Of a stretch of 64,000 nucleotides of DNA, positions 1-64,000 are shown in pieces. Below the pieces are notes generated by a model. The model was not told the origin of the DNA. It saw nothing but the letters and a program-made list of their open reading frames with translations, and did no database searches. The DNA comes from Alteromonas sp. KC3. Lineage in GTDB: Bacteria; Pseudomonadota; Gammaproteobacteria; Enterobacterales; Alteromonadaceae. Each line of letters starts with the position of its first letter. Position 1 is the first letter of the stretch. The stretch lies in assembly GCF_016756315.1 (NCBI RefSeq), contig NZ_AP024235.1:4030001-4094000 (forward strand). Direction: 5' to 3'. A program made the translations under genes and the position numbers.

Positions 1-806
1 GCTTGCATAACTTCAGGTAACGGTTGGTTCACTTTTGACAGCATGCCTGCCATTTGTTGCTTAAGAATGTCTAATAAGGCTTCAGCATCTTTAAGCTGTT
101 TGCGCGAGGCACTGTCGGTAAGGTGATTGATTATCTTTTGTGTGGTGTCCATGCCCACGTCAGCGACAAGTAACTGTGTTTCAAGATCTTCATATAGCTC
201 ATCGTCTATAGCCTTGCCTTTAAACAAGCTAACGATGCCACTACCTAAATTTTCTTTCGTACGTGACAAACTGTCTTTTAATCGAGCAAAAAGAGACTTT
301 TTCTCTTTTGGTTCAGCCTCAGCTTGCGCTTTAGCCTGTGCCTCCGCCTCAGCTTGCGCTTTTGCCTGTGCCTCCGCCTCAGCTTGGGCTTTTGCCTGTG
401 CTTCTGCCTCAGCTTGCGCCTTCGCCTGTGCTTCTGCCTCAGCTTGCGCCTTTGCCTGTGCTTCTGCTTCAGCTTGCGCTTTTGCCTGTGCTTCTGCCTG
501 TGCTTGCGCCTTCGCCTGTGCTTCTGCCTCAGCTTGCGCTTTAGCCTGTGCTTCTGCCTCAGCTTGCGCCTTCGCCTGTGCTTCCGCCTCAGCTTGCGCT
601 TTAGCCTGTACTTCCGCCTCAGCTTGCGCTTTAGCCTGTGCTTCCGCCTCAGCTTGCGCCTTCGCCTGTGCTTCCGCCTCAGCTTGCGCTCGTTTTTCTG
701 CTGCGGCTTTTTCTTGCGCTTGTTGTTGCGCTAGCTCTTGCGCCTGTTGCGCTTTTTCTTTCTCTGCTTTTTTATTCTTGCTGAACCAGCCAAAAAGTTT
801 CGACAT
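1..806 (-). CDS. ftsY: FtsY, signal recognition particle receptor (partial, C-terminal part off the left edge)
   Basis: FtsY is the membrane-docking GTPase that receives ribosome-SRP complexes for co-translational insertion. About 268 codons are visible; the GTPase domain lies outside the window. The protein opens [13 protein letters not shown], a basic amphipathic start typical of FtsY. Residues about 14-38 are K/E/Q/A-rich, residues about 39-163 are a tandem decapeptide array (listed separately), and the N domain then begins ([14 protein letters not shown], then [20 protein letters not shown]). The ATG is preceded by AAGGAT about 12 nt upstream. It is divergent from rsmD, as in E. coli. The acidic/polar A domain is variable in the family; such a regular repeat in it is the odd feature here. 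Identification is secure from the N-domain sequence and the neighbour. Confidence 0.93.
317..690. repeat. Tandem 30-bp repeat, about 12 units, inside ftsY
   Basis: About twelve near-identical 30-bp units run head to tail and in frame, encoding on the minus strand a Q/A/E/K decapeptide (roughly [10 protein letters not shown]). Units differ mostly at synonymous third positions. One unit near 505 lacks the second half of the motif (Q/A in place of E/A) and one near 609 has a single change. The protein segment would be a long charged alpha-helix or coiled coil in the FtsY A domain. The period divisible by three keeps the frame, so unit number can change without breaking the gene. Confidence 0.95.
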
Positions 807-893
807 TGTTAGGACAAATCCTTATAAATTCTGAGCAAATTCGGCTACACTTGCCGCCTATTGTATGAACGCATGATACCATTGTCAGCCACT

Positions 894-1541
894 ATGAAGC
901 GAGTTTCTCGCCCATCTCGGGCACCATCTTCCGCAAAAAAACGTCAGACCGCAAAAAATGCGCATGCACCGCAACGCGGACAACCGGGTCAAATACGTAT
1001 AATTGGGGGCCAATGGCGAGGACGCAAGCTCCCCGTGCTGGATGCACAAGGGTTACGACCTACCACAGATAGAAATAAGGAAACGCTATTTAACTGGCTT
1101 ATGCAGCGTGTTAACGGCGCTCGTTGCCTCGATCTTTTTGCAGGCTCAGGAGGCTTGGGACTAGAAGCGCTTTCTCGTTATGCCACGCACTGTGACTTTA
1201 TTGAATTAGATAAGCAAGCCAGTGCGCAATTGAAAGCAAATTTAGCAACGCTGAAAGTCGAACCATCCGCTACTGCCCGTGTCCATAATGGCGATGCGCT
1301 GAACATAGTGAAGTCTCTTGCACAAACGCCTTATGACATTGTTTTTGTCGACCCACCCTTTAATCAAAACTTGGTTGAGCCAGCGCTCAATGCTCTGGTG
1401 AACAATGTACAAGTGGGGAGTGTTATTTATCTAGAGCACGAAAGCAGCTTGTCAACGCCGCCGTTACCGGAAAACTGGCAAATTACAAAAGAAAAGCGCA
1501 CAAATGCGCTAGTCTACATGCTGATAGAAGTTGTTAGTTAA
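894..1541 (+). CDS. rsmD: 16S rRNA (guanine966-N2)-methyltransferase RsmD
   Basis: Class I SAM-dependent methyltransferase that modifies G966 of 16S rRNA in the assembling 30S subunit. After a basic N-terminal tail, the conserved GQIRIIGGQWRGRKLP block precedes the SAM-binding motif I (DLFAGSGGLGLEALSR) and the N2-methyltransferase catalytic motif DPPF in DIVFVDPPF. Length (215 aa from this start) fits the family. The start is uncertain: ATG at 894 gives a protein starting MKRVSRPSR; in-frame ATG 873 and TTG 861 are possible, and none has a convincing ribosome binding site. Divergent from ftsY, the classical arrangement. Confidence 0.92.
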   Translation: MKRVSRPSRAPSSAKKRQTAKNAHAPQRGQPGQIRIIGGQWRGRKLPVLDAQGLRPTTDRNKETLFNWLMQRVNGARCLDLFAGSGGLGLEALSRYATHCDFIELDKQASAQLKANLATLKVEPSATARVHNGDALNIVKSLAQTPYDIVFVDPPFNQNLVEPALNALVNNVQVGSVIYLEHESSLSTPPLPENWQITKEKRTNALVYMLIEVVS

Positions 1542-1550
1542 CACACTAGG

Positions 1551-2129
1551 CTACAGTTCAAGCCCTATATTCGAGATACCAGCCTCTAATGCAAGCTGTT
1601 TCATTTCATCAACAGCTTTAGCCGGATACTTGGCTTGTTCAACATAGTCTAAAAGCTCGTTTTGCACTTCCACTTCAAATTCCATAAGCGGGTGCGATTT
1701 CACACTTTCATCGTCCGCTTCATCTGTCGCTAAAAGGTATGCTTCAACGCTGCCTTGCGACAATTTGCTAATAACCACCGCACCTTGAGGATCATCACCC
1801 GCGACTAAATTGAGCAATCCGGCCAAACCAATAGCGGCATCAATTGCAGGGTAAACGCCGTAATTATCAAATTCACTCGTATCAGGTGTGGCAACTTCGA
1901 CCTTTTCCAACTGAACAGCAACATTGAATTTGCTTTTAGGCGACTTCAGCGACTCCCACACCAAGTTAAGGCAGTTGCGAAGACCAGTAGCATCGCCTGT
2001 TTCTGTGACTTCACAGAAAAGCACGTAGTTTGGCAACATGCGTTCAAGCAATGCTGCGCCAAACGCAACCGCTTTCCAACCTTCAAGTGCGCGAACGCGA
2101 CCAAATGTATTGAGTTTTTGCTTCGCCAT
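1551..2129 (-). CDS. yjaG: DUF416 family protein (YjaG-like)
   Basis: A 192-aa soluble protein of the DUF416/YjaG family, whose biochemical role is unknown. Recognised from its overall pattern: an N-terminal LEGWKAVAFGAALLERMLPNY block, a central FDNYGVYPAIDAAIGLAGLL segment, and a length nearly equal to E. coli YjaG. There is no signal peptide or membrane segment. Its ATG follows directly on the stop codon of the upstream yhgN-like gene with no spacer, so the two are probably co-transcribed and translationally coupled. It is convergent with rsmD, with only 9 bp between the stops. Confidence 0.85.
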   Translation of the reverse strand: MAKQKLNTFGRVRALEGWKAVAFGAALLERMLPNYVLFCEVTETGDATGLRNCLNLVWESLKSPKSKFNVAVQLEKVEVATPDTSEFDNYGVYPAIDAAIGLAGLLNLVAGDDPQGAVVISKLSQGSVEAYLLATDEADDESVKSHPLMEFEVEVQNELLDYVEQAKYPAKAVDEMKQLALEAGISNIGLEL

Positions 2130-2732
2130 TTATAGTGCTCCAGTGGCATGCATAAAGTATTGAGACACACCATCCAATAACATTTGAATAGCTATCATAA
2201 CTAAGATCATCCCCATTAAGCGCTCCATTGCCACTAGGCCTCGCTCACCGAGAATTTTGTGAAATACGTTCGAAAACATCAATATTACGGCGCTAATTGA
2301 CCACGATGCGGCAAGCGCGATAGACCAATCTGTCATTCTATCTGGCGCTTGGTTGGCCAAGAGAATAAGTGCCGCCAGCGTTGATGGGCCTGCAATCATG
2401 GGAATAGCAAGAGGAACTAAAAACGGCTCTTCACCCACGGCGAGTCCACTGGGGTTACCCGAAGAAGGAAAAATCATTTTTAGTGCGATTAAAAATAAAA
2501 TGATACCACCAGCAATGCTCACCGTTTCTTGTTCGACATTCAAAAAGTTAAGCACCGACTGCCCACTGAACAGAAACAAAAACAAGATGCCTAACGCAAA
2601 GAGCAACTCGCGAATCATAATAAATTGACGTCGTTTAGGCTCGATTGACTTGAGCACCGACATAAACACAGGCAGATTACCGAGTGGATCCATGATCAAA
2701 AAAAGCATGATTGCAGCAGACCAAGTATCCAT
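2130..2732 (-). CDS. yhgN: MarC/NAAT-family inner-membrane protein YhgN
   Basis: A 200-aa polytopic membrane protein of the MarC (UPF0056/NAAT) family. Close similarity to E. coli YhgN is evident from memory: the N-terminal LFLIMDPLGNLPVFMSVLK block, SIAGGIILFLIALKMIFPS, GEEPFLVPLAIPMIAGPST and ERLMGMILVMIAIQMLLDG are all family hallmarks. About six transmembrane helices are expected; the transported substrate is not established. The start at 2732 (MDTWSA) is chosen because a TCTGGAGAG site lies about 9 nt upstream; an in-frame upstream start at 2783 would add 17 residues not typical of the family. It is immediately followed by the DUF416 gene (stop codon abutting ATG). Confidence 0.9.
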   Translation of the reverse strand: MDTWSAAIMLFLIMDPLGNLPVFMSVLKSIEPKRRQFIMIRELLFALGILFLFLFSGQSVLNFLNVEQETVSIAGGIILFLIALKMIFPSSGNPSGLAVGEEPFLVPLAIPMIAGPSTLAALILLANQAPDRMTDWSIALAASWSISAVILMFSNVFHKILGERGLVAMERLMGMILVMIAIQMLLDGVSQYFMHATGAL

Positions 2733-3079
2733 TAATAGTACTCTCCAGAGTGTGATAAAACGCAAGGCGGTATTGGCGCGCAATGGTAAACCAAGCTACG
2801 CAAGTTAAAAACACCAATCTCGCATTGAAAGCGAAAATTACTCGAAAAATAATAAATATACGCTTAAATAATAAGGTAACGACGGAACATTACCTAATTT
2901 TCTTAGTCATGGTATAGATGCTTGAACGTTTTAAGGCAAAGGGTATTGACTATCTACACCTTTTGGATAATGTCTTAACTGCATGGCTTTTGATGTAATG
3001 ACAGGTTCCGACGTTTTTGTTCGTGACTTTTAACTTCAAGAATAAGAATAACCAAAAATACAACAAGTGGATAAATACA
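2733..3079. other. Intergenic region between yhgN and the small HTH gene
   Basis: About 347 bp of AT-rich DNA between two divergent genes. It must hold the promoters of yhgN (minus) and of the HTH gene (plus). I see no supported coding sequence, strong hairpin or recognisable operator in it. Confidence 0.5.
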
Positions 3080-3262
3080 ATGAGTTTAATGACAGTCAAA
3101 GAGGTAGCCGCGTTTCTAGGTGTACAAGAAGTTCGCGTTGAGCGTTTGGAGCGTGAGAGCCTTTTAGTGTCGAAGGACAAAGATACCGACGGCAACCCAC
3201 TTTTTGATAGTGGCGATGTTGAGCGTTATAAGCAACTAGCAGAGCGCTTAGGCGGCATCTAG
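3080..3262 (+). CDS. Small helix-turn-helix (MerR/excisionase-like) DNA-binding protein
   Basis: A 60-aa protein that is essentially one winged-helix/MerR-type DNA-binding domain: the MTVKEVAAFLGVQEVRVERLERE segment matches the helix-turn-helix of MerR_1/excisionase domains, and FDSGDVERYKQLAERLG matches the following wing and helix. There is no effector or dimerisation domain. The start at 3080 (MSLMTVKEVAA) is preferred to an upstream in-frame ATG at 3017, which would add a 21-residue Asn/Lys-rich tail unlike a protein domain. No phage or plasmid genes are adjacent, so an excisionase role is unlikely; targets unknown. It ends in a strong shared terminator with pepB. Confidence 0.75.
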   Translation: MSLMTVKEVAAFLGVQEVRVERLERESLLVSKDKDTDGNPLFDSGDVERYKQLAERLGGI

Positions 3263-3286
3263 CCTGATTCATGCCCTATAAAATTG

Positions 3287-3319
3287 AAAAAAGGCACAAT
3301 CCTGCGATTGTGCCTTTTT
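3287..3319. terminator. Bidirectional intrinsic terminator between HTH gene and pepB
   Basis: A perfect stem (AAAAGGCACAATC against GATTGTGCCTTTT) with a 4-nt loop, A-rich on the left and T-rich on the right, sits between two convergent genes. It should work in both directions. Confidence 0.9.
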
Positions 3320-3344
3320 CATTACTGTGCGCCACTTATAAAGG

Positions 3345-4631
3345 TTAAGAAGCCTTATAATCTTTTAGCATGCGTGCAATCGAACGAATACCCTTAGCTG
3401 TTGCGCCAACCGGCATTTCAGCTGTTGCACCGCCGTGATAAGCAGCCGCCAAGTCTAAATGAACCCAGCCTTCATGTTTTACGAATCGAGACAAAAAGCC
3501 CGCTGCATTTGAGGCACCGCCGCCACCGCCACCTTTCATTGGACGGCTATTGGCAGTATCAGCGAAGGCTGATGGGCAGCGCTCTGCATGAAATGCTTCT
3601 AACGGTAGTGGCCAGAAGCGCTCGTTTTCTGCTTTTGCCGCCGCTAACATTTGTGCCTGTGCATTTTCATCTAGTGAAAAAATGCCATGGTAATCGGAGC
3701 CTAGTGCCACTACCGCAGCGCCTGTGAGCGTCGCAGCATCGATAATAAGCGGAGCGCCGGTGTCAGTTGCGGCCATCAAACCATCTGCAAGTACCAAGCG
3801 ACCTTCAGCGTCGGTATTCACCACTTCAACGGTTACCCCGTTTTTGTATGTGAGTACATCGCCCAGTTTGTAAGCATGTCCACTAATTAAGTTTTCAGCA
3901 CAACACAAAATCAACTGAATACGCTTTTCAATACCTTGCGTAATCGCTAAGCCGAGTGCCCCTGTTACCGTTGCGGCACCACCCATATCGCATTTCATAT
4001 CAAGCATGCCTTCACTTGATTTAATGCTATAACCACCACTGTCGAAAGTGATACCTTTACCCACTAGCACTGCATCTACTGGAGCGCTGTCGTTTCCAGT
4101 AGGATTGTAATCTAGTACTAGCATGGCAGGCGGGCGCTCACTACCGCGACCTACGTTGTATATGCCAATCCACCCCTGCTCTTTCAGGTCTTCTCCAACG
4201 GTCATCGTATAAGAAACCTTGTCACCGCCAAGTGACGCAAGCCACTTTGCCGCACGTTCGGCTAATGTCTCTGGGCTTAAGTCTTCGGGTGTATCGTTAA
4301 CCAGTTGTCGAGTAAACAGTAATGCTGCGTACTCTTGCTCTAATGCCGATTTATCAGCATTGTCGACCCAAGTAATTGCGCCAGGCTTGCGCGCACGCGT
4401 AAAGCTCATGGCGAACGCCCATTGCTGCTCTTTGTGCCACTCACCCGCTAAAGAGACTTCCGGCAAGTTCAGACCGTCGAGCTTTCTCGCTGCTTGTTGA
4501 ATTATGCGCTCGTTGAGTGACTCATCGGGTAAATGAATAACCGCGCCAGACTCGGTAAACGAAAGTTTAGCGCCTTCGCCCCATGTACTTTGAGCGGTTT
4601 CTGTCGATAGGCTAACGGTAAATATTGCCAT
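3345..4631 (-). CDS. pepB: Peptidase B (M17 leucyl aminopeptidase family)
   Basis: Cytosolic dimetal aminopeptidase of family M17 that removes N-terminal residues from peptides. It is 428 aa, as in E. coli PepB (427), and shorter than PepA. Visible are the catalytic-domain blocks GKGITFDSGGYSIK (metal/catalytic Lys and Asp), MKCDMGGAATV and the signature NTDAEGRLVLADGL, followed by IIDAATLTGA. These fit PepB better than PepA: GRGSERPPAMLVLDYNPTG is a PepB block. The ATG has an AAAGGAG site about 9 nt upstream. Monocistronic: terminator downstream, divergent sfsA upstream. Confidence 0.95.
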   Translation of the reverse strand: MAIFTVSLSTETAQSTWGEGAKLSFTESGAVIHLPDESLNERIIQQAARKLDGLNLPEVSLAGEWHKEQQWAFAMSFTRARKPGAITWVDNADKSALEQEYAALLFTRQLVNDTPEDLSPETLAERAAKWLASLGGDKVSYTMTVGEDLKEQGWIGIYNVGRGSERPPAMLVLDYNPTGNDSAPVDAVLVGKGITFDSGGYSIKSSEGMLDMKCDMGGAATVTGALGLAITQGIEKRIQLILCCAENLISGHAYKLGDVLTYKNGVTVEVVNTDAEGRLVLADGLMAATDTGAPLIIDAATLTGAAVVALGSDYHGIFSLDENAQAQMLAAAKAENERFWPLPLEAFHAERCPSAFADTANSRPMKGGGGGGASNAAGFLSRFVKHEGWVHLDLAAAYHGGATAEMPVGATAKGIRSIARMLKDYKAS

Positions 4632-4730
4632 TAGATGTGGCTCCTTTATGTCCTAATAATTCGCAAGCACATTCTGGCTTGCATAAATGTCTGTTATTCT
4701 GCGCGCTTGTTCTCACAATTAAGGAGAATC

Positions 4731-5432
4731 ATGGAATTTTCATCTTCACTCATACGCGGCACGCTTATAAAAAGATACAAACGATTTTTGGCCGACGTTG
4801 AACTTGCTGACGGTACTATAGTAACCGCGCATTGCCCTAACACTGGTGCGATGACAGGCTGCGCTGAACCCGGATACACCGTATATTTAAGTGAATCTAC
4901 CAACCCAAAGCGAAAACTCAAATACACTTGGGAACTGGCACAAACGTTTAGCGGCCATTTTATTGGTATTAATACCCACAATGCTAATAAGTTGGTGGCA
5001 CAAGCATTGAATAACAAGGTGCTTAGCATTTTTTCTGACGTAACATCATTTAAAGCGGAAGTAACACCACCTAGTGCAAATAGTCGATTCGATTTCGCAT
5101 TAACCCGCCACAATGATATTGCCTACATGGAAGTGAAGTCGGTAACACTGGCGGAAGCTAATAAGGGTTACTTCCCTGATGCAGTTACACAGCGAGGAGC
5201 AAAGCACTGTTTAGAGCTTGCGCGACTGGCCGAGTCTGGTATACCAACGTATTTACTTTTTTGTGTGCAACATACGGCAATAGAAAGTGTACGCATTGCG
5301 TCGCATATTGATCCAACCTATGCAAAAAGCGTAAAAGCTGCGGCGAATGCAGGCGTAAAGATAGTGGCAGCTGGCTGTACAATTGATGAACAAAAACTTA
5401 TTTTAAATCAATCACTCCCAGTTATTTTGTAA
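4731..5432 (+). CDS. sfsA: SfsA family protein (sugar fermentation stimulation protein homolog)
   Basis: A 233-aa protein of the SfsA family, originally linked to maltose metabolism in E. coli; structure-based work places the family among nuclease-like folds, but the activity is not settled. Family blocks seen: LVKRYKRFL-type start (here LIKRYKRFLADVEL), AHCPNTGAMTGC, EVKSVTLAE and GYFPDAVTQRGAKH. The start at 4731 is set by a perfect AAGGAG 10 nt upstream; an upstream in-frame start at 4635 would run into the pepB control region. It heads the conserved order sfsA-dksA-gluQ-pcnB-folK. Confidence 0.92.
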   Translation: MEFSSSLIRGTLIKRYKRFLADVELADGTIVTAHCPNTGAMTGCAEPGYTVYLSESTNPKRKLKYTWELAQTFSGHFIGINTHNANKLVAQALNNKVLSIFSDVTSFKAEVTPPSANSRFDFALTRHNDIAYMEVKSVTLAEANKGYFPDAVTQRGAKHCLELARLAESGIPTYLLFCVQHTAIESVRIASHIDPTYAKSVKAAANAGVKIVAAGCTIDEQKLILNQSLPVIL

Positions 5433-5538
5433 AAAATAGGTTGATTTTTTTCATTTCGACGCCATATTTGCGCCTTGTTTTAATGGGAGAACGCATTAAT
5501 TGCGTTAGCTGGAAGCCGCAAGGCTTGTGTAAAAAGAG

Positions 5539-5593
5539 TTAGTGTCTGTTGGCCTTTTCTTGACTTTTTAGAGCAAAGTTCAACAGACGCTAA
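5539..5593. repeat. Inverted repeat upstream of dksA
   Basis: Two 13-nt arms (TTAGTGTCTGTTG and CAACAGACGCTAA) pair except for one G-U, with a 29-nt spacer. No T-run follows, so it is not a standard terminator. It lies in the 274-bp sfsA-dksA gap, which also holds a shorter palindrome at 5490-5506 (arms AACGCA/TGCGTT). Either could be an operator or a leader hairpin for dksA. Confidence 0.5.
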
Positions 5594-5706
5594 TTACCAG
5601 CATAATAATTACATAGACACGATTGATTGCCTGAAGCTGTCGAGTCTGATATAGATATCGGTCCAATCAGGACAAGATGGATGTCGTAGTGTAGGAGATG
5701 TGGCAT

Positions 5707-6156
5707 ATGCCAACAGGAAAAGAAACAAAATCCCTAGGACTATTAGCGCTGGCAGGTTTGCAGCCATACGAAGCAAAACCAGACGAAGAGTACATGGGCG
5801 AGCCCCAAATGGAGCACTTCCGTCTATTGCTAAAAGCATGGCGTAACCAGCTTCGCGAAGAAGTTGATCGCACGGTAACCCACATGAAGGACGAAGCAGC
5901 AAACTTCCCTGACCCAGTGGACCGCGCCGCGCAAGAAGAAGAGTTCAGTCTAGAGTTACGTACACGTGACCGTGAGCGTAAGCTAATAAAGAAAATTGAA
6001 AAAACGCTTAAGCGCATCGAAGAAGACGATTTCGGTTTCTGCGATTCTTGTGGAATTGAAATTGGTATTCGTCGTCTAGAAGCTCGTCCTACAGCTGACC
6101 TTTGTATCGACTGTAAGACAATGGCTGAAATCAAAGAAAAACAACTTCAAGGCTAA
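5707..6156 (+). CDS. dksA: RNA polymerase-binding transcription factor DksA
   Basis: DksA enters the secondary channel of RNA polymerase and, with ppGpp, adjusts rRNA and biosynthetic promoters. The 149-aa protein has the long coiled coil (residues about 35-110, with DPVDRA at the tip region including the key Asp/Ala pair) and a four-cysteine zinc finger (C-x2-C in FCDSCG and C-x2-C in CIDCK). The start at 5707 lies 10 nt after AGGAG; an ATG at 5698 overlaps that site and is rejected. A terminator follows the stop. The target-type promoter of rplK in this window carries a GC-rich discriminator. Confidence 0.97.
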
Positions 6157-6185
6157 GCGCAACGCACCTAGCTAGAGTCATTGTG

Positions 6186-6216
6186 AAAGCCTCATCCCGA
6201 AACGATGGGGCTTTTT
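6186..6216 (+). terminator. Intrinsic terminator after dksA
   Basis: An 11-bp stem (AAAGCCTCATC against GATGGGGCTTT, one G-U pair) with a 7-nt loop is followed by TTTTTG. It ends just before the gluQ start, so gluQ probably relies on read-through or its own promoter. Confidence 0.85.
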
Positions 6217-6222
6217 GTTATT

Positions 6223-7140
6223 ATGCATGAAAACTATGTAGGGCGTTTTGCTCCCTCTCCTTCAGGCCAACTTCATTTTGGTTCACTCGTTACCGCTGTA
6301 GCCAGCTATCTAGACGCTAGGCATCACAACGGCAAATGGCTTGTGCGCATGGAAGATATTGACGAGCCACGCTGTATCTCAGGTGTCGACAAGGATATTC
6401 TTACCACCCTAGAAAAGCATGGATTGTGTTGGGATGACGAGGTTATTTATCAAAGCCAGCAACATGCTCGATACCAAGACAGACTCGATGAGCTTATCTC
6501 ACAGCAGCGAGCTTACTTTTGTACGTGTACCCGCAAGCAAATCAAAGCTATGGGGGGGCAGTACAATGGCCATTGCCGCGATAAAGGCTATACAGTTTCC
6601 ACAGAAGGCACTGCCATAAGGTTGAAACTCGATACATCACTTGAAGGCTTTAACGATGTCATTATGGGCAACGTTGCAGTTCCACTTCAAACCAGTGGCG
6701 GGGAAGATGTAGTGCTAAAACGTCGAGATGGGTTATTTTCTTACAATTTGGTTGTTGTGCTTGATGATGTTTTTCAACATGTAACTCACATTATTCGTGG
6801 CTGTGATCTTATTGGCGTTACTGCTTTACAACGCGCAGTTTACGGTGAACTCGGATTTAGCATGCCAACGTACGGTCATGTACCTGTTGCCGCTGTCGCC
6901 CCCGGTAGAAAACTTAGCAAGCAAAATCGAGCTACTCCCATCAACAATCTAACACCGCTTGAAAACCTTGTAAGAGCAATGCGCTTTTTCGGTTTTTCAT
7001 TCCCTGATGCTACAGCGTTTGAAAATGTGTCAGTATTGTTAAACTATGCTATTTCAGTGTGGGACAGGAAAAAAGTCGTTAAAACGCCCGAAATTATTGT
7101 TCCACAACATGAATCCACTTATTATAGCGAACCTTTATAG
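6223..7140 (+). CDS. gluQ: Glutamyl-Q tRNA(Asp) synthetase
   Basis: A truncated paralogue of glutamyl-tRNA synthetase that attaches glutamate to queuosine at position 34 of tRNA(Asp). It holds the Rossmann catalytic core only, with no anticodon-binding domain (305 aa), as expected for GluQRS. Seen: the FAPSPSGQLHFGSL block (HIGH variant), the VRMEDIDEPR block, a zinc site of C-x-C ... Y-x3-C type (CTCTRKQI and YNGHC) and the KMSKS variant GRKLSKQN. The start at 6223 (MHENYVGRFAPSPSG) is preferred; an ATG at 6205 lies inside the dksA terminator stem. Followed by pcnB. Confidence 0.94.
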   Translation: MHENYVGRFAPSPSGQLHFGSLVTAVASYLDARHHNGKWLVRMEDIDEPRCISGVDKDILTTLEKHGLCWDDEVIYQSQQHARYQDRLDELISQQRAYFCTCTRKQIKAMGGQYNGHCRDKGYTVSTEGTAIRLKLDTSLEGFNDVIMGNVAVPLQTSGGEDVVLKRRDGLFSYNLVVVLDDVFQHVTHIIRGCDLIGVTALQRAVYGELGFSMPTYGHVPVAAVAPGRKLSKQNRATPINNLTPLENLVRAMRFFGFSFPDATAFENVSVLLNYAISVWDRKKVVKTPEIIVPQHESTYYSEPL

Positions 7141-7160
7141 TCTGCGGAGATACCATCATC

Positions 7161-8555
7161 ATTCATCGTGTTTTTAAATCTGTTAAACGCGCTTTTTCAA
7201 AAGAAAGCTCGTCAGATAACAAATTAAAGCCTAGAACTATGACACGTGGTGAGCACGGTATATCTCGTGAAGATATCAGTGCGAATGCGTTAAAGGTGAT
7301 GTATCGCCTTAACGGAGCCGGTTTTGAGTCGTATCTAGTTGGCGGCTGTGTACGCGATATTTTGATGGGACATGAACCGAAAGACTTCGATGTGGTAACC
7401 AATGCCACACCAGAGCAAATTAAAGGGCTATTTAAAAATTGTCGTTTGATTGGTCGCCGTTTCAGGCTTGCACATATTGTTTTTGGTCGAGAAATCATTG
7501 AGGTTGCCACGTTTCGTGGGCACCACCAAGAATCCGATGACGATGACACCATACCTAAAGGCAAAGCAATTGCTAAACGCGACGCCCACGGCCAGCTCGT
7601 TCGCGATAATGTGTTTGGCTCGATAGAAGAAGATGCTGAACGCCGCGACTTCACCTTTAACGCCATGTACTACAGCGTGGCAGATTTCACAGTCAAAGAC
7701 TTTGCTAACGGACTTGAAGCCATCGAAAAGCGCGAGGTTGCACTGATAGGTGACCAAGAAACTCGCTATCGCGAAGACCCTGTGCGAATGCTTCGTGCTG
7801 TTCGATTTGCTGTGAAGCTTTCGATGCAAATTGAAAAACACACCGCTGCGCCCATCAAGTCACTGGCAAACTTACTGCAAAATATTCCCCCTGCCCGTTT
7901 ATTTGAAGAGACGTTGAAGCTCTTTTTATCTGGCAAGGGCGAAGCAACGTTTTTGATGTTGCATGAATACGGTCTGATAGAACCATTGTTTCCTCAGCTT
8001 GCACCATTTTTAAAAGATGAAAACAGCCGGGAAATGCAGTTTGTTCGCCGTGTGTTAGCCAATACCGATGAGCGAATTAACAGTAATCAGCGCGTTACAC
8101 CAGCGTTTTTGTATGCTGCACTTTTATGGTACCCAGTAGAAGAACAATCTCAGCGCTTACAAGCAGAGTCTGGCCTAAATGCACATGATGCCTTTAACAT
8201 TGCTTCAGGCGAGGTTATCGCACGCCAAACGCAGCGCATCATGATACCCAAGCGCTTTTCAACTGTGGTGCGCGATATTTGGATATTACAACAGCGTTTA
8301 CCCAAACGATTTGGTCGACGTGCTTTTCAGTTATTAAGTCATCCTAAATTCAGAGCGGGCTACGACTTCTTGCTTGCCCGAGGGCAGACAGAGGGTGGCG
8401 ACTTACTTGAACTTGCACAGTGGTGGACTCACTTCCAGCATGCCGAAAATGGCAAGCAAAAAGGCATGTTAAACGCGCTTAGAAAAACGGAAGGCTCGAA
8501 GAGTGCGCCTAGAAAGCGTAAGCGCCGTCCAGCCAAAAGAGACTCAGATGCATAA
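7161..8555 (+). CDS. pcnB: Poly(A) polymerase I, probable AUU start codon
   Basis: Template-independent poly(A) polymerase of the class II nucleotidyltransferase family, which tags RNAs for decay. Nucleotidyltransferase motifs are clear: LVGGCVRDILMG, the metal-binding DFDVV (DxD) and the RRDFTFNAMYY block; the C-terminus is a basic RKRKRRPAKR tail. The first in-frame ATG is at 7239, but coding similarity to E. coli PcnB extends upstream to codon ATT at 7161 (HRVFKSVKRAFSKESS), with no ATG, GTG or TTG in frame there. GGAG lies 11 nt upstream. From ATT the protein is 464 aa; E. coli PcnB is about 465 aa and is known to start at AUU. ATC codons at 7155 and 7158 are alternatives. The stop overlaps folK. 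Confidence 0.9.
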   Translation: MHRVFKSVKRAFSKESSSDNKLKPRTMTRGEHGISREDISANALKVMYRLNGAGFESYLVGGCVRDILMGHEPKDFDVVTNATPEQIKGLFKNCRLIGRRFRLAHIVFGREIIEVATFRGHHQESDDDDTIPKGKAIAKRDAHGQLVRDNVFGSIEEDAERRDFTFNAMYYSVADFTVKDFANGLEAIEKREVALIGDQETRYREDPVRMLRAVRFAVKLSMQIEKHTAAPIKSLANLLQNIPPARLFEETLKLFLSGKGEATFLMLHEYGLIEPLFPQLAPFLKDENSREMQFVRRVLANTDERINSNQRVTPAFLYAALLWYPVEEQSQRLQAESGLNAHDAFNIASGEVIARQTQRIMIPKRFSTVVRDIWILQQRLPKRFGRRAFQLLSHPKFRAGYDFLLARGQTEGGDLLELAQWWTHFQHAENGKQKGMLNALRKTEGSKSAPRKRKRRPAKRDSDA

Positions 8556-9045
8556 AGAACATGTTTATATTGGTGTAGGTAGCAACCTTGGTGACAGCCA
8601 AGGTAAAGCGCGCAATGCCTTTGATGCGATTGCCAAGATTGAAGATACTCGGTTACTTAAGACATCTTCACTTTATTCAAGTAAACCAATGGGACCTCAA
8701 GACCAACCGGACTATATCAATGCAGTATGTTTGATTGAAACAGCATTGAAACCCCATGGTTTACTCAAGCAGCTACAACGTATTGAACTTGAAGAGGGTC
8801 GCGAGCGCAAGGGCGAACGTTGGGGTCCACGTACGCTTGATTTAGATATTTTACTCTATGGTAGTGAAACTATTGATACCGCTGACCTTGTTGTGCCTCA
8901 CTATGGCATGGCAGAGCGTGAGTTTGTAATGGTGCCATTGTTTGAAATAGCCCCAACAATGGTAATGCCTGATGGGAAACCAATTTCACAATGGGTCGCC
9001 AATTGTTCTCTAGACGGTCTTCGTCGCCTGCGCTCTTCCAATTAG
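8548..9045 (+). CDS. folK: 6-hydroxymethyl-7,8-dihydropterin pyrophosphokinase (HPPK)
   Basis: Transfers pyrophosphate from ATP to hydroxymethyl-dihydropterin in folate synthesis. The 165-aa protein has the family blocks YIGVGSNLGD near the N-terminus, SLYSSKPMGPQDQPDYINAV, and the metal/ATP-binding RTLDLDILLYG. The ATG at 8548 overlaps the pcnB stop region (ATG inside the last codons of pcnB), so translation is coupled to pcnB. An in-frame upstream ATG at 8503 would lie deep inside pcnB and adds residues outside the conserved fold. Followed after 63 bp by panB. Confidence 0.95.
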   Translation: MHKEHVYIGVGSNLGDSQGKARNAFDAIAKIEDTRLLKTSSLYSSKPMGPQDQPDYINAVCLIETALKPHGLLKQLQRIELEEGRERKGERWGPRTLDLDILLYGSETIDTADLVVPHYGMAEREFVMVPLFEIAPTMVMPDGKPISQWVANCSLDGLRRLRSSN

Positions 9046-9108
9046 CGACAAAATCCGTATAGTTCGCCACATATTATCTCTATTTCCTTACATTATCGGG
9101 ATCATGTC

Positions 9109-9903
9109 ATGAAGAAAGTTACGGTTTCAGGCTTGCTAAAGAAAAAGCAAGCAGGTGAGAAAATTACCTCGCTAACAGCTTACGACGCTAGCTTTGCCAA
9201 GATGTTCGATGAGCAAGGTATTGACGCCCTTCTTATTGGTGACTCGCTTGGCATGGTACTGCAAGGGGAAGACGATACGCTGCCGGTAACGATTGACGAT
9301 ATTGCCTATCATACGCGCAGTGTGCGCAAAGGCACTCAGCGCGCGTTTGTACTCGCCGATATGCCATTTATGTCATATGCCACTGAAGCACAGTCTTATG
9401 AAAATGCGGCTAAACTAATGGCAGCAGGCGCAAGTATGGTCAAGATGGAAGGTGGTAGTTGGCTATGTGACACCATCAAGGGTCTTAACTTACGCGGCGT
9501 GCCAGTATGTGGTCATTTGGGATTAACACCGCAATCAGTGCATGTATTCGGCGGCTTTAAAGTACAAGGACGCGAAGCCAGCCAAGCAGAAAAGCTCCTA
9601 CAGGAAGCAAAGGCCCTTGAAGCAGCGGGTATTCAGCTTCTTGTTCTTGAGTGCGTGCCATCATCGCTAGGTAAAGCCGTAAGCGAAGCTCTCACCATTC
9701 CGGTTATTGGTATTGGTGCAGGCAAAGATACTGACGGCCAAATTCTCGTGATGCACGATATGTTTGGTATTAGCGCGAACTATATGCCGAAGTTTTCAAA
9801 AAATTATTTGCTTGAAACCGGGGACATGCGCAAAGCGGTTGCCCAGTACATTGAAGAAGTCGAAAGCGGCGTGTTTCCTTCACCAGAACACAGCTTTGAG
9901 TAA
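9109..9903 (+). CDS. panB: 3-methyl-2-oxobutanoate hydroxymethyltransferase (ketopantoate hydroxymethyltransferase)
   Basis: First committed step of pantothenate synthesis: adds a hydroxymethyl group from methylene-tetrahydrofolate to alpha-ketoisovalerate. A 264-aa TIM-barrel enzyme of standard length. Conserved blocks include [18 protein letters not shown], the metal-binding Asp residues in IGDSLGMV and near [26 protein letters not shown], and IGIGAG near the C-terminus. It sits 13 bp upstream of panC and near the folate gene folK, whose pathway provides its one-carbon donor. Confidence 0.97.
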
Positions 9904-9916
9904 CGAGGTTTTTACT

Positions 9917-10768
9917 ATGCAGGTTGTCGATAGCATTGCATCATTGCGCGAATTAATTACCCAGTGGAAGCGCAGTGGGCAAACCGTAGGTTTTGTACCC
10001 ACAATGGGCAACTTACATGATGGCCATTTGAAGTTGGTAAAGCGCGCAAAAGCACACAACGACAAAGTCATTGTGAGTATTTTTGTTAATCCAATGCAAT
10101 TTGGTGCAAACGAAGATCTTGATGCCTACCCGCGTACAATTGAAGAAGATAAGGCTAAGTTGATAGCAGATGGTGCTGACGCGGTATTTCTTCCAAGCGT
10201 GAGTGACATGTACCCCGCAGGCCTTGACGTACAAACCTATGTAGAAGTCCCTGGCATTTCAGATGTGCTATGCGGTGCAAGTCGCCCCGGCCACTTTAGA
10301 GGCGTTGCAACCGTAGTCAGTAAGCTATTTAACATGGTACAGCCAGACGATGCGTTTTTTGGTGAAAAAGACTATCAGCAGTTGCAAGTTATCCGCACTA
10401 TGGTGCGCGATCTTTCGATGGCGGTAACGGTTCATGGCGTCCCCACTGAGCGAGAAGAATCAGGGCTTGCTATGAGTTCGCGCAATGGTTATTTAACCGC
10501 TGAAGAAAAGGCCACTGCAAGCTTAATATATAAAGCGATGCAGCAAATGAAAACGGCGATTGATGAAGGTAACACCGACTTTTTGGCGATTGAAAACGCT
10601 GCAGTTTCTGAGCTTGAGCAGCACGGCTTTAAAAACGATTACGTTAAAGTAGTCAATGCGCAAACCTTTATGCCTGCCATGCCCGATGACGCACATATCG
10701 TCATTGTTGTAGCCCTCTTCATGGGTAAAACACGTCTTATCGATAACCTACAGATACATCGCGTGTAA
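9917..10768 (+). CDS. panC: Pantoate--beta-alanine ligase (pantothenate synthetase)
   Basis: Condenses pantoate and beta-alanine with ATP to form pantothenate. It is 283 aa, standard for the family. Nucleotidylyltransferase motifs are present: FVPTMGNLHDGHL (HIGH-type), the ligand-binding VFGEKDYQQL-type block (here FFGEKDYQQLQVIR) and the KMSKS-like MSSRNGYL. The start at 9917 (MQVVDSIASLREL) follows ACGAGG about 9 nt upstream; longer upstream reading is inside panB in another frame. A strong terminator follows. Confidence 0.97.
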   Translation: MQVVDSIASLRELITQWKRSGQTVGFVPTMGNLHDGHLKLVKRAKAHNDKVIVSIFVNPMQFGANEDLDAYPRTIEEDKAKLIADGADAVFLPSVSDMYPAGLDVQTYVEVPGISDVLCGASRPGHFRGVATVVSKLFNMVQPDDAFFGEKDYQQLQVIRTMVRDLSMAVTVHGVPTEREESGLAMSSRNGYLTAEEKATASLIYKAMQQMKTAIDEGNTDFLAIENAAVSELEQHGFKNDYVKVVNAQTFMPAMPDDAHIVIVVALFMGKTRLIDNLQIHRV

Positions 10769-10783
10769 TAACGCTATGTATAC

Positions 10784-10822
10784 AAAAAAGCCCGCACAAC
10801 AATTAGCGTAGCGGGCTTTTTT
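10784..10822. terminator. Bidirectional terminator between panC and panP
   Basis: A 12-bp stem (AAAAAAGCCCGC against GCGGGCTTTTTT) with a 15-nt loop lies between convergent genes, with A-run and T-run on the two sides, so it can stop transcription from both. Confidence 0.92.
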
Positions 10823-10841
10823 ATTTTTTGGTTTATGGCGT

Positions 10842-12479
10842 TCAGGCAGACGCCAGTATGTGCTCGTCTGAGACAAAATCGATAAGTTCTTGCCACGCTT
10901 TCGTCTCTTTAGCGATAAGGTGCTGTTCTGCCAAAATAGCGGCTAGGTCGTTATGACTGGTCAGTGGATTGGCAAGAACAACACGAAATACGGTGATACA
11001 TTGCGACGGGTAGTCTGGCGCTTCTAAACGTGTACGCGAAACAAACGACTTACCCGCTTCACGCTGTTGCTTTTGCACCGCTACAACCAATGCATCAATT
11101 TTTTCATTAATGGCGTTGCGCGTTTTTGCATTCACATGCTTAAGTTTTTGTTGCACTTCGATAGGACAAACACGGTAAGTAAGCAGTGACAATGTAGGAG
11201 ACGTAGTAAGCTCAAAGTCTTGCGCTTTATCAATCATATGCGCAAAGTCTTTGGCTTTATCGATGCTTCTATCAATCAGTAGTTCGTAACCTTTGCGACC
11301 AAAGATATGCAGCGCTGAATACACCATCATCGCCATACCATTGCGCGAACCTTCCAGTGTAGTAGCGCCTAGGTCTTTAGAGCCAGCACGCAATATGTAC
11401 TGAGCGTGATGTCTTACGGCATTGGCGTTTTGCGGATCTTTGAACAGCGCCATACCAGCCCCCATCGGCACATACATTTGTTTATGTGCATCTATGGTGA
11501 CAGAGTCTGCCCGTTCAATTCCCTTGAGCCTGTCACGGTAGCGCGACGAAAACAACGTTGCACCACCCCATGCGGCATCGACATGGAACCAACAACCAAG
11601 TTCTTTAGCAACATCGGCAAGTTCATCAAGGGGGTCCACATGACCTGTTTCGGTCGTACCGCCAACGCCCACTATGGCTAGTAGCTTATTGCCTTCTTCT
11701 TGATAGCGCTTGCCTGCGCGTAGCGCTTTGGCTGGGTCGAGTGTTTGTTGCGGGGCGGGTAGCGTAATGAGCTGCTCACGTCCTAAGCCCAGTACATCGA
11801 CCGCTTTTGACAATGAGTAATGTCCACGCTTACTGCACATTACTCCTAAATTATTAATATCGTGAAAACGATAAGCTGCCGCAAGCCCTGCTTTAGCGAC
11901 ACCTGCAAACCCTTTTTGAGGGCCTAGCAACTTATTACGCGCAACCCAAAGCGCAGTAATGTTAGCAATAGTACCACCAGAACAAAACGCTCCTAATGAG
12001 TGAGCTGCGCTATGAAGGTGCTTTTCATAAAAAGCGTGAGATTGGTCGTACACCAAGTTATGCATCATCCCCAGAACTTGGCGTTCTAGCGGCGTAAAGG
12101 CCTTCGATGTTTCAATTTTAACAAGGTTTTGGTTTAGCCCTACCATCAACTTAGACAGTGGTAGGTGAAAATACGGTAGTGCAGAGGTCATGTGACCAAT
12201 AAAGGTTGGCGAGTATGTATTTACCGAGTGAGCGACCAGTTTATCCAAAAGGCTTTCTGCATGCGTAGAAACAAACTCAGGCGACTCAGGCACTTTCGAG
12301 TCTGAGAAGTCTTTTTCAATTTCTTCAAGCGATGTCTTTTTCGTAACAACATGCTGCGACAAAAAGTCTAGAATGTTGTCAGATAAATGCTGCTCAATTT
12401 GAGCCAGCTTTGAGTCTTTGTGTTCAGGCTTGGTAAAGACCCTAAACAAGTGCTCTAAACTAACTTGCGCTTCACCCAC
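10842..12479 (-). CDS. panP: PLP-dependent aspartate 1-decarboxylase PanP (glutamate-decarboxylase family)
   Basis: Group II PLP decarboxylase, 545 aa. The cofactor lysine is K333 in IDAHKQMYVPMG; the PLP-pyridine aspartate is D301 in FHVDAAWGG. The PanP subgroup of marine gammaproteobacteria makes beta-alanine from aspartate and replaces PanD. Here it lies beside panB and panC, convergent with panC across a shared terminator, so the beta-alanine assignment is strong but rests on context. The start is GTG at 12479 with GAGGTG 6 nt upstream. A glutamate or diaminobutyrate-type decarboxylase would look similar at motif level. Confidence 0.88.
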   Translation of the reverse strand: MGEAQVSLEHLFRVFTKPEHKDSKLAQIEQHLSDNILDFLSQHVVTKKTSLEEIEKDFSDSKVPESPEFVSTHAESLLDKLVAHSVNTYSPTFIGHMTSALPYFHLPLSKLMVGLNQNLVKIETSKAFTPLERQVLGMMHNLVYDQSHAFYEKHLHSAAHSLGAFCSGGTIANITALWVARNKLLGPQKGFAGVAKAGLAAAYRFHDINNLGVMCSKRGHYSLSKAVDVLGLGREQLITLPAPQQTLDPAKALRAGKRYQEEGNKLLAIVGVGGTTETGHVDPLDELADVAKELGCWFHVDAAWGGATLFSSRYRDRLKGIERADSVTIDAHKQMYVPMGAGMALFKDPQNANAVRHHAQYILRAGSKDLGATTLEGSRNGMAMMVYSALHIFGRKGYELLIDRSIDKAKDFAHMIDKAQDFELTTSPTLSLLTYRVCPIEVQQKLKHVNAKTRNAINEKIDALVVAVQKQQREAGKSFVSRTRLEAPDYPSQCITVFRVVLANPLTSHNDLAAILAEQHLIAKETKAWQELIDFVSDEHILASA

Positions 12480-12855
12480 TCAACACACCTCACTCATCAA
12501 ACATACACATATTCTGCCTATCAGCAGAATTAACAGGCGGTTTAGTCGGAGACCGGCCTGACACTTACTTTCCTTTTGCGCTAGCCTTGTTTTATCTGCG
12601 AGTTAACTTCTGTTCAATCAGACAAGACAGCTTAGCATTGACATGGTCCATTCGTTGCCAAACCTGAAAACTTATCACAATACTTTCAGGGTGACGCACT
12701 TTACATCAGAATGCAATTCTCGCCAAGTGCTTGGCACTCGCATTTGTCTATCTAGACAGGCTATTTAATTCTATTTCACGTTTATACAGGCATCGCCGTG
12801 CATTGCTGCTATATTTTATTTATGAATAAATACGAAAAAGCGAGGGTGGTAGTTT
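12480..12855. other. Intergenic region between panP and the EAL-domain gene
   Basis: 376 bp between divergent genes, without a supported ORF. It contains a hairpin in the probable panP leader at 12511-12530 (arms ATTCTGC/GCAGAAT, 6-nt loop) and a perfect palindrome GCCAAGTGCTTGGC at 12722-12735, a possible operator. Promoters of panP and the EAL gene must lie here. Confidence 0.5.
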
Positions 12856-13587
12856 ATGCCCATACGTGAAATATCTGAAGCATTCACAATTGATGACATC
12901 GTGCCTTACTTCCAACCCATTGTCGATTTACACAGCCAAGGGGTGTGGCGATATGAGTGTTTGGCCCGCCTGATCACTCAGGGCGATAAAACCTTTTTGC
13001 CCAGCGAATTTTTGTATTTACTCGAGCGCGAGCATCACGTAAATACCCTTGCAGCCAATATGTTTGTGCAATGTGCCAGTTACTTTCGCGACGTAAATAT
13101 TCCGTGGAATATCAACATAACCGCCAATGACTTACACAACGATGAACTCATCCACACGCTGATAACGCACTTAGCTAGCTACCCAAACCCTGAGCGTGTG
13201 AGTATCGAAGTTACCGCATCAACAGCCTTATCTAACCCCAAGCAACTTATGACCTTTATAGATAAGAGTATGCATGCTGGACTTGGCGTATTTATCGATA
13301 ATGTCGGGTCATGCCCTGGCAATATTCGCGCATTAATGAGTGTACCAGTAAGGGGCATAAAACTGGCGGGCGGATTGATACGTCACTACGATGAGCAAGA
13401 TGCTGTGAGAGAGTATGTCGACTATTTGCTTGGTATGTGTGAGCAACACAGTATCAACGTTATTGCGGAGCATGTGGAAGATGAATTATTGCTAGAGCGA
13501 GTAAAACGCTTGCCTATTCGTTACGCGCAAGGCTACGTATTTAGTCCTCCGATGGCGAATGTGAGACAAGCACAACAACGACACTAA
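12856..13587 (+). CDS. Stand-alone EAL-domain protein with degenerate loop 6
   Basis: A 243-aa protein made of one EAL domain, the fold of cyclic-di-GMP phosphodiesterases; no GGDEF, PAS or membrane part. Residues kept: YFQPIVDL, Glu34 in ECL (for EAL), Asn87, Glu118, Asp148, Lys169, Glu205 in AEHVE and Gln225 in QGY. Residues lost: the second Glu of the ExTE motif is Ala121, the second Asp of DDFG is Asn149, the following loop-6 sequence is GSCPGN instead of GTGYSS, and the Asp after Lys169 is absent (KLAG). It may bind cyclic-di-GMP without hydrolysing it, or have another partner. GAGGGTGG lies 8 nt before the ATG. Confidence 0.85.
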   Translation: MPIREISEAFTIDDIVPYFQPIVDLHSQGVWRYECLARLITQGDKTFLPSEFLYLLEREHHVNTLAANMFVQCASYFRDVNIPWNINITANDLHNDELIHTLITHLASYPNPERVSIEVTASTALSNPKQLMTFIDKSMHAGLGVFIDNVGSCPGNIRALMSVPVRGIKLAGGLIRHYDEQDAVREYVDYLLGMCEQHSINVIAEHVEDELLLERVKRLPIRYAQGYVFSPPMANVRQAQQRH

Positions 13588-13644
13588 ATGCATTGAGTTA
13601 CATTGTTGCGCTATCTACCGCCAAACTGACTCGCGCTAAACTTA

Positions 13645-14313
13645 TCAGTCTTCTTCGCTTCGGCAATTAAGTTGCCAACACGCTTGTCCGCTGGCGCGAT
13701 ATTTTCGCTCAAAAGGCGTCATATGAAACTCGCCTGTTACCTCTTTAAGGTCAGATATCAAACCATAATGCTTTGCGGCCTGCGCGAACTCCATAAGGTA
13801 AATGAGCCAGTTACTACGGACTTCAATATTAGGCGTAATTGCCATTAAATCGACCATAGCGGCACTGCCATGCCAGCGCTTTTGCACTTGTGTTTTCTTA
13901 GGATAAGGATTGGGATACAGTAAAAAGTGCTGAGTAACCTTCCAACTTGACTGTTGAACCAAACGCCAGAAATCGTTCACATCAGCGCGAATAACACGAT
14001 AGTTGTTTTGTTGCGCGCGGTAGTGCTCGTGCTTATCAACGCGTAATGCTGATTTATCAATACCGATAATACGAGCGTGAGGGTTGGCTTGTGCTAGGTT
14101 AGCCGTACTTTCTCCTACACCACAGCAGGAATCAAGAATAATCTCGCCATCGTAGCCCTCAAGCCAGTCGTTCACCTCGTCAAATGCCCGTTGTGTATGC
14201 TCACTTACTGGACGTTTGTTTTCGCTTGTACGGTATTTTGTAACAAGCTCATCAAGTTTATCGTGCACACCTACCTGAGAGGTGGTGATTTCTCGTGAAT
14301 TTCCACTAGCCAT
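13645..14313 (-). CDS. TrmB-like SAM-dependent methyltransferase
   Basis: A 222-aa class I methyltransferase resembling tRNA (guanine-N7)-methyltransferase TrmB. SAM motif I is ILDSCCGVGESTANLA, followed by RIIGIDKS, and YPNPYPKK occupies the place of the TrmB DPWPKKRH motif; the C-terminal TPFERKYRASG block resembles the TrmB TxFExR element. The altered catalytic-region motif suggests a paralogue, with the main TrmB elsewhere in the genome; the substrate cannot be fixed from sequence. Its ATG overlaps the yadH stop (TAATG), so it is the last gene of a yadG-yadH operon. Confidence 0.78.
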   Translation of the reverse strand: MASGNSREITTSQVGVHDKLDELVTKYRTSENKRPVSEHTQRAFDEVNDWLEGYDGEIILDSCCGVGESTANLAQANPHARIIGIDKSALRVDKHEHYRAQQNNYRVIRADVNDFWRLVQQSSWKVTQHFLLYPNPYPKKTQVQKRWHGSAAMVDLMAITPNIEVRSNWLIYLMEFAQAAKHYGLISDLKEVTGEFHMTPFERKYRASGQACWQLNCRSEED

Positions 14314-15134
14314 TAACTGCGTATACCTTTACCCGTTTTCAGGAGGTAATACGCCACGCTGAAAAGTAATGCGTTAAAGCCAACTAGCAAACCTAAAGAC
14401 AGGGTTACATTAACATCAGAGACGCCCAAAAAACCGTAACGGAAGCCGTTAACCATGTAGACTACCGGATTGGCTTTACTTACCCATTGCCAAAATTCAG
14501 GCAGCAAAGACAGTGAGTAGAACACACCACCAAGGTAAGTAAGTGGCGTTAATACAAAGGTAGGCACCACGCTAATATCATCAAAGGTTTTCGCAAACAC
14601 CGCATTAATTAAACCTGCGGTAGCAAAAAGTGTAGAAGTAAGGAGCAGTGTTAACGCAATAATGCCAAGGTTATGGATGGTGACATCAACAAAGAATAGC
14701 GACACCAGCGTCACAATGATTCCTATCAAGATAGCGCGTGCTACGCCACCGCCCACGTAACCAAGGATGATAACCGAGGTAGGTACTGGCGATACGAGTA
14801 ACTCTTCAATGTTGCGTTGAAATTTAGCGCTGAAAAATGAAGATGACACATTGGCATACGAGTTTGTGATCACTGACATCATAATGAGACCAGGTACGAT
14901 AAACTCCATATAAGTAAAGCCCCCCATCTCGCCAATTCGGTTGCCGATAAGGCTACCGAAGATGACGAAATAAAGGCTCATTGTGATAGCCGGCGGCACC
15001 AGAGTTTGCACCCAAATGCGCAAAAAGCGCGTGCATTCTTTTATCCAAATAGTGGTTAAAGCGACATAGTTTTGCTTTATCCAGCTTGTATTGTCTTGTG
15101 TATTCATGTCTGTGGTTTCTGTTTTCACTGTCAT
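14313..15134 (-). CDS. yadH: ABC-2 type transporter permease YadH
   Basis: Inner-membrane permease of an ABC-2 exporter, 273 aa with about six transmembrane helices. The sequence follows E. coli YadH closely from memory: IWVQTLVPPAITMSLYF, FIVPGLIMMSVITNSYANV, FQRNIEELLVSPVPT and TFVLTPLTYLGGVFYSL. The substrate is unknown. Two starts are possible: 15134 (MTVKTETTD) or 15107 (MNTQDN); the second is closer to the family length. Lies 27 bp after yadG and overlaps the TrmB-like gene by one base. Confidence 0.93.
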   Translation of the reverse strand: MTVKTETTDMNTQDNTSWIKQNYVALTTIWIKECTRFLRIWVQTLVPPAITMSLYFVIFGSLIGNRIGEMGGFTYMEFIVPGLIMMSVITNSYANVSSSFFSAKFQRNIEELLVSPVPTSVIILGYVGGGVARAILIGIIVTLVSLFFVDVTIHNLGIIALTLLLTSTLFATAGLINAVFAKTFDDISVVPTFVLTPLTYLGGVFYSLSLLPEFWQWVSKANPVVYMVNGFRYGFLGVSDVNVTLSLGLLVGFNALLFSVAYYLLKTGKGIRS

Positions 15135-15161
15135 TTACCGTATTTGTTATTCACATCAGGC

Positions 15162-16088
15162 CTAGCCCGCTTGTTTAGCAGACTCTACGAGACGTACAAA
15201 CAGCTCTTCTAATCGGTTGGATTTGTTGCGCATACTCATTACTTGTACGCCTTGCTCACTTAATTGGGTAAAGACAGGGTTGAGCCCTTCCGTTTTTTCC
15301 ACATCGACTTCCAGCGTATGGTCGTCTAATAAGCGATACTCAAAGCCTGAAAGTTCAGGGGCTCTCGTGCCTTCAGGTACTTTGATATCGAGCACAAAGG
15401 TTTCTAAGCTCAGTTTGGCAAGCAACGCCTTCATACTGGTATTTTCCACAATAGTACCCTTGTTGATAATGGCAATGTTGCGGCACAGCATTTCAGCTTC
15501 TTCAAGATAATGTGTGGTAAGAATAATGGTAATACCTTGACGGTTTATCTCTTCTAAAAATCCCCACATCGAGCGGCGAATTTCAATATCAACACCTGCT
15601 GTTGGCTCATCAAGAATCAGCAGTTTCGGCTCATGCATAAGCGCACGTGCAATCATTAAGCGGCGTTTCATACCACCTGACAATTCTCGTGCTCGTGCAT
15701 CGCGTTTTTCCCACAAATCTAATTGTGCCAGATATTTTTTCGCACGCTCTTTCGCGATATTTCGAGGCACACCATAGTAACCCGCTTGATTAAGCACAAT
15801 TTGCAGAACCGTTTCGAACTGGTTGAAATTAAATTCTTGAGGGACAAGACCAATACAAGCTTTGGCGAGCTCTTTTTGTGAAGTAAGATCGTAACCAAAA
15901 ACAGAGACGCTCCCTTGTGACTGATTCACCAATGAGCTGATAATGCCAATAGTGGTCGACTTGCCCGCCCCATTGGGACCCAGTAATGCAAAGAAATCGC
16001 CTTGTTCTACCGACAAGTCGACACCTTTAAGTGCCTGAACGCCACCCTTATAGGTTTTCGTTAACCCTTTAATATCCAACGCTTTCAT
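15162..16088 (-). CDS. yadG: ABC transporter ATP-binding protein YadG
   Basis: ATPase partner of YadH, 308 aa. It has Walker A (GPNGAGKST), the Q-loop region (GLVPQEFNF), the signature LSGGM, Walker B (LLILDEPTAGVD) and the H-loop (LTTHYLEEAE), all complete. The roughly 90-residue C-terminal extension is usual for this subfamily. Together with YadH it would form an exporter of unknown substrate. Confidence 0.95.
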   Translation of the reverse strand: MKALDIKGLTKTYKGGVQALKGVDLSVEQGDFFALLGPNGAGKSTTIGIISSLVNQSQGSVSVFGYDLTSQKELAKACIGLVPQEFNFNQFETVLQIVLNQAGYYGVPRNIAKERAKKYLAQLDLWEKRDARARELSGGMKRRLMIARALMHEPKLLILDEPTAGVDIEIRRSMWGFLEEINRQGITIILTTHYLEEAEMLCRNIAIINKGTIVENTSMKALLAKLSLETFVLDIKVPEGTRAPELSGFEYRLLDDHTLEVDVEKTEGLNPVFTQLSEQGVQVMSMRNKSNRLEELFVRLVESAKQAG

Positions 16089-16353
16089 GATTTGCCTGTG
16101 TTATTGGTCACAGCCTGTTAGCCGTGGTGAGATACTATCGCGACGTCGACAGCCATTACCCTAGCGATGAGGTAGGACTGTGTTGATCTTTACGGTTCGT
16201 GTCTTAAGCGTTTAAGTGTAACGTAAAACTTACTGCTTATAGAATACGCGCGCGATCTAGCGATTGTTTTTAACGATTAAATACAGCAAGGTATGTGGGT
16301 ACAAAAAGTGTGCTTTTCAAGCCCCTTGTAGAATAACAACGAAGGAATTGCCG

Positions 16354-16956
16354 ATGTCACTGGACCCACTTTTAAATCCACTTCCACCTGAGACTACACC
16401 TGAACTAGCTGATGACTTTGCTGTGTTTATCGATATTTTGGGGTTTATCCCAAACAGTCTTTTGACCATGCAACGCAAACCCGAAATGGTAAAGGGCTTT
16501 GCTGCATTAACCAAGGGCGTTATGGGTGAGGGCAGTGTTGTGGATGGCGGCTTTAAACGCCTTATCGCTCACTTCGCCAGCCGTGCCGCAGGATGTCAGT
16601 ACTGTGAAGCACACTCACTTATAGCGGCAGGTATTCACGGTATCAGCGACGAAAAAGTGGCAGCAGTGTGGGAATATAAAACGAGTCCGCTATATACTGA
16701 AGCAGAACGTGTAGCGCTTGATTTTGCGCTGGCTGCAGGTAGTGTACCTAACGCTGTTGATGCACCATTAATGGCGGCAATGCGTGAGCACTGGGGTGAG
16801 CAAGAGATTGTCGAAATTTTAGGTGCCGTCAGCCTCTATGGCTTCCTAAACCGTTGGAATGATTCCATGGCGACAGAAATAGAATCGTCACCCAAAACCT
16901 TAGGTGACGATGTGCTAGCGAAAGGGGGCTGGACGGGCGGTAAACACGTTAAGTAA
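16354..16956 (+). CDS. Carboxymuconolactone decarboxylase/AhpD-like protein
   Basis: A 200-aa helical protein of the carboxymuconolactone decarboxylase/AhpD superfamily. It carries the redox motif C-x2-C with a following His (CQYCEAHS), as in alkylhydroperoxidase-type members, so a peroxidase or thiol-redox activity is more plausible than the decarboxylase of the family name. The start at 16354 (MSLDPLL) has GAAGGAA about 10 nt upstream; upstream in-frame residues are unlike the family. It stands alone and is convergent with pdsO. Confidence 0.85.
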   Translation: MSLDPLLNPLPPETTPELADDFAVFIDILGFIPNSLLTMQRKPEMVKGFAALTKGVMGEGSVVDGGFKRLIAHFASRAAGCQYCEAHSLIAAGIHGISDEKVAAVWEYKTSPLYTEAERVALDFALAAGSVPNAVDAPLMAAMREHWGEQEIVEILGAVSLYGFLNRWNDSMATEIESSPKTLGDDVLAKGGWTGGKHVK

Positions 16957-16987
16957 ACCGCCTTGATAAGACTTGGACGTTGCAGCG

Positions 16988-17758
16988 CTATTGAGCGTTT
17001 TGACTCATCAAAACAGGGGCTCGCTCTGCAATTTCCATTTCTACTTTGCGGTCAAAGAATATCCCTTCATGTTCAGTTTGCATGCTTTGCGACTCCCCTA
17101 CTGCGACCGTCATAATTTGCTCACTGGCCACGCCAAGCTCCGTTAGATATTTTTTCACACTAAGGGCTCTTTGCATCGACAACGCTTGATTAAATTGCGA
17201 GTCACCGCGTTTGTCGGCTTGACCCGTAAGACGAACAGTGAGTTTCTCGTTGCCTTTTAACGCTCTGGCTACGAGGGCGAGCTGGTCACCATAAACAGGC
17301 TCAACAATAACAGAGCCGGATTTAAACTGAATACTACTTTTCAATGTTGGGGCAGGCGCATGGCTTAACTCTTCCTCATAGGCAACCTTAGTAAGCATTA
17401 GTTGCTGTTGCATAGCGTGATTTTCTTCACGCAATGTTGAGTTTTCCTGTTGAACGTATGCGAGCTCGGCGAGCTCAGCATGCGATTCGTTAAGGGCAGT
17501 CTCCTGAGCCGCATTTTCCCCAATAAGCGCCCCTAAAATTCCTGCTACTGCGGCACCTGCGGGCCCTGCAATGATAGCCCCTACGACAACGCCACTACCA
17601 AGGCCAACTGCCGCGGCCTTTGACTCTTTTTCTTTCTGGGCTTGCATGTTGACAGGCGTGCTACCACTCGATGCCATACGTGAGGCAGCCGCTGCGTTTA
17701 TTGATAAGGTGGTCATCGCAATTAGTACTGCTGAGGCTAATGCTTTATTGTTTCTCAT
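16988..17758 (-). CDS. pdsO: OmpA-family protein of the dedicated sortase system (PdsO-like)
   Basis: A 256-aa exported protein: signal peptide (residues 1-25), a glycine-zipper segment (residues about 48-80; GSGVVVGAIIAGPAGAA) that may insert in a membrane, a short coiled coil (about 85-125), and a C-terminal OmpA-like peptidoglycan-binding domain (about 140-250; LTGQADKRGDSQFNQALS with its conserved Asp and Arg context). This architecture beside the regulator pair matches PdsO, the OmpA protein associated with the proteobacterial dedicated sortase system. The function is unknown. The ATG at 17758 follows GAGGAA. Divergent from pdsR. Confidence 0.78.
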   Translation of the reverse strand: MRNNKALASAVLIAMTTLSINAAAASRMASSGSTPVNMQAQKEKESKAAAVGLGSGVVVGAIIAGPAGAAVAGILGALIGENAAQETALNESHAELAELAYVQQENSTLREENHAMQQQLMLTKVAYEEELSHAPAPTLKSSIQFKSGSVIVEPVYGDQLALVARALKGNEKLTVRLTGQADKRGDSQFNQALSMQRALSVKKYLTELGVASEQIMTVAVGESQSMQTEHEGIFFDRKVEMEIAERAPVLMSQNAQ

Positions 17759-18021
17759 CGTGATTCCTCTTTTTAAAAAGGCGCTGTGCGTCGTTGGGGT
17801 AACGCACAGCGCAAAGGGTAAGTCTTTGTTTGTGTTCAGTAGCGTTAGTAAACCAACTACAAATGGCAAAAAAAGCGTGCAATCGGGGAAATGTCGTGAT
17901 GTAAAGCGCCAAATATGGCGTAAATGAGGCACTCTTGAGGATTTTATGTCGAACTTAAGCAAAGTAGACGGTTCATAGGTATAGTGTTCACCAAGACAGA
18001 AAATGAAAGACGGATACAGGT

Positions 18022-18711
18022 ATGCCTAAGACCATCGCACTTGTAGAAGATGACGCGGCTATAAGAGAAAACTACATTATGGCGCTCAAAGCACAGGGTT
18101 ATAGCGTAAACGCCTATGAAGATAGACCATCTGCGGCGCAGGCATTTAGCCACACGCTACCCGATTTAGCGATTATCGATATTGGCCTGAAAGACGAAAT
18201 TGAAGGCGGCTTTATGCTGTGCCAACAGCTTCGCGGGTTGTCGCAAACCTTACCCATCATTTTCTTTACTGCACGAGACAATGATGTCGATACCATTAGT
18301 GGCTTGCGCATGGGGGCAGATGACTACCTCACCAAAGACATTAGCATGGCACATCTTTTAGCGCGTATTGCCGCGCTGTTTCGTCGCACTGATTTATTGT
18401 CGGCTCCTACAGATCAAAAAGATGAATTGAAAGTGGGTGATCTAAAAGTGGATGTCTCGAGAATGACAGTGAGCTGGCAAAATCAACCTGTCTTACTGAC
18501 GGTAACTGAGTTTTGGATGCTACATGCGCTTATCAAACGACCGGGGCACGTAAAAAGTCGACAACAATTAATGGACGAGTCTCGGATGGTGGTGGACGAT
18601 ACCACCATTACGTCGCACATTAAGCGTATGCGCAAAAAGTTTGTTCAACTGGACCCGCGTTTTGACCACATCGATACTGTTTATGGTATGGGTTATCGTT
18701 GGCAGCTATAG
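18022..18711 (+). CDS. pdsR: Response regulator, proteobacterial dedicated sortase system type
   Basis: OmpR/PhoB-type transcription factor, 229 aa. The receiver domain (residues 1-120) has the acidic pair in VEDD, the phosphoacceptor D53 (LAIIDIG), Thr83 and Lys105; a winged-helix DNA-binding domain follows (about 130-229, ending in TVYGMGYRWQL). The stretch around GLKDEIEGGF and the receiver start MPKTIALVEDDAAIRENY are what I recall as typical of the dedicated sortase system regulator. It lies 45 bp before its cognate kinase gene and is divergent from pdsO, a probable target. Confidence 0.85.
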   Translation: MPKTIALVEDDAAIRENYIMALKAQGYSVNAYEDRPSAAQAFSHTLPDLAIIDIGLKDEIEGGFMLCQQLRGLSQTLPIIFFTARDNDVDTISGLRMGADDYLTKDISMAHLLARIAALFRRTDLLSAPTDQKDELKVGDLKVDVSRMTVSWQNQPVLLTVTEFWMLHALIKRPGHVKSRQQLMDESRMVVDDTTITSHIKRMRKKFVQLDPRFDHIDTVYGMGYRWQL

Positions 18712-18756
18712 CGTTTAAATGCAATAGAATGGGTGTTCAGTGATTAGGACTCTTTA

Positions 18757-20928
18757 ATGCGGTTTCGCTTTTCCATACGCTTGCAGCTGTTAGTGCTGTC
18801 GTTATTTTTATTTACCATTCCTTATTTGGGCTACAAGTATGTGTGGGAGCTGGAACAGTACTTAAGGAACGGTCAAGAGCAAACCATGATTGGCACGGCG
18901 CGTGCCGTTGCCACAGCACTTCATGAACGCCCTGCTCTTTTTGACAGTCAATCGGCCTATTTGCAAGACGTAAGGCCAGGAACCGATTTATACGCGCCGC
19001 CCATTCCCTCTCCTATTCGTTTGGACGGAGAGTTAAACGATTGGCAGCAAGTGAACGAACTCATCGGCACTTACGGCAGCCAAGAAGTGATTGAATACTA
19101 TCAAGGTAACCAAGGCGAACCCGTTAGTCTTTCTTTTCAGCACATGGTTGGGCGATACGGTCAATTTCTTTATGCCATGTTTGAAGTCTCTGACGATACG
19201 CTGTTGTGGCGTGAACCCAACAGCTTAAGCGTTGAAACGGGCGATCACCTTCTTATTGGCATGGAGACAGCGCAAGGTACACTTGCTCGCTATGTTGTGG
19301 CCCCCTACGAAAGCGGATGGGTGAATGCTTACAAACTTGCAAGCTCAACAAACACAACGCGGGCAGTGGAGAATGCATTATCTATTCAAGGACGCTGGCA
19401 AGAAACGGCAAACGGCTACAATATTGAACTGCGATTTCCACTGTCGATGACCACAGGTGGCTTAGCGTTTTCGATTGTCGATGTGGATGACCCTGTCTCG
19501 CGCCAAACTCAATATGCCATTGGTACAGCCAATACAAAGGCACTGAAAGAGTTAGGCACAGTCATTACCCCTTCACCAGAAATTGAGCGTATTCTTGCTG
19601 GGTTAAAATACGCAGACTCACGGGTATGGGTAGTTGATAAGCACAAGCGTGTGCTCGCCCGTGCTGGTGATATCCAATCTGCAACGGGCATCGAAGTAAC
19701 CCCACAAGAAACATCGACCATTGCTGCATGGGAGTGGTTTGAAAGTGAGTGGTTACTTCCTATTTATTATCAGATATTAACCCGCCCCCCAGCTGACTTC
19801 ATTGACGAACTTGACGACGCTTATGCCCTAGTGGGGCAAGATTTAGGCACCGCACTTAACGGCCAGCCGGATTCATTGTGGCGTTTATCTCCTGACAACA
19901 AAGCCATCATTTTGTCAGCGGCTTACCCCATATTTATTGACGGTAATGTGATGGGCGCCGTCATTGTAGAGCAAACGACCAATGGTATTCGCACCCTGCG
20001 TAATCGCGCCCTCGAACAGCTATTCCACGTTATATTGGCAGTGATGTTACTTGGCACACTAGGCCTACTTCTTTTTGCTAGCCGTATTTCAAGTCGTATC
20101 CGTGCACTGCGCGACAATACCGAAGCCGTTATCGATGACAATGGCAAGATAGTCGGAACGCTACCCACTTCTACCCAGCGTGATGAAATTGGTGATCTGT
20201 CACGCTCATTCTCGGATGTGCTCTCACGTCTACAACAATACAATTCATATCTAGAAAATATGGCCTCGCGATTGTCTCACGAACTTCGCACTCCCATTGC
20301 AGTAGTGAAGTCATCACTTGATATGCTCTCTCACGTTGATGATTCACAGCAACAAGCTATTTTTGTAGAGCGTGCGCAGTCAGGCGTAAATCGGCTAAGT
20401 ACCATTTTAAATAGCATGAGTGAAGCCACACGATTGGAACACGCTATTGCACAGGAAGACCTAGAGCCATTTAATTTGGTAAAGGTCATTGGTGGTTGCA
20501 TTGAAGGCTACCGTCATACTTATGCGCACAGACAATGGACTTTTCAGGCGCCAGAATCTGCACTGAATATAAACGGGTCACCTGAACTTGTTGCCCAGCT
20601 ATTCGATAAAATCATTTCAAACGCCGTGGACTTTAGCCGAGATAGCGACACTATTGATGTCTGTGTTGAGAAAAAAGACAAGCGTGTTGTGTTACGTGTG
20701 AGTAATCCCGGCCCACTTCTTCCACAGGGCATGAAGACGCAATTATTGCAGTCGATGGTTTCTGTGAGGAAAGAAAATGATGTACAAAATGCAGCGCAAT
20801 CTCCACATTTAGGCCTTGGTCTTTATATAGCCAATATAATCATGGTATTCCACAAGGGCACGTTATCGCTCGATGATAAAAGTGACAAATCGGGCGTTGT
20901 GGTGACTGCGTCCTTTCCAGCTATTTAG
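18757..20928 (+). CDS. pdsS: Sensor histidine kinase, proteobacterial dedicated sortase system type
   Basis: A 723-aa membrane sensor kinase. One transmembrane helix at residues about 8-24, a very large periplasmic region (about 25-420) holding a carbohydrate-binding-like stretch (SPIRLDGELNDWQQV ... GYNIELRFPLSM), a second helix (about 425-445), a HAMP linker, a DHp domain with phosphoacceptor His508 (LSHELRTP), and a HATPase domain (N-box IISNAVDFS, G-box LGLGLYIA). The size and periplasmic domain match the kinase paired with PdsR. It probably senses something at the cell surface. The stop is followed by a palindrome and the Fur box of the next gene. Confidence 0.85.
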   Translation: MRFRFSIRLQLLVLSLFLFTIPYLGYKYVWELEQYLRNGQEQTMIGTARAVATALHERPALFDSQSAYLQDVRPGTDLYAPPIPSPIRLDGELNDWQQVNELIGTYGSQEVIEYYQGNQGEPVSLSFQHMVGRYGQFLYAMFEVSDDTLLWREPNSLSVETGDHLLIGMETAQGTLARYVVAPYESGWVNAYKLASSTNTTRAVENALSIQGRWQETANGYNIELRFPLSMTTGGLAFSIVDVDDPVSRQTQYAIGTANTKALKELGTVITPSPEIERILAGLKYADSRVWVVDKHKRVLARAGDIQSATGIEVTPQETSTIAAWEWFESEWLLPIYYQILTRPPADFIDELDDAYALVGQDLGTALNGQPDSLWRLSPDNKAIILSAAYPIFIDGNVMGAVIVEQTTNGIRTLRNRALEQLFHVILAVMLLGTLGLLLFASRISSRIRALRDNTEAVIDDNGKIVGTLPTSTQRDEIGDLSRSFSDVLSRLQQYNSYLENMASRLSHELRTPIAVVKSSLDMLSHVDDSQQQAIFVERAQSGVNRLSTILNSMSEATRLEHAIAQEDLEPFNLVKVIGGCIEGYRHTYAHRQWTFQAPESALNINGSPELVAQLFDKIISNAVDFSRDSDTIDVCVEKKDKRVVLRVSNPGPLLPQGMKTQLLQSMVSVRKENDVQNAAQSPHLGLGLYIANIIMVFHKGTLSLDDKSDKSGVVVTASFPAI

Positions 20929-20954
20929 CAAAATTTCATCAACCTTAAGCAATT

Positions 20955-20971
20955 ATGAAAGGTCCTTTCAT
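20955..20971. repeat. Palindrome ATGAAAGG-T-CCTTTCAT
   Basis: A perfect 8+1+8 palindrome just after pdsS and 9 bp before the Fur-like box. It could be an operator for the receptor gene; it has no T-run and the loop would be too small for a good terminator unless the stem is opened to 6 bp. Confidence 0.6.
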
Positions 20972-20979
20972 TTAATATA

Positions 20980-20998
20980 AATGAGAACTGTTATCATT
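20980..20998. promoter_or_regulatory. Fur-like box upstream of the siderophore receptor
   Basis: The core at 20982-20996 (TGAGAACTGTTATCA) matches 11 of 14 positions of the 7-1-7 Fur consensus. It lies 66-84 bp before the receptor ATG, the expected position for iron repression. Confidence 0.75.
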
Positions 20999-21063
20999 TA
21001 TATTTACATTAAATTATTCTTTCCCTACACTTCGTCGTCCTTACACACACTCAGGAAGACACA

Positions 21064-23370
21064 ATGAAAAACAGAAAACTAACCATGGGAGCACAAACTA
21101 TTGCTGCTGCTTTGGCGTTTGGCAATACGGCAGTATTTGCGCAAGAAACCACAGACAAGTGCACCGAGTCTACTGCGGCACAATGCGAAGCAACAACCGA
21201 TGAGGCCATTGAGCTAATTCGTATTCACGGTGTTCAGCAGTCTATTTACCGTTACAACAAGTCTGGCGATCCTCGTCGATTGGCCGATCTTGTAGATACA
21301 CCACAAACCATTAGCGTTCTTACCCAAGACCAAATCCAAGAAAGTGGAAGAACCGACTTAAAAGACATCTTACAAGCACAAGCGGGTGTAACCCTAGGTA
21401 CAGGTGAGAATGGTAATGCTTTTGGTGACCGCTACATTATTCGTGGCCACGAGGCGCGTAGTGACGTGTTTGTAGATGGACTTCGCGACCCAGGTATGAC
21501 TACTCGAGAGAGCTTTGCAACAGAGCGCGTTGAAATTACTAAAGGCCCAAGTTCAACCTTTGCAGGGCGCGGTTCATCAGGTGGCGCGGTAAACTCAATA
21601 ACAAAGAAAGCTTCAACAGCGTACAACTTTGGGCGTGTCGATGCCGCAGTCGGTACAGACGAGCACACACGCCTAACCGTTGACTTGAATAAAACCCTCA
21701 CAGAAACCAGTGCAGTACGCCTAAATGCGCTGACCTCTTCAGAAGACAAACCGGGCCGCGAGGGCATTGAGCGTGACCGCGACGGTATTCAGCTTTCATA
21801 TGTAAATCAACCTACAGATCGTTTGTCATTTACGGGCGACATTTACTACCTAAACGCTGAAGACAAGCCAGATTTAGGCAGCTACTACGACCGTGATGCA
21901 GGCCATCCACTTGAAGATATTCCGGTATATGCACAAGACGAAGACTTCCTGAATTCAGAAGTCACTACGTTTACGCTGCGCACCGAATACGATATCAGTG
22001 ATAATTTGCGTTTTTACAATGCGACGCGCTTTGGCAAAACGGAAAACGAATATATTACAACGGGAATGCGTGGTACTAATCGTGACGCAACCGATCCTGA
22101 TGCGCCTGGTGCTTACACGTTATCTCTTAGCACCCACCAAGGCTGGCAGGATGTAGACTATGTGACCACCCAATTCAATTTATTCTGGGATACGCCGTTC
22201 TTAGGTGTTGACCACCGCTTGGTATTTGGCTTTGAGTACACCGACGAGTCGGTAGATAACGGCGTTTTCAGTGTACAAAATAACAACCCCACAAATTGCC
22301 TTGTAGGCGGGCGTCGCGGTGTTTCTGAAAGCTACTGTATTCTTGATGGCAATGGCGATGCCGTTGACAACATTGGCGGTCTAATGGGAAGAAGTTATAC
22401 CCGTGGCGATGCCGATGCGCTTTACGATATTGAAACCTACTCCTTTTACGTAATGGATATGTTTGAGCTTACCGATAAGTTTGACGTATTCTTCGGTCTT
22501 CGCGCAGACAGCTACGACTATACCAATGCAACATCAGGTCGTGGCGGCGATCAGCTTTATGCATTTGAAGATGATCTGTACAACGGTCATATCGGTTTGG
22601 TATACGAACTTACTGAACACGGTAACCTTTATGCCTCATACAGCACAGCAACCAATATCAACGGTGGTGAATCAGATCTTGGTGCAAACTGTGGCTACGG
22701 CGGTCTTTGTGGAACGCCTGAGCAAGCAGCACAAGCCGACCCAGAGCAGGTAGAAAACCTTGAACTAGGTACCAAGTGGTCTTTATTCGATGAAAAGTTA
22801 GTCGCCAATGCTGCGCTATTTAGAATTACTAAAAGTGATGTACATGAAAGTGTGGGCGATTCGTACTCAACACTTGGGACGCTTAATACCGGTGAAAACC
22901 GCGTTGAAGGTATTGAATTTGGATTAAGTGGCGATATTACTGATAAGCTTAGCATTCAAGCATCAGCTGCATTTATGGACTCTGAAATCCTGAAGTCTTA
23001 CAACGAAGACAACATTGGTCTAGCACTGAGTAACTTTGCCGACGAAAGCTTCTACATTCAAATGCGCTACCAGCCAAGCGAGAAATTCGCGTTTGGTGGT
23101 GACTACAGCTATCAGTCAGAAATGTTTGGCGGTCAACCTGATACGGCGGCAGGCTTTAATGCTGAGACAGGCGAGTACTCAATTGTGGTTCCTGACTATG
23201 AAGTAGTGAACCTGTTTGCAAATTACTATTACTCTGAATCGCTGACTTTCCGCGTAAACGTTGGCAACCTATTTGATAAAGAGTATTGGACTGCAGCGTA
23301 TCGCTCGGGCTCGTTCATGTATATCGGTGATGGTAGAAATATCACTGGTACATTGAGCTACGAGTTTTAA
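21064..23370 (+). CDS. TonB-dependent catecholate siderophore receptor (Fiu-like)
   Basis: A 768-aa outer-membrane receptor for ferric siderophores. Signal peptide residues 1-26 (ends VFAQ), a short N-terminal segment with a possible TonB box near IELIRIHG, a plug domain (about 65-190; TPQTISVLTQDQIQESG, YIIRGHEARSDVFVDGLRD, VEITKGPSS), then a beta-barrel ending in the aromatic residue F (TLSYEF). Resemblance and the following piuC gene point to the Fiu/PiuA group that takes up monocatechol-iron complexes. AGGAAG lies 7 nt before the ATG. A Fur-like box is upstream; energy would come from a TonB system such as the one at 35.5-40.4 kb. Confidence 0.9.
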   Translation: MKNRKLTMGAQTIAAALAFGNTAVFAQETTDKCTESTAAQCEATTDEAIELIRIHGVQQSIYRYNKSGDPRRLADLVDTPQTISVLTQDQIQESGRTDLKDILQAQAGVTLGTGENGNAFGDRYIIRGHEARSDVFVDGLRDPGMTTRESFATERVEITKGPSSTFAGRGSSGGAVNSITKKASTAYNFGRVDAAVGTDEHTRLTVDLNKTLTETSAVRLNALTSSEDKPGREGIERDRDGIQLSYVNQPTDRLSFTGDIYYLNAEDKPDLGSYYDRDAGHPLEDIPVYAQDEDFLNSEVTTFTLRTEYDISDNLRFYNATRFGKTENEYITTGMRGTNRDATDPDAPGAYTLSLSTHQGWQDVDYVTTQFNLFWDTPFLGVDHRLVFGFEYTDESVDNGVFSVQNNNPTNCLVGGRRGVSESYCILDGNGDAVDNIGGLMGRSYTRGDADALYDIETYSFYVMDMFELTDKFDVFFGLRADSYDYTNATSGRGGDQLYAFEDDLYNGHIGLVYELTEHGNLYASYSTATNINGGESDLGANCGYGGLCGTPEQAAQADPEQVENLELGTKWSLFDEKLVANAALFRITKSDVHESVGDSYSTLGTLNTGENRVEGIEFGLSGDITDKLSIQASAAFMDSEILKSYNEDNIGLALSNFADESFYIQMRYQPSEKFAFGGDYSYQSEMFGGQPDTAAGFNAETGEYSIVVPDYEVVNLFANYYYSESLTFRVNVGNLFDKEYWTAAYRSGSFMYIGDGRNITGTLSYEF

Positions 23371-23398
23371 TTAACACAGCAACAAGAAGCGTTGAAAA

Positions 23399-24079
23399 AT
23401 GATTGTTATTGAAAACCTATTGTCAGTTGATGAGGTCGCACAGTTTCGTGCAAACTTAGCTGAAGTGCCATTTAACGACGGTAAAGAAACGGCGATGGGT
23501 ATGGCGGCAAGTGTCAAAAATAACGGTCAGGCAGACGCCCAACACCCGCGCGTTATGCAACTTGCTAATGTGCTTTTGGGCAAGCTCGGCAACCACCCAA
23601 AAGTGGTTGCTGGCGCGCTGCCTCAACGCATTTTTCCACCTTGCTTTAATCGCTACAGCGAAACGCAAACCTATGGCTACCATGTCGATGCAGCCATTAT
23701 GCGCCTACCTAACTCAGCCGATGTTTTGCGCAGTGATATGTCAATGACAGTGTTTTTGTCGCACCTTTATGAATACGAAGGCGGTGAACTTGTTATCCAA
23801 ACCGGATTTGGCGAACAGCGTATTCGTTGCGAGGCAGGCAGCGCCATTTTATATCCCTCTTCTAGCCTACACAAAGTCACTCCTGTTACGAAAGGTGAGC
23901 GCATTGCAGCAATCACTTGGATGCAAAGTATGGTCAGCGACCAGCAAATGCGGGAAACGCTATTTCAACTTGACCAAAGTATTCAGTCGCTCATCAACGA
24001 CAGCAATGCGAATCGCGAGCAACTAGATAACCTTCATCACGTTTACCATAACCTTATCCGAAAGTTTTCTGTGGTGTAG
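23399..24079 (+). CDS. piuC: Fe(II)/2-oxoglutarate-dependent dioxygenase PiuC (PKHD-type hydroxylase)
   Basis: A 226-aa double-stranded beta-helix dioxygenase of the PiuC/YbiX family, regularly found next to Fiu/PiuA receptors; the substrate is unknown. The iron-binding triad is visible as His and Asp in YGYHVDAAIM and the distal His in SSSLHKVTPV, followed by the 2-oxoglutarate-binding Arg in KGERIAA. Also typical are YEGGELVI and FNRYSETQTYGYH. It lies 28 bp after the receptor stop, so it is very likely in the same Fur-controlled operon. Confidence 0.93.
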   Translation: MIVIENLLSVDEVAQFRANLAEVPFNDGKETAMGMAASVKNNGQADAQHPRVMQLANVLLGKLGNHPKVVAGALPQRIFPPCFNRYSETQTYGYHVDAAIMRLPNSADVLRSDMSMTVFLSHLYEYEGGELVIQTGFGEQRIRCEAGSAILYPSSSLHKVTPVTKGERIAAITWMQSMVSDQQMRETLFQLDQSIQSLINDSNANREQLDNLHHVYHNLIRKFSVV

Positions 24080-24216
24080 CCAAGGCAGTGAAATAAGCGA
24101 CTGTTCGCATTACATGAAATTATTCGTCGCCAGTTAAGGTCTTTTTATAGAATGTAGGTTAGTCTTAGGGTGTGTCTGTACATGCACCTAATTCACTATT
24201 CTAATATGGCGATGAA

Positions 24217-24870
24217 ATGAATAAGCGTTTAATAATAATTATTTTTAGCGTACTTGCTTGTTTTAGTAAGACTACAATAGCCAACGACAGTGCAGCGTTA
24301 ACAATCAAACTCACTGACAGTGCATCGTTAGACGTTAATGATGGCGTGTTCATTTTTGAACCTCAGTTTCAAGTAGACGCGAAATATATTCCTAAACAGC
24401 CACCGGCTGTTATGAATCAAATTAACAAGCAGTTTGTGCCCCACGTGCTAGTGGTAAAAGCGGGTACCGATATATCTTTTCCCAATGCGGATAACCTATT
24501 TCATCACGTTTACTCGTTTTCCCCTGCCAAGCAGTTCGAACTAAAACTGTACAAAGAGTTTAATGCCGAGCCGCTTAGGTTTGACTCCGCGGGTGTTGTC
24601 GATATTGGCTGTAACATCCACGATTGGATGTTGGGCTATATTGTGGTTTCAGATTCCCCGTTTTTCGGTAAAACAGATGCGTCGGGGATGGTATCGGTAC
24701 AACTTCCTAAAGGTGAATACCGTGTGCGTTTTTGGCATCCGTTAATTGATGGCGAAAAGGCACTTCCGGCTCAACGTCTTTCAATAACCGAAACAAGCAC
24801 AGTGACATGGCAACTGAACCAATCTATTCCCGTTGACGACGGATTCGACTCAGGTTTTGGCGACTATTAA
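24217..24870 (+). CDS. Secreted cupredoxin-like protein
   Basis: A 217-aa protein with a signal peptide (residues 1-22) and a plastocyanin/cupredoxin-like domain. The copper ligand pattern is present: FHHVYSF supplies the first His, and CNIHDWM supplies Cys, His and Met in C-x2-H-x2-M spacing. A small beta-rich carboxypeptidase-regulatory-like tail follows (about 150-200; GKTDASGMVSVQLPKGEYRV). Such proteins are often labelled methylamine utilisation protein; nothing here supports that pathway. It is coupled (TAATG overlap) to a beta-barrel gene, suggesting a joint envelope function in copper or electron handling. Confidence 0.8.
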   Translation: MNKRLIIIIFSVLACFSKTTIANDSAALTIKLTDSASLDVNDGVFIFEPQFQVDAKYIPKQPPAVMNQINKQFVPHVLVVKAGTDISFPNADNLFHHVYSFSPAKQFELKLYKEFNAEPLRFDSAGVVDIGCNIHDWMLGYIVVSDSPFFGKTDASGMVSVQLPKGEYRVRFWHPLIDGEKALPAQRLSITETSTVTWQLNQSIPVDDGFDSGFGDY

Positions 24871-26099
24871 TGCGTTTTAAGGCGAGATTTAACGTGATTA
24901 AGCTGGTTGCGGGAATTGTGTTTACAGCGTATTCGGTAACAGGGTTTGCCAAAACAGACGTGCTGCTGCGCACTACCTTAAGCGCGCAAGACAATACCGC
25001 AAGCTTTCAGCAGCATGGTGTAAGCCACCAGCGATTTGACGGTGACGGCATACACCTGTCTCAAGCAATGCTTTCAACTGAACATCAATTGACGAATGAC
25101 TGGTTTATTGCCGGTGTTCTGAACGCTTATAGCGATGGTGAGCGACGTGCAGGCATTTCACAATTGTATGCAAAGTATCGCCCTTTAAGTGCATCCAGTA
25201 TTAAACCAGAAGTGAAAATAGGTATGTTCTATCCGTCATTATCCGCTGAGAACACGGATAGTGGATGGCTTTCACCTCATTTTTTGACTAATTCTGCGAT
25301 TAATAGCTGGATTGGCGAAGAGCTTCGCACTGGCGGCATTGAAGTAAGTCTTCGACAAAATGGCAGACAGGTGCGCAGTAACTGGTCGTGGAAAGTACTT
25401 GGCAGTATTTTTAAGGGCAATGATACTACGGGTACTTTACTGTCATGGCGCGGATTCGCATTGCATGATCGACAATCGTTGCTAAATGACCGTGTTAACT
25501 TTGCCCCAATCCCTTGGGTGGTCAATGACAGTGGACTTAATGCCCCCGCTTGGACAGATCCTTTTCGCGAGATTGATACTCGCTTTGGGTACTATGTAGG
25601 GGCGCATATTGCGCATAAGCGCAATGCCGAGCTGAAATACTACTACTACGATAATAATGCTGATCCAACGCAATTAGATCCAGATAGAATTTATGCGTGG
25701 CACACCCGCTTTCACTCACTCACGCTTCGTTATATGGCCAATCGAGACCTAACGCTGTTCTCACAATTTTTGTATGGCAACACACTGATGGGGAGCAATA
25801 TTGTTAACAACGATTTTGTTAGTGCTTATGCCGCTGTCGCTTATGCCTTTGAACAATTTACCTTCGCCGGACGCGCAGACTGGTATCAAGTGATTGATCG
25901 CGACGACACAATGTACGACCCGAACGACAGCAGTGGTTACGCATTGACACTAAGTGCCCGCTACGACCTGAGCGAACACATGGCTGTTACTGGGGAATGG
26001 CAAACCAACAAAGGTAAGCAAGACAACCTGGCATTCTTTCAAAGTCAAACCACTTACACCGAAAATTTGCTTCAGGTTGCCTTAACATTAAAATTCTAG
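24870..26099 (+). CDS. Predicted outer-membrane beta-barrel protein of unknown function
   Basis: A 409-aa protein with a signal peptide (residues about 1-27, ending TGFAK) and alternating amphipathic strands throughout, closing in LQVALTLKF with the C-terminal phenylalanine needed for outer-membrane assembly. No known porin family is recognised with certainty. The ATG overlaps the stop of the cupredoxin gene by one base, so they are translated together. The 3' end overlaps the convergent TonB-C gene: the two stop codons share bases at 26096-26099. Confidence 0.72.
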   Translation: MRFKARFNVIKLVAGIVFTAYSVTGFAKTDVLLRTTLSAQDNTASFQQHGVSHQRFDGDGIHLSQAMLSTEHQLTNDWFIAGVLNAYSDGERRAGISQLYAKYRPLSASSIKPEVKIGMFYPSLSAENTDSGWLSPHFLTNSAINSWIGEELRTGGIEVSLRQNGRQVRSNWSWKVLGSIFKGNDTTGTLLSWRGFALHDRQSLLNDRVNFAPIPWVVNDSGLNAPAWTDPFREIDTRFGYYVGAHIAHKRNAELKYYYYDNNADPTQLDPDRIYAWHTRFHSLTLRYMANRDLTLFSQFLYGNTLMGSNIVNNDFVSAYAAVAYAFEQFTFAGRADWYQVIDRDDTMYDPNDSSGYALTLSARYDLSEHMAVTGEWQTNKGKQDNLAFFQSQTTYTENLLQVALTLKF

Positions 26100-27262
26100 G
26101 AAGACGTCGACTGCGCGACTTCAATAAGGTTAAAGGCAGCGTTCTCTTGCCCTTCAACAAGTACCCTACACTGCCCCCAACTTTTCGGAATGTTCCAAAT
26201 GTGATTTTCTGCTACGGTGAATTTTTCGCGGTGCGATTCACATCGTACTTCAACTGTGTCTAACTCACCTTCAATACCGTCAAACGCGAATTGATTTCTG
26301 ACAAGGGTGTGAAACCAATTTCCACGTTCGTCGATGGTTACTTCAACTTGAATAGCGCTGTCTGAATCGATATGTTCGCGCACTTTAGCAATAAGCGGCG
26401 TAATTTCACTTAAACGCTCTTGTTGATTGTCCATCTCTTGAAGGCGCTCGTAGTATGTTTGCGCATCAGCATACAGCCCTAACTTGCTGGCTAATATCAC
26501 CATTCGTTGATGCACAAAAGCAATATGATTGTCACTAAACACACTGTGTTTGCCGTCGACGCTTCTATTGCTAGGCAGCATACGCGCGAAACTATTTAGC
26601 TCTCGCTGCCAATCTTCTAAACCACTGGCTATAAGCGCATCCATATTCCATAACCATGCATTCTCATAGCGATTTAGATTATCTTGATTGTGCAAGTCTT
26701 TAAGTGCTGCGTTAGCTTCTGCGTATTTTCCTTGCTGGTATATAGCATCAACGTCTTTATACGCTCTAATAAAATCGCGCGTTGCACCGGGTTTTCCACC
26801 CATCAAAAAATCAAATTGTACCGCTTGATGGCATTGCTGAGTTGGTTTGCCATTTTTCATCGCAGGCTCAAAAGTCCAACGTTTAATAGCGTTTAGCGCT
26901 TTGCGCTTAAAGGCTCGGTTACCACTAAAGTCATCTACGACAGGGTCTTGTACATGCCCATCTTCGTCAATCACATAGCTCATTTTAACCCACCCTTCTT
27001 GGCCACGCCTTGCTGCCTCTACTGGGTATTCAGGGTTTATGCGCTTAAGCGTTTTTGCAGGCTGAAATGCCGTTATACGCTTCACTTCATCATCTGATGT
27101 GTTCGCTTTAACTTTTTCTTCTAACTCATCGCACGGCACGCTTAATTCTTGTGCGCTAGCTAAACCCGAAAGCAGCAGGCTTGTGAATAGCAGTGAAGGG
27201 GCAAACAACCGACGACGAGGCGTGTTGTGTTTGTGTAACGAGTGAGGTGTATTTTCTTTCAT
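26096..27262 (-). CDS. Periplasmic protein with TonB C-terminal-like domain and helical repeat
   Basis: A 388-aa protein whose N-terminus (basic, then LFAPSLLFTSLLLSGLASAQ) looks like a cleavable signal peptide. Residues about 65-152 form a TonB-C-like domain (RINPEYPVEAARRGQEGWV, YVIDEDGHVQDP, AIKRWTFEPA). About 165-300 look like TPR-type helices, and the remainder is beta-rich. Classical TonB has an N-terminal membrane anchor, a proline-rich spacer and the domain at the C-terminus; this has none of these, so it is probably not an energy transducer itself. The role is unknown. Overlaps the preceding convergent gene by 4 bp. Confidence 0.75.
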   Translation of the reverse strand: MKENTPHSLHKHNTPRRRLFAPSLLFTSLLLSGLASAQELSVPCDELEEKVKANTSDDEVKRITAFQPAKTLKRINPEYPVEAARRGQEGWVKMSYVIDEDGHVQDPVVDDFSGNRAFKRKALNAIKRWTFEPAMKNGKPTQQCHQAVQFDFLMGGKPGATRDFIRAYKDVDAIYQQGKYAEANAALKDLHNQDNLNRYENAWLWNMDALIASGLEDWQRELNSFARMLPSNRSVDGKHSVFSDNHIAFVHQRMVILASKLGLYADAQTYYERLQEMDNQQERLSEITPLIAKVREHIDSDSAIQVEVTIDERGNWFHTLVRNQFAFDGIEGELDTVEVRCESHREKFTVAENHIWNIPKSWGQCRVLVEGQENAAFNLIEVAQSTSS

Positions 27263-27328
27263 GGCGTATTGTCCTTAATAAATACCGACAGGGTAGTCAC
27301 TTACCCATCGTGAAATTATAGTGTTAAT

Positions 27329-28411
27329 TTAACGCTTTTTACTCTGTTGTTCAAAAGATGCATCGGGTACGTTTTTAATCATCATTTGCTCTTTGCGTTT
27401 AGTCATCATTTTCGCTAAACGTCGCATACTCACTGTGGTGTCTTTCTCATCTACAATGTCTACACCCAGTAACCTTTCTAGCAAATCTTCTAAGGTTAAA
27501 ACCCCTTCTAAACCACCATACTCATCCACCACCAATAACATATGAACATGCTTGTTGATGAAATGATCGAAAGTCACACTTAGCGGCATGGTATTAAGTA
27601 CCGTTACCATGTCTTTCGCATATTCAGATAGCGGCTTGTCAGTATTGCCTCGCGCCTGGGCGACCAGTAAATCGGATCGCATGACAAAACCCGTTATGTT
27701 TTCTGAGTCGTTATCTTCATAAACAGGAATACGTGAAAACTCAATATTAGCGTGCTTGTGGAAAAAGGCTTCCACCGTTGTTGATTCTGACACTGAAAAA
27801 AGCGCTGTTCTGTGGGTAATTGCGTCTTTTACTTTCAGCTCATGCAAACTTAGTAAACTCTGTAAAAATGCTGCTTCGTGATTGGCCAATTGGCCTTCTT
27901 GACCCGACAACTCTGCCATTGCGTGTAGTTCGCTTCGGCTTAGGCCACGAAGTGGACTATCTTCTTTAAAGCTTCGGGTTAAAAGCTCTGACATTTTCAC
28001 AAATGGTTTAAGTACCATCGACAGATACTTTAAGAAGTAAGCCGTTGCAGGCGCTAGCGAACGCCAGTATGTCGCCCCCAGCGTTTTCGGGATGATCTCA
28101 GAAAATACTAAAATCAGTAAGGTAAGTACGGCTGAAATAACCCCTAAATAGGCTTCACCGAACACCGCCGCCGCTTGTGCACCAGCGCCCGCTGCCCCCA
28201 TGGTGTGGGCAATGGTGTTTAACGTTAAAATGGCTGAAAGTGGGGTATTGATGTTGTCAGTTTGTGCGCGTAACAGCGAACCACTTGGCTTCCCTTCTTT
28301 TTCTAACACCGAGATGTAAGCCGATGAAACACTAAGAATAACCGCTTCAGCAATTGAGCAAAGAAATGAAAAGCCCAATGCAATAAAAACGTACACAACA
28401 AGTAAAAACAT
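27329..28411 (-). CDS. CNNM/DUF21 and CBS-domain membrane protein
   Basis: A 360-aa protein of the CorC/HlyC-like CNNM family (often called hemolysin, without proof), linked in characterised members to magnesium/cobalt efflux. The DUF21/CNNM membrane domain is at residues about 1-135 (SIAEAVILSVSSAYI, ILTLNTIAHTMGAAG, FSEIIPKTLG) and a CBS pair at about 190-310 (FSRIPVYEDND, LLVVDEYGGLEGVLTLEDLLERLLG). It lacks the C-terminal CorC_HlyC domain, ending in a basic 45-residue tail. It appears monocistronic. Confidence 0.9.
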   Translation of the reverse strand: MFLLVVYVFIALGFSFLCSIAEAVILSVSSAYISVLEKEGKPSGSLLRAQTDNINTPLSAILTLNTIAHTMGAAGAGAQAAAVFGEAYLGVISAVLTLLILVFSEIIPKTLGATYWRSLAPATAYFLKYLSMVLKPFVKMSELLTRSFKEDSPLRGLSRSELHAMAELSGQEGQLANHEAAFLQSLLSLHELKVKDAITHRTALFSVSESTTVEAFFHKHANIEFSRIPVYEDNDSENITGFVMRSDLLVAQARGNTDKPLSEYAKDMVTVLNTMPLSVTFDHFINKHVHMLLVVDEYGGLEGVLTLEDLLERLLGVDIVDEKDTTVSMRRLAKMMTKRKEQMMIKNVPDASFEQQSKKR

Positions 28412-28533
28412 GAATGGTTTCCGAACCCACTAAAAAGCGTGTTTTGTTAAAAAATGCAAAGAACTATTATGAGTGACAGCACATAATATACAAGGGCACT
28501 GAGCAATAAAGTGGTACAAGAACTTGCAGCACA

Positions 28534-29670
28534 TTACCCGCAACACGCTGATTGCGCATGTTTATGCTCTCGTGCTTGACGCCACTTTTTCCAGCCCAGT
28601 CGTAACATAAGTGCAGCTAGCACAATGGCACACACAGCATACAGGGCTTGCACATTCCCACCATGCTCGTGTAAGTGACTCTGTGTATTGATGAGGTGGA
28701 AAAGCGAAAACGCATTCACCATATAGTTCAAGCCATAGCCAAACCCGATACTGGCAGACATCACACTAAAGAGATACAACATCAATGTGCGGCTGCCCAT
28801 TTCTTGTTTGATCATGCCCATCGTCGATACGTTAGTAGCAGGTCCTGCCATTAAGAATACCAATACGGCACCAGGTGATAACCCTGCGGCCAAAAAGCCT
28901 ACCGCTAACGGGGTTGATGCAGTGGCACAAATGTACATTGGAATACCTATAACGGCCATGACCACCATCGCGAGTAGACCGTCTCCCCACTGCGTTAAGA
29001 AATCGGTGGGCACCCAAGTTTTAATTGCCGCCGCTAACCCTAAACCTATTAGTAACCATACAACAATATCTTCTAATAACTTGCCACTTGCGAAACTCAC
29101 CACTCGACTTAGTTTTGTTGAAACGCTCGGCGTGGGGGACACCTGATGTTGGTGCCCCTTGTCACTTGCACAGCAACTTGTCGTCGGCTCTGGCGCTTTT
29201 GTGTGACTGGCGCAGCAGCTACTCTCAGTTGAGTGGCTTGTTGATACGCCTTTTACTTCGCTGTCAAAGAGTCTGACCATGACACCAGCATAAATTGCAC
29301 TTAAGACTGCCGTTATTGGTCTTATTATGGCGTAAAGCGGGCCGAGAAGCGCATATGACACCGACACGCTATCAACACCGGTTTCTGGTGTTGATACTAA
29401 AAAAGAGATGGTTGATGGCTTTGATGCGCCACTTCGGCGCAATCCAAGCGCTGCGGGAATAACACCACAAGAGCAAAGCGGGAGAGGAGCCCCTATAATC
29501 GCCGCTTTACTAATGGAGGAAAATGACTCATTGCCCATATGCTTTTCAAGGAATGACACTGGAACAAGTTCGTGCATAACGCCAGCCACAAGCAACCCCA
29601 AAAGCAGCCAGGGCGCCGACTCAATGAAAAGCGCCAAGAAGTTTTGACCTAACAAAAAAATCTCCGACAT
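28534..29670 (-). CDS. SO_0444-family Cu/Zn efflux permease
   Basis: A 378-aa membrane permease of the DUF318/ArsP-like superfamily, with about eight to ten helices in two halves. The hallmark PLPLCSCGVIPAALG is at residues about 59-73 and a second repeat-like block at MYICATASTPLAVGF. The cytosolic linker holds two CC motifs with histidines (SSCCASH, TSCCASDKGHQHQ) and the C-terminus ends CCG after a His-rich stretch: likely metal-binding tails. I recall this combination from the SO_0444 copper/zinc efflux family. No metal-responsive regulator gene adjoins it here. Confidence 0.83.
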   Translation of the reverse strand: MSEIFLLGQNFLALFIESAPWLLLGLLVAGVMHELVPVSFLEKHMGNESFSSISKAAIIGAPLPLCSCGVIPAALGLRRSGASKPSTISFLVSTPETGVDSVSVSYALLGPLYAIIRPITAVLSAIYAGVMVRLFDSEVKGVSTSHSTESSCCASHTKAPEPTTSCCASDKGHQHQVSPTPSVSTKLSRVVSFASGKLLEDIVVWLLIGLGLAAAIKTWVPTDFLTQWGDGLLAMVVMAVIGIPMYICATASTPLAVGFLAAGLSPGAVLVFLMAGPATNVSTMGMIKQEMGSRTLMLYLFSVMSASIGFGYGLNYMVNAFSLFHLINTQSHLHEHGGNVQALYAVCAIVLAALMLRLGWKKWRQAREHKHAQSACCG

Positions 29671-29822
29671 ATTACCTCGTAGCGGCTAAATTAAGTGACA
29701 TTGCTTATTCACTTGCCAGTGTTGATTTGATACTACCAGATTATACTCCATGCGAAAAACCCGCATACTTAAATTGCTAGCGTGAAGTCTCTTCTACTGA
29801 CTGAACGACATAACCTTCATAT

Positions 29823-29850
29823 AAAAAAAGCCAGCGCAGATGCGCTGGCC
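29823..29850 (-). terminator. Intrinsic terminator after the CstA-family gene
   Basis: A 9-bp perfect stem (GCCAGCGCA against TGCGCTGGC, 2-nt gap that opens to a small loop) followed on the minus strand by seven Ts, about 65 bp after the stop. Confidence 0.88.
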
Positions 29851-29914
29851 GAATGTTGACTTTCTCGAAATGATGTTCAAATAACGAGGCCAACCATGAA
29901 AACAGTAAAGCGGT

Positions 29915-31585
29915 TTACGCGTCTTTCTCTTTCTTGAGCTTTGATACAACTGAAAACGCTTCTAGCATGACCAATACAGACACAATTAGTACCACTGCAT
30001 CTAAAAAGACCAATAGATAGTTTTCAGCAAGGTAATACTCTTTTAACTTTATAAGCCCAGCGAAGAACGCCATGACTAACACAAACACCATTGGAATAAG
30101 GGTGTAACGCGCAGGGCGTCCAAGCTTGATCAGCATAACCGAGATAACAAGTAAGGTTAGACTTGCCAGTATTTGATTAGTCGAACCAAACAATGGCCAG
30201 ATGATCATGCCGCCGCTACCAGATGAACCACCAGCGCCAAACGCAAGCAGCAAACAACATCCCACTGCAACTAACGTGGCAACGACGCCATTTTTCAACG
30301 CGCTTATTGAGTAGATATCACCCCACTCCTGAATGATGTAACGCTGAAGACGCACGCCAGAATCCATCGTCGTACCAGCAAAAAGCACGACCATTACAGC
30401 CAGTATGGTTGAGGAAAAATCAACCGGTAAGCCCCACCCTTGTTGAATTAAATTGGCACCACCGGTAATAAACGCCCCTACACTACCAGCACCTAAATGG
30501 CTGTAGACTTCATGCCATTCTTCAGGTGACGCAGCAAAGGCTACGCCGCTCACTGCGACTATGGTAATAAGTGCCAAAGAACCTTCACCAATAGCGCCTA
30601 AATAGCCAACAAAACGTGCATCGGTTTCTTTATCTAACTGCTTAGAACTTGTCCCCGAAGAAACAATGCCGTGGAAGCCTGATACTGCACCACATGCTAT
30701 AGTTACAAAGAGCAACGGTATGATACTGGGTGTATCCACCGCTGTTTGCATGTTAAATGCCGGCGCAGTGATATCAGGTAACGAGAAGAAAACCGCCCCA
30801 TATAGCAAGAAGAGCCCAACTAACAGTTGCATGCCGTTAATAAAGTCACGTGGTTGTAGAAGCATCCATACTGGCAGCAATGACGCAATAGCGGCATAGA
30901 CAAACAAAATGATGATCCAGTTTGCCTTATCGCCTAAACCAAATAGGGTTTCTGGCAGGCTTAATGGAATATAGCTGCCTGCGTATACCGATGCGTAAAG
31001 CACCACAATTCCTACGATACACAAAGGAATTAAACTGAAGTTGCGCTTCAATAACTGGCCAATTACCAACGCCACAAGAATGGCGGTCCATGCTGGGAAT
31101 ACCGCGTTAGGTTGAGACACAAAAGAATTGGCAATAACCACACCAAACACCGCGTTTACCATTAGCAGTACAAGAAATACAACAATCATAAATAGGGCGC
31201 GAGAACGTTTGCCAATGACACTCTCAGATAGTGCGCCCATTGACTTTCCTTTATGACGGGCGCTGGCCCAGAGCGCCCCCATGTCATGCACGCCAGCAAA
31301 TAATATGGTGCCAAACACTACCCATAAGACTGCGGGCACCCACCCCCAATACACTGCAATAGCGGGACCCACAATAGGTGCAGCTCCGGCTACAGAGGTA
31401 AAATGGTGTCCCCACAATACCACCTTGTTGGTAGGTACATAATCAACGCCATCGCGCTCGGTGTGCGCTGGCGTTACAAAGCTATCATCCAATTTGAAAA
31501 TGCGATTTGCGATAAATTTCGAATACACAAACCAACCGAACATCATTCCAATAATGCCCAGTATTACAATGGCAATAGACTGCAT
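29915..31585 (-). CDS. CstA-family carbon starvation/peptide-pyruvate carrier
   Basis: A 556-aa polytopic membrane protein of the CstA family, with about 14-16 helices. Family blocks: VLWGHHFTSVAGAAPIVGPAIA near the N-terminus, GVHDMGALWASARHKGKS, SGFHGIVSSGTSSKQL and LFGSTNQILASLTL. E. coli CstA and BtsT are about 700 aa; this is the shorter branch. CstA-type carriers import peptides or pyruvate, but the substrate cannot be read here. Monocistronic with its own terminator. Confidence 0.9.
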   Translation of the reverse strand: MQSIAIVILGIIGMMFGWFVYSKFIANRIFKLDDSFVTPAHTERDGVDYVPTNKVVLWGHHFTSVAGAAPIVGPAIAVYWGWVPAVLWVVFGTILFAGVHDMGALWASARHKGKSMGALSESVIGKRSRALFMIVVFLVLLMVNAVFGVVIANSFVSQPNAVFPAWTAILVALVIGQLLKRNFSLIPLCIVGIVVLYASVYAGSYIPLSLPETLFGLGDKANWIIILFVYAAIASLLPVWMLLQPRDFINGMQLLVGLFLLYGAVFFSLPDITAPAFNMQTAVDTPSIIPLLFVTIACGAVSGFHGIVSSGTSSKQLDKETDARFVGYLGAIGEGSLALITIVAVSGVAFAASPEEWHEVYSHLGAGSVGAFITGGANLIQQGWGLPVDFSSTILAVMVVLFAGTTMDSGVRLQRYIIQEWGDIYSISALKNGVVATLVAVGCCLLLAFGAGGSSGSGGMIIWPLFGSTNQILASLTLLVISVMLIKLGRPARYTLIPMVFVLVMAFFAGLIKLKEYYLAENYLLVFLDAVVLIVSVLVMLEAFSVVSKLKKEKDA

Positions 31586-31833
31586 ACTGTCGTCCTATTT
31601 GTTGTTTTTCTAAACACTACACCACTTTATAGTGCCTAAAGGTCTTACCTGCAAACTGCAAATACCTCAGTAACTTACATGGGAATCAGATTGATTCAAA
31701 AAAGAGAAACCACAGTAGGTGGTAGTGATAGCGACTCATGCTATGTACTTGGCATCGACGCAGGTTACTTCGGTCGCGTATTTAAACATGTAAATAGCTT
31801 AGTCGGCAGGCATTAGACTAAAGTCTAACCCGG

Positions 31834-33234
31834 TTAATAGAGGTCGCGATGATAACGCTTGTGCTCAGCCAATGTCTTATGCCCGCTGTCACCTAAAATT
31901 GAACGAAGTGCGTCATCTACACCCTTGCCCATACCCTCGTAGCGTCCACATACATACACTTGCCCAGTCTGTCCTAAGAAGCTGCGTATATCACTGCTTT
32001 GCTGAAGTAGCAGTTGTTGAACGTATCCACTGCCATGAGTTGCCTGGGAAAAAATAGTGTGTTTACGTATTAAGCATGACGATAAATGAAAAGGTGACAA
32101 TGTTTTGTCAAGCACATCGTCAAACGTAGGATGGCGCTCGCCAAATAAAATCCACACAGGGCCCGCATCTTTGAGTAGAGCGCGCTTAGCAAGCTGTGCC
32201 CTTATCCCTGCCACACCGCTTCCAGCCCCAATCAGTAACAAGGGAGATTGGGTATCTGTGATGAAAGCATTGGCATGCTGTCTAATATAGCCCTTGATGG
32301 GCTGCTCGTTCTGCAAAGTCTCAGTTAAAAAGCCCGAGCCAATACCAAGCTCACCTTCGTCTTTCACTAACTGTCTAACGACCAGCTTGATATTTTTTTC
32401 TTCCGGCACAGAGGCAATGGTATAGGTGCGAATGATTTGTGGTATCTGATGAGAAGATTGATGTTGAGACACGTTTGGTGCTGGCAGGTTAAGCCCAGCA
32501 TCTTCATTGTTTTGCTCGATAAGAACATCCAACACATCGCCCGCCTGCCAGTGGACAGTAGACAAGTGACTGTTGTGGTCAAACGACAGCGCGCATAGCT
32601 TTTGCGACTGCGGTGAGTCGCTGTTTAATTGGTTTCGTTTGGTTAGGGTTAGCGTTATCGAAGGTTGTTGATAGTGAACGTCTCCCGATGTATTGAGTAA
32701 AGCAAGGTGTTCACCACTTCCTGCATCTAACTTTTGCACTGGCTGTGTAGCATTACCGCCTAATTGCTTTATTCCATCAAAAAGCGTATCTGCAAACTGA
32801 CAAAATCGCGCATATTGACGATCACCGACCCCCACAACCTCAAAATGAAGATGAGATAGTGTGGTAGAGCCCTTGGTAGCAGCCTGCGCAATAGCGCGAT
32901 TGAATTTACGTCCCATATCAGGAGGCTCGCCTTCGCCGTAGGTGCTAACGACAAAAATCACCTTCGATACTCGCTGAAGCGATTGCAACGACAACGACGC
33001 CATAGATATCACGGGTGCGGGTTCTGGTAGTTGTAGTTGCGCCGCTTTTATCCTTGCTATTTTCTCTGCTGTGCCTGTTTGGCTAGCATACACCACCAGC
33101 GTACTGTCGCTGGTGAGGGAATGTGCGAGTGTGCGGTCACTCACTTTCTTATGCTTGTGATAAAGCACTGCTACCCACAGTACGTACAGCGTGGTCGCTA
33201 GGAAGGCCAAGAGGTAGCGGTGCGTTTCTGTCAT
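31834..33234 (-). CDS. Membrane-anchored flavodoxin/NADPH reductase (sulfite-reductase flavoprotein-like)
   Basis: A 466-aa diflavin reductase with one N-terminal transmembrane helix (residues about 7-23). The flavodoxin domain (about 45-185) has the FMN loops ASQTGTAE, STYGEGEPP and VGVGDRQYARFC. The FNR domain (about 200-466) has FAD-binding RTYTIAS, NADPH-binding GAGSGVAGIRA and VCGRYEGMGKGVDDAL. It is the last gene of a PepSY/DUF2271/DUF4198 cluster under a Fur-like box, so its likely job is to pass NADPH electrons across or to the membrane for iron release. It is not an assimilatory sulfite reductase: no cysI or cysH is nearby. Confidence 0.85.
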   Translation of the reverse strand: MTETHRYLLAFLATTLYVLWVAVLYHKHKKVSDRTLAHSLTSDSTLVVYASQTGTAEKIARIKAAQLQLPEPAPVISMASLSLQSLQRVSKVIFVVSTYGEGEPPDMGRKFNRAIAQAATKGSTTLSHLHFEVVGVGDRQYARFCQFADTLFDGIKQLGGNATQPVQKLDAGSGEHLALLNTSGDVHYQQPSITLTLTKRNQLNSDSPQSQKLCALSFDHNSHLSTVHWQAGDVLDVLIEQNNEDAGLNLPAPNVSQHQSSHQIPQIIRTYTIASVPEEKNIKLVVRQLVKDEGELGIGSGFLTETLQNEQPIKGYIRQHANAFITDTQSPLLLIGAGSGVAGIRAQLAKRALLKDAGPVWILFGERHPTFDDVLDKTLSPFHLSSCLIRKHTIFSQATHGSGYVQQLLLQQSSDIRSFLGQTGQVYVCGRYEGMGKGVDDALRSILGDSGHKTLAEHKRYHRDLY

Positions 33235-33273
33235 GGTGCTTCTTATATTTTGATTGCTAAAGCGCGTTAATTG

Positions 33274-34104
33274 TCACAGCGGCAATACTTCTAGTGTGGC
33301 CGAATAGCTTGCGCTTCTTACTGTAGCTGGCGCTGAAGCCTTGTCATCTTCGTAGCTAATTTCGACGAAGTACATCCCGGCTTCTGGCCATGTAACAGTG
33401 AATTTCCCGCTGCGGTCCGACTTAACTGCGATAAGTTGTTGGTCGTTGCGATAACGCATGCCACCTCTAACAACTTCTATTTGTGCGCCAGCGGCAGGCT
33501 CGCCATCAATTAACAATGTGAATGTTGCGGCTTCTTGAGCGAACAAATCGTTGGGGTGAGTAACAGGAACAAGCTCTAACCCCACATTTGTTGGTGCAAA
33601 TACTTTATTTGACGGTGCACCAAGCGTGACGAACGTTTCAACACGACGGGCACTTTGAATTACGCGAAGCTCACTTGCCTCTTTTGGCACTTCAGTGTCA
33701 AATTTGGTCGCGTCAAAAGGCTGCCCTCGACCTGGCCACATTTTTCTGTTGCCGTCTTCGTCTCGCCAAAATGCACGTAGTCCTGCGCTTGCCGATGCGA
33801 GTTTGTAAGTGCCTTCTTGGTCTAGTTTTACATCAAACGTTGTTCGGTATTTGCCTTTCGCCATATTGAGCGCTTCTACATTATTGCCTTGCGGGGACAT
33901 TATCGTCAGGTTATTCATGCTCATGGCAACGTGGTCTGGGTGAAACAACGTATTAGAGATAGCACCGTCTACGGTTACATACACTTCTTCTGAAGATAAT
34001 ACTGTGGAGCTTGGCAGTAGCCATGCACGGTGAGCACTGGCCGAGAACGATAACGCAAGGGTTGCGGTAGCGAGGACTATGGCACGGTTAAACGTCGCTT
34101 TCAT
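33274..34104 (-). CDS. DUF4198 domain-containing periplasmic protein
   Basis: A 276-aa exported protein: signal peptide 1-24 (ends SASAH; the mature N-terminus HRAWLLPSST is typical of DUF4198), then Ig-like/beta-sandwich modules and a CNA-B-like segment (GEPAAGAQIEVVRGG ... GKFTVTWPEAGMYFVEISYED). The molecular function is unknown; DUF4198 genes recur with nickel, cobalt or iron transport loci. AAGGAA lies before the ATG; 25 bp separate it from the DUF2271 gene. Confidence 0.87.
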   Translation of the reverse strand: MKATFNRAIVLATATLALSFSASAHRAWLLPSSTVLSSEEVYVTVDGAISNTLFHPDHVAMSMNNLTIMSPQGNNVEALNMAKGKYRTTFDVKLDQEGTYKLASASAGLRAFWRDEDGNRKMWPGRGQPFDATKFDTEVPKEASELRVIQSARRVETFVTLGAPSNKVFAPTNVGLELVPVTHPNDLFAQEAATFTLLIDGEPAAGAQIEVVRGGMRYRNDQQLIAVKSDRSGKFTVTWPEAGMYFVEISYEDDKASAPATVRSASYSATLEVLPL

Positions 34105-34129
34105 GTTGTTTCCTTATTTTGTATTTCGC

Positions 34130-34663
34130 TTAGTTGCTTTTTACGCTAAGTACCACAGTACCCACTTCAGATGAGCCAGACGCTTCAATAGGTAGCGCAT
34201 TTTTAGACAGGGGAAGTGAGAAAGGTATAGATACGACTTCGCGACCACCAACCTCGCGCGATACCTCAACACGCAATGTATAGTCACCTGCCGTCAAGCC
34301 ATCAATAGCCTCATTTAACTGTTCATCAATGGAGTACTCACCTGGTCCTTTAGTTGCGCTGGTAAGCCCATCATATGGCAAATCTAAGCTTCTTCCGCCA
34401 CGACGCCACCATTGGCGTAAATCTTTCAACCACTCTTTACCCTTGTGTTCGCGTTTATCTACGTCATACCACACCGCTACGTGCGTTGCTTTGCGCTTTG
34501 CATCTTCAATCCACACTGCCACATAAGGTTTGTGATACTCGGCCACATCGAGCTGTGGCAAACCAACATTTAATGTGGCTTCATCTTGTGCGTTCACGGC
34601 ATTAGAAGACACTGTCAACGCCAAGGCGCCAGCTACCATGGCCAAACTATGCAGAACTTTCAT
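34130..34663 (-). CDS. DUF2271 domain-containing periplasmic protein
   Basis: A 177-aa exported protein with a signal peptide (1-25, ending VNAQ) and one DUF2271 domain: KPYVAVWIEDAKRKATHVAVWYD followed by KEWLKDLRQWWRRGG and the Asp/Gly-rich DGLTSATKGPGEYSI block are typical. Function unknown. AGGAG precedes the ATG. Second gene of the cluster PepSY-DUF2271-DUF4198-flavoreductase, a conserved association in marine gammaproteobacteria next to iron-uptake genes. Confidence 0.87.
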   Translation of the reverse strand: MKVLHSLAMVAGALALTVSSNAVNAQDEATLNVGLPQLDVAEYHKPYVAVWIEDAKRKATHVAVWYDVDKREHKGKEWLKDLRQWWRRGGRSLDLPYDGLTSATKGPGEYSIDEQLNEAIDGLTAGDYTLRVEVSREVGGREVVSIPFSLPLSKNALPIEASGSSEVGTVVLSVKSN

Positions 34664-34767
34664 TAATACACTCCTAACTCTAGAAATTGTCGCCCTAGGC
34701 TAAAGCCTCGATGGTTATTAAGTTACGTGGCGAAAAACATCATTTACAACGGTGCTTTACTGTTTCT

Positions 34768-35370
34768 CTAGTGGACAAAAAGCAGCAAAATAACAAATGG
34801 GATGAGCACGCCTAACGCGGTAATGGGCCAGGTTGAAGCTCTGTGAGCAGAATGGCGCATGAGTAACAAAAGGCCGGTTACACTAAACACAACGCACGCT
34901 AGCGCGAATGCATCGATAAACCAACGCCATGCCGTCGCGGTGTTGCGACCTTTATGCAGATCATTAAAGTAGGCAATCCAGCCTCTATCCACGTTCTCAT
35001 AAGTAATGATGCCAAGTTCAACATCAAGCGCTACCCAACTATCAGCACCAGGGCCAGGCCACGCAGCATAAAATTCAACTCCATCCCATTCACCCTGAAG
35101 TGAACGAGGAATAGCAACATCGTGCATACTTGCCATATGAGCCACCAATTGTTGAGGTATGCTTATCTCATCAGGTGCAAGGGCACGAAAAGCATCAACG
35201 ACCTCTTGTGAGGCTTCAGCCTCTACCGCGTTAACAACTCTGTTTGCAGGTATGTCGGCTGCATGATTAAGCGTGATCCCGGTGAGCGCGAATAAGCACA
35301 TGCCCACTAAGCACACTGCGCCGCTTATCCAGTGCCACTGTCGCACTGTGCCTATCGAAAAACTCTTCAC
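34768..35370 (-). CDS. PepSY-associated transmembrane protein
   Basis: A 200-aa inner-membrane protein of the PepSY-TM type. Helix 1 at residues about 12-32 (HWISGAVCLVGMCLFALTGI) is followed by a periplasmic PepSY-like region, then an LHKGRNTATAWRWFIDAFA block and helix 2 (about 148-170), and a last helix (about 178-198). Histidines flanking the helices (HW at 13, NH at about 33, H at the LHKG motif) could bind haem, as proposed for ferric-siderophore reductases of this group. The start codon is GTG with a weak binding site. First gene after the Fur-like box at 35447. Confidence 0.82.
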   Translation of the reverse strand: MKSFSIGTVRQWHWISGAVCLVGMCLFALTGITLNHAADIPANRVVNAVEAEASQEVVDAFRALAPDEISIPQQLVAHMASMHDVAIPRSLQGEWDGVEFYAAWPGPGADSWVALDVELGIITYENVDRGWIAYFNDLHKGRNTATAWRWFIDAFALACVVFSVTGLLLLMRHSAHRASTWPITALGVLIPFVILLLFVH

Positions 35371-35446
35371 TGACTTGTTTGACTCTTATTTACTTCTGCG
35401 TTTTATCGGGCTAGATGATACAGATTTTATGACAACAATCAATGCA

Positions 35447-35465
35447 AATGAGATTTATTATCATC
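35447..35465. promoter_or_regulatory. Fur-like box upstream of the PepSY operon
   Basis: Core 35449-35463 (TGAGATTTATTATCA) matches 12 of 14 positions of the 7-1-7 Fur consensus, 79 bp before the PepSY start, in the 165-bp gap downstream of the TonB2 operon. Confidence 0.8.
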
Positions 35466-35535
35466 TTTAACCTAATAGAAAAAGCCCTTTAAGTAATGGT
35501 GTAAACGGGTAGTCATGTTGATTAAAAATGTATGG

Positions 35536-36927
35536 CTACGCGGCGTGTTTGATGATTTTTTCTAAAGCCGCAATATTGTGTAGTAAGTCAGTTCGCGATG
35601 GATAGTGACTATATACATCGCGTAATAATGAAAGCGCCTCAACGTAGTCTTGCTGCTCTATGGCCATTTGCGCTTGCGCTAACATAGCGCGCTGCTTGGT
35701 TTCCTCAAGCGCCTGTGCGCGTATGTACAGCATTTTTGCGTGATCTAGCCGATGTTGCTTGCGATAAATTTGGGCTAACAACAATAACGCCTCGCCGTTG
35801 TCAGGAACGGCATCCAGTGCACTGCGTAATCGCGTCAATGCTTGTTTATTTTGCCCCTTCGAGATCGCTAACTGCGCATGAAGCACATCGAATTGCGATT
35901 TGTGTTCTGTGCTTAATCTCTGCGTTTTATGACTTAGATGCTCAAGTGATGTGGCTAAAAGCTGCCACTGCTGAGTGTCTACCAGATGCGTAGCAATATC
36001 CACATAGGCACTCGCTCCTTCACCGGTTGTATCTTGAAGCAGAATATCACTGTGCTCGGCGAGTAAATGGGTAGCTCTTGTTGTACTGCCAGCTTTAATA
36101 TGAAGCTTGGCTAATGTCACTAGATTAGCTGTTGTGTTATTCCCCAACGACAAGGCGGTTTCTAAGCTACCAATAGCTTTAGTCGTATTCCCCTGTTTTA
36201 GCGCTAGTTGCGAGCGTTGAAGCCAAAGTTGCTTGTCTTGTGGCGACTGCGCCAGCATTTGTGTTAGCAAGCTTTCTGCTTGCGCCAAGCTGTTACTTTG
36301 AATAAGCGCGTAGAGTAGCCCCTGATACCACTGCTCGTTGTCTGGTTCTAACAAAAGCGCTTGTTGATAGCCGCTTATGGCGGTAATCGCTTTGCCCATT
36401 TGTAGGTTTGTGTAAGCAAGTTGACCAAACACCTGTGGGTCATTAATACCCAGCTCAATACAGCGCGTAAGGTGATGACGGGCCTGAGGTAACACATCTT
36501 GCATCAAGTAGGCAAGACTCAATGCACGATGGGCAGAACCTAAATCAGGTTCTTCTTCAATTACGCTGCTTAGTACATCACGTGCTTTGTCATAGCGTTT
36601 GTTACTCAATAAAATTTGCCCATAAAGCTCTCTCAACTTTGCACTCATTGCCGATATATCTTGCTTATCGAATAAACGCAGCGCTTTATCAAACGCCTTT
36701 TGCTCAACTAATGGCATTACTTGCTTCGCAAATGTGCGCTCATCTGCGGTAATCGACATTGTAGAGGGGCTTGCTGGAAGGTGACCAACTACGAATTGCC
36801 AACTTGGGACATCAAGTTCTACGTCTATCGCTGAAGCTGCATAACCAAAACATGATGATGCGAAAAACACGACGTTCGAAATGATGACCTTGAATAATTG
36901 ACCCCGTATACCTATACCGTACTTCAT
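35536..36927 (-). CDS. Tetratricopeptide-repeat protein of the TonB2 operon
   Basis: A 463-aa exported protein (signal-like residues 1-30) built almost wholly of TPR units: repeats visible at about 105-140 (RYDKARDVLSSVIEEEPDLG), 140-210, 200-280, 370-455. It ends the operon DUF3450-TtpC-ExbB-ExbD-TonB-TPR, 18 bp after tonB. TPR proteins are recurrent partners of TtpC-type TonB systems, perhaps organising them in the periplasm; the exact role is unknown. Confidence 0.85.
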   Translation of the reverse strand: MKYGIGIRGQLFKVIISNVVFFASSCFGYAASAIDVELDVPSWQFVVGHLPASPSTMSITADERTFAKQVMPLVEQKAFDKALRLFDKQDISAMSAKLRELYGQILLSNKRYDKARDVLSSVIEEEPDLGSAHRALSLAYLMQDVLPQARHHLTRCIELGINDPQVFGQLAYTNLQMGKAITAISGYQQALLLEPDNEQWYQGLLYALIQSNSLAQAESLLTQMLAQSPQDKQLWLQRSQLALKQGNTTKAIGSLETALSLGNNTTANLVTLAKLHIKAGSTTRATHLLAEHSDILLQDTTGEGASAYVDIATHLVDTQQWQLLATSLEHLSHKTQRLSTEHKSQFDVLHAQLAISKGQNKQALTRLRSALDAVPDNGEALLLLAQIYRKQHRLDHAKMLYIRAQALEETKQRAMLAQAQMAIEQQDYVEALSLLRDVYSHYPSRTDLLHNIAALEKIIKHAA

Positions 36928-36945
36928 TATGGCAACAAACTCCTA

Positions 36946-37566
36946 TTAGGCTTCTATTAGCACCGGCCATATAAAACGCGCTTTCACTGCGGCATCTTCT
37001 TTAGATGGAGAGGTGAACCGGCTATTTTTAACAAAGCGTACAATTTCTTTGTTTAATTCATGGTGAGGATTTTCAACAATATCCACCAACTCGACATTAC
37101 CCTGCTCATCTATCAGCACATCAAGCTTGACCAGTACTTTACTCACACCTTGCTTTTTAAGCCTTTTGGGAAAGTGGACTTTTATCGGCGTTAACAAGAT
37201 AGGCGTGCTATCAAGTTCATTAAGGGCAAATGCACTGGTATCGATATCGGAAAGTGACCATTGTAAAAAAGTGGTGTCGATTTCCGGCATAGTCGGTATA
37301 TCAATATCAAGTGTGGGCGATACGACTATTTCAGACACCATCAATTGCGCACCCGCCCCCTTTACTTGAATATCAAGGGTAGGGTCTGTTTGCGATGATT
37401 GACTAACAGGAGGTGGAGGCGGCGGCGTTGTAACAAGCATATCCACATTACGCACAATGACTGTAGTATCACTACTTTCTGCCAGTAACTGACCAAGCCA
37501 CATAGTTCCTAGCGCAAAGGCAAGTACCAGCCCTGACAATAAAAACGAAGATGTACGAGTGACCAT
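36946..37566 (-). CDS. tonB: TonB-family energy transducer (TonB2 type)
   Basis: A 206-aa protein that transmits proton-motive force to outer-membrane receptors. N-terminal anchor (residues about 8-28; FLLSGLVLAFALGTMWLGQL), a short proline run (TTPPPPPPV), a spacer, and the C-terminal TonB domain (about 120-206; HFPKRLKKQGVSKVLVKLDV, DEQGNVELVDIVENP, FTSP ... VKARFIWPVLIEA). It is small like Vibrio TonB2. It lies 17 bp after exbD in the same operon. Confidence 0.9.
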   Translation of the reverse strand: MVTRTSSFLLSGLVLAFALGTMWLGQLLAESSDTTVIVRNVDMLVTTPPPPPPVSQSSQTDPTLDIQVKGAGAQLMVSEIVVSPTLDIDIPTMPEIDTTFLQWSLSDIDTSAFALNELDSTPILLTPIKVHFPKRLKKQGVSKVLVKLDVLIDEQGNVELVDIVENPHHELNKEIVRFVKNSRFTSPSKEDAAVKARFIWPVLIEA

Positions 37567-37583
37567 TGATAGCTAACCTTATT

Positions 37584-37991
37584 TTACTGCTTTAACGTGG
37601 CAATATTGACCGACTGTGCACCCGCCAGTTTGGCTTCGTCGATAACGTTTACCAGTAATTCTGAGCGCACCGATTTATCAACTTGAATTACCACAGGGCG
37701 CGGTTCACTACTTAGAGTCTGCTCAATCACGGTACGCACACCGGTAAGCCCGATATTAGCGCCGTCGTACACCACACGGTTGTCGTGGGTTATAGCAAGC
37801 ATAATGGTATTTTGCTCTAGCTGTTTTGCCGAAATAGCCTGCGGTTTGTCTACTTCCACACCGGTCTCTTTTACAAACACGGTTGAGACAATAAAGAAGA
37901 TCAGCAAAATAAACACCACATCAAGGAGCGGTGACATATCAATACCTTGCGTATTCTGCAATTCAATTCGGCGTTGAAGGCGAAGACTCAA
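37584..37991 (-). CDS. exbD: Biopolymer transport protein ExbD
   Basis: A 135-aa single-pass inner-membrane protein that forms the proton channel with ExbB. The transmembrane helix (residues about 20-42) contains the essential Asp in MSPLLDVVFILLIFF, followed by a periplasmic domain. The start is a TTG at 37991, well supported by AAGGAG 8 nt upstream within the end of exbB; the resulting N-terminus MSLRLQRRIELQNTQGIDMSP is a normal ExbD start. Three bp separate it from the exbB stop. Confidence 0.93.
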   Translation of the reverse strand: MSLRLQRRIELQNTQGIDMSPLLDVVFILLIFFIVSTVFVKETGVEVDKPQAISAKQLEQNTIMLAITHDNRVVYDGANIGLTGVRTVIEQTLSSEPRPVVIQVDKSVRSELLVNVIDEAKLAGAQSVNIATLKQ

Positions 37992-37994
37992 GGG

Positions 37995-38381
37995 CTAGGC
38001 TCCTTGTCTATTTTGCAAAAGAGAAGGCGACCGCTTACGGTTTGCAAGGGCCATAAGTAACCAGCCGGGAATGGCTAACACTAAACCTAGCTGAGTGGTA
38101 AACAACGCATCCGCAATGCCTTTTGTTACCAACTGACTGTCTATGCCTTGTGACATCATGCCTGTAAAGCTTAACTGTAACCCCGAGATGGTGCCGAGTA
38201 GCCCCATCAAAGGCAGTGCACCAACAAGAACATTGGGTATCATTTCATTCGACGCGCTGTCTTGGGTATCCATACTGTCTCGTCTCTGCTTTCCCAACGA
38301 AATAAAAATAGATTGATAGGTAAACCAGGCCGTAACCACCATCACCCAGCACAACGGGGTTTCAATGAGTTGTGATATCAA
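37995..38381 (-). CDS. exbB: Biopolymer transport protein ExbB (short, TonB2 type)
   Basis: A 128-aa MotA/TolQ/ExbB-family membrane protein, shorter than classical ExbB (about 240) as in TonB2 systems. The hallmark third-helix region is present: LPLMGLLGTISGLQLSF and DALFTTQLGLVLAIPGW. It overlaps the ttpC stop by 4 bp (ATGA) and is followed by exbD after 3 bp, so the complex subunits are translationally coupled. Confidence 0.9.
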   Translation of the reverse strand: MISQLIETPLCWVMVVTAWFTYQSIFISLGKQRRDSMDTQDSASNEMIPNVLVGALPLMGLLGTISGLQLSFTGMMSQGIDSQLVTKGIADALFTTQLGLVLAIPGWLLMALANRKRSPSLLQNRQGA

Positions 38382-39679
38382 GACGCAGCCCTCGCCTCTT
38401 CGCTGTCGCTGCTAATCACCAGTGCGAACGACTCGAGTGAATCGTAATACGTTTTCGCTTTGCGAGATAAAATGGCATTGAGGATAAGTGCGGGGATAGC
38501 AACGACTAATCCAAGCTCAGTGGTGACTAGCGCTTTTGCGATTCCTCCTGAAATAATTTCGGGGTCACTCGAGCCAAATGCGGTCATCATTCTAAAGGTT
38601 TCTATCATGCCGCTCACTGTACCTAACAATCCAAGTAACGGTGCGACAGCCGCAGTAATTGAAATGGCGCCATTGTATTTCTCTAGTTTGTACTTAAATG
38701 CCTGTAACTTAGCAAAGAGTTCATCGTCACGCTCAAAAGGCGTGCGTGCGCCTTGTGCGATATCGATAAGCTCGCGCTGCATTCCAGAAAAGTGATTGAT
38801 AGAAGATTGATGTAGCAACGACGACAGCGCTTTTGCTGACGTGACGGGCTTAACAGTAGGTAATCGCCATAATTGAACGACTTTAAATAGTGCAATACTC
38901 AGCGCAAGAATGCCGAACAATACAATGGGAATAACCCAAAGCCCGCCTTTAATAACGTGTTCGTGCAAGCTTTCACTGCTGTCTGATTGTGTGGCGGCTC
39001 GCCCTAGTGTGGGGTCAAAAACAACTTCCCCTGAATCAACATTCAGCAAATCAAATAACTGTTGTGTGCGTGCACTACTAAACTGTGTGTCAGTATGCCA
39101 GTGTGAATTTTGAAATGTCGCTAGGCCAGACATTTGCGGCGCATGAGTGAGATACCAGGTGACAGGCCCTAAAGTGAGCAACTGTGCATCGACCAACTCT
39201 CCATTTGATAGCACCAAGGACTTAGCTTGGAACTGCGGAAACTGTGCATCATAATAGTTTTTTGCTATCGGCAAAACGGACTGTACTTTTTCAGAAAGCG
39301 TCATAGATTTCAGCTCCGCTTTCTCACTTTTTACCTGCCGTAGAAAGCGATTGAGAACATCTTCTTGAAATACGTGCTGCTCCTGCCATCGGGCAAGGCG
39401 CTCTTCCAATTGCACAAGCCCCAGCGTTTTTTCGTCTGCCTTACGACGGGCTACAGACGTTGCCTCTCTCAGCGCTATGACCTCTTGCTCTAGTGCGTTA
39501 AGCGTATTCGACAACGATACACGCGCCTTACTAATACTCGATTCTGTCTGCGCCAACCTAACCTTGGCTTGCTCGATTTTTTTGAGCATTTCACCATTAG
39601 GCGACTGCGCAGTTGTTGCATGACCTGATAATGTATAGGTTGCCAAACACAGCATGACTAATAGGTTGAGGCATCTCAT
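38378..39679 (-). CDS. ttpC: TtpC-like MotA/TolQ/ExbB proton-channel protein
   Basis: A 433-aa protein: signal-like N-terminus (1-21), a long periplasmic coiled coil (about 25-150), then a MotA/TolQ/ExbB domain in the C-terminal half (first helix about 235-257, PLLGLLGTVSGMIETF, KALVTTELGLVVAIPALI). This fused layout is that of TtpC, the fourth component of the Vibrio TonB2 system that is needed for siderophore transport. Overlaps by 4 bp with both neighbours (ATGA junctions). Confidence 0.88.
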   Translation of the reverse strand: MRCLNLLVMLCLATYTLSGHATTAQSPNGEMLKKIEQAKVRLAQTESSISKARVSLSNTLNALEQEVIALREATSVARRKADEKTLGLVQLEERLARWQEQHVFQEDVLNRFLRQVKSEKAELKSMTLSEKVQSVLPIAKNYYDAQFPQFQAKSLVLSNGELVDAQLLTLGPVTWYLTHAPQMSGLATFQNSHWHTDTQFSSARTQQLFDLLNVDSGEVVFDPTLGRAATQSDSSESLHEHVIKGGLWVIPIVLFGILALSIALFKVVQLWRLPTVKPVTSAKALSSLLHQSSINHFSGMQRELIDIAQGARTPFERDDELFAKLQAFKYKLEKYNGAISITAAVAPLLGLLGTVSGMIETFRMMTAFGSSDPEIISGGIAKALVTTELGLVVAIPALILNAILSRKAKTYYDSLESFALVISSDSEEARAAS

Positions 39680-40449
39680 AATTCGGCCCTATTTAAATCC
39701 AATGGAAGCGTGACATAATCGGGCTGATGCTGCTTTTCATAAATCGAAATGGCGGTCAAAATATCATCTAGTTGACCGTCTTTTGAGGCGCTGAATGTCC
39801 ACTGCCATTGCCCAGAGAGACTACTTCCCCACCCCTGATATTGACCATCGCTATTTGAAAACCAAGCATATTGGCTGCCCAAGTAAAGCTGCTTCATCAT
39901 TACCATTTTGTTATCAGGAGTTTTCATGATGCTTTCATGAACGGTAATGGCCGAATTGAATGTTTGAAGAGAAGAAAGCTGCGCCAACGCGACTTGAAGT
40001 TGTTGTGAAGAAGTGGCGTCGCTTGTCAGCACTTCGCTTTCACTGTCCCAGCGCTGTTGAATAAGTTCTGGCAAAGTAGGATAAATGCTATTTAACACAG
40101 AATACAAAGGCGCGAGTGTTTGTTCTAATGCGTGTTGTTCAGCTTCTAGCGTATTCTGTTGTGCAAGCAATGCCTCGCGTTTCTTTTCTACATCAGTGCC
40201 AGTTTGCTTACTTTGTGACAGTATCTCGGAAAGCTGCGCTTTTTCAGCTTGTAAGAGTGCAATGCGCTGCTTAAGTGTTGGCTCTGTTTGTCGCCAATCA
40301 TTTTCTAACTCGCGCGTTTGTCTTTCTATGCGGAGCCACTGCTCGGTTAGGCTATCAACTTGCTCGGGCAAGCTACTTGCACTTAGGCAAAAACTCGGCA
40401 CAGAAGCAAAAACAAACATTGCAAACAGGTAGCAACGATTCAACATCAA
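39676..40449 (-). CDS. DUF3450 family periplasmic coiled-coil protein
   Basis: A 257-aa exported protein, signal peptide 1-24 (ends CLSAS), then an extended coiled coil (about 28-115) with heptad-like QAEKAQLSEILSQSK, and an alpha/beta C-terminal region (about 120-257). It matches DUF3450, whose genes regularly precede ttpC-exbBD-tonB clusters. It is the first gene of the operon, 92 bp downstream of a Fur-like box. It may bridge the proton channel to peptidoglycan or outer-membrane partners; this is inference. Confidence 0.85.
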   Translation of the reverse strand: MMLNRCYLFAMFVFASVPSFCLSASSLPEQVDSLTEQWLRIERQTRELENDWRQTEPTLKQRIALLQAEKAQLSEILSQSKQTGTDVEKKREALLAQQNTLEAEQHALEQTLAPLYSVLNSIYPTLPELIQQRWDSESEVLTSDATSSQQLQVALAQLSSLQTFNSAITVHESIMKTPDNKMVMMKQLYLGSQYAWFSNSDGQYQGWGSSLSGQWQWTFSASKDGQLDDILTAISIYEKQHQPDYVTLPLDLNRAEL

Positions 40450-40540
40450 GAAAACCTTCTTTACGAAACAAGGAAAGGGTTTTTGGCCGTGTCTATTGCG
40501 TTGCTAAAACGCAAATGATAACGCGACGCCAATCAATCTT

Positions 40541-40559
40541 AACGATAATCGTTATCATT
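40541..40559. promoter_or_regulatory. Fur-like box upstream of the TonB2 operon
   Basis: Core 40543-40557 (CGATAATCGTTATCA) matches 12 of 14 positions of the Fur 7-1-7 consensus and is part of a longer near-palindrome; a half site TGATAAC lies at 40516. It is between the esterase stop and the DUF3450 start. Confidence 0.82.
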
Positions 40560-40571
40560 TGCAATATTGTA

Positions 40572-41621
40572 TTAGTTGCTTAATGCTGTGTGCTGACTAA
40601 AAAACTGCTTGATGGCGCGATAGGCCGCTATGGATTCAGGTGTTTCATAAGCAATAAGATAGTCAGCATGTGACATGCCCTCGAAGACCTCCAGCACGGT
40701 ATCACCACCTGCATCACGAATTTTGCGATTAACTCTTACCGTATCGCTTAAGAACATATCCCGGGTTCCAGTGAGGAGAAGGGTAGGAGGAAATCCTTCA
40801 AAGCTGCCATAAAGCGGCGATATGCTTGCGTCATCAAGCGGTTTACCTGATGCATAAAGTTTTGCAGCAGAGGCCAACTGCCCGTCATAGGTCACTAAAA
40901 TGCGATCGACACCTTCATTAGTAAATAATGTATCGCCCGTTTTCGTTAGGTCAGCCCATGGAGTGCCAGCATAAAGTGCACGTGGTGATGCTATGTCATC
41001 TTTAATGAGTTGCTGAGTTACAGCTAAAATCAAACCTCCACCAGCTGAAGTACCACCGACAAAAATATTATCGGCACTATATGAAGTAAGCACGTCTTTA
41101 TACACCGCAACGACATCGAGTAATGCAGCGGGAGCCGGTGACGAAGGAGGCATGCGATAATCTACACTTAATACCACAATTCCGAGCCTGTGAGCGATTA
41201 GAATGCCTTCTTCTATACTCGGCAATCCGCCAAAAAGTACATAGGCACCGCCATGTACGTCAATGTAAACCTTATCTTTAAATTCTTCAGATAAGGATTC
41301 AGGCGTGATTTTACGTACTTTCACACCTGCAATATCGAGTAACTCAACGTGTACGTTGAACTGCTTGCGCATTTTCTTAATCTTTTTTTTCTGGTCGGCG
41401 TTTCGCTGTTGTATGTAGTCTCGCCATTGCTCGACAGTTTGCGGTGTCGCTGCAATTGCCTCTTCAACCGTTGGTACAGGAAATTGCGTGATCGCATGTT
41501 TAAACTGACTGCTGGTATCACTGGGAGGGGGAAGCGCTGTTTGGGGCATTGTAATCTCGTTAGCAACTGATGAGAGTGAAATAACGACAGAAAGAAATGC
41601 TACGTGCATTAGGTATTTCAT
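40572..41621 (-). CDS. Secreted alpha/beta hydrolase (HSL-type esterase/lipase)
   Basis: A 349-aa exported alpha/beta hydrolase (signal peptide 1-21, ending VANE). Oxyanion-hole motif HGGAY, catalytic Ser in GGTSAGGGL, Asp in GTRDMFLSD and His in EGMSHADY are all in place, in the order of the hormone-sensitive-lipase family. The natural ester is unknown. It is upstream of, and in the same direction as, the TonB2 operon, but the Fur box between them suggests separate control. Confidence 0.88.
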   Translation of the reverse strand: MKYLMHVAFLSVVISLSSVANEITMPQTALPPPSDTSSQFKHAITQFPVPTVEEAIAATPQTVEQWRDYIQQRNADQKKKIKKMRKQFNVHVELLDIAGVKVRKITPESLSEEFKDKVYIDVHGGAYVLFGGLPSIEEGILIAHRLGIVVLSVDYRMPPSSPAPAALLDVVAVYKDVLTSYSADNIFVGGTSAGGGLILAVTQQLIKDDIASPRALYAGTPWADLTKTGDTLFTNEGVDRILVTYDGQLASAAKLYASGKPLDDASISPLYGSFEGFPPTLLLTGTRDMFLSDTVRVNRKIRDAGGDTVLEVFEGMSHADYLIAYETPESIAAYRAIKQFFSQHTALSN

Positions 41622-41714
41622 GATTGCCGAATCCCTGCAAATATGTGATTGTTCAATCTACTACAAACCTTATACCTGCATAAAGGTCTACACACGCTAA
41701 TAGGGAAATTAACA

Positions 41715-42605
41715 ATGAAACGCTTTTCTTTGCGCAATATGGTACTCGCTTTGAGTGTTGCGTTAACATCGTTATCACTTATGGCCAACGACGTTAATAG
41801 CGCAACTACGTCTGTATGGCAGGTGTCGAAGGGCGAGGACATTGTGTATGTCGGTGGCACAATACACTTACTGCCTGCGTCAGAATTCCCTTTACCTGAC
41901 GTATTTACAGCAACATACGAAAACGCTGACACTGTGGTGTTTGAAGCACAATTACCAGACCCGACAGACCTTGTAGCACAACAAAAGATGATGGCCGCTG
42001 TGGCATACCGTAATGGGCGAACACTTAAGGATGAGCTGTCGGCAGAAACCTACGCAGCATTGGACAAGTACCTAAGCGCGTTTGGCGCAACAGCTGATCA
42101 AATAGCGGGCTTTAAGCCGGGCATGGTGGCGACGATGTTAGTTGCTATGGAAGCTCAGCGCAATCAACTGGCTGGAGAAGGAGTAGATGCCTATTTTACC
42201 CGACTCGCGAAGCGCGACGGAAAGCCAAGTGAATACTTAGAGTCAGTAGAATTTCAAATTCAAATGCTTGCCAACATGGGAGAAGGCGAAGAAGACCGCT
42301 TCATTGCTCAGACCTTAGAGACCCTACCTGAGCTTAATTCAACGCTGCAAGACACCATTAACGCTTGGCGCGTTGGAAACACAGCGCAGTTAAACGAACT
42401 GGTAATAGAAACCTTCAAGCAAGAATCACCGGCATCGTTTGATGAGCTGTTTACAAATCGCAATCAAAACTGGGTACCGCTTATCGAAGCCATGTTTGGT
42501 GACGATGACCTTGAATTTGTTCTCGTTGGCGCAGGACATCTAGTAGGAGAGGACAACGTACTTACCCTGTTACAAGAAAAAGGCTACAGAGTAAAACAGT
42601 TATAA
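41715..42605 (+). CDS. TraB/GumN family protein
   Basis: A 296-aa exported protein (signal peptide 1-22) of the TraB/GumN family, a fold related to TIKI-type metalloproteases. Conserved: GGTIHLLP with its metal-binding His, the FEAQ element, and the C-terminal VGAGHLVGEDNVLTLLQEKGY. Function in bacteria is unsettled. The start at 41715 (MKRFSLRN) has AGGGAAA upstream; a longer in-frame start at 41649 lacks a signal. Divergent from the esterase gene. Confidence 0.88.
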   Translation: MKRFSLRNMVLALSVALTSLSLMANDVNSATTSVWQVSKGEDIVYVGGTIHLLPASEFPLPDVFTATYENADTVVFEAQLPDPTDLVAQQKMMAAVAYRNGRTLKDELSAETYAALDKYLSAFGATADQIAGFKPGMVATMLVAMEAQRNQLAGEGVDAYFTRLAKRDGKPSEYLESVEFQIQMLANMGEGEEDRFIAQTLETLPELNSTLQDTINAWRVGNTAQLNELVIETFKQESPASFDELFTNRNQNWVPLIEAMFGDDDLEFVLVGAGHLVGEDNVLTLLQEKGYRVKQL

Positions 42606-42771
42606 ATTGCTCTAAATTGTAGTAGCACATATCTGATCTGACAGTTTCGATGAATAGGTTTAGACTCTACCTGACAGGCAGCTATGAGCGTGAAGCGGAC
42701 ATTGGATATATCTAACTCGCGAGACCGCTTCAGACAATAAGCGGACCTAAATATTCAATAATAGATTTAAT

Positions 42772-43029
42772 CTATTTGATGGACGCCACAGTTTTTTTCC
42801 TTCGTATTAGGCCAACGAAACTGATGACTAGCCAAAACAATTCGAGAACAAATGCTGCCAGATTGAAAGTGTTTAGCAACGACAAAATTACTAGCGATGC
42901 ACCCACAGTATTCAACCACAAGTAAGTCAGACTAGTTGAGGTTAATCTCTGCATATTAAGTAATAAATAAGCAGACACAATAAAAGTTACTCCTATTATG
43001 CCTGCCACTTCAAAAAGCAAAGACTGCAT
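42772..43029 (-). CDS. Small inner-membrane protein (CBU_0592-like)
   Basis: An 85-aa protein of three hydrophobic helices (residues about 5-25, 30-50, 55-75) and a basic tail (IRRKKTVASIK). The pattern VAGIIGVTFIVSAYLLL and YLWLNTVGASLVIL resembles the small CBU_0592 membrane family; function unknown. The start at 43029 overlaps the upstream gene's stop (TAATG), so both are coupled. An earlier in-frame ATG at 43056 would lie inside that gene. Confidence 0.72.
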   Translation of the reverse strand: MQSLLFEVAGIIGVTFIVSAYLLLNMQRLTSTSLTYLWLNTVGASLVILSLLNTFNLAAFVLELFWLVISFVGLIRRKKTVASIK

Positions 43030-43586
43030 TAGATACCCAATGTGGGTTTTTCCCACCTGAACGGTTCCACTTCTTTGTCTAATGGAGTCTGAGCAATTGA
43101 GTTGGTGAAATTACTCATGGTTTTTATTGCAATACCAAGAATGACTGACAAAGCATGTTTCTCTTGGTAACCATGTGACATAAATGCATCCATTTGCCCT
43201 TGTGTGATCTTGCCTCTGTTGTGAATGAGCAATCGAGCAAAAGTGGACAAGGCTTCAAGTTTTTCGTCAGGTAATTTAATTCCTTCACGTAAAGCCGAAT
43301 TTACCTCCTCAGGCATTTTTACTTTTTTTGACAAGACTGTATGCCATGGTACGCAATAATTGCATTCATTCTCGAAATTAACGGTTTGATACACTACTTG
43401 CTGTTCAATTGGGTTAAGTGGTGTCTCACTGAATTTGTCCCACGCAAATGAGTAGACTGATAATAATGTCGGCTCCCCTGCCATTGTCTTCTCTAGATTT
43501 GGTATCATACCAAAGGAACTTTTAGTATTAGCTAAGAATGGTTTTGAAGCTTCTGGCGCGCTAGTTTCATCGAATTGTTTGAACAT
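43029..43586 (-). CDS. Carboxymuconolactone decarboxylase/AhpD-like protein (second)
   Basis: A 185-aa AhpD-type protein with the C-x2-C-x2-H redox motif (CNYCVPWH) and the helical core KLEALSTFARLLIHNRG. It differs clearly from the paralogue at 16354. Adjacent to a divergently transcribed HxlR regulator; HxlR proteins often sense thiol-reactive stress and control neighbouring redox enzymes, so regulation by that protein is likely. Coupled to the small membrane protein downstream. Confidence 0.85.
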   Translation of the reverse strand: MFKQFDETSAPEASKPFLANTKSSFGMIPNLEKTMAGEPTLLSVYSFAWDKFSETPLNPIEQQVVYQTVNFENECNYCVPWHTVLSKKVKMPEEVNSALREGIKLPDEKLEALSTFARLLIHNRGKITQGQMDAFMSHGYQEKHALSVILGIAIKTMSNFTNSIAQTPLDKEVEPFRWEKPTLGI

Positions 43587-43693
43587 TTTGTAATACCTCT
43601 TGTGAAAGTATTGGCACTATAAGGATTACACTCGCAACCACAATCCGTTACCTTGTGGTAAGTATTGAACACTTTTTTCTAACTACTTGTAAT

Positions 43694-44008
43694 ATGGACA
43701 AAAATAATTTTGAAATAATGTTGCTAGACGTAATGTCGTGCAAGTGGAGTCATACATTACTTAAGTTGATTGCTAGTAACGTGCACAGACCAGGTGAGTT
43801 ACAAAAAAATATTGCAGATATATCTGTCAAAGTGATGAATGAGAGTTTGTTGCGACTAGTTAAATACAAAATGCTCACGAAAACACTGTATAACGAAGTT
43901 CCTCCAAGAGTTGAATACAAACTTACATCTTTGGGAAAAGATGCGCTGAGCTTGCTGAACGATACTCATGAGCTAAGAAAAAAATATGAGGCTTTAGGGG
44001 ACGATTAG
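43694..44008 (+). CDS. HxlR-family winged-helix transcriptional regulator
   Basis: A 104-aa DNA-binding protein of the HxlR family: CKWSHTLLKLIASN corresponds to the GGKW block, RPGELQKNIADISVKVMNESLLRL is the recognition helix region, and VPPRVEYKLTSLGKDAL is the family wing. Cys near residue 16 (MSCKW) could be the redox sensor. Two starts: ATG 43694, or GTG 43655 which would add 13 residues including another Cys. AT-richer than its surroundings. Divergent from the AhpD-like gene, its likely target. Confidence 0.85.
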   Translation: MDKNNFEIMLLDVMSCKWSHTLLKLIASNVHRPGELQKNIADISVKVMNESLLRLVKYKMLTKTLYNEVPPRVEYKLTSLGKDALSLLNDTHELRKKYEALGDD

Positions 44009-44159
44009 TGCACAGAGTAATCTTTCTTGGCTGTATTACAGAGCACCTTTCTTTCTGAATCGGCTTGATGCCAGGTTGTAAATTCTATACGTCCGCTTTA
44101 AGTACAAATCTGACGTTATGATACCTACTTATGCACGGCAGCTTTTGGCACAAATGCGA

Positions 44160-44199
44160 CTGTCAGATTTGATTGAGTCCTATTATTCGAATCTGACAG
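44160..44199. repeat. Inverted repeat CTGTCAGATT / AATCTGACAG
   Basis: Perfect 10-bp arms with a 20-nt spacer, after the HxlR gene. The arm sequence ATCTGACAG also appears at 42636-42644 on the other side of the three-gene islet. No T-run. Confidence 0.6.
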
Positions 44200-44238
44200 A
44201 TCAAGTTGAGAGTGATTCTCTAAAATTCTACCCAATAC

Positions 44239-44270
44239 AAAGCCAGTGACTTTTCACTGGCTTTCTTATT
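44239..44270 (+). terminator. Terminator-like hairpin downstream of the HxlR gene
   Basis: Perfect 11-bp stem (AAAGCCAGTGA against TCACTGGCTTT), 4-nt loop, then TCTTATT. The region 44009-44238 before it has no supported gene. Confidence 0.75.
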
Positions 44271-44283
44271 GCTACCAAAGACG

Positions 44284-44565
44284 GGGGGCACCGCGTGTTT
44301 CCCCTCTCCCACCAAGCTTAATAAATGCTAAAGGGGTGGCGCTTATTCAATCTAGAACTCTCAGCTGCATGGATGCAGCTGCGAAGCCGCTAATACAAAA
44401 GCACGGATGGTCCAACGGCGTGTTCCTTCCTCTCCCTCAAACTTTTTGCTAGGCCTCAAGAAGGGAGTGAGAGTATGTCCTCTGAAACCTTCCACAGCAT
44501 GGATGCTGTGGCAGAGCGCCCAGGGATGGGTTCACCGCGTGTTTCAGAGGACATACACTCACGCA
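44284..44565. repeat. Cluster of palindromic repeat elements with a CATGGATG core
   Basis: Two related elements: element 1 has a hairpin at 44363-44380 (AGCTGCAT-GG-ATGCAGCT) followed by GGATGGTCCAACGGCGTGTT; element 2 has a hairpin at 44492-44511 (CCACAGCAT-GG-ATGCTGTGG) followed by GGATGGGTTCACCGCGTGTT. A third partial copy of the tail (CACCGCGTGTTTCCC) is at 44289. Hairpin arms differ but remain self-complementary. Element 2 is framed by a 24-nt inverted repeat (44465-44488 and 44541-44564, 22 of 24 matching). ORFs drawn through this stretch are not credible genes. Confidence 0.8.
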
Positions 44566-44580
44566 CTTTCAAAAAGGCAT

Positions 44581-44609
44581 AAAAAAAGCGCACCTAAGTG
44601 CGCTTTTTT
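44581..44609. terminator. Terminator after tuf
   Basis: 12-bp perfect stem (AAAAAAGCGCAC against GTGCGCTTTTTT), 4-nt loop, with A/T runs on both sides, about 24 bp after the tuf stop; works on the minus strand for tuf and possibly on the plus strand. Confidence 0.92.
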
Positions 44610-44632
44610 GGGCTTATGTTGCTAAGTCTAGA

Positions 44633-45817
44633 TTAGTCTAGGATCTTAGATACAACACCAGCACCTACTGTACGACCACCTTCACGGATTGCGAAACGAA
44701 GACCTTCTTCCATCGCGATCGGAGCAATTAGCTCAACTTTGAATTTAAGGTTGTCACCAGGCATTACCATTTCTACGCCTTCTGGAAGCTCTACAGCACC
44801 AGTTACGTCAGTTGTACGGAAGTAGAACTGTGGACGGTAGCCTTTGAAGAATGGAGTATGACGGCCACCTTCATCTTTAGACAGTACGTATACTTCTGCT
44901 TCGAAGTTAACGTGTGGAGTGATTGAACCAGGCTTAGCTAGTACTTGACCACGCTCAACTTCGTCACGCTTAGTACCACGTAGAAGAACACCAACGTTCT
45001 CACCCGCGCGGCCTTCGTCAAGAAGCTTACGGAACATCTCAACACCAGTACAAGTAGTCTTAGTAGTTTCTTTGATACCTACGATTTCTACTTCTTCACC
45101 AACTTTAACGATACCTTGCTCTACACGACCAGTTACAACAGTACCACGGCCTGAGATTGAGAATACGTCTTCGATTGGAAGGATGAACGGCTTGTCGATT
45201 GCACGCTCTGGCTCTGGGATGTATGAATCAAGCGCTTCACCAAGCTCGATGATTTTCTTTTCCCACTCTGGGTCGCCTTCAAGCGCTTTAAGAGCTGAAC
45301 CTTGGATAACTGGTAGGTCATCACCTGGGAATTCGTATTCGTTAAGAAGTTCACGAACTTCCATTTCTACTAGCTCTAGAAGCTCTTCATCATCAACCAT
45401 GTCACACTTGTTCATGAATACGATGATGTAAGGAATACCAACCTGACGACCAAGTAGGATGTGCTCACGAGTCTGTGGCATAGGACCATCAGTCGCAGCT
45501 ACTACTAGGATACCACCGTCCATCTGAGCAGCACCAGTGATCATGTTTTTAACGTAATCAGCGTGTCCTGGGCAGTCTACGTGTGCGTAGTGACGAGTAG
45601 GAGTATCGTATTCTACGTGTGAAGTAGAGATGGTGATACCACGTGCTTTTTCTTCAGGCGCGTTATCGATTTGATCGAAAGCCTGTGCGTTACCACCGTA
45701 AGTCTTAGAAAGAACTGTAGTGATTGCTGCAGTTAGGGTAGTTTTACCGTGGTCAACGTGGCCGATTGTACCCACGTTTACGTGGGGTTTCGTACGTTCA
45801 AACTTTTCTTTTGCCAT
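44633..45817 (-). CDS. tuf: Elongation factor Tu
   Basis: GTPase that brings aminoacyl-tRNA to the ribosome; 394 aa, the standard length. G1 GHVDHGKT, switch region RGITI, G3 DCPGH and G4 NKCD are intact, and domains 2 and 3 are complete, ending [10 protein letters not shown]. It is the last gene of the str operon rpsL-rpsG-fusA-tuf, 63 bp after fusA, and ends in a strong terminator. Many relatives have a second tuf copy near tRNA genes; none is visible here. Confidence 0.99.
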
Positions 45818-45880
45818 TTTTCTCGTTTCCTAAGTTAAAAGTCCGACCCACAAATAGACCGGACCGAACCTTCATTTAGA

Positions 45881-47983
45881 TTAAATTCTAGATTCAATAA
45901 TAGCCTGCGCCACATTGTTAGGCGCCTCAGAATAATTGAAGAACTCCATAGAGTATGAAGCACGACCTTGTGTTTGTGAACGCAAATCAGTTGCGTACCC
46001 AAACATTTCTGAAAGCGGCACTTTTGCACGTATTATTTTAACACCTGCTACGCCATCTTCCATACCTTCGATCATGCCGCGACGACGGTTAAGGTCACCA
46101 ACAACGTCACCCATCCAATCCTCTGGAGTAGTCACTTCAACTTTCATTGTGGGTTCAAGTAACACCGGATTTGCTTCTGCGGCGCCTTTTTTGAAACCCA
46201 TAGAGCCGGCGATCTTAAACGCCATTTCAGAAGAGTCAACATCGTGGTATGAACCATCAAACAACGTAACCTTAACATCAAGTACCGGATACCCTGCAAG
46301 AACACCACTTCGCATCTGCTCCTGAATTCCTTTATCGACCGCTGGAATGAACTCTTTTGGTACCACACCACCGACGATTTCGTTCACAAATTCGTAGCCA
46401 GCCCCTTCTTCTTGAGGCTCAATGCGTAACCATACATGACCAAATTGGCCACGGCCGCCAGACTGACGAACGAACTTCCCTTCAACTTCAACGTTTTTAC
46501 GAAGGGTTTCGCGATAGGCAACCTGAGGGTTACCTACGTTACATTCAACTTTGAATTCGCGCTTCATGCGGTCGACAATGATATCAAGGTGAAGTTCACC
46601 CATACCAGAGATAATCGTTTGACCAGTCTCGTCGTCAGTTTTCACTTTAAACGACGGATCTTCTGCCGCAAGCTTACTTAGGGCAATGCCCATCTTCTCT
46701 TGGTCAGCTTGAGACTTAGGCTCAACCGCAATTGAAATTACCGGCTCTGGGAATTCCATACGTTCCAATGTGATAACGTGATTTGGATCACAAAGCGTAT
46801 CACCGGTAGTAACATCTTTAAGGCCAATGGCCGCAGCGATGTCACCTGCGCGTACTTCTTTAATTTCTTCACGGTCTTTCGCGTGCATTTGCACGATACG
46901 ACCAAAACGTTCACGCTTGCCTTTAACAGGGTTATAAACCGTGTCACCGGTGTTAACCACACCAGAATAACAACGGAAGAACGTAAGCGTTCCCACAAAC
47001 GGGTCGGTCGCTATTTTGAATGCAAGTGCCGAGAACGGCTCATCGTCGCTTGAATGACGCTCTGCTTCTGTCTCATCTTTATCGTCAAGCACACCTGTAA
47101 TGGCTTTAACTTCAGTAGGAGAAGGAAGATATTGAATAACAGCGTCTAGTACAGCCTGAACACCTTTGTTTTTGAAGGCACTGCCACAAGTGGCAAGAAC
47201 AATTTCGTTGTTCAGTGTACGCTTACGAAGGCCTAAACGGATTTCTTCCTCGGTCAGCTCTTCGCCTTCCAAGTACTTGTCCATTAGCTCGTCTGATGCC
47301 TCAGCAGCCGCTTCGATCATTTCGGTGCGGTACTGCTCAGCGGTATCTAAATATTCAGCCGGAATGTCTTCATAGGTAAATGTCATACCCATGTCGTCTT
47401 CATTCCAGTTGATGGCTTTCATCTTCACGAGGTCGATGACGCCATGGAAATTCTCTTCAGCGCCCATGTTGATTTGAATCGGAACACAGTTTGCGCCTAA
47501 ACGCTTGCGGATTTGACCCACAACACGTTCAAAATCAGCGCCAGCCCGGTCCATCTTATTAACGAACACTAGGCGTGGCACTTGATATTTGTCAGCCTGT
47601 CGCCAGACTGTCTCTGATTGAGGTTCTACCCCAGAAGACCCACAGAAAACCACTACCGCACCGTCTAGCACACGTAATGAACGCTCTACTTCAATAGTAA
47701 AGTCTACGTGTCCAGGGGTGTCGATGATGTTGATCCTGTGTTGATCGAACTGTTGCTCCATACCAGACCAGAAACAAGTCGTTGCAGCAGACGTGATAGT
47801 AATACCACGCTCCTGCTCTTGCTCCATCCAGTCCATGGTAGCAGCACCATCGTGCACTTCACCGATTTTGTGAGACAGTCCTGTATAAAACAGAACACGC
47901 TCTGTGGTCGTGGTTTTACCCGCGTCCACGTGAGCCACAATACCAATATTGCGATAACGCTCAATCGAGGTCTTACGAGGCAT
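45881..47983 (-). CDS. fusA: Elongation factor G
   Basis: Ribosomal translocase GTPase; 700 aa. G1 [14 protein letters not shown]3 DTPGH and G4 NKMD are present; domains III-V follow ([10 protein letters not shown] in domain III, ARAKVPL-type [18 protein letters not shown] in domain V). This is the str-operon copy. It follows rpsG by 27 bp, and co-transcription with rpsL, rpsG and tuf is expected. Confidence 0.99.
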
Positions 47984-48010
47984 AAATCTCTCTCAGTTAA
48001 ATAACGTTGA

Positions 48011-48481
48011 TTACCAACGGTAGTGAGCAAACGCTTTGTTTGCTTCGGCCATACGGTGAACGTCTTCACGTTTCTTAACCGCTGAACCTTTGTTATCTGC
48101 TGCGTCTAGCATTTCAGCCGCTAGGCGTTGTGCCATAGACTTTTCGCCACGTTTACGTGCAGCTTCAACCATCCAACGCATACCTAGCGCGTTACGACGA
48201 ACTGGACGTACTTCAACTGGAACCTGATAAGTTGAACCACCAACACGACGAGACTTAACCTCTACTGTTGGGCGGATGTTATCAAGCGCTTCCTCGAAGA
48301 TATCTAGGTGTGCTTTGCCGGTTTTTTCAGCAACAATATCAAGCGCACCGTAAACGATTTTTTCAGCGACTGACTTTTTGCCGTCGAGCATTACGACATT
48401 CATGAATTTCGCAAGCAGTTGTGAACCAAATTTTGGCTCTGGTAGGATTTTACGTTGACCTACGACTCTTCTTCTTGGCAT
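48011..48481 (-). CDS. rpsG: 30S ribosomal protein S7
   Basis: Primary 16S rRNA-binding protein that starts 30S head assembly and, in E. coli, represses the str operon. 156 aa, opening [16 protein letters not shown], with [13 protein letters not shown] and the C-terminal [10 protein letters not shown]. 75 bp separate it from rpsL, matching the place where the S7 repressor site lies in E. coli; I did not establish the structure here. Confidence 0.99.
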
Positions 48482-48556
48482 TTTCTATTCTCCGTATGAA
48501 TTCAGGGAAAACCCAAAACTCTTAAACTTCAGTTTGGCCTTACTAACGGAGAACCG

Positions 48557-48931
48557 TTAAGACTTAGGCTTCTTCGCGCCGTACTTAGAACGGGCTTGTT
48601 TACGATCGTTTACACCTGCGCAGTCAAGAGTACCGCGAACTGTGTGATAACGAACACCTGGTAGATCTTTAACACGACCACCACGGATAAGTACTACACT
48701 GTGCTCTTGTAGGTTGTGACCTTCACCACCGATGTATGAAGAAACTTCAAAACCGTTAGTTAGACGTACACGACATACTTTACGTAGTGCAGAGTTTGGT
48801 TTCTTAGGCGTAGTAGTATATACACGAGTACATACACCACGTCTTTGTGGACAAGCTTGTAGAGCAGCTACGTTGCTTTTTTCAACGGGCTTTCTACGCG
48901 GCTTGCGCACTAACTGGTTAACTGTTGCCAT
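48557..48931 (-). CDS. rpsL: 30S ribosomal protein S12
   Basis: Decoding-centre protein, 124 aa. The streptomycin-relevant lysines are wild type ([11 protein letters not shown] around position 43 and [12 protein letters not shown] around 88). First gene of the str operon; its 5' region carries a hairpin at 48962-48980. The start has AGGAG in GGAGCTAGTTAATG. Confidence 0.99.
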
Positions 48932-48961
48932 TAACTAGCTCCTGATTAAAAACTACGAAAA

Positions 48962-48980
48962 CCCAATCACTATGATTGGG
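48962..48980 (-). promoter_or_regulatory. Leader hairpin before rpsL
   Basis: A perfect 8-bp stem (CCCAATCA against TGATTGGG, 3-nt loop) followed on the minus strand by TTTTCG, 31 bp before the rpsL ATG. It resembles a weak terminator and may act as an attenuator or protect the 5' end. The rest of the 310-bp rpoC-rpsL gap should hold the str promoter. Confidence 0.5.
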
Positions 48981-49060
48981 TCCTATTTATGCGACTTTTA
49001 AAATTCGTCGCCCTTTTTATGTGAACATTGTGCTCGTCAATATTCACTGAGCGCTAATAC

Positions 49061-49116
49061 AAAAAACCGCGACCGTTTTTAGTACCTTTTTTAGGCTATC
49101 AAAAATCGGGTCGCGG
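49061..49116 (-). terminator. Intrinsic terminator after rpoC
   Basis: On the minus strand CCGCGACC pairs with GGTCGCGG (extended by an AAAAA/TTTTT pairing across a small bulge), immediately followed by TTTTTTG. It separates the rpoBC transcript from the str operon. Confidence 0.85.
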
Positions 49117-49144
49117 AATATTAATGATCATCGCCCTGACTGTC

Positions 49145-49193
49145 AAGGTGTACAAAGGTTAGACAGGAAGTTTTCCTGCTTTTTGTACGCCTT
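49145..49193 (-). repeat. Long two-part hairpin between rpoC and its terminator
   Basis: Outer 12-bp arms (AAGGTGTACAAA and TTTGTACGCCTT, one G-U) enclose an inner hairpin CAGGAA/TTCCTG. It has no T-run; it may be an RNA-stabilising or processing structure at the rpoC 3' end. Confidence 0.6.
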
Positions 49194-49241
49194 GCCTGCC
49201 AATTTGTTAGGAGTACGTTAACGCACTCCTATGATCATGCC

Positions 49242-52200
49242 TTATTCGGCAGTATCTTCGTCTGCACCAGCGTTAAGCGCTTCGGTTAGTGCCTGTTCTG
49301 CTTCAGCAGCAGAAACTGACATTTCTTCGATTTGCTCTTTGCGACGCTGTGCGCGGCGTTCGTGGTAAGCGAAACCTGTACCCGCTGGAATTAGACGACC
49401 AACGATTACGTTTTCTTTCAGACCGCGTAGGTCATCTTCTTTACCTTGAACCGCAGCTTCAGTAAGAACACGTGTTGTTTCTTGGAACGATGCCGCTGAG
49501 ATAAATGACTCAGTAGACAGTGACGCTTTAGTGATACCAAGCAGCTGTGTTTCATACTGCGCTGGGATCTTGCCGTGTTTTTCAATTTCACGGTTAGCCA
49601 CTTTCACGTTCGATACTTCAACCTGTTCGCCTTCAAGGAACTGCGTATCGCCTGGGTTAGTGATAATACACTTACGTAGCATCTGACGGATAACTACTTC
49701 GATGTGCTTATCGTTAATCTTAACACCCTGTAGACGGTAAACTTCCTGAACTTCGTTCACGATGTAGTTTGCTACTGCTGAGATACCACGTAGACGTAGG
49801 ATATCGTGCGGAGACTCTGGACCATCAGCGATAACTTCGCCTTTTTCCACTTTCTCACCTTCGAACACGTTAAGCTGACGCCACTTAGGAATCATCTCTT
49901 CGTACGCGTCACCCTCAGCAGGTGTAATTACAAGACGCTTCTTACCTTTGGTCTCTTTACCGAAGCCGATAGTACCTGAGATTTCTGCAAGGATTGCAGG
50001 CTCTTTAGGCTTACGAGCTTCAAATAGGTCCGCAACGCGCGGTAGACCACCCGTGATATCACGAGTCTTCGAGCTTTCCTGAGGAATACGTGCTAGCACG
50101 TCACCTTCGTTAGCCACTTTGCCTTCTTTCGCTTCAATAGTGGTGAAGCTTGGAAGACGAATTTCTTGAAGACCGAACTCGTCGCTTTCAAGAATTAGCT
50201 TAGGCTCTTTAGAGTTTACTTTCGCAAGGTCTTTAACAACGATACGGGTTAGACCAGTAAGCTCGTCTTGCTGCATTTCAGTGTTAGAGTCATCAATGTC
50301 TGCGAAGCTAATCTTAGCTGCACGTTCAGTGATGATTGGGTGACTATGCGGATCCCAGTTAGCAACAATGTCGCCAGCTGCAATGGTTGCACCGTCATCC
50401 ACGCTAAGTACAGCACCGTAAGGTACTTTATAGCGCTCTTTCTCACGGCCTTGCTCGTCGATAACAGTAAGTTCTGTTGAACGAGAAACGATAACCACTT
50501 TGCCGTCAGAGTTACGTACGAATTTCGCATTGTGTAGCTTAAGGCTACCCGCAGTCTTAACTTGTACGCTGTTCTCAGCAGATGCTCTTGATGCCGCACC
50601 ACCGATGTGGAACGTACGCATGGTTAGCTGTGTACCTGGCTCACCGATTGACTGTGCTGCAATAACACCAACCGATTCACCGCTACCCACCATGTGACCA
50701 CGTGCAAGGTCACGACCGTAACACTTAGCACAAACACCGAAGTCGTTGTCACAAGTGATTACCGAGCGAACCATGATTTGGTCAACTGAGTTAGCTTCAA
50801 GCATGTCTACTAACGCTTCGTCTAGAAGAACGTTACGCTCTACTAATACTTCGTTAGTACCTGGCTTAAGTACATCTTCTGCTACCACACGACCTAGTAC
50901 ACGCTCGCGTAGTGGCTCAACAACGTCACCACCTTCGATTAGTGGTGTCATTTGAACACCTTCGAATGTGCCACAGTCGTCGTTAGTGATTACCAAGTCT
51001 TGTGCAACGTCTACTAGACGACGCGTTAGGTAACCCGAGTTAGCTGTCTTAAGTGCGGTATCCGCTAGACCTTTACGAGCACCGTGAGTTGAGATGAAGT
51101 ACTGTAGTACGTTCAGACCTTCACGGAAGTTTGCCGTAATTGGGGTTTCGATGATTGAGCCATCTGGCTTAGCCATCAGACCACGCATACCTGCTAGCTG
51201 ACGAATCTGAGCGGCACTACCACGAGCACCCGAGTCGGCCATCATGTAAACAGAGTTAAATGATGATTGCTCTTCTTCTTCGCCATCGCGGTTAATTACG
51301 ATGTCAGTCTTAAGGTTATCCATCATGGCCTTAGCTACTTTTTCGTTAGCATTTGACCAGATATCTATAACTTTGTTGTAACGCTCACCCGCGGTAACAA
51401 GACCGTTTTGGAACTGTTCCTGAATTTCGATAACTTCTGCTTCTGCCGCATCGATGATGTCTTTCTTAGCAGCAGGGATAACCATATCGTCGATACCAAC
51501 AGACGCACCCGCGATCATCGCGTAGTGGAAACCGGTATACATGATTTGGTCAGCAGCAATTACTGTGTCTTTCAGACCTAGCGTACGGTAACAAGCGTTC
51601 AATAGTTTTGAAATTTGCTTCTTGCCCATCGCTTGGTTGATGATTTCAAACGGCAGACCCTTTGGAAGGATCAATGAGAAAATCGCACGACCAACAGTAG
51701 TGTCAGTTAGCGTTACTTTCTCAGTTTTGTTGCCATCTTCATCGATGTCATATTCAGTAATACGTACTTTAACGCGAGAGTGAAGCTCAGCATTACCTGT
51801 ACGGTATGCTTTTTCTGCTTCATTCGGGCTGGTAAATACCATGCCTTCGCCTAGGCCGTTTACTTTGTCACGCGTTAGGTAGTAAAGACCCAATACAACG
51901 TCCTGTGAAGGTACGATAATTGGCTCACCGTTAGCAGGTGACAGAATGTTGTTCGTCGACATCATAAGTGCACGTGCTTCTAGCTGTGCTTCGATTGTCA
52001 ACGGAACGTGTACCGCCATTTGGTCACCATCGAAGTCGGCGTTGTACGCCGCACACACTAGCGGGTGAAGCTGAATCGCTTTACCTTCGATTAGTGTTGG
52101 TTCGAATGCTTGGATACCCAAACGGTGAAGTGTAGGTGCACGGTTAAGTAGTACCGGGTGTTCGCGGATAACGTCGTCTAGTACGTCCCAAACCTCTGGT

Positions 52201-53414
52201 GCTTCGCGCTCTACTAGCTTCTTAGCTGCTTTGATTGTAGTGGCAAGACCACGACCTTCAAGCTTACCGTAGATAAACGGCTTAAATAGCTCAAGTGCCA
52301 TCTTCTTAGGAAGACCACACTGGTGAAGACGTAGTGTAGGACCAACGGTAATTACAGAACGGCCTGAGTAGTCAACACGCTTACCAAGAAGGTTTTGACG
52401 GAAACGACCTTGCTTACCTTTGATCATGTCTGCAAGCGACTTAAGTGGACGCTTGTTAGAACCGGTAATCGCACGACCACGACGTCCGTTATCTAGAAGC
52501 GCATCAACAGACTCTTGAAGCATACGCTTTTCGTTGCGTACGATAATGTCTGGAGCAGCTAGGTCTAGAAGACGCTTAAGACGGTTGTTACGGTTAATTA
52601 CACGACGGTATAGGTCGTTAAGATCAGACGTTGCAAAACGGCCGCCATCTAGTGGAACTAGAGGACGTAGGTCTGGTGGAAGTACCGGAAGTACCGTCAT
52701 GATCATCCACTCTGGCTTGTTACCAGATTGTTGGAATGACTCAAGCAACTTAAGACGCTTAGTAATTTTCTTACGCTTAGTTTCAGAGTTGATTGAAGGC
52801 AGCTCTTCACGCATAGCCGCAACGTCTGCGTCTACGTTAAGTGCAGTAAGAAGATCGAATACTGCTTCAGCACCCATCTTCGCTTCAAACTCATCACCGT
52901 GCTCTTCAAGTGCATCCAAGTACTCTTCTTCGTTAAGAAGTTGGCTGCGCTCAAGGGTAGTCATACCTGGCTCTGTTACCACGTATGATTCAAAGTAAAG
53001 TACACGTTCAATATCACGAAGTGTCATATCTAGCATTAGGCCGATACGAGACGGAAGTGATTTAAGGAACCAAATGTGTGCAACCGGGCTAGCTAGCTCG
53101 ATGTGACCCATACGCTCACGACGTACTTTAGTCAGTGTAACTTCAACGCCACACTTCTCACAGATAACACCACGGTGCTTAAGGCGCTTGTACTTACCGC
53201 AAAGACACTCATAGTCTTTAACCGGACCAAAGATACGCGCACAGAACAGACCGTCGCGCTCAGGCTTGAACGTACGGTAGTTGATTGTTTCAGGCTTTTT
53301 AACTTCACCGAATGACCATGAACGGATCATGTCAGGTGAAGACAGACCGATTCGAATATTATCGAATTCTTCAGTCTTGTTTTGTTGCTTTAGAAACTTT
53401 AATAAGTCTTTCAC
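49242..53414 (-). CDS. rpoC: DNA-directed RNA polymerase beta' subunit
   Basis: Catalytic subunit of RNA polymerase, 1390 aa. The N-terminal four-cysteine zinc site (residues about 70-88), the active-site [15 protein letters not shown] with the three Mg-binding Asp residues, the second zinc site ([13 protein letters not shown]) and the trigger-loop region ([18 protein letters not shown]) are intact. The start is GTG at 53414 with GGGAGAG just upstream; rpoC of E. coli also starts with GTG. It follows rpoB by 81 bp. Confidence 0.99.
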
Positions 53415-53495
53415 ATTACTCTCCCAGCGGAGTCAGTCTCTAGAGCCCGGCGCAAGCACCGGGCCATCTCATAACATTACGCGGCGATTGCCGTA

Positions 53496-56400
53496 TTACT
53501 TTTCTTCAAGCTCGATGTTGATACCCAACGAGCGAATTTCTTTAAGTAGTACGTTGAATGACTCTGGCATGCCAGGCTCCATTCTGTGGTCGCCATCGAC
53601 GATGTTCTTGTACATCTTGGTACGGCCGTTAACGTCATCTGACTTAACAGTAAGCATTTCCTGAAGGGTATATGCAGCACCGTATGCTTCAAGTGCCCAC
53701 ACTTCCATCTCACCGAAGCGCTGACCACCGAACTGTGCTTTACCACCAAGAGGCTGCTGTGTAACAAGGCTGTAAGAACCCGTAGAACGCGCGTGCATTT
53801 TGTCGTCTACTAAGTGGTTCAGTTTCAGCATGTACATGTAACCAACCGTAACTGGACGCTCAAACTCGCGACCGGTACGACCGTCGAACAATGAAATCTG
53901 ACCGCTTTCTGGAATATCAGCAAGCTTCAGCATTTCTTTGATTTCAGATTCACGTGCACCGTCGAATACAGGTGTTGCTACTGGAACACCCTTACGAAGG
54001 TTTTCAGCTAGACGACGAACTTCGTGATCTGTGAAGCTATCGATGTCAACTTCTTGGTGATTCTCACCAAGCTCGTACACCTTCTTCAAGAAGTCACGTA
54101 GTTCAGCCAGCTCACGCTGCTCTTTAATCATGCGATCAATCTTCACACCAAGACCGTGTGCAGCCATACCCAAGTGCGTTTCTAGGATCTGACCGATGTT
54201 CATACGAGACGGTACACCTAGTGGGTTAAGTACGATATCTACCGGCGTACCGTTAGCATCGTATGGCATGTCTTCTACAGGCTGGATAGTCGAGATAACA
54301 CCTTTGTTACCGTGACGACCGGCCATTTTGTCACCCGGTTGGATGTGACGCTTAACCGCAAGGTAAACCTTAACGATCTTAAGTACGCCAGGTGCTAGGT
54401 CATCGCCTTGTGTGATCTTACGACGCTTCGCTTCAAACTTCTTATCGAAGTCTAATTTGATTTCAGCGTGCTGATCGGCAATTTGGTCTAGCTCTAGCTG
54501 CGCATCTTCGCTATTTAGTGCAATTTCAAACCACTTCTCGCGCGGTAGGCTGTCAAGCTTAGCTTGGTCAACACCAGCACGGATTAGCGCAGTTTGTGCA
54601 CGAGCAAAAATACCGTCTGCAAGAATTTCGAACTCGTCAGTAAGGTCTTTCTTAACCTGACGTAACTGCATGTCTTCAATTTCTAGCGCACGCTTGTCTT
54701 TCTCTACACCGTCACGGGTAAATACTTGAACGTCGATTACTGTACCGTGAACAGAGTTAGGTACACGTAGAGACGTGTCTTTAACGTCAGACGCTTTTTC
54801 ACCGAAGATTGCACGTAGTAGTTTCTCTTCTGGCGTAAGCTGCGTTTCACCTTTAGGCGTTACTTTACCTACAAGGATGTCACCGCCTTTCACTTCTGCA
54901 CCGATGTAAACAACGCCTGACTCATCAAGCTTGCTCAGTGCAGACTCACCCACGTTAGGGATATCAGAAGAAATTTCTTCTGGCCCAAGCTTAGTATCAC
55001 GAGCGATACAGCTAAGCTCTTGAATGTGGATAGTCGTAAAGCGGTCTTCCTGTGCTACACGCTCAGAAATAAGGATTGAATCCTCAAAGTTGTAACCATT
55101 CCACGGCATGAACGCGATACGCATGTTCTGACCAAGTGCAAGGTCACCTAGGTCTGTTGAAGGACCATCAGCTAGCACGTCGCCTGCAACAATCGGGTCG
55201 CCAACACTACAAGTAGGCTTCTGATTGATACATGTGTTTTGGTTAGAACGTGTGTACTTAGTCAGGTTGTAGATATCGATACCCGCTTCACCTGGAAGCA
55301 TTTCATCTTCGTCTACTTTAATAACGATACGGCTGGCATCTACGTAATCAACCACACCACCGCGCTTAGCAACTACAGTAACACCTGAGTCAACCGCGAT
55401 AGTTCTTTCCATACCGGTACCAACTAGCGGCTTATCAGCGCGTAGTGTAGGTACTGCCTGACGTTGCATGTTCGCACCCATTAGTGCACGGTTCGCATCA
55501 TCGTGCTCTAGGAATGGGATAATGCTTGCAGCAATTGAAACGATTTGCTGAGGTGAAACGTCCATGTACTTGATGTCTTCTTTAGGCATCAAAGTAGTTT
55601 CACCACGGTGACGACATGGAATTAGGTCGTCAACCAACTCGCCAGCTTCAGTTAACGCGATGTTAGCCTGAGCGATTGCGAATTGACCTTCTTCAATTGC
55701 AGATAAGTAATCGATTTCGTCTGTAACTACGCCGTCAACAATGCGACGGAACGGTGTTTCTAGGAAACCGAAGTCATTGGTGCGCGCAAAGCTTGCCAAT
55801 GAGTTAATAAGACCGATGTTCGGGCCTTCCGGCGTTTCGATTGGACATAGACGACCGTAGTGCGTCGGGTGTACGTCTCGAACTTCGAAGCCAGCACGTT
55901 CACGTGTAAGACCACCCGGGCCTAATGCAGAAATACGACGCTTGTGCGTTACTTCTGATAGCGGGTTGTTTTGGTCCATGAACTGAGAAAGCTGTGATGA
56001 ACCGAAGAACTCTTTAACCGCTGCCGAGATAGGCTTAGCGTTAATAAGATCTTGTGGCATTACGTTGTCTAGGTCGCCTAAGCTTAGACGCTCTTTAACT
56101 GCACGCTCAACACGTACAAGACCAACGCGGAATTGGTTCTCTGCCATTTCACCAACAGAACGGATACGACGGTTGCCTAGGTGATCGATATCATCTACTT
56201 CGTCTTTACCGTCACGAATCATTATTAGCTGCTTCATAACAGAAATAATGTCGTCTTTATCTAGCGTGCCCGCACCAATAAGTTCTTCACGGCCTAGACG
56301 GCGGTTGAACTTCATACGACCAACAGAAGATAGATCGTAACGCTCATCAGAGAAGAACAAGTTATCGAACAAGGTTTCAGCTGCATCTTTTGTTGGTGGC

Positions 56401-57524
56401 TCACCAGGACGCATCATACGGTAAATTTCAACTAGTGCTTCAAGGCGGTTAGTTGAAGAATCGATACGTAGTGTATCTGAAATGTATGAACCGTGATCTA
56501 GCTCGTTAATGTAAAGCGTTTCGAACTCTTTGATTCCCGCTTGGCTTAGCGCCGCTAGGTTTTCAAGCGTTAACTCGTCGTTCGCTGTAACAATAACTTC
56601 GCCTGTATCTTCATTGACGTAAGTTGCAGCATAAACACGGCCGATTAGGTAATCAGCTGGCACTTCAAGCTCAGTAAGTCCGGCTTTCTCTAGTGCACGC
56701 GTGTGACGCGCAGAAATACGACGACCGGTTTCAACAACTACGTTGCCTTCACCGTCAATGATGTCGAATTGCGCAGTTTCACCACGAAGGCGGTCTGGCA
56801 CAACTTCCATCATTAATTTGTCTTTGTCGATACGGATCGCTACTTTGTCGAAGAAGGTATCTAGGATTTCTTCAGACGACATTTCAAGCGCGCGTAAGAT
56901 AATAGTTGCAGGCAACTTACGACGACGGTCGATACGTACGAACAGGTTATCTTTCGGGTCAAACTCAAAGTCTAACCACGAACCACGGTAAGGAATTACA
57001 CGTGCGTTATATAGCACTTTACCTGACGAGTGGGTTTTACCTTTGTCGTGATCAAAGAATACACCAGGTGAACGGTGTAGCTGTGACACGATAACACGCT
57101 CAGTACCATTGATAACGAACGTACCGTTCTCTGTCATCAACGGGATCTCGCCCATGTACACTTCTTGTTCTTTAATATCTTTTACTGTACCTGGCGCAGC
57201 GTCTTTATCGAACAACACTAACCGTAGTTTTACTCTTAACGGAGCAGAGAATGTGACGCCACGAATTTGACATTCTTTAACGTCGAAAACCGGCTCTCCC
57301 AGGCGATAGCTTACATACTGAAGCTCTGAACTACCTGAGTAGCTTTTAATTGGAAAAACGGAACGAAATGCTGCTTCCAAACCGTATTGAGCATCTGCAT
57401 CGATCTCAATAAACTTTTTGAAAGAATCAAGCTGAATTGAAAGAAGGTATGGAATTTCCAATACCTGTGGGCGTTTGCCAAAATCCTTACGGATACGTTT
57501 CTTTTCGCTATAAGAGTAAACCAT
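53496..57524 (-). CDS. rpoB: DNA-directed RNA polymerase beta subunit
   Basis: Catalytic subunit, 1342 aa, same length as E. coli. The rifampicin pocket is wild type: [20 protein letters not shown] with Asp516 and His526 equivalents, and RRISALGPG with the Ser531 equivalent. Also intact: [12 protein letters not shown] and the [12 protein letters not shown] block. ATG preceded by GAGGAA. It is preceded by a terminator/attenuator hairpin after rplL, so polymerase synthesis is probably set partly by read-through, as in E. coli. Confidence 0.99.
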
Positions 57525-57782
57525 GGGTTCCTCAGCCTGCTGATTTTTGACCCAACCTGCTGCAAAATGCTTTAAAACGCGTGCTATGGGCTAAAAGCTG
57601 CGTTTCAAATGGCGCACTAAGCAACAAACTTCCACAACCCTTTTTCGGGCAGATACACCAGCATACAACAAAATTTAACCAATTATTAGTTAACTTGTTG
57701 GATTTTTATGCTTTTTATGGGTATGTCCGAATGGCGCCTTTTGTCGTGTAGCCAAGGGTTAGATTCTACACGCTATACAGCG

Positions 57783-57817
57783 CAAAAAGGCTGGTGGTTC
57801 AAAAAACCACCAGCCTT
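57783..57817 (-). terminator. Attenuator/terminator between rplL and rpoB
   Basis: Perfect 13-bp stem (AAGGCTGGTGGTT against AACCACCAGCCTT), 5-nt loop, then TTT on the minus strand, 33 bp after the rplL stop. In E. coli a partial terminator at this point lowers rpoBC expression relative to the ribosomal proteins. The remaining 258 bp up to rpoB contain no supported gene. Confidence 0.88.
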
Positions 57818-57849
57818 GCCGTCTCAGGCAATAATTTGACTATGTCAAA

Positions 57850-58227
57850 TTACTTGATTTCTACTTCTGCACCAGCTTCTTCAAGCTCTTTCTTAAGTGC
57901 TTCAGCTTCATCTTTGCTTACGCCTTCTTTGATAGCTTTAGGAGCAGACTCAACTACTTCTTTAGCTTCTTTAAGACCTAGGCCAGTCGCGCCGCGAACT
58001 GCTTTGATAACTGCAACTTTGTTGCCACCGAATGAAGTCATAACAACGTCGAATTCAGTCTTTTCTTCTGCAGCAGCAGCGTCACCGCCAGCAGCTGGAC
58101 CAGCAACAGCAACAGCAGCTGCAGCAGATACGTTGAATTTCTCTTCAGCCGCTTCGATTAGTTCAACCAGTTCCATTACTGGCATTTCAGCGATTGCGTT
58201 TAAGATATCTTCTTTAGTTAGAGCCAT
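57850..58227 (-). CDS. rplL: 50S ribosomal protein L7/L12
   Basis: Stalk protein that recruits translation factors; 125 aa. N-terminal dimerisation helices ([20 protein letters not shown]), an Ala/Gly-rich hinge (residues about 35-52), and the C-terminal factor-binding domain ([20 protein letters not shown]). It follows rplJ by 57 bp and forms the L10-(L12) stalk with it. Confidence 0.99.
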
Positions 58228-58284
58228 TTTCTCTAAACTCCTGGGTATAAAATGTTAAAAAAATCAATATGCCAAAAACGCCAA

Positions 58285-58803
58285 TTACTTGGTGTCTTTG
58301 ACCGCCGCCAATACGCGCACAAACTTGCCAGGAACTTCGTTGATTGTTTGAACGAATTTCCCAACTGGTGCTTTGAAGGTTGCAAGTAGTTTCGCAAGCG
58401 CTTCGTCGCGGGTAGGTAGTGCTGCAACTGCGTCCAATTTCTCTGGACCAAGAAGACCGCTACCAATTGAAAGTGCAGTAACTTTAAGCTTATCGTTAGT
58501 CTTACCGAAGTCTTTGAAAAGACGTGCCGCACCGCCTGGTGCGTCGATAGAGAAACCATAGATAAGCGGACCAGTTAAGGCGCTGTCTAAGTCTGCAAAT
58601 TGACTGTCTGCTAGAGCACGTTTTGCAAGAGTGTTACGTACAACCTTTAGGTATACGCCTTGCTCACGAGCTTTAACACGTAGTTCAGTCAGTTCACCAA
58701 CTTCCATCCCACGGTATTCAGCAACGGCTACGGATAGAGCGCGAGACGCAACATCAGAAATTTCTGCTACGATCTCTTTTTTTGCTGCTAAACCTAGTGC
58801 CAC
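58285..58803 (-). CDS. rplJ: 50S ribosomal protein L10
   Basis: Stalk base protein binding 23S rRNA and L7/L12 dimers; also the autogenous repressor of its operon. I set the start at GTG 58803 ([12 protein letters not shown], 172 aa): the motif GAGGTG sits 6 nt upstream, and this N-terminus matches the MAL start of the family. A GTG at 58812 is part of that ribosome-binding site and would add three residues. RNA-binding region [17 protein letters not shown] (here [13 protein letters not shown]) and the C-terminal helix binding L12 are present. Confidence 0.98.
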
Positions 58804-58819
58804 TGAGTTCACCTCTTTG

Positions 58820-59030
58820 TATCTGACTTAGTATGTAGTCGCCTACTTACGCCGTCAGGGTTCACAGATTGATACCAATCCTCATGATTGATACCGCTCT
58901 ACGGTGTTTGTTACCCCAGAGAGTCTGAGTCAAACCACCGTCTGCGCAGGTTGTTGTATTAAGCAGTATGTTGATTGTGAAAGTTCTCTTACCTCTTTCA
59001 CCACACCGCACCTGCGGTCTAGGACGGGAG
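58820..59030 (-). ncRNA. Ribosomal protein L10 leader (autoregulatory mRNA structure)
   Basis: The 305-bp rplA-rplJ gap transcribes the L10-binding leader. On the minus strand the segment CCGCAGGTGCGG (around 59006-59018) and the later AACCTGCGCAGACGGTGG (58936-58953) fit the recalled L10 leader core: CGCAGGT and ACCTGCG pair (59010-59016 with 58945-58951), closing a large multi-branched structure with CTTAATAC between. L10-L12 binding here represses rplJ-rplL translation. A GAGC-GAAA-GCTC hairpin (59090-59101) follows the rplA stop. Boundaries approximate. Confidence 0.8.
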
Positions 59031-59108
59031 CTGCTTATTAGCACTGCTAAATGAACAGCTCCAACCCATAACCTTTAAGAGATTCCATCGAGCTTTCGCT
59101 CAAAGGAA

Positions 59109-59804
59109 TTAAAGACCTACAGAAGCCTTATCTAGAGATACGCCAGCACCCATTGTAGTGCTTAGGCTGATCTTCTTGATGTATGTACCTTTAGCAGAAG
59201 AAGGCTTAGCTTTCTTCAATGCTTCAAGTAGCGCTTCAAGGTTTTCTTGAATTTGGTTCGCTTCGAACGCAATCTTACCGATGCTAGCGTGGATGATACC
59301 GTTCTTATCGTTACGGTAGCGTACCTGACCAGCTTTCGCGTTCTTAACTGCTGTTGCAACGTCAGGCGTTACAGTACCAGTTTTAGGGTTAGGCATAAGG
59401 CCACGTGGACCTAGGATTTGACCTAGTTGACCAACAACGCGCATCGCGTCTGGGCTAGCAACTACTACGTCAAAGTCCATTTCACCTTTCTTAACTTGCT
59501 CAGCTAGGTCTTCCATACCAACGATGTCAGCACCAGCTTCTTTAGCAGCCTCAGCGTTTGCACCTTGAGTGAATACTGCAACGCGAACGTCTTTACCAGT
59601 ACCGTTAGGTAGTACAGTTGCACCACGAACGTTTTGGTCAGATTTCTTCGCATCGATACCAAGGTTAACTGCTACGTCAACGCTCTCTGCGAACTTAGCA
59701 GTCGCTAGTTCTTTAAGAAGCGCAACAGCTTCGTTGATTTCGTACTCTTTGCCCGAGTCTACTTTTTCGCGGATTAGGCGAGCGCGTTTAGTTAATTTAG
59801 CCAT
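59109..59804 (-). CDS. rplA: 50S ribosomal protein L1
   Basis: 23S rRNA-binding protein of the L1 stalk, 231 aa; in E. coli it represses the rplK-rplA unit. [16 protein letters not shown] start, the core [16 protein letters not shown] block ([20 protein letters not shown]), [14 protein letters not shown] and [15 protein letters not shown] at the C-terminus. It lies 4 bp after rplK. Confidence 0.99.
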
Positions 59805-59808
59805 TCGA

Positions 59809-60237
59809 TTAGTCCTCTACGTTCAAGCCCATTGAGCGAGCAGAACCCGCGATAGTGCGTACCGCTGCATCTAGGTCAGCTGCAGTAAGATCTGGCTCTT
59901 TTGTTTTAGCAATCTCTTCCAACTGAGCGCGAGTAACTTTACCCACTTTTTCAGTGTTAGGACGGCCAGAACCACTCTTGATGCCCGCTGCTTTCTTAAG
60001 CAGGTAAGACGCAGGAGGAGTCTTAGTTTCGAATGTGAAAGAACGGTCTTCGTATACAGTAATTTCTACTGGTACCGGAGCGCCTTTCTCAAGGCTATCA
60101 GTTTTCGCATTGAAAGCCTTACAGAATTCCATGATGTTTACACCGTGCTGACCTAGTGCAGGACCAACCGGTGGACTTGGGTTAGCAGCGCCAGCTGCAA
60201 CCTGAAGCTTGATAATACCGCTTACTTTTTTAGCCAT
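59809..60237 (-). CDS. rplK: 50S ribosomal protein L11
   Basis: GTPase-centre protein, 142 aa, standard. It has the N-terminal [21 protein letters not shown] block with the conserved proline-rich loop and the RNA-binding C-terminal half ([12 protein letters not shown]). First gene of rplK-rplA-rplJ-rplL-rpoB-rpoC, with its own promoter about 100 bp upstream. Confidence 0.99.
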
Positions 60238-60327
60238 TTTACATGCTCTCTTGTTTGGGTCTAACGCCTCGCAAATACAGAGTTTATTTGCTCAATCGGC
60301 TTCCCGTTTCCATTTAAAAGGGCGCGC

Positions 60328-60356
60328 ATTATATAAGGTGACTAATTACTATGCAA
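60328..60356 (-). promoter_or_regulatory. Sigma-70 promoter of the rplK operon
   Basis: On the minus strand, -35 TTGCAT (60351-60356), a 17-nt spacer and a perfect -10 TATAAT (60328-60333), followed by a GCGCGCCC discriminator. The GC-rich discriminator is typical of stringently controlled promoters (ppGpp/DksA). Transcription would start about 80 bp before rplK. Confidence 0.85.
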
Positions 60357-60494
60357 GGGCTAATTAGAATAAAAAACGGTCTAACGGCCAGTTTTCTCGA
60401 ATTGGCAGATTAGCTAGTTTGATGCGTTGTGTTCTCAACGTGCTCGTTACCAAAGGCATTCAGTTTAGGTTTTTAAGAAATTAAAGAGTCTTGC

Positions 60495-60686
60495 ATGAAA
60501 ATAGTGATATGGCTTGCGGTTGTGTGCATTGCTAATTGGTTACTTAAGCGCGCTATAAGCGTTAGCTTTTTCTCTGCGTTTAGTGATTCGACCAAGATCA
60601 GTAAGACTCGTGTTTTTTTACTAGACGTATTATGGGTTACAGGTTCTTTTTTACCGCTTTTTATCGTGCTATATCACGATTTGTGA
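60495..60686 (+). CDS. Hypothetical 63-aa membrane protein
   Basis: A short plus-strand ORF of 63 aa with two hydrophobic segments (residues about 2-17 and 42-60) and a basic/polar middle (SDSTKISKTRV). ATG with AAAGAG about 9 nt upstream. It is not homologous to anything I recognise; it lies antisense to the surrounding operon in the DNA between nusG and rplK. It may be real or a chance ORF. Confidence 0.4.
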   Translation: MKIVIWLAVVCIANWLLKRAISVSFFSAFSDSTKISKTRVFLLDVLWVTGSFLPLFIVLYHDL

Positions 60687-60768
60687 TGTTATTGGCACTC
60701 TCTGGGTAATCAATTACTTTTCCAGTTAGGCACTCTATCATCGAACGAGATAAAACAGGTCGCACAGT

Positions 60769-60801
60769 ACATAGGGTGCTTCAATAGCGAGCACCCTATG
60801 T
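60769..60801. terminator. Hairpin between the 63-aa ORF and the lipoprotein gene
   Basis: Perfect 12-bp stem (ACATAGGGTGCT against AGCACCCTATGT), 9-nt loop. On the plus strand a GTGTTTATTTT tract follows; on the minus strand there is no T-run. Probably terminates plus-strand transcription and may end the lipoprotein mRNA. Confidence 0.65.
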
Positions 60802-60810
60802 GTGTTTATT

Positions 60811-63519
60811 TTAGCGCGTCAAAATAGCCCGCTCACCACTAATAGCGTCGATTACATACACAGATTCTTTGTTAAAGTCTGCAACAAATATATTATTTGT
60901 CTCACTGTCAAACGACATACCGCTTGCACCGTATAAGGGTATGGTGCCATTTGGTTGGGATAGAACTTCTCTATCGCCCGTTGCAACGTCTACTGTAATA
61001 AGTAAATCGTGTTTTGAATCAGCGATGAAAAGGCGTTCCTTCGCGTCATCGTAGGTCATACTGTAAACATCTTCGAATTCAACGCCACTACCTTTAGTTA
61101 CTGAAGCAATTTCAACTCTATCACCGGTTGAAATATCAACGCTGAAAATACCTTTCATAGCGTTGTCATACACAAAAAGACGCCCATTAGCGAGGTCACC
61201 AACGGTAGTCGTCGCGAAAGATAAGTTTGCTCCACTGCCAATGCTACTATTCGCTACCGTAAATGGCGTAGCGGTACTCAGATTGAAGCCCGCTACCTCA
61301 TCGTAACGATAATCAGTCCAATACAAGGTGTTATTTTCATCGTCGAATACGAGCTGATTTGTGTAAAAATCAGAACCTATAACCTCAGAGTCCATCACAA
61401 CACTGCTTACGCCAGTTGTTGTATCAACTTCTACAATTACTTTGCGTGTTCTGGAAAGTCTGTCGACTGCAAACAGGCGATTGGTTTTCTCGTTGAATTC
61501 AACAGCCTCGATATCCGTAAACTCACTTACTGAAAATGGCGCTAGCAGCGGTGCCCCTTCCCCTTTTTCTGCAACGTAAATCTGTGTTCTATCTGCAATA
61601 AACCAACGCGCTCTTACGCTATCCCACAACGCACTTGTTGGTTCGGTGAGTACAGTTGTCTCATCTTGAGGCGATAGACTAGTTGTAACTTCTGTGGCCA
61701 TATCCACTTCAAACACAGTTTCTGCTCGGCTATCTAGCAGCCAATATGTTTGGTCGTCATCGTCTAGAATGATATCTTGAAGAGAGCCTATATTGCTTGC
61801 TGTCGCATTATCGACACTGTTAATGAGAGATATGTGATTTGTCACTAAGTTAAACGCGTAAACTGCTGGCTTTAAATCAGCGTCACTTGTACGCCCTACG
61901 AAGAAAAGCGTATTGCCTGAATTAGAAATTGCAATATTCACAATATCACTAAACGTCTCACCACTGTCTGCGCTTCCAAACGCAATAAGTGTCCGCTCTC
62001 CTGTCGCTAGGTCGACACGAAAAATCTTTTCTGCATAGCGCTCTGTTACATAAGCGATATTGTTGACACTATCCACTGCCACAGCGTCTATATTTGAAAT
62101 GGTATCGCCAGAGCCAGTCCCCCCCCCTGTTACGACAGTACGTGCACCGGTTTGCGGGTTGACCTTTTCTAAAATAGTATCGTAATTAGCCGTCAGGTAT
62201 AGCGCATCGCTTGTGTGGTCATAGGTAATATCATTAGGCGTAAAATAGTCTGATGGATTTAGCAAACTCTCTTCAATGAATATTTCTCGAGCGCCAGTTT
62301 CAATATTTACTTTAATCACAGCATCTACCGTTGTATCGGTCACAAAGATAACATCGCGAACGCTGTCGTATGCCACACTGCGCGGCACAACAAAGGGCAC
62401 GCCTGAGCCTACACTAGGGCCAGAAATTTCAGTTACCTCACCCGTTGCAAGGTCAATCGCAACCACGGCATTTAAAGACGCATCTACAGCAATAATTCGA
62501 TTATTTGCTTCATCGACAACACCGCCTAATGGCGACTCGAGTGTATAAAGTAACGCACTGTTTGTGACTGACACTGCAGTTTGGGCAACCACGCTATCGT
62601 CAACACTCACTTCGGCAACTAACTCAACGTCAGTTGATGCGACAGGTAGCGTGGAGGTCCATGTCCCTGCTGCTAAATCTACTACTGCGGCAATATCATT
62701 TGTATTAATTGACGATACATCCGTGGCTAACACTTCGCCGTCTTCGTCGTCTACTACCGTGCCTGATACCGTTACTGATGTTGCATTACCACCTAGATTC
62801 GCACCATCAGTTGGATAATGAATACTAATTGATATTTGCGACTCGTCTGTAACCTCAACATTTGCAACTCCTTGAGTTACAGCACCCTCACCGTCCACTG
62901 CATTAAAAATTACACGATATAGATTGTTTCCACTTTCGCTAGCGGGCGCCTCAAAATCAGGTGGGTTTATAAAACGTAACGCGCTGACTTCACCTTCAAT
63001 AGTGAACAGTGGACTATCGGCTTGTGCCACCAATTCAATACTTACGTCGTCACTATCAACATCAGTCACTAAACTGGCGAGGTTAATACTTGTCGCGGTA
63101 GTGTTCTCTAATACCGTGGCAATATCGGTAGTTTGCACGACGGGTGCATCGTTGACAGGTGAGACATCGAGTGAGACGGTTGCAATTTCAGAAACGGCCC
63201 CATCGTTATCTATAACGCGAAAAGTGAAGACGTCACTTCCAAAATAGTTCTCGTGTGGTGTGTATTCGAGGTTTGGCACACTGCCAGATAAGGTGCCATT
63301 TTCGGTTTGCGACATAATTTCGTATTGGCTTATGCTGCCATCAGAATCAGTGCCGCTAAGCACAATTGAGATACTGTTGTCTTCAGATAACGTCAGAGAC
63401 AATCCGGTGGCATTAGGAGCAACATTAACGGGAGGCGTGTTATTCGAGCCAGAACCTCCGCCGCCACACGCACTTAACGCAAGTACTGCGCTACCAATAA
63501 ACACGCTTCGCTTCATCAT
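60811..63519 (-). CDS. Large lipoprotein with Ig/cadherin-like domains and a beta-propeller
   Basis: A 902-aa exported lipoprotein: lipobox LSAC with Cys18, followed by a Gly/Ser run (no Asp at +2, so outer membrane rather than inner). Residues about 30-230 form two tandem cadherin/VCBS-like modules (TDSDGSISQYE, YTPHENYFGSDVFTFRVID, PVNDAPVV). Residues about 235-320 look like another Ig-like domain. Residues about 330-902 show repeats of the type VDxATGxR (VNIETGARE, VDLATGERT, VDISTGDRV, VDVATGDRE), a beta-propeller of the NHL/YVTN kind. Function unknown: perhaps surface binding. Its position, between nusG and rplK, is unusual. Minor start choice MM at 63519 or 63516. Confidence 0.85.
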   Translation of the reverse strand: MMKRSVFIGSAVLALSACGGGGSGSNNTPPVNVAPNATGLSLTLSEDNSISIVLSGTDSDGSISQYEIMSQTENGTLSGSVPNLEYTPHENYFGSDVFTFRVIDNDGAVSEIATVSLDVSPVNDAPVVQTTDIATVLENTTATSINLASLVTDVDSDDVSIELVAQADSPLFTIEGEVSALRFINPPDFEAPASESGNNLYRVIFNAVDGEGAVTQGVANVEVTDESQISISIHYPTDGANLGGNATSVTVSGTVVDDEDGEVLATDVSSINTNDIAAVVDLAAGTWTSTLPVASTDVELVAEVSVDDSVVAQTAVSVTNSALLYTLESPLGGVVDEANNRIIAVDASLNAVVAIDLATGEVTEISGPSVGSGVPFVVPRSVAYDSVRDVIFVTDTTVDAVIKVNIETGAREIFIEESLLNPSDYFTPNDITYDHTSDALYLTANYDTILEKVNPQTGARTVVTGGGTGSGDTISNIDAVAVDSVNNIAYVTERYAEKIFRVDLATGERTLIAFGSADSGETFSDIVNIAISNSGNTLFFVGRTSDADLKPAVYAFNLVTNHISLINSVDNATASNIGSLQDIILDDDDQTYWLLDSRAETVFEVDMATEVTTSLSPQDETTVLTEPTSALWDSVRARWFIADRTQIYVAEKGEGAPLLAPFSVSEFTDIEAVEFNEKTNRLFAVDRLSRTRKVIVEVDTTTGVSSVVMDSEVIGSDFYTNQLVFDDENNTLYWTDYRYDEVAGFNLSTATPFTVANSSIGSGANLSFATTTVGDLANGRLFVYDNAMKGIFSVDISTGDRVEIASVTKGSGVEFEDVYSMTYDDAKERLFIADSKHDLLITVDVATGDREVLSQPNGTIPLYGASGMSFDSETNNIFVADFNKESVYVIDAISGERAILTR

Positions 63520-63667
63520 ACATCCTTTATTTGCTGTATTTATGTTTATGTGTCAAAAAGTTATGACAGGTAGCGGGTTATACCAGATAGCGATGGCGTG
63601 AGTTAACAAGGAAAGCTAAATTGTTACTGAAGTAATTGTTACAAATTATTTTTTTGAATTTCACATA

Positions 63668-63697
63668 TAAAAAAAGACGGATAAACCGTCTTTTTTT
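63668..63697 (-). terminator. Intrinsic terminator after nusG
   Basis: Stem AAAAAGACGG against CCGTCTTTTT with a 5-nt loop, T-run on the minus strand, 17 bp after the nusG stop. It should shield the inserted lipoprotein gene from nusG transcription. Confidence 0.9.
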
Positions 63698-63713
63698 AAA
63701 TACTTATAAAGGC

Positions 63714-64000
63714 TTAGCCTTTTTCTACCTGACCAAACTCTAGGTCTACTGGTGTAGAGCGACCGAAAATAAGTACCGACACTTTTACGCGGCTTTTTTC
63801 GTAATCCACTTCTTCCACCACACCGTTGAAGTCTGCAAACGGGCCGTCGATAACGCGAATAACTTCGCCTGGCTCGAACAGTGTTTTTGGTCTTGGCTTA
63901 TCAACGTTCTCTTCAAGTCGATTCAAGATAGCGTCAGCTTCTTTCTGTGTAATTGGCATAGGACGGTCAGACGTACCACCGATAAAGCCAAGTACACGAG
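63714..64000 (-). CDS. nusG: Transcription termination/antitermination factor NusG (partial, N-terminal part off the right edge)
   Basis: C-terminal part of NusG, which binds RNA polymerase and links it to Rho and ribosomal protein S10. The reading frame is open to the window edge: [12 protein letters not shown], then [14 protein letters not shown], and the KOW domain with [19 protein letters not shown], ending FGQVEKG. About 95 codons are visible. It is normally directly followed by rplK; here a terminator and about 3.4 kb separate them. Confidence 0.95.

Follow-up and report, generated by a model that had tools for sequence, protein, structure and literature searches.

The pcnB locus and its open frame

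The window (the whole stretch of DNA analysed, 64 kb inside a single 4.56 Mb contig) carries the gene order dksA-gluQ-pcnB-folK, and the features that bear on the start of pcnB are the following.

5698..6156, + strand: dksA (TIGR02420, 168.1 bits against a cut-off of 115.5)
6205..7140, + strand: gluQ (GluQRS; NF004314, 349.1 bits against a cut-off of 256)
7146..7149, + strand: putative Shine-Dalgarno (SD) core GGAG; the GGA codon is present in 59/59 genus genomes, 8 nt from 7158 in 59/59
7155..7157, + strand: ATC, third AUH codon of the run, variable among the 59 genus genomes and not conserved
7158..7160, + strand: ATC, most likely start codon (AUC) and first conserved codon
7158..7238, + strand: predicted N-terminal extension before the first ATG, kept as protein
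7158..8555, + strand: pcnB (poly(A) polymerase I) coding sequence with its start taken at ATC, 465 aa, with TIGR01942 and Pfam matches
7161..7163, + strand: ATT, 11 nt past GGAG, the start in an earlier sequence-only reading; more probably the second codon (Ile), or else an additional start
7239..7241, + strand: ATG, first in the frame; it would be the conventional start but is not favoured
8548..9045, + strand: folK (TIGR01498, 145.4 bits against a cut-off of 54.1; ATG 8548 placed by eye)

Profile searches identify the product of pcnB as poly(A) polymerase I and not as a CCA-adding enzyme: it scores 528.9 bits against TIGR01942 (cut-off 305.65), contains the Pfam domains PolyA_pol, PolyA_pol_RNAbd and PolyA_pol_arg_C, and reaches 596.4 against the narrower equivalog model PRK11623, under the cut-off of 702 of that model. 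A different gene of the genome, away from this locus, has the CCA enzymes as its best match (PRK10885, 385.9 bits on a 218-residue piece, under the cut-off of 451). Named relatives retrieved with the PcnB protein belong mostly to Alteromonas and neighbouring genera, which places the genome in Alteromonas in a broad sense. Upstream, the gluQ stop (TAG, 7138-7140) lies 17 nt before ATC 7158, a gap that ranges from 5 to 29 nt among the 59 genus genomes. Downstream, the folK ATG overlaps the pcnB stop (8548-8555 in the window), which suggests translational coupling of the two genes.

The frame of pcnB runs without a stop from 7128 to the TAA at 8553-8555 and, as the sequence-only reading had claimed, the window sequence holds no ATG, GTG or TTG in this frame upstream of 7239 (codons 7128-7238). 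The frame continues past the gluQ stop as TGC GGA GAT ACC ATC ATC ATT CAT CGT GTT. In 50 of the 59 genus genomes the frame is likewise free of canonical codons between the upstream stop and the end of codon +2; each of the remaining nine has a TTG at codon -20, and in five there are further canonical codons at -23 to -46. The gluQ stop of these nine genomes is found 13-19 nt before column 7158, so that their canonical codons ahead of the conserved N-terminus fall only inside gluQ. The same reading had placed GGAG 11 nt ahead of ATT 7161 and had counted 464 aa from that codon; both are correct, and the count from 7158 is 465 aa. Equality of length with the E. coli protein is weak evidence for a start, given that the indels differ, and was not used as such.

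The conserved N-terminus and the choice of start codon

Among the 59 genus genomes, all of which possess pcnB and which include the window, pN/pS over codons +2 to +15 is 0.35 in frame versus 1.49 and 2.17 in the two shifted frames, and is 1.02 for the two codons just before 7158. By this measure the stretch upstream of ATG 7239 is evidently a conserved protein N-terminus, as was proposed for the extra 26 codons in the sequence-only reading; an alignment of 5' ends, which had been suggested as a check, shows the stretch conserved as protein in the genus, with ATT in column 7161 in 57/59 genomes. Translation beginning at ATG 7239, with the upstream stretch untranslated, would have the merit of using the first canonical codon of the frame, but the purifying selection in frame upstream of it makes this very improbable, as do the finding that the first downstream canonical codon sits at this offset in only 18/59 genus genomes and the lack, by eye, of an SD core upstream of 7239.

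The start is then to be sought in the run of consecutive AUH codons at 7155, 7158 and 7161, which in the window lie 5, 8 and 11 nt past GGAG respectively. Column 7155 varies across the genus (Ile 33, Thr 19, Val 6, Ala 1), column 7158 is AUH in 59/59 (AUC in 49, including the window, and AUU in 10) and column 7161 is ATT in 57 and ATC in 2. The spacing of GGAG is fixed at 8 nt to 7158 and 11 nt to 7161 in 59/59 genomes, though the intervening bases vary, which places an AUH codon behind an SD core at a spacing usable for starts of the IF3-discriminated kind. Open reading frames of the same genome taken from their first ATG show an SD spacing of 8 in 15/284 cases and of 11 in 5/284. RNA folding of the start region gave no signal (z 0.36 and 0.37).

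AUC 7158 is the likely start of pcnB and the best candidate on sequence evidence, favoured over AUU 7161 because of the SD spacing, the boundary of conservation and an ungapped comparison with E. coli PcnB made by eye. Numbered from 7158, the two proteins share R4, V5, S14, E16 and S18, and the annotated ATT of E. coli aligns best on column 7158, again by eye; its SD spacing of 7 nt is in the same register as GGAG of the window. Residues numbered from 7158 also run co-linear with the PRK11623 profile (9-462 on 9-462). The sequence-only reading thus seems to have been right that pcnB starts at a codon other than AUG, one that belongs to the AUU/AUC class, whereas the exact codon is probably 7158 and not the AUU at 7161.

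That AUU 7161 is itself the start, with AUC 7158 as the last codon of the leader, nevertheless draws on real observations: ATT is nearly invariant there, its third base is the most constrained, and in some sister lineages an AUH codon stands in column 7161 but not in 7158, namely L051 (spacing 9), L410 (spacing 10), family f12 and most of f11, with the SD register of f11 and f12 ambiguous (6-7 or 9). Against it, one would hardly expect 7158, as part of the leader, to remain AUH in every genus genome while 7155 varies, GGAG would stand at a spacing of 11 nt throughout, and the E. coli ATT would be out of its best column; we hold this placement to be unlikely. The third bases were analysed in 60/61 genes (one containing N was left out; 54 distinct sequences), and the gene tree requires 2 third-base changes at 7158 and 1 at 7161, compared with 9-18 at eight conserved Ile columns in the body of the gene; AUA is missing at 7158 and 7161 and is found at 8/8 of the body columns. 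As the third bases are frozen and AUA is missing at both codons, the pattern points to an RNA-level constraint on each of them.

Such a constraint speaks for a tandem weak start AUC AUC AUU, with possible initiation at 7158 and 7161, perhaps also at 7155, and products differing by one or two residues. Two adjacent AUH codons occur in 59/59 genus genomes and again in ten rows from other genera of family f1 (L035-L038, L041, L045, L047, L048, L411, L412). Yet Ile at 7161 appears to have a protein reason, because 75/84 near-cognate rows of the order carry I, F or L as the second residue (counted by eye), which is hydrophobic even in families that have no AUH codon there. Family f18 has TTT, which is unable to start, as codon 2, and it is frozen in 27/27 (in three of these the script count is off by one codon), so freezing of the second codon need not mean that it serves as a start; together with the lack of conservation at 7155 this leaves dual initiation a rather poor prospect.

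We therefore return to AUC 7158 and consider it somewhat probable that pcnB has a weak near-cognate start set by GGAG at 7146-7149, used mainly at this codon and disfavoured by IF3, with slow initiation and little polymerase as the outcome. GGAG would direct the ribosome to the near-cognate codon, AUC 7158 would be the codon mainly used and would be decoded as Met by the initiator tRNA, and Ile 7161 would become residue 2, in place of Phe2 of the E. coli MFTRV. The arrangement would be the Alteromonas form of the E. coli AUU start, in which the AUU/AUC class and not AUU itself has been retained. IF3 would disfavour either codon and so slow initiation and keep the polymerase level low, the IF3 effect and the low level both being inferred; by analogy, the AUC start may limit pcnB expression in Alteromonas, and with it a toxic enzyme, as the AUU start does in E. 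coli.

Distribution of the AUU/AUC class over the order

The search of the order matched 276/295 genomes, and from the genus, order and family searches together 245 genomes belonging to 16 families entered the scoring; eleven further families lie outside this sample, two of which (f19 and f24) had no match in the search. An AUU/AUC start of pcnB was assigned by hand in at least some members of 15/16 sampled families, one being ambiguous, and was typically seen as GAGGTG followed by four bases and then AUU or AUC, or as GGAG or GAGGA forms (f1, f2, f6, f8, f9, f10, f11, f12, f16, f18, f25, f27 and part of f20 and f21). The claim of breadth is made because the place is conserved and not from the automatic score. 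An automatic rule that combines spacing and SD called 198/245 genomes near-cognate, a score too weak to serve as a call for each genome, as 307/1165 AUH codons lying in frame within the body of the gene pass it too; it was used only together with conservation of place. Set against the hand labels, this rule called 4/24 genomes of f7 near-cognate and L047 and L194 canonical, and left 3/7 of f9 and 1/4 of f16 ambiguous. The chosen start stands at an SD spacing of 6-8 in 80/84 near-cognate rows, a figure which is partly circular in that the script rewards a spacing of about 7.

The exceptions are of several kinds. The start in f15 comes from one genome only, which also has GTG; pcnB of f7 mostly begins with ATG, and the extension is absent in some f7 genomes; the six exceptions in f18 (L361-L366) are small or incomplete genomes, two of them with broken frames. 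In some genomes of f18 and f2 (L347, L374, L369-L373) the AUU start is separated from the conserved body by long, charged stretches, and L409 (f1, g4) has a canonical TTG immediately ahead of ATT, in column 7158.

A tree of 130 PcnB body sequences, for which start classes were assigned manually and four rows omitted, gathers the near-cognate rows, with two exceptions, into a single supported clade next to f7 (95 rows, SH-aLRT 98); at least nine changes of start class are needed on this tree. Rooted, the tree fits a reading in which the near-cognate start was gained once and gave way six times to canonical starts (L409; L414/L052/L055; L039/L040; L398/L399; L361; L362), L102 and L106 being two separate cases from outside the order. 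The 84 near-cognate rows comprise 64 AUU and 20 AUC with no AUA, and AUU and AUC have switched at least nine times. This suggests that a class of weak start, its codons interchanging, has been kept across much of the order, and it is in this form, as an AUU/AUC class found in some members of 15/16 families, that the earlier proposal of a rare start conserved beyond the enterics holds.

The class-level loci, 47 in number, offer some further observations. In L102, outside the order, pcnB has CGGAGGTGCACG then ATT and no in-frame canonical codon, possibly an AUU start of independent origin, in a gene that lacks the N-terminal extension. L104, L106 and L232 are likewise without canonical codons.

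Comparison with known near-cognate starts

The AUU start of E. coli pcnB was reportedly the subject of work by Binns and Masters in 2002. RefSeq annotates E. coli K-12 PcnB from ATT, as a protein of 465 aa, and megablast of E. coli genomes found pcnB in 5374/5426.

The infC gene of the same genome begins ATT AAA GGC downstream of GGAGG, where no canonical codon is seen (L126:1471-1473). The infC start was read as AUH in 21/21 genomes (this one and 20 others): AUA in four (L424, L428, L430 and L439, of which L428 is possibly AUU), AUC in L435 and AUU in the rest; the reading is less sure in L425, L429 and L433 (ATG) and in L439 (TTG), where an in-frame canonical codon lies a few bases past the SD. 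Because infC remains AUH in the lineages where pcnB reverted to canonical starts (f7, f20, f21 and f1 g5), the reversions of pcnB look gene-specific. A more speculative, and in our judgement doubtful, extension is that selection keeps pcnB of the order within the IF3-discriminated AUU/AUC class, AUA excluded, that pcnB and infC might together make up a small regulon at the level of translation, with more capacity for polyadenylation whenever IF3 runs short, and that the Alteromonas start is doubled (AUC AUU) with redundant codons.

Natural AUC starts seem hardly documented in bacteria, judged mostly by titles and abstract openings, and among the matches listed neither an AUC start of pcnB nor an order-wide conservation of its start was found in those titles and openings; the 2002 study of Binns and Masters may discuss other species. 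Of six papers matched on AUC starts, the one bacterial study deals with an AUC mutation introduced into a Bacillus reporter, which gave expression at much lower levels, according to an excerpt of PMC10303841. If the AUC/AUU start is right, the N-termini of pcnB products are at risk of being annotated too short. The exchange of AUU and AUC without AUA, combined with the returns to canonical starts, would constitute a natural experiment on the retention of a weak start, in which the reverted lineages are predicted to have higher PcnB or relaxed control. Overall, the comparative sequence evidence indicates that the non-AUG start of pcnB is real and conserved, an AUC variant of the known AUU start.

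Excerpts of the published record place self-control of IF3 at the AUU of infC (PMC9410913) and list near-cognate starts with an extended SD in S. aureus for cvfC1 (AUU), ccpN (AUA) and infC (AUA), with AUU starts proposed for lepA of Borrelia burgdorferi and B. licheniformis (PMC13009471, PMC1780047). These too are near-cognate bacterial starts, in other lineages and, except for infC, in unrelated genes. Alteromonas pcnB resembles infC in having an AUH-class start after a strong SD, the infC codon here being AUU, but differs from it in that AUA is absent from the 84 pcnB rows while infC also uses it. The closest counterpart is pcnB of E. coli, a member of the same gene family with the same neighbours (dksA-gluQ-pcnB-folK), a near-cognate start, an SD at similar spacing and a similar N-terminus. 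Unlike the E. coli gene, Alteromonas pcnB presents AUC and not AUU in the homologous column, as matched by eye, with a second AUH codon next to it, an SD core of GGAG in place of GAGGTG, and 17 nt in place of 59 nt between the gluQ stop and the pcnB start. What is known is the AUU start of E. coli, and what is added here is the AUC variant and its breadth.
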